A DNA stretch of 64,000 bases from Hydractinia symbiolongicarpus. Lineage: Eukaryota; Cnidaria; Hydrozoa; Anthoathecata; Hydractiniidae. Below, piece by piece: positions 1-64,000 of the stretch (position 1 is its first letter; the number at the start of each line of letters is the position of its first letter). The translations under genes were made by a program, and so were the position numbers. Below the pieces are notes generated by a model. That model had not been told where the DNA came from and made no database searches. It worked only from the letters and a program-made list of their open reading frames with translations. The stretch lies in contig NC_079876.1 in assembly GCF_029227915.1 (NCBI RefSeq), positions 27,501,828 through 27,565,827 on the forward strand, written 5' to 3'.

Positions 1-1459
1 CTTCTTAGCTGGATCAAAGTATTGTAGGACAGGTGTAGATGCTATAAGTGATTTAGCATCTGAAAATGCAGTCTGTTGTGTTGAAGACCATGTGAACGCC
101 ATGTCTGTTTTTGTTAGTTCAGTCAATGGCCGGATGGATGACAGTGCTCAAGTTCTGGCAGTAAGGTGATAAGTAGTTGACCATTCCAATGAAGCGTTGC
201 AGGCTCTTTTTGTCGTGTGGTTTTGGCATCTGTAGGATGGCATCAGTTTTCTCCGGATCAGCTTTGATGCCATTTTGTGTAAGAATGTGTCCTACAAATT
301 TCTGTTCTTTCTGCTTGAATTTGAGTTTTGCTGGGTTGAATCTGATGTTCTTGGTTCTAGCTCTTTCCATTAGTGCAATGAGATTTTTGTCATGATCCCT
401 TTCTGCTGTCTGGTATGTTTCCCCACAACCATATACTAGGATGTCATCAGCTGTGGGTGCGATACCTTCTAGTCCTTCTAACGCTGTCATGAGTCTCATT
501 TGAAATTCCTCTGGAGCACTGTTGATGCCAAATGGAAGTCTTTTCCATCGATAACGTCCATAGGTAGTGTGCATTGTTGTCATATCTGATGATTTTTCAT
601 CTAACGGCACGTGAAAATACCCATCCTTTACATCAATTAATGTGAAACATTTTGCATTGTTCAGTTTGTGTAGATGTTCATTCAGTGTTGGCATTTGGTA
701 TACAGGTCGTTCTATTGCTTTGTTTATTGTTTGGCTGGGGTCTATGCATACACGAAATTTGTTTGGTTGTTCTCTGCAAAGTATGTTTGAGCACCATGGA
801 GTTGGTTGTGTCACTTTTTCCAGTATTCCTTCTTTGACATATCTGTCTATAGCTGCTTTTTCTTTCCCACGTTTGCTCAGTGGTATCCGGTGAATTGGCA
901 TTTGAACTGGTGTAACATCATTTTTTACCCGGAATGATACTGGTGGTTGGAGACAGCCAACACCGTTAAAGCTATCTTTATAGCATTCAATTAATGACTC
1001 TTTGGTCAGCGGATGGGTTGTATCTAAAGGCTTTGTTTTGTTAACATGTGTTTTTGGTTGGCTAGTGGTTGTTGGCTGATTCAGGTTGCCTTGCTGTTGC
1101 AGAGAGTAGATATCCCCTGTGTTGATTGTCATGATGTTCATGTTTACACAGTCTTTACCGGAAAGGAGAGCTGGCTTTCCGATCATGTCCTTCGAGTCAA
1201 GGACTTGGAACACTAGACTATGATACTTTTTGAACTTTTCGCACAAAAGGGTAATTTTCCCGATGGGTCTGATTGGCTCACTTTTGTTCCCATAAGGAAG
1301 TAATACACAACGCGATTTCTGAAGCTCGATATCAGGAAAGTATTTCTGGACGACCTGGTGCGATATGGTGTTGGATGTAGCGGCGGAGTCGATTTGGAAC
1401 TGTAGGTTTACAAAGTTTCTCCCTGTTGATGAACACAAAAGCTTTGAATAAAATTTTTC
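1..1459 (-). pseudogene. Ty3/gypsy-type pol (protease, reverse transcriptase, start of RNase H), broken and cut by window edge
   Basis: Read on the minus strand. Right after the gag stop codon the same frame stays open from 1459 to 119. It holds a retropepsin-like site (IDSAATSN, with Ala in place of the usual Gly of D-S/T-G) and then a reverse transcriptase. The RT palm shows FTLIDVKDGYFHVPL, LPFGINSAPEEFQ and the catalytic TADDILVYG (Y-x-D-D position occupied by T-A-D-D), followed by FVGHILTQNGIK, typical of Ty3/gypsy RT. The frame stops at 119, but residues typical of the RT/RNase H junction resume in another frame from about 130 down to base 1, so a small frameshift breaks this copy. Integrase and the 3' LTR, if present, lie outside the window. 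Family assignment is firm; exact clade is not determined. Confidence 0.88.
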
Positions 1460-2560
1460 CTAATTTGATTGGGATTGTCCATTCCGTTGATCTGTTGCGT
1501 ACGCTGTGCTGTAATACAGTGGTTGTTCATCAGTGTAGTATGTTGGTTGTTGCTGCTCAGGTGATTCTGTTCTGCTTTCTGGTTGATGATATGTTGATGT
1601 TGCATGAAGGTGGTTGGTCGACTTTTGCATACCCTGCGGATTGCTGTTTGGTTGTGGAGGACGTTGGTTATTTCTTCTGTTGTAGTTGGGTCTGTTGTAT
1701 CCCTTGTTGCCAAGGTGGCTGACATTTTGTTGTTCTAGACATACTCTTGCAAAGTGGTCAAATCCACCACACCTTGTGCATTTACGTCCATTAGCTGGGC
1801 AATTTGCCCAAGGATGTGGTCCTTTATTGTCTCCACACCAGTGGCAAGTATTTGGCTCACGTCTCAATTTCATGTCTCTGTGTTTCTTTCTTTGTTGTGG
1901 TGGTATTGTTGCTTTTGTCCAGTGAACATTCTCTTCTGTCCCTTTTGATGCATCACTGATGAGTTTGTTTGTCACTCGAGCAGATTCCATTGACTTGGCC
2001 TCTGCGACAACATCTGACATTGTTTTCTGTGTGCCATCTGTTTTCAGATGTGTTTTTAACAGTTCAGTTCGTGCTGTGTCCTCACAAAGTCCAAAGACAA
2101 ACTTATCACGACACATAATGTCTGTAATTTCTCCATATTCACACAGGCTTCCGGCTTGTCGTATTCGGACCTCCCAATCCTGGACTGTCTCATCTTGATT
2201 TTGGGACGAATGCCAGAATTTGAACCGATCAGTCATTAGGGTAGATCCTGTTGTTCCTGTGTAATGTGTGCGTAGACGATTCATCCAAATCCACGGTTTT
2301 TTCTTATCATCTACTGGAATGGATGGCTCAATGGTATAACGTATCACCTGGAGAGCTTCATCTGGCATTGAAGATCTCACTGCAGAGATCTCCAACAAAG
2401 GTTGCTTGTAATGTTCTGCTTGCTCAGTTTGTGAGTCTTTCTCCAAATTTCTGTAGTTCGACTGAATGCAATAGTCATTGAATCTAAGTTCAAAATTCTT
2501 GAAATTTTCAGATATGTTGCCAGTTAACTTCAATTCTGGTCGTTTATGTGATGTATTCAT
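1460..2560 (-). CDS. Ty3/gypsy-type gag polyprotein with zinc knuckle
   Basis: Minus-strand ORF of 366 codons from the first true ATG at 2560 (MNTSHKRPELKLTG). The frame is open a few codons further upstream, but without an ATG. The N-terminal two thirds are capsid-like helical sequence. The nucleocapsid end carries a perfect CCHC zinc knuckle (CTRCGGFDHFARVC) preceded by a second Cys-rich motif starting CHWCGDNKG. It ends in a Gln/Asn/Pro-rich tail. The terminator is a single TAG at 1460-1462, and the pol frame follows in the same phase, so gag and pol are separated only by this amber codon. A tRNA primer-binding site lies four bases upstream of the ATG. The gag reading frame is intact, so this copy may be fairly young although its pol is broken. 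Confidence 0.85.
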   Translation of the reverse strand: MNTSHKRPELKLTGNISENFKNFELRFNDYCIQSNYRNLEKDSQTEQAEHYKQPLLEISAVRSSMPDEALQVIRYTIEPSIPVDDKKKPWIWMNRLRTHYTGTTGSTLMTDRFKFWHSSQNQDETVQDWEVRIRQAGSLCEYGEITDIMCRDKFVFGLCEDTARTELLKTHLKTDGTQKTMSDVVAEAKSMESARVTNKLISDASKGTEENVHWTKATIPPQQRKKHRDMKLRREPNTCHWCGDNKGPHPWANCPANGRKCTRCGGFDHFARVCLEQQNVSHLGNKGYNRPNYNRRNNQRPPQPNSNPQGMQKSTNHLHATSTYHQPESRTESPEQQQPTYYTDEQPLYYSTAYATDQRNGQSQSN

Positions 2561-2564
2561 TTTT

Positions 2565-2577
2565 ACTTCTGACACCA
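2565..2577 (-). promoter_or_regulatory. Primer-binding site matching tRNA-Leu 3' end
   Basis: The minus strand reads TGGTGTCAGAAGT immediately before gag. This is the exact complement of the 3' end of metazoan tRNA-Leu (...ACTTCTGAcaCCA). It begins with TGG, as LTR-retrotransposon primer sites do, and lies where a PBS is expected, between the 5' LTR and gag. The match covers 13 bases; the next bases (AAAAA) do not continue the tRNA complement. Confidence 0.65.
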
Positions 2578-2730
2578 CATTACAACTTAGAAGGATGAGA
2601 AACTGGACGCCATCTTAATTCGTACTAAAAACGTGTTACCGAATTGCCGTGACCGACATATATATAAACAAACTATTATATATCAAAATGGTAGCCGCAA
2701 TAGTGGTATAGTGCAACATGGTAACTGTAC
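2578..2730 (-). repeat. Probable 5' LTR of the gypsy element (boundaries unresolved)
   Basis: Sequence between the primer-binding site and the resumption of LINE coding sequence at about 2735. On the minus strand it has a TATA-like stretch (TTTATATATATGT, around 2657-2670), suitable for an LTR promoter. A TG start is possible near 2718. No TG...CA boundary next to the PBS is clear, and the second LTR is outside the window, so length and ends are inference. Confidence 0.35.
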
Positions 2731-2735
2731 TTTAA

Positions 2736-3561
2736 AGGAAACTTTTGCATAGACTATTTGATGATGGCAAGTTTTAAATAGTAAAGGTTAGATACCATTA
2801 TCCACTACTAGATTCGCTTGGCTGGCAAAAATCAGATCAATACACGATGGGGATTTGTTTGGTTCAAAGTTAGTTCGTTCGTTGATTATTTGCAAATATC
2901 CTAATATGCTAGCCATGGTATATAGTGCCAATCCACAAGCATTGTCACACCAGCCCTCCAATTAGTACATTTAGCATTTAAATCTCCTATAACGAAACTG
3001 CAAATTGGCGATTCCAGGGCTATGCTAGAACAGATCTGGTCGAACTTTGAAAGGAAAATATCAGTTTCATCTGCTGTTTGGTTTGGAGAGCGATAAATAC
3101 AAGTGACAAAATATTTCAATTTTTTCACTCTAATTTCTGCGACAATACAATATTCTAAACAGGAGATATAATCTCTTCTAACAAACGACAGATTTTCTTT
3201 ATAATAAATACACAGTCCTCCTCCGGATCTGATCATATCATAACCCTGGATCATTACTGGAATAATCAGAGTCAAGGAAGGTTTCTGAGACGCATATTAT
3301 ATCATAATTATGCACTGCGTTGTAAGCTTTTAAAAGAGAAATTTTTACGCAGTTATAAGCAGCAATTCCATTTAGATTCCAATGGCATATCGAAAGGTTC
3401 TGGTTAGATGTTGTTTTAGGTCCGGGATTAATTTCAATGTCACCAGATATTACTAAGGCAAGTCTGAGAAATGGTACAAACATGCAAACTTGATAAAAGA
3501 AAATATAGCTTACCAAGAACTTGGCAAAGACCTTGTGACAAGCAATGGCAAACCAAAACAA
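2736..3561 (-). pseudogene. LINE ORF2 5' part: 2A-like peptide plus apurinic-type endonuclease, frameshifted
   Basis: Minus strand. The segment 3561-3238 encodes a hydrophobic N-terminus (residues about 18-39) followed by GDIEINPGP. This fits the 2A ribosome-skipping consensus D-x-E-x-N-P-G-P, with the core at 3418-3441. It continues into an EEP endonuclease: LSICHWNLNGI (catalytic Asn), then ICVSETFLD (catalytic Glu). After a frameshift near 3245 the domain continues with GGGLCIYYKE, IYRSPNQ and FVIGDLNAK. A second frameshift near 2910 and a stop near 2795 follow; the last recognisable residues (SCIDLIFASQ, then a CHHQ motif) end near 2736. 2A motifs upstream of EEP domains are known in APE-type LINEs of several animals. 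No RT domain follows; the gypsy element's LTR side begins here, suggesting it inserted into this LINE. Confidence 0.75.
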
Positions 3562-3990
3562 GTTACAAATAATACGAATCCAAACATAAATATATAGATA
3601 AGAGTTTGTAAGAATTTTGATAACATTGAATATGTTAGAAATAATTATAGTAGTTAGTATTAAAAGTGGAAAAATTTATAACAGTGCAAAAAGGCTCACT
3701 ACATGACATGGGGAAGGGCACATGTTGCGTATTTCTTCCAGAGATATATTGTTAGAAAATGAATCTACACCACAAAAAATGACCGCAAGTTCTCTGCGCG
3801 GTATTGAATTTTATTTATTGGCATCGCAATATATCAAAACACTCAATGACAATAAGGGAATTAGCATAACCTCGTCACAATAACAAATACATATATAACA
3901 ATATATTAAATACACTATAAAAAATTTTAAACGTAAAACAGCAATTAACCATACAATTGCAAAAAGAAAACGGATGATCTGAACCATATT
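3562..3990. other. No gene seen
   Basis: AT-rich sequence next to the LINE 5' end. Part of it may be LINE 5' untranslated sequence. I see no supported feature. Confidence 0.4.
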
Positions 3991-5028
3991 TTAAAATTCA
4001 TCTAATAGTAATTGAAAAGGTTTCACAATCCCTGAAGCAAAGCGAATTTGCAACCTACAGTTTATATCAGCAAAAACAAATTTAACATTTTCATTTCCCT
4101 CTACCATTTCACGCGCACACATTAACATAACATACCTTTCCTTGGTTAGATCAAGTCTGATGCTGATATTTTCAATAGACTTACGTTTTTTGTAGAGTAT
4201 GGTGCGATGTCTAAAAGTAGTAAATCGTACAATAATGTTTTGCTTTTTAACATTTCGAACACGGGACGATGCGATGAGCTTTGATGAACCTTCAATTGTT
4301 GAATAAGATCTCATTTTTACTTCAACACGTTCAGTTTCTAGTTCTTTGCTATCTAATTCTTTGAAATGGTAAACTGATGATGAATGCAGCCTTTTGCTAT
4401 CACTAGGGAATAGCAGAACAAAAAGATAGAAAAAAGAAGGAACGTTTTGAAACACTCTTTATCCAATGATATCTCTTAACTGTGACAGCCACACAGAGTT
4501 ATATCACTAGATGCAGAATTTATTCAGCTTCCATAATAATCATGCATCTAGACAAAACACTTTACAATCACCCAACAAAATTATATAGGCCGAGAATGTG
4601 ATGCGTAAATAAATATCATGGTTACCTCCATTTCTTTACCAAAATGGTGCATGATCTGCGAAATGATTAACTCTCTTTGATTATCTGGTAAAAGATTCAA
4701 AACACAAGTATCGTCCATATTTCCTAAAACAACAGTTGTGCTGAGTGCATACGAGCTGTCGTCCTTAATGAAAGATAATTATATTTAAGATTATTTGTAT
4801 ACACGCTCACGGTTATGCCACTCTTCTTGTGTTATGCTTATGGGAGTACAGCTAAAATATAATTTATAATTCTCATTGCATCAGAAATAAAGAATTTACA
4901 GTTTTTTTTATCTATGTCATAAATAATAATATACCTTAGAAAACATACCTGGACTAAAAATATCAATTTTAAAGACTTTGATTCCACGACTTCTTTGGTT
5001 AACTTGGAGTTCACCTTGCCTTGAACAC
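3991..5028 (-). CDS. Possible spliced gene with a LINE-ORF1-like RNA-binding C-terminus
   Basis: Minus strand. Two candidate exons with good splice signals join in frame: 5028-4949 (after TTTTCTTAG, before GTATGTTT) and 4763-4626 (after CATTAAG, before GTAACC). Together they encode VQGKVNSKLTKEVVESKSLK... and DDSSYALSTTVVLGNMDDT... A last exon would lie within about 4420-3991. Its C-terminus (NIIVRFTTFRHRTILYKKRK, then DLTKERYVMLMCAREM and FADINCRLQIRF) resembles the RNA-binding C-terminal part of LINE ORF1 / baculovirus FP-type proteins. The junction into this last exon is unresolved: the TAG acceptor near 4412 is out of phase with the 4626 donor, whereas a donor at 4639 (G|GTAAAG) with an acceptor at 4362 would be in phase. 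No start exon was found. It may be a captured ORF1 domain or a decayed element with chance splice sites. Confidence 0.35.
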
Positions 5029-5169
5029 CTAAGAAAACCAAAAACTACACATATTGGCGATAAGAAAACCTAAATCTTGAATGGCGTTAAACATGCTTAT
5101 TTTTTAACAAATGTAAGCTAAATTATTTATATACAAAAAACGGATAAAATGAGTTTTCTAAAACCATTA

Positions 5170-5556
5170 ACAACATCTCCTTATTTTTAGCACAAACATG
5201 GCAGCAAAAAGTATCCAATTTATTAATTTCGCCATTAAACTGCCCCCCCCCAAGAAAAAAAATATTGGCCAGTTTATGTAAATGCCATTAAATTTCGATA
5301 TCTCGAGCTTCAGCAATTTTGCCCGAGATGTCTTTCCGCTCTCCGCGACACGATGTCTCAATTCCTTCTCCGTTTTTAATTTCATCGTCTGGATCTTTTT
5401 CTGCTCTTCAAATTCTCGCATTGCTCTCTCACTTTCTTCGTTCTGTTTCCTTTCTAACTTCTCATCTTCTCTTTCTTGCTGCATCAACTTTAGCTCATCC
5501 TTAAGTTGATCTTCACCAACATTTCTTCGTAGTAGTTGATCTTTTGTTCCGTGTCT
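5170..5556 (-). pseudogene. BEL/Pao-like gag fragment (coiled coil plus DUF1759-type start)
   Basis: Minus strand. A charged, Glu/Lys/Gln-rich coiled coil (QQEREDEKLERKQNEESERA...) is followed by AKLLKLEISKFNG...NWPIF. This is the K-L-P-K-L-x-I-P-K-F-x-G-x-x-x-x-W-x-x-F pattern that opens the DUF1759 region of BEL/Pao retrotransposon gag proteins. Reading is then broken at a run of C residues (5244-5251) and resumes briefly in another frame. Only this fragment is present; nothing of protease, RT or integrase follows. Confidence 0.6.
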
Positions 5557-5789
5557 TTACAGGGTCGGATCCAGGATGTTTTTGTAACTAAGCAAAAAAA
5601 TGTTTGTGAAGATCACCGCCCAGAATGGGCGTTAAAATACGCTAAATGGGTGGACTTAATAGTAACAAAATTGATCACCTTGCTCAGGCTTTTTCCAGCG
5701 TTAAAAAGTACAATAAGTAACAATATACATAAAAAAAACTATGTAAATCAATCAGCAAGTATATATATATATTTAAAAAAGTCTTTATC
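5557..5789. other. No gene seen
   Basis: Short AT-rich stretch between transposon remnants. No supported feature. Confidence 0.3.
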
Positions 5790-6135
5790 TCTTACTCTGT
5801 TCAGCAAACTCTTCTATCACTTCATCAGAGATCACAGTGATTGACCTGTTAAACATAATAACTGCTAGGCTGCTTCACCTTTCCTCCGACATCGTGTTTT
5901 ACATCTGAGTCTTTAAACGCCTTAGCCCAGAGACACTTTTCTCACAAGTGCATGAGGTTACAACAATCGTAGCCAAAATTTTTAAAACTTCACGGATTGA
6001 TGGAAATTTGTACCCATTTGTGGTTTTAAGTAAAGAGGTGATATCTGTTGGTAGAGCACCTTGATAGTTTTTCCAAAATATCCCCCACAAATCTAACTGC
6101 GCATATGTTACTATGGGCCGGAATATCACTCGCAA
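5790..6135 (-). pseudogene. hAT transposase C-terminal dimerisation domain
   Basis: Minus strand. The fragment ends in FPSIREVLKILATIVVTSC, then TCEKSVSGLRRLKTQM, matching the hAT C-terminal dimerisation signature (L-x-I-L-x-T-x-P-V-T-x-C-x-C-E-R-S-F-S-x-L-R-R-L-K). After a stop codon at about 5898 the frame continues with MSEERL and VISDEVIEEFAEQ, the usual tail of ZMYM/P52-type hAT transposases. Only the C-terminal part remains, and the catalytic residues are absent. It is a decayed insertion. Confidence 0.75.
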
Positions 6136-6394
6136 ACAATCGCAGGAATTCTTTAAACTTAGCTTTCTAGTTAAATCAAAATACCTTCACAGAAACACCA
6201 GCAACACCTCTCCTGGGCTCAACAATTGTGTTGTGTCCATTTGTTTATATCATAAAATTTGATAGGTGGTTTTAATAGGATCTACAAAATTAAAAAATAT
6301 ATAGAGTGACACAAATTTTAAAGGTACTGCCTGCATCACATATAGTTTACTCCTGCCAGGAATCGAACCTGAACCTTTTACGAAATTGTAATAG

Positions 6395-6690
6395 CGTTTT
6401 TTATGTGGATCTTGAATTTGTAGCATCCATCACAATTTTGAATGTTTAGGTCTGAACTGTAGTGATTTTGTCATGTCTTGAATTTCCATCGTGTATTTTA
6501 TGTTGTCATTTTGTTCGTTCAAAATGTTTTGAAACGATTTGGCTTCTTCAAGATTTTCAAACCTGGCATGGCTGTCGTCAACATATCTTTAAAACGATTT
6601 CAGTGCAACAGGTGGATTACGTTGGAGGGCAACACTAATTGCATTTCTTTCGTGATATTGAAGAAACGCCTCTGCAACAACAACAATAAG
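6395..6690 (-). pseudogene. Penelope-like element reverse transcriptase fragment
   Basis: Minus strand. The translation contains AEAFLQYHER, then after one stop RYVDDSHARFENLEEAKSF and NIKYTMEIQDM. RYVDD is the RT catalytic box and the following D-x-x-x-A-x-x-F...I-x-Y-T-M-E pattern is typical of Penelope-like RT. In-frame stops near 6591 and 6440 show decay. At 6345-6372 on the same strand there is also a tRNA-like B box (GGTTCGATTCC), probably from a neighbouring SINE fragment. Confidence 0.6.
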
Positions 6691-7011
6691 AGCTAGGCCA
6701 ATTGGACCCGAGTTTTGAAGAAGATAGATTTTATCTTTCCATATAAAGTAACACTTAGACAGGCATAATTCAATTAGTGAGTCAATTTCGTTCTCATACG
6801 TATTTCATCAGCAGCAGCTAGAATTTCTATAATTACATCCATTGCTTCTCTATTGCACCTATTGCAACAGAGACGGACAGCAGCAACAAGATTTAAGGAT
6901 AGTATCATTGCGGCTATAAAACTGTCTTTAAAAGCTCTGCTAATCTTCAGACAATATTGACATCGAAAAACAAATGCCAACTACCACCACTAAGTCAATC
7001 CGGCGTATACA

Positions 7012-7356
7012 TTATCCCCATGCAAATGCAGTAAAAAATATGTCGGGGAGACGAAGTTGAGAATTGCTACCCGCTTCGAACAACACAAAGACACCATCAT
7101 TAAGGAAAAGTGGAGCGCATCAGGAGTTTCATTTCACTCTAGTTCTTGTAATGCTGGTTATGATTAGGACAATGCGAAAATGCTAAAACAAGAATTTAAT
7201 AAATTAGATCGTAAGGTACGCGAAGCATTGGAAATACAGTTCCAGGACACGTCACCGCGTAGTGAACATGGCCTTAATCTAGACGATGGTCAGTATGTGA
7301 CGACGAAATTCTGGAAACCAATGTTCGCGTACCTTAAACAGAAGTCGTTGCAGTGA
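7012..7356 (+). pseudogene. Penelope-like element GIY-YIG endonuclease end
   Basis: Plus strand. The frame opens with CKCSKKYVGETKLRIATRF and EQHKD, the Y-V-G-E-T...R-x-x-x-H core of the GIY-YIG endonuclease of Penelope-like elements. It continues after one TAG (7159-7161) through NKLDRKVREALEIQ and NLDDGQYVTTKFWKPM to a stop at 7354. It lies in the opposite orientation to the RT fragment at 6.4-6.7 kb, so these are either two insertions or a rearranged one. A hammerhead-like hairpin follows 50 bases downstream. Confidence 0.65.
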
Positions 7357-7406
7357 CGTCGATTTGATGTCAATGTAATGACAACCGTTAAAAAATTTTG
7401 TATAGT

Positions 7407-7455
7407 CTAATGAAGGCCTCCAATACGGAGGTCGAAATATTACCATAAAAATATA
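7407..7455 (+). ncRNA. Hammerhead-ribozyme-like remnant in Penelope tail
   Basis: CTAATGA (7407-7413), then a 7-bp stem GGCCTCC/GGAGGTC (7415-7421 with 7427-7433, loop AATAC), then GAAA (7434-7437), then a possible short stem ATATT/AATAT. This is the order of the hammerhead core (CUGAUGA - stem II - GAAA - stem III). The third core base is A instead of the essential G, so it is probably inactive. Penelope-like elements are known to carry hammerhead motifs in their terminal repeats. Confidence 0.45.
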
Positions 7456-7496
7456 TATGCTGAACGACCATGTATATGTTTCTTTAAAGAAGATAG

Positions 7497-7559
7497 GGAT
7501 GTCTAGTTTCTGCTGATGACCGTCCGCGGACCTCTTCGAGGTGACCCAGCTAGACATCC
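7497..7559 (+). repeat. 63-base structured element closed by a perfect 10-bp stem
   Basis: GGATGTCTAG (7497-7506) pairs perfectly with CTAGACATCC (7550-7559). Inside are CTGATGA (7513-7519), a palindrome GTCCGCGGAC (7522-7531) and a hairpin ACCTC-TTC-GAGGT (7530-7542). The CTGATGA heptamer is the hammerhead box, but no GAAA box sits in the matching place, so the class of structure is open. Confidence 0.5.
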
Positions 7560-7799
7560 AGGGTACTTAGGTTCAGAAATATGGGTCTAAACCTACCTGC
7601 CCTTGGTTAAGGTTCTGTTCATCTTTTCAAATATATTGTGTCCTTATTCTTTTATATTTTTTTAATTAATTCCTTGTAAAAAGGGAGAATTGTGCTTTTA
7701 GAGGCATTTTTTCTAGAGGAGTACAACCTCTAGCTTATTTCCAAAGACCTAACAGGTTGAGTTCATCATTGCGGTGGCTTGCCACCTCTTTGTAAATTA

Positions 7800-7862
7800 T
7801 TTTCTTTTTCTCCACTTTGCAAAAGTCACAGACAGAGAGAGAGACAGACAGACAGACGAAAC
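7800..7862 (+). repeat. GA/GACA microsatellite
   Basis: Run of GAGA followed by (GACA) units at about 7831-7857. GACAGACAGACA also marks a dispersed repeat family at 50.1 and 61.9 kb; this copy cannot be assigned to that family with confidence. Confidence 0.5.
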
Positions 7863-8129
7863 TAGTACTTTTATTAGCAAACAAAAAATATGGTACCTTT
7901 TTTATCTGGTAAGTAGATATTTTTAATAAAATTGACATTAAGATATGAGATTAGAACATTATTCTTATATAGCATACGAACGTTCTGCAGATCATTATCA
8001 TTATCAAGTCCATCAGTACTTTCAGAAATGATTTAAAATTTTCTTAGAGACTAGGTGTACTTTTTCTATTAGGATGTAGTTTACTGCGATTTAGGTGTGA
8101 TTCATCAAAACTGGAGTGAGTAACATAAC

Positions 8130-9110
8130 CAGTATTTTTTCCGCGCATATTTTTTATACAAGTTCGTTCACTTTCAATACCATATTTTTAAACTTGTCTC
8201 CCCTGGGTAAGATCGAAGAAACTACGACAGACGTTAGGTCATTCATGCTAGCAGCGGCTAATGCTAAACCAATTATTTCGTCAGCTATCTCATTAGGATC
8301 CTTGAATTTTTTAAAGTTGTTATTCCACAGTGCAAGACGAGTACGGCAGGTTCAAAAGCCGTGGTCGGTTTGATGTAGTGATGCATACATGAAACTGTTG
8401 CACCAGAAACCGATTTGACGAGAATTTTATTTTCAGATGTCGTTAAATCGTGACCTTTAAGATCTTTCAATATTAAATCACCAACGATAGATATAACTCT
8501 TTTGTTTCGGTCAATAACGCTATTTGATCTATCTTTATCACGGGCAATTTTGTTTGATTGATCATAAAGTTTTTCTTTTTCATGTTTAGATTTCTCAGAT
8601 TGTTTTTTAGTTTTCTGTAATTCAGAATCATGGATATTTCTATGAAATGCTTATCAATAAAATCATTTTCGTGTTTATGTCCAAGTGGCTTTAATTCCTC
8701 TGAGATTACCACATTTTCATACAACGAGAAATTTTCGATGGAATTAGTGTTTTTATCCCGTGAAGGCAAAACACGCTCTTCACGAAACAGTAATTTTCCA
8801 GACCTTCGAAGAGATAGAATGCGGTTTATCAAGTTGTTTTTTGTATTTAACTTCCTCTTTAAGAAATTTTATTCTTTCGCGATAAGAAATAAACAAATCT
8901 TACAAGACAAAGCGATCTGTAAAAGTAAATTTGCTTTCCCATTCATTAGAACGTTGCGCCTTTACCTTCGTTTCGTTATACAATCTGTCGATAAATGCTT
9001 CGTTACTTTCCGACTTCTCTTCACTTCTTGTGACTTTTTCCAAGACAATGGGTATATCGGACTGTTCCAATATATATATATATTATCACCCTTTATCTTT
9101 GACATAATTG
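8130..9110 (-). pseudogene. LINE ORF1-like protein with SGNH/GDSL-type esterase
   Basis: Minus strand, several frames. Starting near 9090: EQSDIPIVLEKVTRSEEKSE, later a Lys-rich KKQSEKSKHEKEKLYDQ segment. From about 8500 there is a hydrolase-like part: SIVGDLILKDLKGHDL (block I, G-D-L in place of G-D-S), SVSGATVSCMHHY, then LHCG/NDL (the G-T-N-D block split by a frameshift near 8330), and SVVVSSILPRGDKF. This block order is that of SGNH esterases found in ORF1 of CR1/L2-type LINEs and related cnidarian proteins. Stops and frameshifts show it is dead. Confidence 0.55.
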
Positions 9111-10555
9111 AACCTTAAGAATAAAAATAATGTGTAATAAAATATAGTATAATAATGTAACTCCTTCTGCTCCGCTTGGTGTTAAACTTCGTATAGGAAA
9201 GGAAAGTACGAACGCGTCTGGAAGTGAAGATTTCGACCATGGAATTTTTTTTGGAAATTACGCGGATGAGACAATTATTCAAAAATTTCTTCGCATGGAT
9301 TAGGCCAAAATTCGCCGAATCCGTGAAGTTTAATGCCCGCGAAAATTTATCCTAATAAAGCAGACATTGCGTGTAAAAGTGAAAGATTGCACGTCAGAAA
9401 TCCGGAAGAATGAATAGAAAATACTTTGCTGACTTTAAGAAAAGGAATTTCGATTTCTTGTTTGCCAATTTCTAATCTTTTATTACGGCGATCAGTTGTA
9501 GTTGACTAAGATTGCTTCTTACGACTGGTAGCCGAAATCTTAAAATTGATTTCTTTTAAGCTTTAGAGGTGGCTAGAAAAGATGATGAATTATTATCTTG
9601 AAAAAAGAAAATTGTTTCAAGAAAAAAATATTGAGAAATTTGAGTTTTCTAAAAAGTTGCGAATGCACATTTTTTTATTGAAATTGAAGAGTTAAAAGGT
9701 TGCAATATAGTAACCTCAAGTAGCCATTCTGTTTTTTATATCCCAAGCCTGAAGTTAATTTTATGCTGAATTTACAGAACAATTGTAAACAAGTTGCGAA
9801 TATGATGAAAGGGGACATAAAAGTTTGCGTATGTCTGTTCTTATTAAAAAATGTCAATTTTAAGTTTTTTGATAACGAGGCAAACTTGCAAACATTAATT
9901 CTGCGTTCTTTTCTTCTGACGAGACAATATTCTCAGGCAATGATAACAAGTGTAGCTTTGTGTTGCTTGCAACATTTTCTGTTAATCGCAACCTTCCGTT
10001 GCAATCTCGAGACGATTGATAACTCCTTTTAAAGAATGGAATGTGGCAGATTTCGAAGCATAAAAGTTACCTGGGTGGTGAAGTAAGTTACTTGTTTAAG
10101 TTCGAGACGATATGTAATGGTTTTCTGGGTTGCCGCTGCTGGATTCCAAGTGTACCTTTCAAAGGAGCGGTTTCTTGGTCAGCCCGATTACGATACGTTT
10201 TCCCAAGTGTTTATGTCCAAGGTCAGAAAGCTTTTCTGTTTCCAGGTTTGCTGCTTTTCAATTAAGGGCTGGGTTCCAAGTTTACCTCACTTAGCCCTGG
10301 GCTCTGTGTCGGTAGGTAAAAGTAACACCGATACGATTTGTAGCTGTCCACTCTTTTTTTACAATTAAAATAAGTACGAGAAGGCGTAAATAACAAGTTT
10401 TTTAAATATACATAATACACAGAGGACGTATAAAACAATACCCAACAAAACATATAACACATGATGGCAAACCCAAGGGTATTTAAATTATATACCGTTG
10501 GTAAGGGTAACGTCCACCGCGCGGAGCACAAATGCACTCCTCCCCTTGACTATAA
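9111..10555. other. No gene seen; possible MITE-like repeat near 9.2-9.4 kb
   Basis: AT-rich DNA. At 9241-9360 there are several copies of a CGCGGAT / TTCGC...GAATCCG-type motif (for example ATTCGCCGAATCCG), like small non-autonomous repeats at 31.65 and 62.83 kb. Short reading frames at 9763-10032 and 10262-10537 have no recognisable content. Confidence 0.3.
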
Positions 10556-10559
10556 ATAA

Positions 10560-10934
10560 TATTTATCTTAAAACAATTTTAATGGAACAGACAATTTCTG
10601 TACATTAAGCGTCAGACTGTTATCACAAATATACATGGCCTCAGCTATTTTTCTCTTTTTAAAGTGGTGTAAAATTATCTATTAAAATACTGAAGTTCTT
10701 TTGTTCAGCAAGTGGGTGATTCTCAGTGACTGAATGTTTTAGGATGTGAGAGTTCTTATGGCGCTTTTGGTGATCTATCATTCTTTCATTTAGCCTCCTC
10801 GCTGTTTCACCAATGTATGTAGCATCGCACGAATCCACCGGACAAGTTTATTTGTACACAACATCATGTTTGTGTTCATCCTTGGTTCTATCTTTCACAG
10901 AAAAGAGCGAAGATAACTTTCGACATTGATAAGC
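10560..10934 (-). pseudogene. Second Penelope-like element: GIY-YIG endonuclease
   Basis: Minus strand. CRKLSSLFSVKDRTKDEHKH, then DVVYK, one stop, then CPVDSCDATYIGETARRLNE and RMIDHQKRHKN. This is the typical Penelope-like order: a C-x-K-L-x-x-L-F-x-x-K-D-R-T linker followed by the GIY-YIG core (TYIGETARRLNERMIDH). It continues to HSVTENHPLAEQ and ends in stops near 10645. The matching RT lies at 12.4-13.3 kb on the same strand, with foreign sequence in between. Confidence 0.7.
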
Positions 10935-11335
10935 ACTATGCCCTTGAATATCAGTTAAAAGGAGAGTTTCTCTTGATTTTACAAACGAATAATGTGCTAA
11001 GAATTCTGCCTGTCAAGCCATAATCGATTGACGCACATTTGAACAGTCCCCGTCATTATTCAAACATTTCATAAACTAGTTCTTTTCCTTTTTTTCAACA
11101 GCTACAAACTCTTTTATGTCTTTAATTTCACAAAAATTCGTTTTTATATATCTGAATTTTAGTGTTGAAGCATTTCAATGACCTAATTTTGATGCGAAAT
11201 GATCCGAAAGACGTGTCATTTGAACAGCCTTCCTTGTTTGTTGTTCCAGTATAGGTGCCAATTCTGCCAGAAGTTTTGCAATTATTATATCTTTTCATCA
11301 CCCATTTACCTGAAGGGCGCTGTACTTTAACATCG
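10935..11335 (-). pseudogene. Alpha-kinase-like domain remnant
   Basis: Minus strand, frameshifted. In order: PSGKWVMKRYNN (like the ATP-lysine strand of alpha-kinases), LAELAPILEQQTRKAVQMTR, LSDHFASKLG, IKEFVAVE, FMKCLNNDGDCSN, FLAHYSFVKSRETLLLTDIQG. The last three blocks fit the alpha-kinase pattern F-x-K-Y-x-N-N-x-G followed by A-x-x-H-Y-x-x-x-x-S-x-x-x-L-L-x-x-D-I-Q-G. The remnant is joined directly to the Penelope linker, so it arrived by insertion, transduction or rearrangement. Stops rule out a functional kinase. Confidence 0.5.
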
Positions 11336-11800
11336 ACATTTTGCTACTGGCTTTATCCATCATTCCATGAATTGAAATTGGAAATGTAGAATTCTGAAAA
11401 CCCATTTATTGTCATGGTCATCTACCGGTAAAACTAATTCACACCCTCAGTAACAAAATGTTTCTCTGTTTTCCGATTCTTTGCACCAAGTCTCCAATTT
11501 CTAATACTTTTTGGTCAACCGTGGCCATTGTAGCGTGAACAACATCTCTTGCAACACAACCCATGCTTTTGCCTTATTTTTCTAGTCATTATTCTATAAG
11601 CAGGCACAGTATAATCAATATACGTAATTTCAAAATGCTTTAGCATACGAGCCAATGTACTCATATTACATGGTCGATCATCAAAATAAAAGCCATAGTC
11701 TCTGATTTCAAAAGTCTAATATTTCTGGTCTTTTATAGTTTTGCCTGGCATACTTTTCCGGATTATGCTTCAAGCATATATCATTTTTCCAAGACATCGC
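11336..11800 (-). pseudogene. Integrase-core-like transposase remnant
   Basis: Minus strand. DYGFYFDDRPCNMSTLARML, ITYIDYTVPAYRIMTRKI, then in a shifted frame CVARDVVHATMATVDQKVLE and further on NKW/MGFQNSTFPISIHGMMD. The pattern of a paired-like N-terminal part followed by D-G-H-D-K-L-x-G-x-Q-x-x-T-F-P-x-x-x-x-G-x-x-D resembles an integrase-core (rve-type) family common in cnidarian and fish genomes. Assignment is by general resemblance only. Confidence 0.35.
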
Positions 11801-12080
11801 CACTTATCGTTTATTATTATACTCACACATATAAATATCTACTGGAAGCAGAGTAGGTACCTGGACATTATTTCATGAAAGAAAGAAGAAAAAATAAAGG
11901 GAGTACAATATAGAATATATACTCACTATTTTCCATCAGAAACAACACAAAAAACAAGTTACTAACCCCTCTACCATACCCAGTGTTTATCTATTCTTAT
12001 TTATACCATGAGGTCAACTAGTGTCAAATGTCGAAACCACGAGGACAGCTGGAAACGGTAATTAAAAAGTATAAACAAAC

Positions 12081-12335
12081 ATGACAGACGAGAAAGTTGT
12101 TATTGTGAAAGATTTGACGACAAGTGTCGTCAATTGCGTTTCAAGCTTTCATTTGAAAATAATTTCGAATTTTATTTTTACTTTGAAATCAAATTTGACT
12201 CTACCAAAAAAAATTGTAACACTCATCCCCACGATGTTGGCCGACAAGTTTCATCAGTTGCGTTTCATGTTTTCTTTTGAAAGTTATTTTGAGTTTTGTT
12301 TTTACTTTGAAATAAAACTTACGCTGACATATCAA
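12081..12335 (+). repeat. Two diverged direct repeats of about 105 bases
   Basis: The block starting GACGACAAGTGTCGTCAATT (12118) recurs from GGCCGACAAGTTTCATCAG (12239). Both run through GCGTTTCA..CTTTTGAAA..TTTTACTTTGAAAT. The repeats lie between the two halves of a Penelope-like element and are open in the plus frame, but I see no protein family in them. Confidence 0.55.
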
Positions 12336-12409
12336 TTTAAAAAAGAAATTGTGTTAATTTATTTTTACTTTACATTTCTCTTTCTCAAATTCATTTTACG
12401 CGTTGTCAC

Positions 12410-13290
12410 TCCTCGGCCACCATACACGTAATATATCATCCATGTATCTGAAATATAACATCGCCTCATTTCTTGCTCTTGAGTCGTACTTACTCAACCA
12501 ACCATTTGCTATATAAGGAGCTGGTGGGCTACCTATTGCTAACCCGTTTTTCTGTTGGTAATAACCCTCACTGGTTCACAAAACGTTTCTTTACTAACAG
12601 CCGTTTTTTTATATTTGTCTGAGTAAAGAATATTAGCACAGTCCTTTTTGGCCTCTTTAACTTGAACATTGGTGTAAAGAGAACTCACATCGAACCTTAC
12701 AAGTACCTCATCTTCTTCTAAGCAAATGTTATTCAAATTATCTGAAATGGATTTTGCTGTTCAATTAATTTTACATTATTCAACCACTGCGAGCCAGTCT
12801 GCTACTTGTTTCGCTATTTTGTAGTAAGCTGAACCAGGCAAAACTGGTCTCAATGACGTGTTTGTTTTGTTAACTTTAGCAAGGCCATACAAACATAATA
12901 TTGGGTTATTGACACCCAATAGACCTTAATTTATTAATAAAGATTCGCTTATTTTCTTTGGTTCTTTTAACCTTTTAAAAAACATGATTATACGTTCCTC
13001 TTCTTTCAAAACTGGATGTTTCTCGTTTTTTCGTTTAGGAAGTACTTTCTCAAATTGTGGTAAATATACCATTTCACTTAGTTTGTTATTGTAAGTTTCA
13101 ACATCTGTTAAACAAATCCCAATGCCTTTATCAAAATGAACCGCGACCAATTTAAATATTTCTCGGTGTTTTCTGGTGTTTTTTTTTTCAAAGTTTTTTA
13201 AACGTTTCTGACTCAACATTTTTGTATTTAGCCAATAAAAATGAAGAACACATTGAATGTTGTCTTTGTGTAAAGACAATGTTACCTACA
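12410..13290 (-). pseudogene. Penelope-like element reverse transcriptase
   Basis: Minus strand. From 13279: VAVHFDKGIGICLTDVETYN, VYLPQFEKVLPKRKN, LKEEERIIMFFKRLKEPKKI; after a stop CLYGLAKVNKTNTSLRPVLP; then EEDEVLVRFDVSSLYTNVQV (RT motif with catalytic Asp) and, near 12540-12420 in other frames, NGLAIGSPPAPYIANGWL and the YMDD box in YFRYMDDI. The order and the F-D-V-x-S-L-Y-T-N-V signature are those of Penelope-like RTs. Several frameshifts; inactive. Confidence 0.75.
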
Positions 13291-13800
13291 ACACAGATAT
13301 GTGGCGACACGAATATTTATTAGGTGATTGTAACGAGTTTGTTTCTATTAATCCTGACACGATGAAGCCGTGGAATTTTGGGATAAATTGGTTGAAAAAA
13401 GTAGTAAGTATATTAGCTAGCTAGCCTATCCTTTATTTAAAAATTCTAACGTTTTAATTATTTATTGGTTTTTAAGGAAAGCTCAGTCATGTAAAGAAAG
13501 GAATGATGACCAGCTACCTGGCTCCAGTAAGAGTGGGCAAAGTGAAGATGCAAAACAAACGAAGTAAAAGTCTAACTAAATTTATGTTTTTCATATGTTT
13601 GTGGCTATAAAAATAGCCGTTTTTTTAAACATGTTTGCCAGAAAGCTATGATTCTAAGCTGATATAATATATTCTTTCGTGACAGCACTTAAAAGGTTTT
13701 TTTTCATTTTTGGAAAATCAGTAAAGTGAAACCTTTCTATGACATTTCAAAACACCTATTCAACAGATACTGTCACTGACAGCATGCGTTTATTAAAAAA
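13291..13800. other. No gene seen
   Basis: AT-rich sequence between transposon remnants; no supported feature. Confidence 0.3.
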
Positions 13801-13804
13801 AAAC

Positions 13805-14160
13805 TTATCAGCAACTGTTGGGTTTTTAAATCCAGTGTGTAAATGTTCTCGTAAAGGGTAAGCAGGATTGCCATGCAAGCATATAGGCTGGTAATTCGGT
13901 GCTTTAGAAAATCACCCAAAAGCGTCTAAAAATTATAATTGTTGTAAGACGTAACTGTCGTCACGAGAACCTTCTATGGGTCTAAATAAATCAGTTATCA
14001 GAACATTTGGAGTACTAACTAACTGCATTTTATATCCATGATGTCGTAATATACATGATCCTTTAAAGAACACTTGATCTGGCCGCCTGTCTAAGTGTAC
14101 CATCAATAAAACCCCAGCAATTGTAGAGTGGAGCGCCTTTATTATAAACGGTATTTGCAA
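13805..14160 (-). pseudogene. PIF/Harbinger (HARBI1-like) transposase fragment
   Basis: Minus strand. NCWGFIDGTLRQAARP (first catalytic Asp in F-I-D-G-T) is read in one frame. After a frameshift: KGSCILRHHGYKMQLVSTPN, VLITDLFRPIEGSRDDSYV, then CLHGNPAYPLREHL. This matches DDE_Tnp_4: a Y-x-G-H-K-x-x-H-x-x-K-F-Q block, then P-N-G-L-I-x-x-x-x-G-P-x-E-G-x-x-H-D, then Y-G-D-P-A-Y-P-L. The second catalytic Asp is Asn here (GNPAYPL). It is a dead copy. Confidence 0.7.
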
Positions 14161-14648
14161 ATAATTTTAAATTTGCACTTGACAGCCATAGTTCACCAAA
14201 TGATGATAACAAATGATTAAAACTGTCGTAAATGAGATTTTGTTAGATCTAATGGTATTTCGTAAAACAAGATTAAGCCATGAACACAAGAAGCAATAAA
14301 AATTCAACAGAACTACCAAATTGCAAGCTTAAATTTGGCAAAAAGTCTTTTTATTTTATTGGAGCAAAATTTTATAGCGATATTTCTCTTGAGGTTGGTA
14401 ATGAATCAAATGCACAAGCTTTCTATGATCTCTTGAAATGAAATTTTTATTTTATTTATGATCTATTAGGTATTTATTGTTTGTTATTTTTCCTTTTGAT
14501 CATTTATAACTTTTTGTTTTCATGCACACACACATACATCAGAAGAGGACGCATATTAATAACAGTATATTTATTATTGTAAATATAACTGATCCTCTGT
14601 AAAGATTTCAGAAATAATAAATAAAATATGAATTTTTTGAGTTCTTAA
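14161..14648. other. No gene seen
   Basis: AT-rich; CA-repeat run near 14524-14537 only. Confidence 0.3.
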
Positions 14649-14748
14649 CCTTGTATGGTGACACCCTCAGAGCCCTCAATGTAAATATAAAATATAAAAG
14701 GAATGGTGCTGTGTGCATTAAGGACTCTCAGGGTGTCACCATACAAGG
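14649..14748. repeat. Inverted repeat, 28-base arms
   Basis: The arm 14649-14676 (CCTTGTATGGTGACACCCT...) is complementary to 14721-14748. The outer 19 bases match perfectly and two mismatches follow; the loop is about 44 bases. It could be a short foldback transposon or a hairpin RNA; no target duplication could be defined. Confidence 0.65.
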
Positions 14749-15925
14749 CTGTACATTCGACTCGCCTATTTACGATAATATTTCGACACGTCTCGACTGT
14801 TTCTTTTTCAAATCTAAACTGTGGCGTAACGAACTGTTGTACAAAAGTTTCTGCAACCGCGTTCCTTAACCAACAACAATATTTGCGCCCAACAACAACT
14901 ACAAAAACAGTTTTTTTCACGCGATTGGATAAATGTGTATCATTACCATTACTACCACGATTAGCCATTTTGTTTTAAAACCTGCCTTAAAGCCACGTAA
15001 CTTGCATTAATGAAGCATGACCCTGTTTTCCCGCCATTTTTCTGATCATTATGGATTTTACATCCGACAAACACGCGGAAGTTAATAATAGTGCGACATA
15101 TGTAAAAGTAATTAACTTGCCATTGATTGCTATATTTTACACACATTAACCCCCACATTTTGAAACAAAGTAGGTTCTTCCCGTTTCACATCTGGTAGAA
15201 GTGTACGGCGACTCATGACAGTTGATTTTCCCAGAACGAAAGAAAATATTTTAATTATGCACATGTCTTCTTCAATCTTGATTTCTACAATGTTGTTATT
15301 ATTGCATCCCTCGTAAAAAAAAATAGGAATAGTAATTGGGATAATTTAGTTTGAGTTTGGTTTTACATATTAAAGGGTTATGTTTGTTGAAACATGTTCT
15401 ACCAAGTTCAAATCCTGAAATAGGTAAAATACATGGGAGGTATATATCTAATTGGTACTTCACAGCTACAATTGCGGACAAAATTATTGAAGCAAAGGAA
15501 GTCATTTTTTAAAATATGGGTAATAGCATCTAACAGCGCCTTAAATTTGCTTGTAGCATGCGTGATATAAGATAGATATAAGAGAGTTAATGGAAATGTA
15601 AGGGAATTTGATTAAAAATGTCAGAAGAAATCAGGACAATAAGCAGATAATATTGAGCGGGCGTTATTAAAGAGTACCAAAAGGGAGTTTTTGCAATTAA
15701 GCAGAATCTTTAAAAGATTGCAACTTTCATACTCATTAACAAGCCGTCATAAGTCAATGCACAATGTTGATTCATGTCAGTTCATCAATAATGGACGACC
15801 TAAATCGACGTTTCAAAAAAATCAAAGGGACATTCACCTTAAGTTTACTTTCTAATTTTTTTTGCTTGAATATTTACAAGTTTATTTACAATAGTAGGAC
15901 GCACACATATACAAAAATAACTACC
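14749..15925. other. No gene seen
   Basis: Short open frames on both strands (for example 14645-14968 and 15299-15505 minus) have no recognisable domains. Likely decayed repeats. Confidence 0.3.
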
Positions 15926-16324
15926 ATGCTCGATTAAGCGCCCCATCTTGAGTGAATACGAACCTTTTTTATAATTTTTTTAAGCGCCTCTTTGAATATA
16001 ATACGAGAGGGAGCGCCTATTCAAATATTTTAAAAATTTAAAAAACCTTTTCCTCAAGTACAACCTTCTTCTTTCTGAAGTTTCATGTCAAAATGTTTTT
16101 GCCTATCTTTTTAAACAGTTCGATGTTATGTTTACTTCTCATGCCTTGGTGCAAACTTTTAAGCTCAGACACATTTTATTTATGCCCGTTACATATATAT
16201 CTTCTGTTAGTTTTCCAAAAAGAAAAATTTTCCATGTCATAAAAATCGGTTTACCGCCCCTCTCGAAGCACCCACCCTAAAATTTTAAATTTTAAATAAG
16301 CACCCAGGGCGCTTAATCGAGCAT
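15926..16324. mobile_element. MITE with TIRs ATGCTCGATTAAGCGCCC
   Basis: A 399-base AT-rich element. The left end 15926-15943 (ATGCTCGATTAAGCGCCC) is the exact complement of the right end 16307-16324. Inside, the AAGCGCC motif recurs near each end (15983, 16013), and no coding sequence is visible. This is the structure of a non-autonomous DNA transposon. The target-site duplication is unclear. Confidence 0.75.
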
Positions 16325-17756
16325 TTACGACACTGTTAAAAATAAAACTATTACACGCGTTTGTTTTATAAGAAAATAGTTAAAGGCTCTAAAGTTATTT
16401 ATTGGGTTTTTAATTTTTTTTCAGTAGCCCAAACACTTTGATCTACGTAAATAAGGTTATCTTTCCGCCTTTTTATGTGAAAACATGATTTAAACACAGT
16501 GAATCAGTTACATGTTCTTCTCTGTGTTTTTGATTTTTCTTTTGTGTTTTAATTTTCCCTTTTTTGAAATTTGCTGTTTGATTCGATTTTAAATTAAGAT
16601 TCGATCGATCGAAATCACAATGATCACGTTAAAAGAACAAGAAAAAAGAAATTATAAAGAATTGTAATAACAAAAAGTTTTTAATGCTTCAGCATCTAGT
16701 TTCTTATAAACCGGTTTCTTATATATAAACAATACGTGTATATTATCACATGTTTGCACATAAAGCAAACATTAAAAATACATGAAAACATGCTTTGTTC
16801 ATGCATACAAAGTTACCATAGGAACTGAAGTAAATACCTGAAAGTTTTGTGTAATGTGACTTAATATAAGAGAATGTAAAAAAGTATTATCTTAAAAGTT
16901 GTCAAATGAACATGGTTCTAACTTCGAACTCTAAAAGGAACATTGCCTGTTAAGTGCGAGACACACATAAAGGACAGTGTTCTTTTTTGATTACAGGTGC
17001 ACTGCACGGAATTTGTTGAATATTATCACAGTGCATAGATAGTCAACGATAGTCTGACTTTAAAAGAGAAGCTTTTCTAACAGCACTTGTTATGCATATT
17101 TTAAAGAATATTCCTTCGATTAAAAACAATGTAATCTGAATTTTCTTGAACTCTTTAGGCTGATTATTTAAGCTGTTCTTATTCATCCAGCCTTAATTCT
17201 GCTACACGCACCTTTTATAACGGTTGAGTCGAGTCGAAATGGACTGCTAATGTGTTTAAAATAACTATTTTATAAGTTTGGCTAATGTCAAACGTGACAG
17301 TTAATAAAAAATGTATCTCTCTGACAATATTCTTATGCGCATAAAAAAATATTTAATTAATTTAATTGCCATTAAAAAGTTAGCAAGATTATTTTGCTCC
17401 TTAATACCGTAGTATTAATATGAACATAGCTTTGTTATTTGTAGGATTGAAATTTTAAAAAACTGACCACTACAAACAAGGTGGGTGGCTTTCTTTGTTT
17501 GAGCGTATTCCTGCATCTGATTCCCTTTAAACGTTGTTGCAGCGCCTGAAAAATGCACCAGAGCTGGAAGTAACAGGTGTTCTGTTTTCTCGCCTGAACT
17601 GTATGCATCCACAGGTACTTCACTTAACGAAACGTGCGTAACATTAACTGCCTTAAATAAGGAATTAATGGTGAATACGGTACGTAGTCGTCACCTGCAT
17701 ACGATGTAGAAAAGTGACTTGCTTTGATCTTTCAGTGTGCTTAATAAAGTGCTTTG
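16325..17756. other. No gene seen (downstream of TNF-like gene)
   Basis: AT-rich intergenic DNA. AATAAA-type signals for the minus-strand TNF-like gene could lie near 17740, where the minus strand reads TTATTAAG; none is convincing. Confidence 0.3.
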
Positions 17757-20700
17757 TTATTCTAATTCCTTTAACAGATATATGCCGAATTGTGTTTTAT
17801 CTTTTGACATATTAAACTTTATACCACTGTCGTATGATGACACTGCAAGATCTTCTCCCTTCTCTAGTTTCACGACACGTGACACATAGCGAGTGCACAC
17901 GGTCATGCAGGCCTTGCGGGGAACAGATGCTACGACTAATATTTTTCTTCGATTTTTGCGAATGAAGAAGTGTAACGTGTCTTTTCTAAATGAGGCGTTG
18001 CCAGAGAAAAACATCTAAAAATTGATATAAAATGCATTAACTTCTATATTGATTTCCGAAGCTTGCGACAACATTGATTAGCTGACACGTTTTCTTACTA
18101 ACAACATTGTTTTTAACTTAGGGTGCTTTTAAGATTAAGATCAAACTTATAAGACTTCACCCTTACACTTATTATTTTGCCGCTTTAATGCTATTATTTA
18201 CAAGAGAAAAAGAACAATTTTCACTCTTGTGTTTTGAAGGTTTCTTGTTGAATTATGCAGTTTAAGGCCTTGTTTGGCGTTCCAACCCAAATCTCAGTCT
18301 TATCTGTTAACAACAACTTTCTTTAAAAATGTGTATCTTATGGAGTTTAATATTTCGCGTCGTATATATCGTCCTGGTTCTATTATTTATGTCAAGTTAA
18401 AGACAAAAAAGTAAAGAGAAAATAATTGCAAAAGAGTACAGAAACATCGTTTATGTAAATTCTAAACGGAACTGCACAGATGTCCAAATGTATATTTTAA
18501 GATAAATTTACACTAAAATCGCAGTTGTTTCGCGGCATGCCATTTACGGGGCTTTTTTGCTTTGTTTGTTTACATTGAATTTTGAAATAACTGGATTTTA
18601 TTTTTGCATTTTGTGACGCAAGACTTTGCAGTAAATTTGAGTTCAGACCAAACTGAAATTCTTTTCCTGCAGCAAACTGGAAGCGAGCGTAAATCATTTT
18701 GCAGCTACCATACATGGTCTAAACGCGTCGCGAGAATTTCGTGTGGAGATAAACACTTGATTTAGATCGATTTACTTTGTGTGGTAATAAAAAGACAGGA
18801 GATGTTGAAACATGCTCCGATTACCTAACCAAGTAATGGACACGTAGTCAATAGTGACATGTCAATAAATATCAGCACTACATACCTGCGCGTACACATA
18901 ATAATAACCTGTCACTTTTATTGTGATGTATTCATGGAATTTTGCTATGTTTCCAACTAATAACGTTTGCGCCCAATCTGCAATGGGATGACCTGAAAAG
19001 TGAAAAAAATACTAAGGTCAATAAACGGTGTAAAAATAAGATAATAATTGTATGTTCTATAGTTTCCATTCCTCAGATTATCACCCGTTGTACATATTCT
19101 GGACATCACTGTTTCGTGCACTCTTAACACGAAGTTACGAGTATTATTAAAGGAAACTTTTTTGTGCAATTATTACGTACCTGCCACAGTTTCTTCGAGC
19201 TGGTTGTTTCGACCAATCAAATTGATAGCAATAAAAGATGCCTAAGTGATACCAGAAGAAAAACTTTATCTTTCTTTCATTCATTACTTTTTGCGCAGTA
19301 AAAATAGAGTTAAATTTAACAGTATCAATTTTAACATTCCCTGTATGCGGGTATATACTTAGTGTACACCTTTTTCTTTACAAGAATATCAGAATTCTAA
19401 CCAGGCTGGTCATTATTCTTAATTCTCTATTGTTTTTAACAATTATTTATGGTTTTCAACCTTGTAAGCGAGTAGGCGAAAAATACTAATAACGAATTAA
19501 ATTTAGCAAATGTTGTAACGTAACTTTTGATGACTGCAGATACAAAAATTGTTCTACAAAAATATTCGACCAGGATTGCGTGTTCCGAACAATATAGCAC
19601 TGACCTAAAAACGGTTTATTATCTCAGAAAACAGATATTTAATAGCATTTTTAACCTTTTTTGTTTTAAAAGTTTTTCCAGACAAATTTTCACATGATCG
19701 TGTTCAAAGTTCGTACAGATCTACTTACATTCATAAAAATAGCACTTAAAGCTCTCCTTCTTAAAAGTAGGATAATAATAATCAAAGCTCCCACGCAGAG
19801 CTTAACAAACCTTAAGCAAATATTTTAGACGCATAAATTTGCATACTTTATGTCTTATTGTTGTGTAATTTGAGCACGAATTAATTTGCGCGGTTATTGA
19901 ATTACTAACGTTTAATTGGTTCTTGGTCGCTGAAAAGAGAACAATAAAAAGGGGAATCACCGTTTTAAACAACCTCGTCCCCAGGCCCATTTTTCTCTTT
20001 TTGACGATCTCGGACGGCGAGAAGAAATGACCCTGGGTCACACTGGTCAGTTCTGAGATATGATTGGTTTCTCAAGTTTCCGTTAATTATGAAGATAAAT
20101 TAATTTATGCGTAAAAAATTGAATGAATAATAACAGAAAAACAATAGTGGAGGCTAAGTTTATGTGCGAACGGGACGCTGGAATGTTTATGTTCTGCTGG
20201 ACCGAATTTATTTTTGTGAAAAATAAAATATTTGGCATTGTTACTATAGCTTAACGTGCAAACAAAATTAAATAGCTTTTAGTTGTACCCAGAGGCTGTT
20301 AAAGTAAGCTTCTGTTTTTTTTTGCAGTGCAGTTGAGGAGGTAGCTACTAGACTCTAAAGCTAGCTATGCTAGCTTTTGTGCACAGGGTGTAGTAAAAAA
20401 CACAATGAAGGTTTCCTTGAAGACATGTTTAGCAGCTATCTAGCTAGCTTAAATACAACACAAGGTATATACAGGTATACATAACTAATTCTATTTCTCC
20501 CGAACAGACCTTCTTTTTCACTCTAGCTAATATTCTTTCGGTGCAGAACACATAAACAAAAAAATAAAATCATATGCTGTTGATTTGGTTGAAAAAGATT
20601 AAAAAACTAGATTAAGAAGCTCATACCATTTAATTAACTAAATAGTTATACGCTTAATTAAATCGGTTATGGATTAAATAACAATCTATTTTACAGATTA

Positions 20701-22743
20701 AATAACAATTTTAAGCTCTGACTGCATGAAATGCAACATCCTATGTTTTATGACTTTAATCTCTTACTAAAGCAACATACATAAATTTATTGAAAAAAGT
20801 CAATTGGTTTGACCATAGTGGTCATCTAGTTGTAAATGAGTTTCCAGGGACCCGTTTCGTGAAAACCGAAACTGCAATATGATAAAAAAGAAGAATGAAA
20901 AAGAAAGATATTGAGTTAAAACTTGTTAGGAGATGCTTTTAGGCTGGTGTGATGGGATTAGCATAAAAAATGATTCTGTAATAGCTATACTTTCCGAATT
21001 TAGCCATTTAAAGCAGGGCGATAAGTTTTTTTAAAGACAATTATAAATTTTGACTTAACAATTGTAAAAATTTTTAGACAATACGATTTTATTTAGGTGT
21101 ATATGCACGTTACTACAATAACAGACAAAAGAAGCCAGTTATTATATACGTCAAAACGTATATATCTGATCTGTATCTAACACATGGTTTAACGTTGATG
21201 ACTCAATACTAGTATAATATATAACTACACCATGCCACTATAAAGCCGGCGTGATAAAGCCTCAACTTAGGTTTATAGAGGTTCACGTCAGCAATAAGTC
21301 GCCCGCAAGACAAAAATAGAATTAGAAAGACTGCATGTGTCTAAAAAAATACTAAAAACTTAACTAGCTAGCTTTGTGGTAGAGCGTTCGCTTTCAGTAC
21401 GGAAGGTCTTGGTTTCAAACCCCACCGAGTCATGTCAGAGACTATAAAAGTGTGAATCTATCCTTTCTGCTTAGCGTTCAGCATGAGAATAGGATTGATA
21501 TTGCGGTTGTCTAGTTGAGTGATTGCTGTGCTTGAACAACTTTCATAGCTCAAATGGGAGCTTTAAATGTGCTAGGACTTTCTTCGCAGGACCCTTGTTG
21601 ATAGCAGTACCAACAGGAACTAAAAAGGCTATCCTGGGTAAGTAATTTCAATAATAAAATAATAATAGGCATCTTCAGTAATTCTAATCACAAAACCCTC
21701 TGAGAATTCTGTGGCTTGGTAGCTAGCTATAGCTAGCTAAAAGTACTTTCACTTTTAACTATAATATGAATTAAAGATAGCTAAAAATCATAATTAAAAA
21801 AGTGTATAGCTAGCTACCTTGGTTTGCACAACCTTTGTAGCTACAAAAGTACGTCTTGGACCTTTGCTTGCTAGCTAGCATAGATGGCTGAAAACTTTAA
21901 AATAAATATATATTTAAAATTTGTTTGTAGCCAAAAAAAAGCGAAGCAACACTGCAATCATGTTTTCTTGAAGCAAAAACACTTTAGGTAACTTGTTTCA
22001 GATTAAAAATAAAACTCTATCCTTGATTTCGATCCAAGATTGTTTTGCATAAATTATAGCAATACGGTGTTCTCGGCGGTCCGCATGCAATTCTTAACAA
22101 AATGACCAAATTTTGCATAAATTAAAAATCAGCACGAATCGTGCTGATTTTAACCAGCCTGGCCCAGGGTCATTTCTTCGCGCCGTCTCGGATATCAAAA
22201 AAGCGAAAAATTGCCCTGGGAACGAGGTTGCGTTTTAAAGTATTCCTGTAGAAGTTAATTGTTTTAAAATAAACACACAACTGTCCTTACCTTTTTACCA
22301 GTATTTTCTGTCGTCTTAACATTAAGAAGAGCTTTTAAATTCCTGTTTTTTGATGAATCTGTGGCGACCTGACCAGTGTTTGATTTTCGTTTCAAATTTA
22401 CCATTTCAACTTTCAGTTCGTACACGTCCTGTTTTGTAGCATCTAGGTCGTTTTTGATGTGGAAATAAGCGAACGACGTCATAACCATGACACTGACGAA
22501 AAGCAACAACAACAGAATTATGACTGACTTCGATCTGGAAGTTCTCATTCCCGATAAAACATTACCAAAATGGTAACCATTCCAGTATTGAGTCGATTTT
22601 CTCTCGATCGGAAGACCCGACAATCTGTAGATGCTGTCACACTCAGTGTCGCAAAGAACTGCGCTTTCTCTACAGGTCTGCTCTTCATCTCCGACGCCAC
22701 TGTCCGCGCTTTTTTGTGTAGAGTAAAACAACTTTTCAGACAT
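17757..22743 (-). CDS. TNF-superfamily ligand, type II membrane protein
   Basis: Four exons, minus strand: 22743-22291, 19241-19181, 18992-18886, 18014-17757. All junctions are GT-AG and phases agree (0, 1, 0). The product has 292 residues. Exon 1 encodes a cytoplasmic N-terminus, a membrane segment at residues 73-94 and a helical, Lys-rich stalk. Exons 2-4 encode a TNF homology domain (about 152-292): SFIAINLIGRN, HPIADW, YITIKVTGYYYVYAQMFF (near the TNF signature) and the C-terminal VKLEKGEDLAVSS plus TQFGIYLLKEL, equivalent to the G-D-x-L...T-x-F-G-x-x-x-L ending. A Cys pair (CMTVC) sits where many TNF ligands have a disulfide. The ligand would form a cell-surface or shed trimer that signals through TNF receptors. 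An additional small exon in the 3-kb first intron cannot be excluded, but none is needed. Confidence 0.85.
19972..20045 (+). repeat. Dispersed repeat, copy in TNF-like intron 1
   Basis: ACCTCGTCCCCAGGCCCATT...ATGACCCTGGGTCA. The same sequence occurs inverted at 22155-22230, and its CCTCGTCCCCAGGG-like end recurs near 24396 and 52166. The two copies face each other across about 2.1 kb in the same intron and look like ends of a transposon family. Confidence 0.6.
21365..21655 (+). repeat. tRNA-derived SINE in TNF-like intron 1
   Basis: Begins with TTGTGGTAGAGCGTTCGCTT (A-box-like) and GGTTTCAAACC (B box, 21411-21421), the spacing of a tRNA promoter. It continues with an unrelated body and ends in an AATAATAAAATAATAATA tail. 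The surroundings (20.3-21.9 kb) are rich in TAGCTAGC motifs. Confidence 0.6.
22155..22230 (-). repeat. Dispersed repeat, inverted copy in TNF-like intron 1
   Basis: Reverse complement of the repeat at 19972-20045 (AGGGTCATTTCTTCGCGCC... CCTGGGAACGAGGTTG). Confidence 0.6.
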
Positions 22744-23150
22744 GTTCTGTTAGCTTGAGTGTTAAAAATAAATTATTGAAAGTTGTAATGTTTTCATCTC
22801 CATAGCGTAAATTCCCTTAACTTGAGGCTCTCCTCCACAATATTGAAAAAAGTTGTTTGCATAATGTTATTTTTTAAGTTTAGAACAACCGCGTTTGTTT
22901 ATTTTATTAACATCGATCGAGCATTGACTGTGCACGCACGATCAAATTTTGACTTTGTATTCTAAAAATTAGGGTATTTTTAAAGACAACATGATCACAT
23001 ATTGTGATCTAACACTCAGAGATCATCTGTGTACATACAAGACACAGTGATGTTTCTAATTAAATTAAAAACCTCGTAATTAAGGTTGGCTAAGTTACAA
23101 TTAAAGCATAAATAGACATACGATAGTTAGTAATTAATGAGACTATGAAA
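22744..23150. other. Upstream region of the TNF-like gene
   Basis: Expected to hold promoter and 5' UTR of the minus-strand gene starting at 22743. I cannot point to a definite TATA box or start site. Confidence 0.3.
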
Positions 23151-24310
23151 AGGGAGATTGTTATTCTAGGAAGTTAAGAAACGTATTTAGTTTTCCCCTC
23201 GAAACATAAAAGCACAAAACAAGTGTCCATGTAATCAGGTGTACTTAAAAACTATGTTTTTGCACATGGAGACATTATAGATTACCAAAATTTACAGAAA
23301 CATTTCGAATTTTCCTACATGCGCGTGCATTCTAGTAGGTAAAAAGCAGAACCATGCAAGGCAATATGGATAAAGAAAGTAATGAATTTTTTTGCAAGAT
23401 CCAAAAGGCACTGAAATTGATTTTTCTAACTCTACTCTTTTTTTAAAAAAAGTATTGATAATTTTAAGGGCTTCTATGTTCACTGTTTGGGGCTGTTTTT
23501 TATATTTCTCACTTACAGAAATTTGCGCGCATCTCCATTGTATGTCCATGTCAGTGTAATAAAATATCGCCACTGACTGAAAAAATCCCATAGTAAATAC
23601 TGTTCAGAAACTTTCGAATTGAAAAGTCTTTGTATTTGAAAAGCATACGAGTATTCTTCAGACCTTCTTGGAAATGACAGACTTAGTAGCGATCTAAATA
23701 GTTCATTAACGTCATTAGATGAAGAGCATTTAAAGTTTATGATGTCATATTAACCTGTTCTAAACTTTAACTCATAATATGTTCATATATGTGCTTATAT
23801 AATTTCTTTAAGAAAGGTAACGTATGCTCAGTTTTGCATTACAAAATGTGTATATTTAATTTTAAAATGATTTTTTTTACCAATTTCTGGATGTTTAGAG
23901 GTAGCACAACTCGAGAAACTTCTGGTATCAATCCATTTGAAGTTTGGCGGGAAAACACATGTATGGCTGTGAGAAATTTAGGCCTATCAAAAGTCAGATA
24001 AAGGAAACTACTCTGTATACATTCTTTTTAACAAAAATAGAATAAACTTATTCTCAAAAGTGGTCCTTGAATTTTTGAATAGGAAGTTTCAAAACCACAT
24101 GGTCAGTTTGAAGTTTATCATATACTTTTTGAGACAATCCTGACATTTTTGGGGTGAGTAAGAAAAAATTATATAAACATGATTTTTTAGAACTTTTTTT
24201 ATAGATAAGAAAAAGTATTAAAAGTTTCCAATGACTATGCAGATGATAAAATTTTGTTCTTAATTAATCCCATGATGCCATTCATAAAAACACGCGCTTG
24301 GCTAATCAAA
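23150..24310. repeat. Segment duplicated at 24.85-25.42 kb
   Basis: Two blocks, 23165-23260 (TCTAGGAAGTTAAGAAACGT...GTGTCCATGTAAT) and 23968-24310 (TGTGAGAAAT...ATACATTCTT...GTGGTCCTTGAAT), recur in the same order and orientation at 24852-24946 and 25097-25420. The copies have diverged and the spacer between blocks differs (about 710 versus 150 bases). No coding content is supported. Confidence 0.6.
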
Positions 24311-24839
24311 ACAAATCCACATTTGTTCAGTTCAGGGAAATTTCAGAGCTTGTTAGGTTGCTTGTATTGGGACATGTCAAAACAAATCTAACAAGCCCTG
24401 GGGACGAGGTTGGATAGCCTCGAGACATTGGTGGAAGGGTTGTCATGAAGATGAACAAGTGGATACAAGAATATGTTGGGTTTTTTTTAATTACTATCGA
24501 ATTAGATTTCCTGGAAGTTTCTTCTCAGAAGAGATTAATAATAAACTCTTTTGAAAATAAGTACAAATGGAAACTAAAAGAAGTATGTATTATACATTAG
24601 ATTAGATAAATCAAGAGGATCTCACGTTGTCCATCAGTTTGAGAGAGCACAGGTATACTGTCTGGGTGGAGAGCAGAGTATACGTATGAGGTGCTTTCAT
24701 TCCGTTTAATGCGGTGCACCATTTTTGAATAATATCTTTTGTTAAGAAATACATTTCCAGCAACTTTAGTTTATCATTTTTCAACACAGGTTTTGTGTGC
24801 TTTCAGCCTCCATAGCTGGAACTTTTATTTTTATTTTAC

Positions 24840-25420
24840 GTCAAATAGACACACGAGAGTTCTAGGAAGTTAATAAACGTTTTTAGTTTTCCCTAAGAAC
24901 ATGAAAAGCACAAAACAAGTGTCCATGTAATTAGATGTACTTAACCTTATTTTTTGACATTATTGATTAGAAATCTTTTACAAATTTTACATTAACTTGA
25001 AAGAGTAAATATTTACCTAATAAAAAATAAAAGGGTAAAAGTGTTAAAAAGTATTTTTTGGTACATAGAGACCTCGTAGATTACAGGAGTTTTGTGAGAA
25101 ATATATACCTATCCAAAGTTAGCTATAAGAAAATGCTATGTATACATTCTTATTACAAAAATAGATTAAACGTATTTTCAAGAGTGGTCCTTGAATTGTT
25201 GGATAGATAATTTTAAAATGTTATCATCAGTTTGAAATTTATCGTCTATTTAGAAGTTTATTAGACAGTCCTGACATTTTTGAGATTAGTAAAAAAATCT
25301 ATTTAAACATGTTTTTTTGAGAACCCTTAATTAAAAGTTTTCAATGACGATGCAAATGATATGTTTTTCTTATTAATTAATCCCATGATGCCACTCTTAA
25401 AGACACGTGATTGGGTAATA
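24840..25420. repeat. Second copy of the 23.2-24.3 kb segment
   Basis: See the first copy. The shared text includes GTCCATGTAAT, ATACATTCTT and CCCATGATGCCA. This copy is shorter because of a deletion between the blocks. A tract of ACAAT units lies at 25431-25447. Confidence 0.6.
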
Positions 25421-26708
25421 GACATGCAGTACAATACAATACAATACGACATGTGATCGGTGCAGGGAAATTTTATTTTGATCCAAAAAAACTTCCACAC
25501 AAACGAAGGAATTTAATTTCTTACCAATCAGAATAGCGAATCTGCAATACTTAATATTTAGAACAGCTAAACCATAACAGGCCCTGCAGCTGATTGGTTC
25601 CAAAAAAATAACAGAAAACTTCCTGTCATTTTGTCATCATAGCTAACACAAACCACTCAGTCAGCACTATTTTATCAGAATAAGCACAAATAAAAATTGC
25701 AAACATTGGAAGAAAAATTTTTGACATCTGCGAATGTAAACCCATAACTTTTAGAGCCTTTGTAACAAGATATTCATATAGTGAAAAAGTTCACTTCGCT
25801 GTGCTCATGTTGGCCACAGCATGATATTTATGATTGTGATAAACTATCTTAATGGTATCACCCAAAAAGTTATATTGAGATTCTTATATAATGTAAGAAC
25901 ATTGGACTTTTTACCTCAAACTCGCAAGGGACTGGAAAATTTTTTTCAGATAAAGAAAGTTGAAAGCAAGGGAGTTTCGAAAAAGAGAATGTTTGAGATT
26001 AAAAAATACATGGAGCAAGCCACACAACAAAGCGAAAGTCACTAAATTAGATCATTTTTGTAGGAAACACAAAGGTTTTGGGACGGCCCTACCAAATGCG
26101 GCCAAACTAGTGAATTACTTTTCCAAAAACGGACGACTTTTCCGAAAGGGTTTTACCTTTGTTTGAAGGGCCTAGTGTGTAAAATTCTTTCATTCATGAA
26201 ATCTTTATATCGCTCTGAAATTAGCAACTATCATGGGTGAGTTACCAATACCAAATCTAAAGGAAGTAGAACCACTTTGTCACGGCACTGACAAACAACA
26301 CCTATAGTTTTACGGATAATATTTTTCATGTGAAATACATTATTTACAAAAGAAAAGATAGAAAACCTAGTCGCTTTGGCCCCCTTATAAGTAAAATTTT
26401 CGTGAGTTTTATTTTCGCGCGTTTTCATCAACTAACGGATAAAGCTTCCCTAGTAGATACATTTAAACGACTTCCTGTTCGAGTAGAACCAAATTTACCC
26501 AAAAAATCAATTGTGCTAGAGTTTAGGATAGAATGCATTACCATATGCGCAGTTCATTTTCATGTGCTAAAAACGCGCTTACAAATAATTCGCGCTCTTA
26601 AATATCCGCGCAAATACAACTCTTGCGAAAATTTTAATCTATAAAGCTGATCATATTTTGCGTATGAGAACTATAATACATATTATAACATATTAATTAA
26701 CATATCTA
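25421..26708. other. No gene seen
   Basis: AT-rich intergenic DNA. Open frames at 25821-26166 and 26330-26644 (plus) encode basic sequence without a recognisable family. Confidence 0.3.
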
Positions 26709-29700
26709 TCAGTCTGCTTTTCTTAGAATATTCTTTATTATCCATTTTTTGTACTCGGCTACGTTTGTGTACAAACCATACGAATCCGGCCTCGCACACT
26801 CATAACCGGAAGACACGATTCCTGTCGCATACCATCGATCTGTAAAAAGAATTGCAACACAACAGTCCAGTGCAGGTAGCAATGAGCACATATGAAAGAA
26901 GATAATTTTTTATCATAAGATGACAGACGCAAAATATCTTATGGACGTTTCGTTAGCATCATGGGAAATCGTGTACGAATTATGCATGTGTATGTTGAAA
27001 GTAAATTCATCACGCCAAAAAAAGAATTTCTGACACAGAACGGACTGCAATCAATAATAAAAATGTTTAGACAAAGCCAGTTTTTCGCCATTTTTCAAAT
27101 GTGGACAAAAGCGCCTAATAGACAATGCTACTTAGGCTACGCGTACAGTGTATAAAGTAGCATTCTCTAGCATGCCCGCTCACCGAAGTAATACACGTAG
27201 GGGCCAACGAACAACAGTTAGCACATTTCTAAGTTCACTTTGAGCATTTGAAAGTTCAAAATGCGTGAATCTAATATTACGCAATTACTTGTGGCTGCGA
27301 ACTTCGAAATTAGCTGACTTGTCTCAACATATTGGACAACATAACAAGATTTTAGATTGTAATGTCTAATAACAGCTTTAAAAAAGATTATGTGAATTCC
27401 TCCCTATACAATACTCATACAAACACCTCAACAATGTAATGCAATGTTCTCTGTTAAGCATGAAGAAAGGGCGTAAAAACCCCAAGATTTTAAAACTCGT
27501 TCCATGCAATTGTTTATTCACTTTTACTTGCATTTTTAGATGCATATGTTATGTAATTTTGTGGATAGACGAAAAGTTTTCAAAGACAATGAACACCTTT
27601 TTCTCTTACAAACTAGTCTATTTTTACTGCCTGAAATAATCGGAAGAACGGAAATGTTATTCGGATTGAATTTCGGATTGTTCGGATTTTCTACTTTAAT
27701 TTTTTCCTGCATGTGACCAAGCAAAAACTTACCTTCTTTGTTACAAACAAGTCCTCCACCACTATCATAGTTGCACGCATCTATGCCGCCATTTTTATAA
27801 CCAGCACAGATTAACTCTTTTGGGTTCACTGAGTTATTGTAAGCGACTTCTATGTTACAGACAGAGTTCGGTACCGTGTAAACTTTCGCGTGACGTAATT
27901 CATCCGGTTGCGTACCATTATAAGAGGTGTGGCCCCAACCGACTACGTAACAGTTGTAATAATCGTCGATACGTTTGTTCCTGTCGGGTAGACAAACAGT
28001 TGGCCGTGTTGTTACGTTGAACTTTATTGAATGTTTCAGCTGCATTAGAGCTGGAAGTAAAAAAAACGTGAAGCCTAGATAATAGATGTCATTTTTTCTT
28101 TGCAGGTTGGTAAAAATATTTTTGACAGAAAAAAACGTCTTTATTACTCAATGTACAGTGGAATCCCCCTAAAGCGGACACCCTATAAAGCGGACAGCCC
28201 TCTAAAGCGGACAAAAATTTTTGCACCGGCAGAATTTAGGTCAAACTCTCATAAAAAAATCTCTATAAAGCGGACGATTATAACGCGGACACTCTATAAA
28301 GCAGACAAAAATCTTTGCACCAAATGACAGTTTCCCTTATAAACACTCCCTATAAAGCGGACAATGGAAAAATAACGAGATGAAATGTCACTTTTTCTTA
28401 AAATTTAAACCATTTTACTTAGTACATCTTTGAGTTTTGTTATTTACCGAGTCCAACACTGTCCTTATATTTTTCTCGGCCCACTCAACTGCCTTTTCAA
28501 CACCAATTAATTGGTACTGGGCAGGAATTTCTAGTCCGTAGCCAGCACCACGGTTCACTCGCTTCCCAGTCACTTTACATCCGATGGTACAGTTAGGAAG
28601 CGACATGAATTTGTTGAATAGTTTGCTAAGGTTTTTAGGGACGTGCCCAACTACTTTATCGTCATCTGTAACAGCTACAGCAAACTTGTCATGTTCGTTA
28701 TCTTCTTCCGCTTTTAAACAAAAATTCTCTTCTCCGACTTTTGGGCTCCATATGTCCATGTAAGCATGGTATCCACGGATAAACGAGTCGAAGCGATATT
28801 CTTTCTGTTTTATAAGGATAATCTCAATCTGTTTGTCAATGTTTTTGAGAAGCATCTCATTTAGTTGAACGTTCGACATATCTGTGTTCTCTTCAGCTTC
28901 TTTAACTTTAAAATAGCATTCGAATCGTGAAGACATTGCAGCGTAAAATTTTAAACTGGAAAGAATTTCGAATTTTGAATTTCTAATGCACATTCAACAT
29001 GGCAATGTCGAAGCAGCAGCTTGCTGGTAAACTAGCGAAGAAAACTTTATCATTAGATGATAAGATCAAGTTTTTGGATTTCGCCAAAAAAAATCCAGAA
29101 CTTGGATGTAGAAAACTAGCAGACATTTACAAGATTGGAAAGACAGCCGCAGCAAATATTTTAAGAGACGAAAAGAAAATTCGTGAACAACATGAAATTT
29201 TTCGTGAGAAAACAAAAAAACGTAACCGCCATGGCAAGTATCACAAGATAAATGAGATCTTATTCGAATGGTACAAAAGATGTTGCGCTTCTAACATCTA
29301 CCCTAATGGTGTAATGCTTAAAGAGGAGGCGTTGGAAATTAAGGAAAAACTTAAGAACAGCGATTTTGATAATTTCTCCGCCTCTGACGGTTGGTTGGAT
29401 CGTTGGAAAACAACATATTCCGTCAAAGAACGTCGTATTGTTGGTGAAGCTGGTGACGTTTCTACAGAAACGGTTACTTCCTGGATGGAGAGGATCAAAG
29501 AATTGGTTGAAGGTTATTCACTAGAAAATATTTGGAACATGGACGAGTCTGGCTGTTTTTTTAAAGCTCTACCGGCCAAAGGGTTAGTGGAAAAAGGAAA
29601 ACAAGCAAAAGGTGGGAAAAAGTCAAAGCTTAGATTAACTGTCGCTTTTTTTGTAAATGCAGCTGGGGAAAAGATCAACCAGCCTGTTGTTATCTGGAAG

Positions 29701-32700
29701 AGTAAAGTCCCGCGTTGTTTTAAAAAATTGAAAGATCCATCGCGTCCAGCTAACGTTCACTACTTTTCAAATCCTAAATCTTGGATGACATCTCAAGTAA
29801 TGGAAACTGTACTGGCACGTTTTAACAGAAAACTTTTATTTGAGGACAGAAAAGTTATTCTTTTTCTGGACAACGCCACCTGTCATCCGGAGTCAATGAT
29901 AGGCCAGTTTTCACAAATCAAAATCATTTTCTTACCGAAGAACACAACTTCAAGGCTTCAACCACTCGATGCGGGGATCATCCAAAACTTCAAGGTGAAG
30001 TACAGAAAAAGACTGGTCAAATACGTGCTTGCAAGGATCCAGGAGAATAAATCTGCAACTGAAATTATCAAGAGCGTAGACATACTTATGGCTATTCAAT
30101 GGGTTCAAGATGCGTGGAAAGAAGTAACCAACTTGACCATCAAAAATTGTTTCGAGAAATGTGGCGTAGTTCAAGGAGAAAGTGAATTGATGGAAGATCA
30201 AGAAGATGACTTGGAATTTGAAGCTCTGGTGAAGGAATTAACTGAAGATATGTCTGCTGCAGAATACATCGATTTTGACGCCGATGTTCCAGCTTCGGAG
30301 CCAAGAATTAACGAATTAGAAATAAATTGGCGACATCAAATCCGAGAAGCTAGCATTAACGCAATTGAAAATCCAGAGATGGCATGTCAGGTCGAAGAGA
30401 TTTCCGAGGATGATGATGAGAGTGAAGACGTGGTTGAAGAAGAAATGCTTGGTTTCACCGAGCTAATCACTATGCTTGATAAAATTAAGCGATCTACTAT
30501 TTTTGATGATACATGCCAAGAAATGTTGTCAACCATTACGAAAAAGATTGAGGAACTTCAGCTTCAAAATAGAAAACAATCCTCAATCAAAGATTATTTC
30601 AAATAGGGAGAAAAACGTGTATTGAAAGACCTATAAGATAAATGAAATATATCTTCGTAATATAACTTGGTTTCTTAGTTTATAACCTTAGCAACACTTA
30701 AAGGTTGGTTGCAACACCGACAAATTTGAGCTGCTAAACTTACTTTACACAGCCAACTTGGGTTCTTTGCTCGATAAGCTAAATCTATTGATGTTGCCGT
30801 CTACCCTAGTGTTGCAAGTCACCCCATGATACCCGCCAGTACTACAAAAAAAGCTTTTTTGGTCAAAATTAGGTCTAAAACTAATTTTTTGGTCAACTTC
30901 CTATAAAGCGGACATCCCTCTAAAGCGGACACTTTTTTTTGCACCAATGGTGTCCGCTTTAGAGGGATTCCACTGTACCAACTTGCATAGAGACAAGAGT
31001 GTGTCCTGTCTTCACTTAAGATTGTTTTTCATTCATCGCATAATCACAATTGATACACACGTGTGATAATTGATAGCATGTGCATCAAAGTATTTTCAAT
31101 CACATGAAAAAAGATATTTCGCGATACTAAATTATTTTACTATTTACAGCTACGTAAGGCATAACCTCTATAATAATAAAAGCTGTATTTTGTCTGTCTG
31201 CGAAAAAATATCGTGTTACAGAAACACGAAATGTGATATATAAAGGACGTGAACCCCTTTGGTTTTCCCGTATACGTTTGTCTGCCACCTAAAATAGTAC
31301 CGCAAGTAGCGAGACGCATGCCTAAGGTTATAAAAAGTGCGGGCAAACCCGTGGATGTTTACATGGGCAATCGATTAGTATAGCAATAATTCCTGAAATT
31401 CTTATGATCAAGAAAGTTGACTATTTATTTAAGCTCTTATTCAGCAGTTATTAAATTAGTGTGTATGCAAAAGTTAAACTTCAATCGATTACATAATTGG
31501 CATTTAATAGTGGACTGATTTTTCATGTATTGGTGTTATTATTGGTACTTCTTTATCACAACAGATACAATTCAAAACAACGTAACGTACAGTGACAGTT
31601 TGTTTACGTAATTTTGAAAATTACAGCTATTTTTTGACAATGAATTTTACGGTAAGAAATTTTCGCAAAACCCAATTTTTTTGTAATTAATTTCCCCGAA
31701 TTAATTTTTGCAAGTGAGAGAAAGCAGTAAAGTTTGCGGAAAATAGCATTCGCGGTTGGTTGGACAGGTATTGATTAAGCATTGATCACTTATTCTACGA
31801 AAGATTATTTTGAATCATTTGATCTGCGAAGCTGAAATGTGTGAAATGCTTCAGAAATTTGTTGGTTCTGCCCAAAACTAAAGACATCATATGTTCATTA
31901 TTAAAACCATATTTGTTCTTTTTGCCCGTTCTTCAAAATGATAGGCTTGCGGAGCTGCTCTTATTTTTGTTATATGTTTTCTCAAACGCAAAGATGTTCA
32001 TGGTTTATGCAAGAGAGTGACATAAGCTATTATTTAAAAAATATAGATTTGAATGAAGCTATACTACATCAGAGGATTACTTAACAGTTGTATAATGTTT
32101 GCAATTTTGCTGAATTAAATTTCCAGGGTCACAAAAACTCCCTGATATTTCGTAGAATTCAACTTCACCAATCTCTTAAAAAACGCAAAATTATACTTCC
32201 CGCGAAAATCTCTGGCGGTAAGTATTTTTTTAAAAAAAGACTTCGAGATATTCATTTCTTTTTTACAATAGTGTAAAATGGAACAGGAACACTTCTAAGA
32301 AAGCAAATCCGAACACAGTGTCACATAAATAAACTTAATCTGCTTCTATGATCATGGAAATGCTTCTATGGTTATTAAAACGCATCTATTGTCATGACAA
32401 ATTACGAAAAAATGACAGTTTTTAGCCCTCCTGCTGGTGCAATATTATCACTGACAACAGATTAACATTGCGTCATTGTTTCGTGAAGTATAGCTATTTA
32501 AGTTTTGTTAAAATGCAAATAACTTCTAACAATAAATCCATTTAACATTTACGTTGAGGGGAGCGCAAGGTAAAGCAAAGTCTAAACACATACCTATATC
32601 GTGATGTCCCATAGCCCACTGTTTTGGTTTATTTCCATAACCAGCTAGATTATAGTTGGCATGTGCAATGATTCTCTTAGCCTGTATTCGCTGTTCAGAT

Positions 32701-35700
32701 GTGTCATATCTTGAGAGGTGATGATCGCCTATATGAATGTACCAATCTTCTGCTTTTAAGCTTGTGTGGACAGCATCTAAAGAACGAAAGGTGTGAAGTG
32801 TGATGTAAAAAAAAGTAAATAAATTATAATAAGTAGTAGTAAAGAAATAAATACTAAAGTATAATAATAATAGTAGTCTCCAAGACTTGTTCTGAAAGCT
32901 ATACAAGTTTTAGAGACACAATGTGACTATATCTAAAGATTGACAGCTAGCTGCAACCGGGTCAAACATGTTAGTTAACATTGCCATCACCACTTCGCAA
33001 GTAGATCCTTAAGAAGCAACAAGTGAACAACAGTTGACTCAGTAAAAAAGGAAAACTTAGTTCCTTCTCAAAATTTTTTTTTTAAAAAGCAATGTCAGCC
33101 AATTTGTGTTGATGTGTTTTAGAATTTTAGGTTTTGTTCGTTTACGCATTTACTTTTTCGAACTATATGATTTTCAAATATTTCTGAAATTGCCAACTGC
33201 ATGATGCTAATATTTAAAACAAAATAAGCACATCATAATCTGCAAAACTTACTCACTTCTTGAAAACTCAGTTATTTCCTTTCTATGGACTAGAAATTGC
33301 ACCTTTAATAGGAAACAGATTTCTTCTCCACTCGATTTTTCCTCTTTCAACAACGCACTTAAAACGTCATATTATAGATAACTGGCTTTAAAAGAAGACG
33401 CACTTACCAAAACAATGAGCGGCTGTGAGGATAAAATTTTCTGATAAAATGGATCCAGCACACCATTGTGTACCGTTAATTCGAAGACTGACTTGCCAGG
33501 GCCATTCGCCCGGTCTGCTTTTTACACCACCTACGATACGGCGAACACGCGACTTTATTTTTTGACGTTCGCCACAGTGAAGATGCAAATCTAAAATGAA
33601 AAGGATATAAACGTAGGCTTAGAATTTAAAAGCAGGGAATGCATTAACCCTATTAAGGCTAAGCTTTTTGGATGTTTTGTTTACCACATTGGTAGAAAAT
33701 TTATCTTGTATTTTCGAACCCGACAAAATGCTTAATCGATGGAACCTAAATGAAATAAGACAAACAGTTTCAAATGTTCTAGTGTAAAATTATTTAATAA
33801 AAATGTAAAAAATCGTTCAATTATGCAAGTATTAATAAAGATATTTGAAGAAAACAGTTTTTTTTCTGTTTTTTTTTTCGACCAGCTGTTATGCAATGAC
33901 TCACATGAGAACAAAAAAATTTGGTCATCCTTAAGATAACTGAAAATTATGATAAATCCATAAATTTTAAACCCTTAAAACGATATTCATCCTTTGCGAA
34001 TGGCCATTTTTTAAACATTATTTTCTTTTGCTTTTGTTAAATTTTGAATCGGCGAGAGTATATATTCGTTCTAGAATATAATGGCTAACTAAGTTGAGTT
34101 TGTCTTCGGATATCCAATTCTCAATAAAAAACGTAAAATATGCGTCGATCCAGTGCTACCCAGAGTTCTATTGCTACCCAGAGTTACAGTGCTACCCAGA
34201 ATGACAGTGAACCCAAAGTTCCACTACTACCCAGAGTTTCAGTGCTACCCAGAGTTCCATTACTACCCAGAGCTACATCGCTACCCAGAGTTCCATCGCT
34301 ACCCAGAGTTCCATTACTACCCAGAGTTTCAGTGCTACCCAGTGTTACAGTGTTGTTCAAAGTTCCAGTCCTACCCAGAGTTCCAGTGCTACCCAGAGTA
34401 GTGAATTCCACATCTTCCGGGAAATGCCAAAATTAACATTTTTTAAAAACATGTTTCAATTTTAAAAATTAAAACATTTATATTTATGAAAAGTCTCTCC
34501 TTATTTAACGAAGTCATACCTGCATATGCTTCATAAAAATTTAAATTCGCTATTTTTTTTCTCGTATAAAATTGAGTATGATTATTAATATACTTTACTG
34601 GTAAAATGTTAGAACAAAATCTATTTGTGTCTGTAGCACTTCCATCTTCCTATAATCTTTTATTTCGATAAATTTTACTAAATGTTCGATCAACAACGAT
34701 TTTCTCACAGAAATTAAATTTTCGGAATGGTTACTTGGGTAGATGAATATTTTTACTTTGAAACTTGCCCTATAAAGAGTAAAAAAACTGACAATTTTGG
34801 CGGAGATGGTGTAGTGGTAGCGCTGTCGACTTGTGATGATAAGGTTTCAGGTTCGAGTCCCCACTCTGGTGCACTTTTAATGTGGTGTTGTCAGCCCATT
34901 TGGGACCATCTACTGGTTGGGTTGTGGTACAGGCAGGGAAGTTAGAGCAACGCTATACGAAACTCTAGTGGGTTATGTAACTTAGTCACAGTTAGAAGAA
35001 AGGAAGAACGAACCGCTAGGATGGAACCTCCAGGTCGTCCAAAACTTGTAATAAATTTTGCACTTCTCAACCAATCAAAACAGAAAAAAATTAGCCAATT
35101 GCGTGTTTATGATCGTGAACATCGTATTTTTATCGTACCTTTGCGATTCTTGCATAATTGTTTACAGTAACGTCGGGCTGTCGAATATTGACACATATTG
35201 GGTGTGAATTGAGCTATTTCGTGACATAGCTGTTGTTTTCGTGAGAAGGTGACATGAGGTGATGTTCCAAGTATCAACGTCACAATAATCACTACAAAAT
35301 AAAATAATAAAAATTGTTGGATATTATGTCATATCAAAGTTTAAATTTCACTTATTTTATTTTCTTCTTCATTGAAGGGGCTACGAAACGGCTGTTGGTT
35401 TCCAACTTTAGTGACTTACAGGAAAGTCGAGATAATGGCGGTGGAAAGGTTCACTCAGGGTAAAAACAAACATCTTAGCATACTTAGCATCCAAATATAA
35501 CTTAAAATGACAGAAAATATCCCTACATATATTGGATATCCATGATTTATTCGATATAAGTACTTACCCTTGTTTTAATTCATACTTTCTAATAAAGTAA
35601 ACTTTAATATTTTGAAGCTGCTAGATATATCTTTCGAAGTTTTGCGTAGAAACATAATAAGTTTGTCAGTCCACGCAACAATAATAACTTTAAAATCTTT

Positions 35701-37111
35701 TTTTCTTCTTAAAGCTAGAACATCGCATTTTTTAACAAATACAACTCCTCGTGTTTTTCCTGTTCTTTCGCCAAAACAAACTTTCGATTTACTGGTATTT
35801 AATACATTTTACAGACCGTAGCTTGTTTTACCGTCAAAAAGAATACTGAAGAAAAATGTTTCCTTTTTTACAAAAATAAAAAAAAAAAAAATAAAAAAAA
35901 AAATATCAAATTAATCATAAAAAAATTAATCATTCATAAAGCGCTTGTCTAGACGTCTATGTAATTCTAAAGTGTGTTTAATTACTTGCACCTTGACCTT
36001 TTGAGTTGTCGTTTATTACACGCCATTTTTTTTAGAAATTGCGGGTATTGAGCTTATGGAATTGCTTCGTAGCCCCTTTAAGATATTTTAGTTTGTTCCT
36101 TGCTATGAACTAATTTGTCCCAGGGAAAATCTTTTCAGAAATCTACCCAAAATAAAAACGTTCTACATGAGGGAATTTTTAATGATTTTTTTTCTAAATT
36201 AGTCGTAGATTAATTACATGTCCACTCGTCCTTATGTATCGCATTTCATGTGTCTGTAGCATAACTATCGAGTCGCTCAAAGACATGTTGCGGGTATAAA
36301 TATACAAATTCAAAGGTCTAATGGACTTACAATATAATTAGGTGTTTTTTAAATGTTTTGTAGTAAACATTTAACGAATCACAAGGTAAAAGCGAAAATT
36401 ATAAATTAGCCTTAGTACAAGCGGGTACTTTTCATGTTATCTTAGCATAGCATTAGGACTGCTAGAAAAGTCAATGTTTTAAAGACACGTGCAAGGTAGA
36501 AAACATCTGTATGCCTCCAAAATTGTTCGTTGTAGTCTGAAGGATGTTAATTAATTTATTATTTTTATGTCCTTTCAAGCATTTTGTGAATTTGTTTTAT
36601 GTTTTGCATCGCCAATTTTTAAATCTTTCTTACCTTAATTGACACAAAAAAAATTCTGGCAGTGATACGAAGAATGCGGATCAACTCTGCAAGTATTAAT
36701 GAATGTATGAAAAATCGAAAATTTAAAGTGACAAAACTTTGTGCGAAGTTTTAACTCATTTCCTGTAGACCATTATTTTTACCAGTAAGATTGGATATTC
36801 CTAACCAATCAGTAGACCATTATTTTTACCAGTAAGATTGGATATTCCTAACCAATCAGTAGACCATTATTTTTACCAGTAAGATTGGATATTCCTAACC
36901 AATCAGATGTAATATTTTTTACAGGTGGATAACACTAAGTAAAATAACAACAATAAAAACAACAAAACACTATACAAATTATGAAAAACTGTGAAAATCC
37001 AGGAAATGAGATTTCTTAATATAATTGATGTGGCTACAAAAATAATTTCTTGAATCACTGGGAAATAAAATACTCACAGCAGACAAAACAACACGATAGC
37101 AAACCAGACAT
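26709..37111 (-). CDS. Secreted trypsin-like serine protease with Cys-rich N-terminal module
   Basis: Six exons, minus strand: 37111-37078, 35291-35139, 33590-33408, 32776-32594, 28050-27733, 26839-26709. All introns are GT-AG and all five are phase 1; the product has 333 residues. Order: signal peptide (1 to about 25); a Cys-rich segment (34-68, five Cys spaced roughly like a ShKT domain); activation site R80|IVGG; S1 peptidase domain. The catalytic triad is present: H121 (TAAHC), D183 (HHDIAL), S281 (YDSGGG). D275, six residues before the Ser, predicts cleavage after Arg/Lys. The residue before D-S-G is Tyr (279) instead of the usual Gly193 of the oxyanion hole, and P198 is Gly; activity may be unusual. 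The C-terminus ([30 protein letters not shown]) is standard. A zymogen secreted for digestion, defence or matrix processing is the likely role. Intron 4 holds a whole Tigger transposon. Confidence 0.88.
28156..28365 (+). repeat. Left TIR and subterminal AAAGCGGACA array
   Basis: At least five copies of AAAGCGGAC within 210 bases (near 28170, 28187, 28204, 28265 and 28354), plus variants AACGCGGACA and AAAGCAGACA. The spacing is irregular. Confidence 0.8.
28415..28993 (-). CDS. HIRAN-like accessory protein of the Tigger element
   Basis: Minus-strand ORF, 192 codons from the ATG at 28993; the ATG at 28936 ([10 protein letters not shown], 173 codons) is an equally good start. No intron, stop or frameshift. 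An N-terminal acidic helical part is followed at residues 71-165 by a globular domain: [11 protein letters not shown], then E96-x-D98-N-x-H101-D102-K-F-A-V-A-V, then [10 protein letters not shown], then CKVTGKR and [10 protein letters not shown]. The E-x-x-N-x-x-D-x-x-A-(I/V)-x-V...(V/I)-G-H-(V/L) pattern resembles the HIRAN domain of Rad5/HLTF, which binds DNA 3' ends. Similar domains occur in uncharacterised animal proteins. The gene lies fully inside the transposon ends and reads away from the transposase. A role in transposition is inference. HIRAN identity needs a profile or structure comparison. Confidence 0.7.
   Translation of the reverse strand: MCIRNSKFEILSSLKFYAAMSSRFECYFKVKEAEENTDMSNVQLNEMLLKNIDKQIEIILIKQKEYRFDSFIRGYHAYMDIWSPKVGEENFCLKAEEDNEHDKFAVAVTDDDKVVGHVPKNLSKLFNKFMSLPNCTIGCKVTGKRVNRGAGYGLEIPAQYQLIGVEKAVEWAEKNIRTVLDSVNNKTQRCTK
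28937..28998. promoter_or_regulatory. Shared intergenic region between transposase and HIRAN-like gene
   Basis: Only 62 bases separate the ATG at 28936 (minus) from the ATG at 28999 (plus); with the upstream minus ATG at 28993 the gap is 5 bases. The AT-rich stretch (AAAATTTTAAACTGG, GAATTTCGAATTTTGAATTT) must hold or border a bidirectional promoter, or the start sites lie within the opposite genes. Confidence 0.4.
28999..30606 (+). CDS. Tigger/pogo-family transposase with CENP-B-type DNA-binding domain and PIP box
   Basis: Intact 535-codon ORF. Residues 1-60 form a psq/CENP-B-type helix-turn-helix ([20 protein letters not shown]). Residues 80-140 are the second CENP-B-type HTH (ending [15 protein letters not shown]). 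The DDE catalytic core follows, with D182 (NMDESG), D291 (FLDNATCH) and D324 ([11 protein letters not shown]), a D-D-D triad with 32 residues between the last two. The C-terminus is acidic (390-480) and ends QSSIKDYFK, a textbook PCNA-interacting PIP box (Q-x-x-I-x-x-Y-F, 527-534). Drosophila pogo transposase is known to have a PCNA-binding motif at its C-terminus. Expected role: bind the terminal repeats, cut and paste the element at TA sites. All key residues are present, so it may be active. A second ATG at 29005 could also be used. Confidence 0.93.
   Translation: MAMSKQQLAGKLAKKTLSLDDKIKFLDFAKKNPELGCRKLADIYKIGKTAAANILRDEKKIREQHEIFREKTKKRNRHGKYHKINEILFEWYKRCCASNIYPNGVMLKEEALEIKEKLKNSDFDNFSASDGWLDRWKTTYSVKERRIVGEAGDVSTETVTSWMERIKELVEGYSLENIWNMDESGCFFKALPAKGLVEKGKQAKGGKKSKLRLTVAFFVNAAGEKINQPVVIWKSKVPRCFKKLKDPSRPANVHYFSNPKSWMTSQVMETVLARFNRKLLFEDRKVILFLDNATCHPESMIGQFSQIKIIFLPKNTTSRLQPLDAGIIQNFKVKYRKRLVKYVLARIQENKSATEIIKSVDILMAIQWVQDAWKEVTNLTIKNCFEKCGVVQGESELMEDQEDDLEFEALVKELTEDMSAAEYIDFDADVPASEPRINELEINWRHQIREASINAIENPEMACQVEEISEDDDESEDVVEEEMLGFTELITMLDKIKRSTIFDDTCQEMLSTITKKIEELQLQNRKQSSIKDYFK
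30898..30975 (-). repeat. Right TIR with subterminal repeats
   Basis: Contains TATAAAGCGGACA and CTAAAGCGGACA in direct orientation, followed by the TIR complement GGTGTCCGCTTTAGAGGGAT and TCCACTG, so the right end itself forms a hairpin-like palindrome. Confidence 0.8.
31185..31375 (-). repeat. Dispersed repeat with GGGTTYGCCCG and GACAGACA motifs, copy 1
   Basis: On the minus strand it reads CATCCACGGGTTTGCCCG... TCGCTACTTGCGGTACTATT... ACAAACGTATACGGG, matching copies at 50021-50135 and 61828-61950. Non-coding. It lies in intron 4 of the protease gene. Confidence 0.6.
34151..34402 (+). repeat. 18-base minisatellite in protease intron 2
   Basis: About fourteen copies of CCAGAGTTCCA(T/G)(T/C)(G/A)CTAC with point changes. 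All three forward frames stay open in places and give artificial repeats such as [10 protein letters not shown]; there is no evidence that it is coding. Confidence 0.85.
34799..35060 (+). repeat. tRNA-derived SINE in protease intron 2
   Basis: The head GGCGGAGATGGTGTAGTGGT contains an A box (TGGTGTAGTGG, 34807-34817), and the B box GGTTCGAGTCC is at 34850-34860, at tRNA spacing. The body (TGTGGTGTTGTCAGCCC ... CATCTACTGG ... ACCTCCAGG) matches the SINE at 51.3-51.6 kb. Confidence 0.8.
35375..36078. mobile_element. MITE with TIRs AAGGGGCTACGAA
   Basis: 13-base perfect TIRs at 35375-35387 and 36066-36078. The interior is AT-rich with an A/T run at 35871-35905. Its left end lies in protease intron 1, about 85 bases upstream (in transcript sense) of exon 2. 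A partial inverted copy lies at 37.65-38.07 kb. Confidence 0.7.
36765..36905. repeat. Three exact tandem copies of a 47-base unit in protease intron 1
   Basis: The unit begins GTAGACCATTATTTTTACCA and contains GATTGG...CCAATC, an inverted pair of CCAAT boxes. The three copies appear identical. They lie about 170 bases downstream (in transcript sense) of exon 1. Confidence 0.9.
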
Positions 37112-37649
37112 CTTCTTTACACGTCTAAGCTCTTCAAATATTAATATTGGTCGGGTAGAAGAAAAAAAATGGTAATGTTATTTCAACCGATCGTGTTCCC
37201 TTGGTAAATATTTTACTTGAAAATGTTTTCCAATCGCGAAAGCAATAAAGTTTCCACTGGTTACGAATGTTTGGCTTGGTAGTTTCTATTTAAACTGAGA
37301 TTTGACGTTAGCTGGACAAATGTTGGCATGGAAACATGTGAGGTGTCTAGTGAGCACAAGTAGTTGATAAACATAATTGACCTGAGACTGAGCAAAAATT
37401 TGTTGTACATAACATGTTTTTTTTATTTAAGCGTAATGCCATTCTAAAGAAAGGCGTGTAATAAATGGATCACTTAAAATGTCACAGTGCAAGAAATGAT
37501 ACACACGTTAGAACTATGTAGTTCTAAAGTGTGCATCATCAGACGACTAGACAACCTGTTTATGAATAATTTTTTTTTATAATAAATATGCTATTTTTTA
37601 ATTTTTATTTACTAAAAAAAGTAAAATTTACCTTTAGTATTCCTTTTCA

Positions 37650-38073
37650 GGGTAAAATAAGCTACGGTCTGTGAGGTGTATTAAATATCTGTAAATCGAA
37701 AGTTTGTTTTGGCGAGGGAACAGAGGCGACACGAGAAGCTGTATTTGTTAAAAATGCTATGTTAGAGAGATTTTAAGGTCATTGTTGTTGTTTCGACTGG
37801 GTTTATGTACATAAACTTATCATGCTTCTATGCAAAATTTTGAAGGATATAGCTAGCTACCTCGTTCAAAGGTTTGAATTTTATTTTATTAAATAGTTCG
37901 ACTTAAAAGAAAGGTAAGTACTTATGTCGAATAAATCATGGATATCCTTTATATCTAGGATGATTTTAGTTGGTGTTTATGTCCTCAACGATCTTAATTT
38001 TTTTCACCGCCAATAGCTCGAATTTTGTGTCAGTCACTAAAGTCGAAAACCAAGAGCCGTTTCGTAGCCTCTT
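37650..38073 (-). repeat. Partial inverted copy of the AAGGGGCTACGAA MITE
   Basis: Matches the left half of the 35.4-kb MITE in reverse: CTACGGTCTGTGAGGTGTAT, AATCGAAAGTTTGTTTTGGC, ATCATGGATATCC, and the end CCGTTTCGTAGCCTCTT. The terminus is diverged. Confidence 0.6.
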
Positions 38074-41000
38074 AACAGATAAGAGACCCTTTCACGCATG
38101 TGCTGAGCATGTTTTCTGATTTCTTTCTTCTTGTGTTATGAGTATTCTATAAGATACAGATATTTTAATTCCTTATAGACACAAGACTTAATTAACATCA
38201 CTATACTATTTAAACTTGCCTCGTGTAATTGTAGTGTAAGTTTCGTTGTTGTTCTTTAACGGGACCATTTCATCTTATTGCATCAGGTAACTTTTAAATT
38301 TTTAATATGTTTCTCCAATAAGCATAACATAAGAATTTACTAAGCATGATTGTGTCTTTCGCATAAAAATATCCCAGCCTAATTTTGAATTTTCACTTGC
38401 TTATAAACAAAACATGTGTCCTCCTGTAATCAGCATCTTCCGGGCGTTTATCAACTTTTCGCTCGTCAAGATTCCGTGCTCATTAAATGGCGGTGAAAAT
38501 ACTGTTTTATAAGCTTGCGAAGAATTCAACGTTTAGCAATTTTAAATGCACTTTCTCATCTCAAGTTCGCAGAAAATAGAAAAGCCCAAGAGCTTGCTAA
38601 ATGAAATATTCATGTGTAGATATAAATTGTTGACGTAGAATTCAATGGTTGGTACTTTTAAAGATATTTTTCAATTTCTCATTTCAGACATTTGTTCGCA
38701 GAAAATATAATAGATTAAGATCATAAAGTATTTCGAAAACGCTGTTTTTCCAGACATTAATGTAATCTTATAAATCATACAGCTGTGGACATAATATATG
38801 GGAGTCTCATTGTAACCTCTCTTTTCCCAGCAAAGTAAATGTTGAAGATGGAATATACTTAAATGATGCTAACAGAAGTGCATCAGCAAACCTTAGAAGT
38901 GAGCAACGTTAACTTTGAGGAAAAATTGGGGGGAGTAAGAAGACTTTAGGAATACCACATTTCTCCATATTTTGCCAGGGTTTTCTATAATCAGACATTC
39001 ACTGTATATTTATTGCTTTTCTATCAGAGACAAAAAACATATAGAGGGAAAGCGATAGTTGTTTACAAAATCTCTAAACCATGTTCTTTTGTTACATTGT
39101 TGTTGATTAGGTTAAAGCATTCAATTTTTTGCCAAAAGGCCAAAATGTTAGAACTACCATATTTTAATCATTTTATTAAGAAGTTTGTGTGTATGCGTTT
39201 AACCAAACATCTGAAATGTTTCATATTAGCTTTGACCCTAAAAATGAAGAAGGTTGTAGGTGCAAGATTGAGTAGCTCTTCAAGACTTTCTTCCATGTGT
39301 GATTTTCGTGAACATATTACTAGCGCGTAATTACGCCATTATATATCACTAGTGCGGAATTTCGTTGCATGTGAAAAAGTTATCCTCCTTAGTCTGAGTG
39401 ACCTGTTTAAAGGTTTAACTATACCTCTGTAACTTCTGAACTATAGTCATGTATTCAAAGTTAATTTTCCCCATCACAAATTAAAAAATTTGACAGTCAC
39501 ATTTTCCTGTTTCTTCACTTGTTTGATTGCTAATATCACCAAAAATTCAAAAATTGCGAAATATTGATTGTTGCAATGTACACTTCTTCAAAAAAGTTGT
39601 AAAATTCGAAAAGTTATCAAATTACGCCTATAGACAATTATTAATTACCTTGTTGTTTTTGAGATTTTTTGTAGCTATGATAGGGCGCCAAAATGAACAA
39701 TTTCAACATAAATTTATTACAGTTGTTTTATCTCAAAACAGGATAAAGAAAACAAGCTCTTTTATAGAATGTATGCTTGCATACCTTTCAACATTAAAAA
39801 TCGGCAGAAGCGCGAAGAAAAATGTATAGGCTATTACACACACTCGTGGCGTAATATTGTGTGCTTGGGCGTTAGGAGAGTGGGAAAATCAGGAGGAATA
39901 ACATACAAAAATCTTTTAGTGACAAAATAATGAAAATTATAGGTTCTGCACTTTTGCTGCAACACCATCAAAGGCGTAATTAAGTTGTGCAAAAAATCGA
40001 ATTTTGTTTAGTAACTGGCATAAAGAAATATTAGCAAAAAATGGAAGTGAAATAATTTAGGCTATACCTCCTGCAAAAAAATGTTATCTAAAACCGAGGA
40101 CGGGGAGTGGGGAATAAATCCACCCTTCCACACTTCCATATAGGCTCACACATAAACTTAGTTATATAGAAAAAATAAGGCAAGCCAGTCTTATGGCAAA
40201 CTAAATACTGCTATTAGTGAAAAACACTGCGTTGTTAGCAAGTTGGATAAGGATGATTCCAGGAAATAGGGCACTGAGTTGTATAACTTCGTTTCCAGTA
40301 CAGAAATTGCTAATCCTCTTTGTAATACTTTCTCGTCCCCAGGACTCTATATACTCTAAAAGTGCTCTTAATTTTCCTAAAACAATAGCCATAAATAACG
40401 GAACGTGTATATGAATTTTGGAGAGGTTTCCAGTATCTATCCTTTTTCTTATAAAACCTTCATAAATACAGAATATTAAGGGTAAGAAATGGTGAGATGT
40501 GGTCATCCTGACTTTTAATCAGCCTTTTATGTTAGAAAACAAACAAACCGAATTTTTAATTGCTTTGTTTTTTAAACAAACACCCAAAGTTGTTAATACT
40601 AACTCCATCTCGCCCCAGCTTTTGAAAGAAAAGCCTAGGGACAAGGTTAAAAGCCTTTTTGTGCATGATATAAATTTGCTTTGGAATATTAATTGCGCCA
40701 TTAACCATATTTCGTGTGTGATTTCGTCGCATCGACACAAGAAATGATCGCTATTAAATGTTCGTTTCAACAAATTTCGGTTTTGCGGTTTTCAAAACGT
40801 CATATAACGTGTATCAATTTTTAAAAATGAATGAAAATATTCTAAAACTATAAAATTTGTTTTTAACAGCTTAAAGACAATCTTAATTAGCTCGTTGAAA
40901 TTTGAGCTGACCTCTCCATCTTCTTTTGTATTTTATTACACAACACGTTGTTAGCTCTGTTGCGAATTGATTTACATTCGTGACTTACACGAAAATTAAC

Positions 41001-41267
41001 TTCACGGTGATGTGTATTTAGAAAAAAATTAATTTTGTCCAATAAGCCATACCACACAGTGAATATCTACCCTACATTAAGAATAGTATGATAGACGAAC
41101 ATTTTACAATTTGGAACGTACATTTGCAAAAATTCACCCGTATACAGTCTCATAGGCTTTGGTATTTCCATAGAAATTAGCTGTTAGGGCCTAAAAAATG
41201 TTAAACATTTTTTTACTTTAATCTTTGCATTAAAATAAAATAAAAAAAGTTAAAGAAAGTGAATTAA
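38074..41267. other. No gene seen
   Basis: AT-rich intergenic DNA. Open frames at 39013-39330, 39527-39829 and 40201-40773 show no recognisable domain or consistent splice pattern. Confidence 0.3.
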
Positions 41268-41428
41268 TTATGATTTAGACATTCGATTCACTTTTTCGCT
41301 TAATTCTTCATCATCATCATCTTCTTGGTTCTTTTTCACGTTCTTATTCATGCCAAGGTTTCCAGTAACAAACATCTGATCATTTTTTGACTCTACTTCC
41401 ATTCTCCACATCATTTCATCATTCCAAT
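41268..41428 (-). CDS. Possible last exon of an unidentified gene
   Basis: Minus strand. After an acceptor-like TTTACAAG the frame encodes 52 codons to a stop at 41268: WNDEMMWRMEVESKNDQMFV, then TGNLGMNKNVKKN and an acidic run (EDDDDEEL). Composition is protein-like and the length fits an exon with phase-1 entry, but I do not recognise the family. Any upstream exons would overlap the alkaline phosphatase gene on the opposite strand; none was found. It could be a processed or partial pseudogene. Confidence 0.25.
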
Positions 41429-41684
41429 CTTGTAAATCTCAAAGTGAAACTTTAAGGCTAACTTTAAAGCTCAGTGTGCTTCTAGTGATGCTAGTGAGTC
41501 ATATGCCAAAACCTTCTCTGGCGATTTAAAACTTGTCTATCTGACAAGAGAGCGATGCAAATTAACATCTACGAAGGAGAATATTTAAAACGGTTTATAA
41601 ACAGAAACTTGATGCTTTGCATAGTTTGTGTTTTTTAACACACTTAGCACATGTGGAGTGTGAAAAGTAGAAGAAAGTAAGAAC

Positions 41685-48768
<7,084 letters not shown>

Positions 48769-50020
48769 ACAACAATAATTTTATTTAAAGACGTTACATA
48801 AATGATGCCTTATACCTAGGAACAGTTTAGGTTGCAATGAATAACAAAAGCGGGAATTATCTGCGAGCGGAATTCTTTTTCGATGCAAACGACTTGCCAT
48901 ATCTTGGCAAAACTAGACTAAGCAGAGCTGACAAATTGATTTTTGGAAAAAGAGAGAGCAATATGGTTACAAAGAAGGCCCAACCATGGTTTGGTTTGCG
49001 CTGGAAAATAGTTAAAAGATAAAACCTCCACATTGGCTAAGACTTTATTTAAATTTTTTACTGTCAGAATAAGAAAAAAAGTTTTGGAAGCTATCTAAGC
49101 TATCACTCGCTCCTGTTAAATGCATACATAATTACGTGCTTTTGTTGTCGTTTTTTGTAACTTTCATCAGACAAAAATTTAGAACGAGTTTAGGAATATT
49201 CTGGGATTTGCAATGACTTTTTACTGACTTACTATTAGATAGACAAACTCAAAGAAATAGAAGAAAGAAAGACGTGCCAAGAGTCACATAAAGCTCATTG
49301 TTCTTATAAAGAAATTGTGCAGTAGTTAGAGTGTATAAAAATTTCAAAATTATACTCCATATATAAAATGTAGATTATAATGGAAATATTTCAGAACTTT
49401 AACGAGGATATTATTTGAAAGTAGACTTCTACCATTTATTTTTAAAAAGCAATGATTCTATAAATAATGTAGCCATATCAATTTTATATAATCATTTTAG
49501 CCAAGAATAAATTTCCCCACAATGGTTAGAAATACTTCTTTTCCTGAAACAACCTTAACGGACGTTGACGTTGAATATTTTTTTATTTTGGAGACGTGCG
49601 TGAAACTGTTTTTGTAATCCCATTTTAGAAGTTTTCTCTTAATGTTGTCAAGAAAAAACATTTTTGAAATCTTTCAGACACCCCTGTTTTAACCCCCTGG
49701 ATGTTTGATACCTAAGAAAACCTGAAAACTAGGGATTAAGAAGAAATAATAAGAAACGATCGACTATTTTAGAGAAAACCAATGTTTGCATGAGAATTTG
49801 ACCACTTCTAATGATTAACCGTCCTTCTTAGCATCTTCTAAGTTTAACTTCAATTTCCTGCAACTTTTATCACATAGCTTGCTTTCGTACATCCTCAATT
49901 TGCTATTTTCTCTTGAAATCCCTCTCCACCAAAAAAAATTCTCTTAAAGATACCACAAGGTAATCTTTTTACATTCTTCTACCTTTTTGATAGAAATTGC
50001 AGTTATTAGATACTAGGCTA
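48769..50020. other. No gene seen (downstream of alkaline phosphatase)
   Basis: AT-rich. It contains the probable 3' UTR of the alkaline phosphatase gene just after 48768. No other supported feature. Confidence 0.3.
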
Positions 50021-50135
50021 AGCCTGTTGAAAAATCCACAGGTTCGCCCCTTCTTTTTATGCCGCATTGCGTGCATCTCGCTACTTGTGGTACCATTTTA
50101 CGTGACAGACAGACAGACATAAAATACTCCATATT
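50021..50135 (+). repeat. Dispersed repeat with GACAGACAGACA, copy 2
   Basis: TGTTGAAAAATCCACAGGTT ... TCGCTACTTGTGGTACCATT ... CGTGACAGACAGACAGACAT. Same family as 31.2 and 61.8 kb. Confidence 0.65.
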
Positions 50136-50654
50136 GCAACAAATGTTTGCTGGAATAAAGTCTAGGTGCGTCTAAATTTAGTTCTTAATCAATTCATTCG
50201 TCTCTGAAAAACGATTAGTCAGCATTTCCCAATCTGTATTGGCAGCCAAGTAAAGCCATAACGAATAAAAAAACTGGTCTATTCACCCGCTCAATTTGTT
50301 TTCTCACCGGCCTTATTACTAGTCTGTTATAATATGTATGTATGTTCGCCTGTAAAAGGCACTTTGCGACGTGGCGGCACGACACCAATACATTAGAATG
50401 ACGTCTATAGCATTCTTAAAATTAGTAAAGTCATTGCAGTGTACAAAATATCCCTAGGGCCAACATCTTAATACGGATGGAGATAAATGACATCGTATCC
50501 TGCGTAGATAATTACGGGCCACCTGGAACATAAATTATACCAACTCTTTAATGTTGGGTCAACGCACTCGTTTCGTAAGCGACAAGTTTGTAAACTTTGA
50601 AAATATTACCACTCATCTGTTCATTCGTCGTCATTTAATAATATAAAGACTACC

Positions 50655-50896
50655 GTGTCATGAGCAATGTTGGTGAAACGGAACGAATGTTCAAAGAACG
50701 TGTGCAAGAGCACGAAAGAGTCGTACGCAATGCAGATGCAGACAAATATGAGATTGCCGAACATAGGTGGAAAAATGACCATATTATTGACTTGGACAAT
50801 AAAAAGATCACAGACCGAGAGTCCGCTTGGACAGCAAGAAAAGTGAAAAAAAAAACCATAAATAGTATGGACAGAAACACTCATATCAATAGTAGT
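50655..50896 (+). pseudogene. Penelope-like GIY-YIG endonuclease fragment
   Basis: Plus-strand frame with SNVGETERMFKERVQEHERV, ADKYEIAEHRWKNDHIIDLD and ESAWTARKVKK. The x-V-G-E-T-x-R...R-x-x-E-H...I-A-E-H-x-W-x-x-x-H-x-I-D pattern is that of GIY-YIG domains at the C-terminus of Penelope-like elements. The first Y and upstream RT are missing, so it is a 5'-truncated or decayed copy of another subfamily than those at 7.0 and 10.7 kb. Confidence 0.65.
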
Positions 50897-51334
50897 TAGG
50901 GAAGCACGAAGTTAGAATAAGAATGTTTTATCGTCAAGCATTCGTACTTTCTTTCCTATTCGTTAATTCGGTAGTAAAGTTCAGTTTCGTATAACGAAAA
51001 CATGTCCGATTATTAAGGTATCTTCTTATTTAGAAAGCCTTTTCGTCGTTTTTTTATCCGTTCTGAGTGTTCGTTAAACAGCAGTCGACTTTATAAGATT
51101 TTTATTTTCACTGAATATGAATTTGTAATAAATATAAATATAAACATATAATTTCTTTAAAATAAAGATATACGTCAACTCGATGCGAATGAATGATGAC
51201 TTAGTTGAATCAAAGTAAAAAAATGACTAACTATCCGATTCCAGTTTTATGGTTGCTAGCCAGTGATCATTCATTACGGAAAGCTTAAATAAAGTGAGAA
51301 TAGTGCACACAACCACCATACTGCAAAGGAAGTA

Positions 51335-51572
51335 AGTAAGTAAGCAATGGGAAGTTTAATGGCCTTGGGGATTCTACCCTAACGGTTGGCTCTTCCTCCC
51401 CTGCCAGAGATACATATATCATTGCTATAACTTGCTTGCCTGCCACACCAGCCGGTTAGCGGTCAGTAGATGGGGGCTGACAACACTACATTTAAAGTGC
51501 GCTGGAGTGGGGACCTGAACCCGAAGCCTTAAGATTACAAGCCGAATGCGCTACCACTACACCATATCCGCC
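51335..51572 (-). repeat. tRNA-derived SINE, second copy, with head-to-head fragment
   Basis: On the minus strand the head is GGCGGATATGGTGTAGTGGT (A box complement 51554-51564; B box complement about 51511-51521), and the body matches the SINE at 34.8 kb. Bases 51573-51597 repeat the first 25 bases of a SINE head in plus orientation (GGAGATGGTGTAGTGGCAGC), giving a head-to-head arrangement. It ends near AAGTAAGTAAGTAAGC tandem repeats at 51328-51344. Confidence 0.8.
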
Positions 51573-51597
51573 TTGGAGATGGTGTAGTGGCAGCGGA

Positions 51598-54500
51598 AAA
51601 TGAATTGTCGTTAATTACACAGGTTTTTTTTAGACGCTTTGTTTACAAAAAATACAAAAATTTTGACAAAGTTTTTCGCTTTTAGTTTTCCCTTATTTCT
51701 TAGCATGTTGTCTATCTACTTCCTAAATACCAAATCGCGCGTTTTTTTTTGCTCTGTTGTTAGGCTAGTATCTCAACCGAAACTCGTGTGGCATGTAAAT
51801 TTTTTTTTGAAAATTAGTAGGTGGATTTAGGACATTTCACCCTCCCCTTAGATAAATTCATCACCGGAAAGAAATTATATGGAAAGCCTTTAAACTGAGG
51901 GTGAAGCTCTTGCGTATTTCAGCAGGTTAAAATGCAGTTACAATCCAAAATTCTCTTTAAGACCGCGTAAGACGCGGCTTCCCCAGGGTTGAAACTCCGC
52001 TTTGTTTTTACGTTATGTTACTTTTCAAACGCAACATACACGAGGTGCACTCTGTATTTGGCATTATTTTCTGTGTAACCAAAGTCACTAGGATTCTGCC
52101 GTGCAGGGTAACTGGAACAACAACAACAATCAGTGTCAGATAAAGAATACAAACCTTACCATCAGAACCCTGGGGACAATGTTGGATGCAGGGCCTTATT
52201 TAAGGAATTCAATGGATTATAAGATTTTGCATCTTAGGCCTACTAGAAGCACGTATTAAAGACATTCTTTAATTTTAACTTTGTAAATAAAAATTCCTTA
52301 CGTTTACGACGTAGAATGGGACAAATCTGCATTTTGTGGACAATTTTTTGTCCGTGGATTAATATTTGCAACTTTGAGGACATTAGTGCGTTAGTCCAAA
52401 TATTTGACTTGTGGGGACATTAGCGTGTGAGACCAACTTCGAACCCAGGCCCTGGGTTGGAGGTTGCGAGTGAGACCGAATATCACATATATTATAGAAA
52501 ATCAATTAATTTCACTGTCCCTGGCCCTTTTTAGCTGTCCAAATTGCTCAATTATTTACTCAGTGTTTTATTTATACCATTTTTTTACTATTTCCTAAAA
52601 ATATAGGCCTTAGTACATAATAAAATGATTTTAGCTTAACAACAAAATTGCTGAGTCAGCAGAAATTTCTATTTAAAAATGTATCATGAACAAGAAAAAA
52701 ATTGTCATTTATGAGCTCCAACTGTTTACAATCTCGTTATTTTCATCACCTTCTGTTTTTAAATAAACCTCTTGGGTTAACCCTGTTGAAACGGTGTGCT
52801 GAGTTTTTTTGTTTATTCATATTTTTTTAACAATAGCCTTTTATTTTTTTAAAAGATTCTTTGTTAGCATCCCCTGCAGCATTGAACGCAGTTAAAAGAA
52901 AAATATTCCGAATAAAAAGATTTCCGCACACCTTATCATGGCTACATGGTTCACCAAGCATGTCTGAAAATTTTAAAGTAAAACGAAAATGCTATCAAAA
53001 GTTAAAGCACGTGCAGTGTAGCATAATAAAGATCGTCTTATATTTCTGCATAATGCGCCATCTTTGTTGTTTTTAACGTTTCTCTTTAATAATTACGTCA
53101 TTTCTTTCTGTACAAATTCGCAAGCGCTTTAGACTTACACTATATTCAGCAGAACAATTAATTATTCATGATTTATTTTAAGGAGGGATTGTTGAGGCTA
53201 AATATTTTTGGTGAAAGATAATAGTATTTTATCTATAAAATCGTGACAAGTGTGATATAACAGAAAAAATATGGATATATAGTCTGAAAATATCCTTTCG
53301 TAACTAATTATGTAGAAAAAATTCCCATTTTTAAAAGGGTTACTGCCACGGAACAGCTTACCCGAAAACCCGATATTCCTGAATTGGTAGGGAATTTCCC
53401 CTGCTAACAGGGAAAGAAATAACAACATGAGGGGAAAAGTGAAGGGATGTTAAGACTGAGTCTTGGTCAGGACGAGCCATATCTAGCGAAAAAAGGTTTG
53501 AAAATATAACGTTTTCACATTTTTTTAAGTGTACATTGCAGTATGGTTAAATTTACTTAATCTCGACGAATTCAATGCACGAACTTATCTTTGTATTTTT
53601 TGTTTGGCCAACTTGCTTTGTCCAATCGTTCTCTTTCCAGTTGTGCCATGTAATTAAAAATAGTTATGGCAGTCTCATAATGGTGCAATACTGGATGATT
53701 CATTAAATTTTCTTTTTTAAGAAATGGAATTTCCCTAATAGTGATAATCTCAGCTAAATATCTTTCCCAACGCTTTGTGAAGGTTCTTTCATTCTTTTGC
53801 TAGTAAGTATATGCTGGAGAGTATAGCTAGTAGTAGCTTGGTTAGCTACCTCTCTGTCATCACCTTTACATATTTAACTACTATTGGTGACGCTTATTTC
53901 GCTTGTATTATAGTTGAATTTATTAGTTGCCACACGTCACAATGCATCAGTCATGTTTCTTCTAGAATCAGCACTTAATCTTTTCATTGCCTTGTGTTAC
54001 TAGAAAAACATTATAAACAAGTTTTGATGTGATGTATATAATGTTAGGATTTTAGCATTAAAAATGATGATCAAGGAAAGGTAGCTATAGTGAAACAAAA
54101 AATCTTTCACTAAAATTGTTATGACTTGTTTTTGCCTTAAGAAGAGAAAAATTATTAAAATTGATTTCAGTGTCTTTTGTATTGTGTCTTCCTTCTTCTC
54201 TTTCTTGAAACACATTTTATATTTTTACTTGGACATTAGCAGTTGCTAGAGTCATCATTTCTATAGCTTTTATATTTTCATCCCTAATTTTTGTTTTTTG
54301 GAAGCTGCTTTATAAAATATACTATCCAATTCCCAATAATCACTCATCCTCTTTATTGACCACCCATTAGAAATTTATAGTTTGCGAAATTAGGGCCAAA
54401 TTTGGTGGTGCCTGACTCTCATACAAATTTAAAAGTTTTATATATATAAGATAATTAATTTTCCTTTTTTTCTATATATAAATCTCTATCTTTTATATAA

Positions 54501-55187
54501 ATGCAGAGCCTTTCCAGAAATACAAATATTAACCATATTCCTGACCGGCACCCCCCCTTCTGTTTCTGGGCTTATAGTATATAGGTATATAGTTCTTAAT
54601 ATTTTGTGACTTTTCCTAATTTTTTTTTTGTGGAAAATGTGCCCATTTTCTTAAGTTAAAGGGAATTGTATTACAAGCTTAAAATGTTGGTCAACAAGTC
54701 GTTCCCAAGATATTTACCTTTAAAGAATTTTAAATTTAATTTTTCTGCATAAATTATGATGTTATATTTAAGTAACAGCAAACTTTGACATTTTCTGTCA
54801 TCAGTATATAATTTTAGAACTATTAAGGCATGTGCATTCAAACTTTATTAATGCTTTCATAAAAGTGAATTGATTAACATAAACTTTTTTGCCAAAATGG
54901 CACTTGTTTGCTCCTCCCAGGCCTCAAATGTAAATATCTTAGAACGAAATGAACTTTTTAAAAACTTTAAAAAGACTTGTTAACCAACTATTTAAGCTCT
55001 GAAATATAAGTCCAACATCATTTTATAGCCTGGGTTCCCTTTAAGTGCAATTTTTAAGAAACATTTTTTATATTTATCTATATAATTGGCCAGGGTGCTA
55101 ATTTAAATTTACTACTCAATTAACCCTGATCCACTGAGGCATGAAAAAGAAGCGTCATTTGATTTTTGATGACGTCAGCAACCAATG
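51598..55187. other. No gene seen; dispersed repeats
   Basis: AT-rich intergenic DNA. A repeat with CCCTGGGGACAATGTTGGAT (52168) and, near 52440-52460, ACCCAGGCCCTGGGTTGG may be the two ends of a small DNA element containing GGACATTAG motifs. Nothing coding is supported. Confidence 0.35.
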
Positions 55188-55652
55188 TATAGGATCATGT
55201 ATTTTTGACAAATGCTTACAGAAATATTGTGGTTAAAATGTTTTTTGATGAAATCATCAACAGAGACTGTGTCCGCCTGTCTGTCTGTAACAGTCAAAGT
55301 GGATGTGTTTATATTTCCTTGATGTAGCCGAAAAACTAAGTCTCTAATGTTAAATTTTTTGACGTCACTGGCAAGACATTATCACTACTTTAACGTCAAT
55401 ATCCTAATTTAAATTAATGAAGCCCTTTACAGTGCACTTAAAACTTGGAAACTAAATAACTTGGAAACAAGGTGGTAACGCCAGTCAATTTCACCGCATG
55501 GGTAACTAGGGACCACCTTGAAGCAAATTGTGTAAGTTTCCCAAACATGGATACCCAAATCCGTTTCGGAATGAACAGGTTTATGACGTCATTAAAAAAC
55601 CTTTAAACCACAATATTTCTGTAAATGTTTGTCAAAAGTACATGATCCTATA
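55188..55652. mobile_element. Element with about 70-base imperfect inverted repeats
   Basis: 55188-55257 (TATAGGATCATGT...TTGACAAATGCTTACAGAAA...) is the imperfect complement of 55583-55652. A further GGATCATG-type copy lies inverted at 55738-55770. CTGTCTGTCTGTAAC near 55278 and a CTACGC...CCACAGGC end near 55865-55890 suggest this is a longer, minus-strand member of the GACAGACA family seen at 31, 50 and 61.8 kb. Confidence 0.5.
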
Positions 55653-56163
55653 CTTTCTCTTGCTCAACAATCAAAGAAATTTTTTTGTACTTTTAGGGGA
55701 TTATGCTTACATCTCAGCAAAATCTTTGAACCTTTATTTCCCTAACGTCAAAAGCACATGATCCTATGTATTTTATTCATCAAAGTTTCTAAAGTTGTTT
55801 TTGTATATGGACGGGTCATTGACGTCGTTATCAAAAGTCGGTGATTTGTCATTGTTATCCTGCGTAGATTTTTCCACAGGCTTTATGAACTAGTATTATA
55901 TATTATTTTTGTAAGCTAATTTTTACCCACTTTAGCAATTCATTGGCAAAAATGCTAACAAGCAATTTTTTTGACCAAGTTACTTAAGGTCTGGCAACGC
56001 ATAAGTCTCGTATATAATAAACAGCCCACCCTACCTTAGCATTGAGGAACCCTGGAATTGTCAAGCATGAATATGATTTAGGTGTTGTGTAATATGCTAA
56101 GCTTCGTTACATTGTTATTCCATTTTAGGTAATTATATATTGTAAAAATTACAATTCTCTCAA

Positions 56164-59100
56164 ATGGCAGACACATTAAAGAGTTGGTTTGGAATGGGAA
56201 AGAAGGATTCAGATGGTAATGTAGAAATATTTAATAAATAGGCGCTGACTTACAACTTCTTTTACTGTTTTTTGTATCTGTTTTCAAAGTATAACTTGAG
56301 CCTAGAGTTATACACGTTTTAAAAATTATAGCAGTCTTGGTGATAGACCTGCTAATGGCCTGAGTGAAATTTAGCTTTTTATCAGTGACTGCTATTTTTT
56401 TGTCTATTTTAAAATTACATAGACATGAAACACACCTCCAACCCATAAAGGTCATATCTTCTCAACCTGAAGCCCCTACTAAAAATCATGAAACCTAAAA
56501 GCTTTACACTTGAATAATACAAAGATCAAACTATTGTCAAAAGTGGTCTTTTTCAGTTGAGTTTTTAATATGCAACGCATTGCTAATGGCATCTCTTTCA
56601 GAGAATAAATAAATAGGATACTAGTTTATGTTGTATTTTGGTTATATTCCATTTTATAGAATGTATACAAAATTTCAAGATGAGAATATTCCTATAGGAT
56701 ACTCTTGACTTTCTGTCTAATTTCATCTGAAGTATTCTTAATTCTTATAAAAGAAGATGTAACATGTCCTATATTATACAAGTTTGTGACAGTTGCTAGT
56801 TTAAAGTTATATTTATATTTGGAAAAGCGAATCTTTATATAAAAGGACATATTCATAAAGAACTGGCAATCATGAAAAACAAATAGTTATGAAGCATTTA
56901 AACGTATATGAATTGGTAAACTTTTTCAAACAATGATCAAATCTAACTTGTTTGTATAATTATTTTAGTGGGGAGTTCATTAAATTTGTAGAAGTGGAGG
57001 ACATTAGGCATCCAAATATCATAAATATGCACAAAGTTTAATGTAGTTTAATGAAAATTAAAACACTTTTAATATACATATATACAAAAAACATTCCATG
57101 GCCACTAAACACAGTAAAATATTATCTAATATTAACAATTGGTTGCAATTACAATGGTATTGGAGTCCAGGAAAAAGATGATAAGAAAACCACTAAATAA
57201 CTCTTCTTATTAATATAGTGCAACCACCATATCCTAAGGAGGTCAAAAGAGGCAGTCATCAAAACATAGACTTTTAATATAAAAACAAATTCCTTTGAAT
57301 TTGTTTTTATATTAGGGCCGACTTGCTATAACAAGGTTCCAACTTATTTTGCAACTCATTTTATATGATAGGATCATTTACGGGGGTGTTCCCTGTTCTT
57401 TTAGGAAATTCTTTTAATTACCAGGGTTACACAAATTTAGGAGATAATATTAGGAGAATTTAAATTAGTCAAGTGTAACTTTTTAAGTGTCACAAGAATC
57501 AAATTGAATTCATCAAGTTTTTATATTTGAAGCAGATAAATATTTCGGACTTTATATTCCAGAAAATAAAATTCATAAAAAATTACTTTTAAAAATAGAT
57601 GTTACTCAAAAATTTAGCAGATTTTTAGAAATTTTTTTCAACAAAAACAAAAAAATGTTTCAGGATTATTGAAGAGGATTTTATATTTAGGATTTTTTTG
57701 GGTTGTCAGAAGGCAAGGTAACCCTGTATTAATATTTCTCTGTCCCCTTCTTTAATTAACACAAGGTGACACTAGTAATTATTATATACAAATACGAATA
57801 CACTAGTTCACAATTTTTAGCTTGTTTCAGTAAATCTTTTTTGTTACACTTATTAAGCCCTCCCCAATAACTTTATTATTACAATCAAAACAACAATAAA
57901 ATTTTAATACATAATTTATGTATTTTTTGTCATCAAACTGCAAATTTTTAAAACCCTTGGTCCTAACCATAGTGGAAACACTAAGATCCCTCCCCATAAA
58001 AAATGATGCTTTCTAGGGTGCTGAGTTTGACTCCTCAAATAAAAATTGATTCTTTAAATTCAGAAAGTCTGTGGCATTTAATGTTTGTAATCATAAAATA
58101 TATTTTTGAATACCACATTGTACTATACGTTAATTTATGTACAAATGCTGCATTTAAATCTACACTGGTTTTTTAAAATGTTAAACACAACATATTACAT
58201 ACTAATAAAAACATGGCAGACAATACCCTCTAACCATGAAAATCCAATTCTTTTTCCTTTGTTGGGCTTGTAGATAAGAATCTATATTGGAGACTGATTT
58301 CAAGCCCTGTTAGGTTCCTTATGATAGTTTAGGTTAGGTCAGGTTTCTTTAATCATTTTTGTTAAAAAAAATATGTCTGTTTCTGTCTTAACGTAATTGT
58401 TTTTAATTTCCATTTTCTTAGAAACTATGATTGATGTGCAACAAAAACTTGCTCAGCTGTCCAAGAATGTTGACTCTTATGATGCTACTGAACTTGCTGC
58501 ACAGTTAGAAAAAATCACTAAAACATTGTCATCTCAGGCAAAAGTAAACGATCCTGTTACGGATAGTGGCGATCAAGAGCCACCAATGACATCAACGGTG
58601 TATAAGTTAAAACCTTTCAGCACCACACCAATACCTCAAAGTATGCCTTACAATGAGCGACAAGTTATGAATTCTGCAGGAGGTTATTCATTTCAAGTGT
58701 GCGATTTCATGAAGCTTAAACGTTTCTTGGTGATTGGTTCGGAAAGCGGCACATACTATACAACTTCAAAAGATATTCTCTTCGACAGTGTGCAGTGTGT
58801 TAAAAGACTCATCAAGCAAGGACATGGTCAAGCTGTGTTGGATTTGTTAGAAGAATACAGCACAGCAGGAAGAATTGCCAATGAAAAACCCATACTGACT
58901 TCTCTGATGACATGTGCGATGTCTGCAGATACAGAAATTCAACAAGCGACTTACAAGAAGATTTCCACTATTTGCAACATTCCCACCAAACTGTTTTTTT
59001 TCCTTGATTTATGTCAAACTGCTATCAATGCAAGGCGAGCATCCAACCCACCCCAACCCCAACCTCAAAAGAAGAAAGAGGTGTTGCTCAAGTCAATGAA

Positions 59101-62100
59101 AATTGAGTCTAAGGGACCTTCTGAGAATGTTGACACCAGTATCGAACCTAGCCCTGCAAAAAAGCAAAGGAGAATGAAAAAAACTGAACAAAAATTTAAG
59201 AAGGTGAATGTTACTCCGAAAAAATCATCTGGATGGGGTCGCATGAGACGGAAAGGTATTGCATCTTTTTATACTGATGAGAAAAAAGATGCAAACCGAT
59301 TGCTTTATTTGGTGACCAAATATAAGTCCCGCCACAACTGGTCTCACAAGCAGGTTCTGGGTTATGCTCACCCCAAAATGGAAGGTGAAGAAAAGGTTGC
59401 AAAAGATCTTGTCCTTACGTACTGCGCACGTGGCTACCAAAAATACAAACTTGTAGCAGACAAGTATGCGAGCACACCAGGGATTAGTAATATTGTCTCT
59501 GAAGTAATTGCTCACATTGATGTTCTTCATAAAGTCAGCCTGTTATCTTATGAAAAAGAAGGTGACGAGGAGCAGCTTCTGGAGTATCTTAAAAAGTATG
59601 GTAGACGCAATGAACATGATGATTTTACAATACTCCCATATCCCCGCAGTCTTGAACCAGCACCAAACTCAAATGGAAGACGAGTTCCCTTCCAACTTGT
59701 GCGGGAACATATCCCCACCAATTTCCTCAAATCGAAAAAGGTTTGTTAAATTTTTAATTTATGCTGTGATGTGAATTTAGTGACGAGATAAATATTTTTG
59801 TAAACGTTTTGGAAAAACAATTTAGAAAGTGGATTAACTAATACTTTTAGGTTTGGGAAGCAATGTTGTTGGATATGCCAATGACAGCCATGATTCGCAA
59901 CTTGGGTAAAATGTCATCACTTGGATTATTCCAAGAGTCCGGCGAAGAGAATGCTAATGTCAGCATTATCAAGGCTGCACTTTCTGATGTAAACCGATTG
60001 AAAAAGGCTAAAATTCATCCCATCAAGGTAAGCTTTACTTAAACACTACTTTTCACTGCATAAAATCTCTGAAGCTCACATTATTCCTTTATTTTCATAG
60101 ATCTTACTTGCTCTACGCGTGTATCAAACTGGTCGTGGTGATAAAGGTGACTTAACATGGCCTGTAAATGAAGAAATTTGTACTGCACTTGATGCGGCAT
60201 TCTATTTGACCTTCAGAGTAAGTGTTTTACTTTGGAAATTTATCATTCCTTGAACATGATAGTTTAGTTGGCGACGTTTCGGGAGATCCTTCGCCTACTG
60301 AACTATCATGTTCATGAAATGATAAACTTTCCACAGTGATATGAATACTGAACAGACAAACCGAATTAATATCTTCAATAGTAAGTGTTTTATTTGCAAG
60401 AATTTCACACCTTGAATATTGTCAGAAAAGTATGTCAGTAAAATGAAAACCAAAGTCTGAGTGATCATCGTGTTCTGGCATTTCCAGTAAAATAATTTGT
60501 TTTGCTTTCATGGTAAGATTCTATAGCGTTTTTGATATTATAAAGGGGCGTTATAAAGAAAGGCATTAAAAATAAAAAGGGAGAAATTTTATTTTAAAGT
60601 ATTATTATGTTTTTTTAAACTAAAAAATGAAACAAGAAAGGCTGGTAGAACGTTTGTCATAAGATTGAGGGGGTGACGAAGGCTATTTATTATTAGAAAA
60701 CATTAAATAATAGCATTTAAAAATCATTTTTGACTTTTAGTAGCACATTTATTAGAAGGGACCATTAAGTAAAAGATTAAGGGTATAAATATATATGTTA
60801 TTTTTTTAGAGTACAGACCTGAGCAAAAATTTCAAGACAGGCAAGAAATTTATGTTGTGCTTAGATGTAAGTGGATCAATGACATGGCAGGGTTGTTATG
60901 GATGCGAGAACATGACTCCCGCCATGGCTTCCATGGCAATGGCAATGGTCACCTGGAATATTGAAGAAGAGTGTGAGATTATGGCTTTTGGGGGCCAATT
61001 TGTGTCACTGAAAGAAAAAGTTAAGAGAGATATGACTCTGAATGAAGCACTGAGAGCTACCAGTCGGGTGTGTATTCCCCATTTCTTTTTTAAATTTACT
61101 TTGGATGTTGCGAAATTTCAATCTCTTTTAGAAACAACAAGCTAGCTATTTCCTTTAATATGACCTATTTTGATCACTTCTTAACATATTATTTTTATTA
61201 TTTAGATGTCATTTTTATTAATACGATCTGTGATCTGTGCAAGAATGAAAACCGATTTTTTAGCGTACTTTTTTGTTGTTTCGTAGGCTGAGGGAGGGGG
61301 CAGAGGAGTGAGGGGGCGGTGTGATTACATGTGATTAAATGAAAAATTTCAGCCAAGGCTAAAATTTCAACTTGGTGGCGAAAATTTCATCTTGCCTACA
61401 ACTTAAAATTTACTCACATTAAGAATTGTGATTACATGAAGATATTTTCAAACCGGGTTGAGATTTCGCCCAGTGCGAAATTTTAACTTGGGATAAACTG
61501 GGCTAGGGTTTTTTCCCCAGGGTGAATGGTCATGTAATTGCAAAAAAAAAAATAATCTAGGTTAAGAAACCATGTGCGTGCTGTGAGCATGCGAAGATGT
61601 AAATATCGACTTAACAAATCCAAGAAAAAAAATAGACATCTTTTTCAGTTTTGTTAGATGTATATAGCTATTAAATTTGTTAAAATACAATGCAAGCTTT
61701 TATTTGTTTGTTAAGATAAGCTGTGTCTGTTTACAAAATCCTGTGCAGTATACTGCGCTACCATCTTTTCTGTGATAGTTTCTGATAGTTAAAACTTACT
61801 TATATTCTATAATTAGAACATGCTAGTCGTTAACCTGTGGATAAATCCACGGGTTCGCCCGTCCTTTATTAACCCCACCTTGTGTGTCGCTACTGTTGTT
61901 ACCATTTTGCGTGACAGACAGACAGACGCATACGGGTATTATAATATAAATATTCCAGCTTGGCTGAGTTAAAAAAACTTCAGCCCAGGCTGAAATTGTG
62001 CTGAAATCTCCATGTAATAACATAGCATTTTCTAGACTGGTTAAGGTTGAGGTTTTAACCCTGATTTTCTCCATGTAACCAGCCCGTTAATCTTAAACTT

Positions 62101-62698
62101 CTACTCTGTCTATTCTCTTTCTGCATAATCCCTTCTAAAATTGTTGTCAACTTTGTTATCACACCTGAATAAAAAAGAACTTGTAATGTTATCAAGTATA
62201 GGGTGTGTCTTTTTTTCTTGTTAGAAATCCCCTTCGAACTATAGCATTGCGCAGATACATCTGTTTTATGTGCGTGTATACGGAACTAAGTGTTCCACAA
62301 GAACTCTGTTCATGTTTTTTTTTATACTACAGATGAATTTCGGTTCTACCGATTGCTCCTTGCCAATGCAGTATGCGCTCCAAGAAAACCTGGATATTGA
62401 CGTTTTTATTGTGTACACTGATTCAGACACGTGGTCCGGTCGCATTCACCCGCCCATTGCGCTGCGAAAGTACAATGCAGCTAAAGGAAAGAATGCCAAG
62501 CTGATTGTGTGTGCTATGCAAACCAACGACTTTACAATTGCTGATCCGAACGATCCCAATATGATGGATATCTGCGGTTTTGATACCAGTGTTCCGGATA
62601 TTATTTCCGAATTCGCGAAGGATACTCTAAGTGGACAATGCGATGTGTGTACTGACTGCAAAGCAGTGAAAGCAAAGATGGAGACAACAGTTGGCTAA
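56164..62698 (+). CDS. RO60: Ro60 (TROVE-domain RNA-binding ring protein)
   Basis: Six exons: 56164-56215, 58422-59740, 59851-60027, 60101-60217, 60810-61067, 62333-62698. All introns are GT-AG with consistent phase; the product has 762 residues (human RO60: 538). The first 95 residues are an extra N-terminus. The TROVE domain starts near NSAGGYSFQVCD (about 101) and runs to about 510, with SGWGRMRRKGIASFY, NWSHKQVLGYAHPK, LKSKKVWEAMLLDMP, NLGKMSS and IHPIKILLAL matching the family. The vWA-like domain follows: MIDAS LDVSGSM (D574, S576, S578), GSTDCSLPM and FIVYTDSDTWSG. Ro60 binds misfolded small RNAs and Y RNAs in its ring. A Pro/Gln/Lys-rich insertion (about 222-285, with PAKKQRRMKK, a possible nuclear localisation signal) interrupts the TROVE domain. 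Exon 2 uses a GTTTGT donor. The start ATG fits a short first exon (MADTLKSWFGMGKKDSD). Confidence 0.95.
57275..57314. repeat. Perfect 18-bp hairpin in RO60 intron 1
   Basis: TAATATAAAAACAAATTC (57275-57292) pairs exactly with 57297-57314 across a 4-base loop. Confidence 0.85.
60233..60333. repeat. Short foldback element in RO60 intron 4
   Basis: The arms 60233-60267 and 60298-60333 are complementary with a few mismatches (outer TGGAAA/TTTCCA, inner GAACATGATAGTT). The loop holds GGCGACGTTTCGGGAGATCC. It resembles a miniature inverted-repeat element. Confidence 0.7.
61320..61545. repeat. MITE-like repeat in RO60 intron 5
   Basis: GATTACATG-type ends and internal AAATTTC(A)..CTTGG motifs (AAATTTCAGCCAAGGC, ATTTCGCCCAGTGCGAAATT). 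Similar motifs at 61957-62085 (TTCAGCCCAGGCTGAAATT) suggest a second related piece. Confidence 0.45.
61828..61950 (+). repeat. Dispersed repeat with GACAGACAGACA, copy 3
   Basis: CCTGTGGATAAATCCACGGG, TTCGCCCG, TCGCTACTGTTGTTACCATT, GCGTGACAGACAGACAGACG. TGTGGATAAATCCACG is itself a small palindrome. Confidence 0.7.
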
Positions 62699-64000
62699 AT
62701 GCTATGTGCTACAAGGACAATGATGTAAGGTGTATAAAATGAAGTTTTTCTTGAGTTTTATTAAATTATGTATAATAATGTTTTTCTATCCTGAACGAGA
62801 TTAATTATTTGTGGAATTGTTTTTTGCGAATTTCGCAAATCTCATTTTTGCGAAATTAAGTCTTTGTAAAAAGTGACAATAGGGACTATTTACGAAAATA
62901 AATGTCATACGGAAACTAAACTAAATTTGTTAAATACGCGAAGATAAGAAAAAAGTTAATTGAGTCGTTTTCTCATATACTTTTTCAATATAAATTCTAC
63001 AATATCAATTCTACAACTATATACAAATTAATGCAAGTTGCTTTCTTTTTTTGCATTTTCTTTTAAACTTTTTTTACCAACACTTCGTAAAAATTAATCT
63101 TTCTAAAAATTTTCAAGCTTCAATTTGCAAAATTTAATTTCGTTAAGGGTACGTATTAGTAATTTTAAATTTGTTTTATACCAGTTTGAAGTTAGTACTG
63201 TAGTGATTATACTAAGTTTTAGCTTTTAAGGATGGTTGTGCTACTAAATGTTCATCAACCACCTTCTTATTCTAGTGGTTTGAATAATTTAGTTGTTTCA
63301 CTATTGACGGCAGAAAACGACGGGTGTTATGACGTCGTTGTCAAGTGTTTTCTGTGACGTAATGTACCCGTCAATTTTTTTAAAAATATGTTTCATTTAA
63401 ATATTTTATTTTTCAAGGTATATTGGTTACAAGTATAATTTTTTTATAAGAGCCATCAACTTCTTAACATTTTGGCTGACTCTTCGTAGAGAAAATGTTT
63501 AAAAATTAAAGGCTTTCAAAAAATTAGGAGACCTAACCTGTTTTACGCAAAATTGCGACTTGTGTACTTTTAAAACAATTTTTTTTTGGTCAAAACATAA
63601 GAAGAGTGTCGATCGGGGTATAACGCCTAAATCAGGGTGTGCAGGTTTTTTATTTTCATGTTTAAAAGCTGTATTGAAAAGGCAACGATAAAAGTCATAC
63701 CTTAAAATCTCCGTACAAACCCGGAGCTTACCGAAGCGAATAACACTGTTAACCCTACATGTCAATGGGGCTTTCTGCATAACCTGATTGAGGTTAACAT
63801 TGTTATATAATTATTAAATAAATTTCAGGGTTCCGTGCCCCCATTTAGATTCTTCCCGTACTGACAAAATAATTAAGTATTATCAAAGAATCAACGCAAG
63901 AAAAAGAAATGATTTTTTATTGTCCCATTTTTTTAGATTTGTATACTAATTATTTAACTTTCGCACAACTAGCACTTTTAACTCAGAAGACATTTAAAGC
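62699..64000. other. RO60 3' flank; no further gene seen
   Basis: An ATTAAA at about 62760 could be the RO60 polyadenylation signal. At 62823-62860 there are TTTTGCGAATTTCGCAAAT-type repeats. Small minus-strand frames near 63.5-63.8 kb have no recognisable content. Confidence 0.35.

Follow-up and report, generated by a model that had tools for sequence, protein, structure and literature searches.

An apparently intact two-gene Tigger/pogo transposon in Hydractinia symbiolongicarpus pairing a transposase with a HIRAN-fold protein

The 64-kb window analysed here, the whole stretch of DNA under study, belongs to the hydrozoan cnidarian Hydractinia symbiolongicarpus and contains what its sequence presents as an apparently intact, autonomous-looking two-gene Tigger/pogo transposon, in which a transposase gene lies divergently to a second gene for a HIRAN-fold protein. 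That this element represents a recurrent HIRAN-Tigger pair is very probable, with equal longest-contig sizes among its relatives suggesting that the HIRAN and transposase genes travel together.

The transposon proper spans 2820 bp (28156-30975), with a TA dinucleotide abutting each end and with terminal arms (28153-28182 and 30949-30978) that are 97% complementary over 30 nt, flanks included. Inside these ends lie two divergent open reading frames without internal stops, at 28415-28993 (-) and 28999-30606 (+), and the element ends, TA duplication, and intact divergent frames claimed in the first-pass annotation are thus confirmed. The motif TAAAGCGGACA, at no more than one mismatch, has 11 matches in the window compared with an expectation of 0.81 for the whole window, a count reached in 0 of 100 shuffles; 10 of the 11 fall in the element ends, seven on the left (starting at 28170, 28186, 28203, 28266, 28281, 28297, and 28353) and three on the right. 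These end repeats are possible transposase-binding sites. No further copy of the element turned up in the window by tblastn or blastn.

Table 1. Features of the two-gene element, in window coordinates.
Feature	Coordinates	Strand	Basis
Left TA target-site duplication	28154-28155		sequence
Left terminal inverted repeat	28156-28182	+	inverted-repeat arm, 97% complementary
Left-end array, 7x TAAAGCGGACA (0-1 mismatch)	28170-28363	+	motif scan
HIRAN protein gene, likely 154 aa from Met39	28415-28879	-	ORF, Pfam, homologue starts
HIRAN fold, about residues 60-165 of 192-aa reading	28499-28816	-	model pLDDT, Foldseek, VIA
Stretch between likely start codons, 119 bp	28880-28998		ORF starts
Transposase, 535 aa, D182/D291/D324 (DD32D)	28999-30606	+	ORF, Pfam, alignment, fold match
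PIP-box pattern QSSIKDYF, residues 527-534	30577-30600	+	pattern match
Right-end TAAAGCGGACA copies: 30904 (+), 30921 (+), 30951 (-)	30904-30961		motif scan
Right terminal inverted repeat	30949-30975	-	inverted-repeat arm
Right TA target-site duplication	30976-30977		sequence

The surroundings of the element hold several other features. A trypsin-family reading frame (27536-28147 (-), PF00089, E = 1.3e-21) adjoins its left side and possibly represents one exon of a gene neighbouring the insertion. Retroelement remains occupy 119-2614 (-), comprising an RVT_1 match (E = 6.2e-20) and an upstream frame without a Pfam match, and pieces of a Ro60 gene lie on the forward strand, with a TROVE domain at 58397-59749 (E = 5.4e-15) and the Ro60 vWA domain at 62225-62698 (E = 1.1e-41); no Rfam RNA family matched in the 64-kb window. 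At 47964-48598, frames are open on both strands over simple-repeat runs, encoding polyQ/polyT on one strand and polyL/polyV on the other.

Pfam assigns the transposase the domains DDE_1 (E = 1e-38) and HTH_Tnp_Tc5 (E = 1.6e-12), with an alignment of 28 transposases, that of the window included, showing D291 and D324 to be invariant and D182 to be kept in at least 90%, which bears out the earlier statement that this catalytic triad is retained. There are 32 residues between D291 and D324, the range given for Tigger catalytic domains in the accessible text of PMC9219625 being DD29-36D. When combined into a profile, these 28 sequences hit the DNA-binding domain of CENP-B (1hlv_A, E = 1.1e-22), and the predicted structure of the transposase (mean pLDDT 75, pTM 0.51) returns the Mos1 mariner transposase as its top fold match (E = 1.2e-4), together with 1hlv_A (E = 2.8e-3). 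The TA duplication, short inverted repeats, DD32D spacing, and CENP-B-type domain support a Tigger-type assignment, with the putative placement in the Tigger clade following the source name of the nearest proteins. These are two Hydractinia symbiolongicarpus proteins called 'tigger transposable element-derived protein 6-like', which share 99% and 93% identity with the transposase across 99-100% of its length. The 99%-identical cluster has 20 member sequences, and near-identity of this kind would be in keeping with a family of recent origin, but some of the 20 are possibly one sequence present in several databases. The NCBIfam matches of the transposase to IS630 and ZapA both lie far under cut-off and were rejected.

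The PIP-box consensus, Q-x-x-[ILM]-x-x-[FY]-[FY], describes a motif for binding PCNA, and the Drosophila pogo transposase binds PCNA, although a literature search for pogo transposase together with PCNA found nothing. Among the matches listed, 54 of the 74 transposases of at least 480 aa carry the strict pattern in their last 35 residues, whereas 0 of 1057 control stretches drawn from these sequences contain it; a looser pattern is present in 68 of 74. The pattern behind the PIP box proposed in the first-pass annotation is therefore present, and these counts support a conserved, putatively PCNA-binding C-terminus.

The second gene has a longest reading frame of 192 codons (28415-28993 (-)), exactly as first described; the protein itself is probably shorter at 154 aa, since among the HIRAN matches listed 50 of 120 homologues start at the position of Met39, with 20 more at Met47. 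A start at Met39 leaves 119 bp between the two start codons, a stretch that is a possible shared promoter of both genes. Both a profile search and a fold comparison agree with the HIRAN-like domain proposed at first pass: Pfam PF08797 (HIRAN) matches residues 82-141 (E = 2.6e-8, 34 bits against a curated cut-off of 24.7), and the predicted structure matches the HIRAN domain of HLTF by Foldseek and VIA, at about 18-19% identity over the aligned part. The HIRAN-layout motif is likewise present, the earlier version of it having one x too many. N99, the counterpart of HLTF N91, occurs in 115 of 120 sequences, and D102, the counterpart of HLTF D94, in 103 of 121, with positions paired by eye and with only those listed matches counted that have a residue at the position. 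The position of HLTF Y93 is a His in the window's protein, and the counterpart of Y72 is ambiguous. Searches with the protein or its own profile matched no solved structure by sequence, and NCBIfam gave no match for the protein. PHROGs yielded three weak hits without an assigned function. Profile and predicted fold together support a genuine HIRAN-fold protein.

The arrangement of the genes could also be read as regulatory, with the HIRAN protein controlling expression of the element or transposase dose, or dampening damage signalling, through contacts with DNA or a host protein and not with cut ends. The close spacing of the starts of the two divergent genes, about 119 bp, would suit such a role, as would a 13-residue stretch strongly conserved among the homologues listed, which may form a protein- or DNA-binding surface. 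However, the pocket residues matching those of HLTF are conserved as well, which would be unnecessary for regulation alone, and we consider a purely regulatory or host-factor role quite unlikely.

Relatives of the two proteins bear on whether the pairing recurs. Searches for HIRAN relatives gave 342 with the single protein and 1395 with a divergent-clade profile, the best 120 of each comprising 162 different proteins, and these were compared with the best 120 of 320 transposase relatives. Each protein cluster is represented by one contig size, and an equal size of the longest contig behind a HIRAN and a transposase cluster was read as the same contig, sizes rather than contig names being compared. 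Seven exact matches were found among those listed (2,795; 2,946; 8,679; 48,971; 299,093; 412,978; and 4,622,948 bp), the 2,795, 2,946, and 8,679-bp matches being among the eight top-scoring transposases; for the long contigs, equality of size denotes the same contig, not adjacency of the genes. Could these equalities be coincidental, or could the long contigs carry members of two repetitive families that have nothing to do with one another? Below 4 kb the two matches compare with 0.53 expected by chance and count for little by themselves, and the 299,093-bp contig seems to carry unrelated members, its transposase sharing 84-86% identity, and its HIRAN protein 44%, with the counterparts on the 48,971 and 412,978-bp contigs, so that this pair probably comes from two elements. 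Against such an artefact, one match compares with 0.022 expected at 4-20 kb and four with 0.002 above 20 kb, clades agree in six of the seven size-matched pairs, and in the window itself both genes are enclosed by one pair of inverted repeats, making an artefact of recurrence highly improbable. Recurrence of the pair in relatives, raised as a question at first pass, is thereby indirectly supported by the equal longest-contig sizes and the six clade-consistent pairs.

Divergence of the two proteins is correlated to differing extents, with r = 0.34 over all eight entries (reached in 1566 of 40320 permutations), r = 0.63 over six entries (17 of 720), and r = 0.85 after the post hoc removal of the 299,093-bp pair (11 of 5040). 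The HIRAN gene might instead be a captured passenger, carried without a role in transposition. In favour of this, among the matches listed 55 of 58 transposases on contigs below 20 kb have no listed HIRAN protein of equal contig size, although listing depth and the use of one size per cluster may, but need not, be the cause of these non-matches. In the six clade-consistent pairs, however, identity to the window's proteins is 0.47-0.69 for HIRAN and 0.65-0.81 for the transposase, and a neutral passenger is very unlikely because its frame should be broken at 0.47-0.69 identity, an argument from divergence and not from dN/dS.

Two further observations concern the HIRAN relatives. The clade of P0031, P0042, P0066, and P0079 shares a longer N-terminal stretch (MFETVHKVFEIVYTAMSS... 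in the longest members), and its sole contig match, at 299,093 bp, is the clade-inconsistent one. Scans of viral contigs for DNA of relatives found none, and a scan of genome contigs gave a match in a Bacteroidales MAG (L001; 37 residues, 49%) that was taken as an ordinary bacterial HIRAN.

Cleavage by transposases of the Tc1/mariner type produces short 3' overhangs that bear a 3'-OH, on the element as well as on the donor. We tentatively propose, at clearly less than even confidence, that the HIRAN protein protects such cut 3' ends from HLTF-type remodelers while the PIP box links the transposase to PCNA. The transposase would bind the repeated end motif TAAAGCGGACA, cut, and leave short 3'-OH ends, which the HIRAN protein from the divergent gene would grip on the excised element or at the donor break. 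There it would compete with host HLTF/Rad5-type remodelers, which would rely on the same domain to locate 3' ends and clear away cut complexes; the cut complex would persist until integration or gap repair because HIRAN on the 3' ends would outcompete the remodelers. The PIP box would bring the cutting or integration events to PCNA-loaded DNA. Counted in support of this capping are the HIRAN profile and fold, the conservation of N99 and D102, the size-matched pairs, and the PIP-box pattern, and counted against it are the His at the Y93 position, the ambiguity over the Y72 counterpart, the size-matching of only 3 of the 58 listed transposases on contigs below 20 kb, and the clade inconsistency of the 299,093-bp pair.

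Published biochemistry, as given in the accessible portions of the papers, bears on capping from both sides. HLTF strips Cas9 from cut DNA in a reaction that depends on the exposed 3' strand being bound by HIRAN, with the isolated HIRAN domain acting as a dominant negative for Cas9 removal, more weakly when two Asn residues are changed (PMC11237066). The HIRAN pocket of HLTF takes one dinucleotide of single-stranded DNA, and the NN90,91AA double mutant abolishes DNA binding; the domain prefers fork-like junctions, however, and 3'-end binding in duplex DNA is disputed, which counts against capping (PMC4666394). For Passer, likewise a pogo element, footprints of 0-4 bp are described (PMC9976928).

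The preference for fork-like junctions (PMC4666394, available text), together with the conserved PIP-box pattern, would favour the first-pass suggestion of fork targeting, in which a putative contact between HIRAN and transposase would direct the complex to the nascent 3' ends of replication forks, the PIP box engaging PCNA and copies being gained in replication. The PIP box could alone give association with forks or PCNA, however, and its pattern is also found in relatives that have no HIRAN among the matches listed, so that steering by HIRAN appears rather unlikely. In our analysis, 3'-end capping with protection from HLTF-type remodelling would be no worse a fit than fork steering to what has been published on HIRAN biochemistry. 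In its stronger form, which we regard as doubtful, the capping proposal would make the HIRAN protein a natural dominant negative of the 3'-end reader of HLTF, capping 3' overhangs and blocking HLTF stripping while the PIP box couples transposition with replication.

The accessible text of the pogo/Tigger papers describes no protein other than the transposase and does not address protection or repair of cut ends. A partner bearing the fork remodelers' own 3'-end reader would connect transposition, in a testable manner, both with replication and with the protection of ends. If capping holds, the protein would be a natural equivalent of the isolated HIRAN domain used in the laboratory as a dominant negative, and it could serve as an accessory factor in gene transfer with pogo-based tools; were the stronger, dominant-negative form true, the element would constitute a two-component, replication-aware cut-and-paste system.

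Among the titles and opening abstract lines listed from the open-access literature, with subscription papers and Repbase lying outside this scope, none joined HIRAN to a pogo or Tigger element or to any other eukaryotic transposon, nor was HIRAN found there together with a cnidarian, and the word HIRAN is absent from the accessible main text of the pogo/Tigger surveys PMC7325037, PMC7386202, and PMC9219625. Some DNA transposons are already known to encode further proteins beside the transposase. According to the available text of the sources, PIF/Harbinger elements need two proteins, ORF1 and TPase (PMC2836001), and the ciliate TBE and Tec elements have three ORFs (PMC7325037), with the partners in each case being other proteins, not described as HIRAN. 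Compared with the HIRAN domains of HLTF and Rad5, the window's version is a small stand-alone protein with its own helices and without translocase or RING, and it differs from HLTF in having His in place of Y93 and in sharing only the low identity given above. The Tigger family of the pogo superfamily, as portrayed in the accessible parts of PMC9219625 and PMC7386202, is alike in its TA duplication, short inverted repeats, CENP-B-type DNA-binding domain, DD29-36D catalytic domain, and length near 2.8 kb. A transposase as the sole gene is usual for Tigger/pogo, not strictly defining; whilst the family's described structure is that of the transposase, the window's element adds a divergent HIRAN gene, a second reading frame with a Pfam domain of its own.
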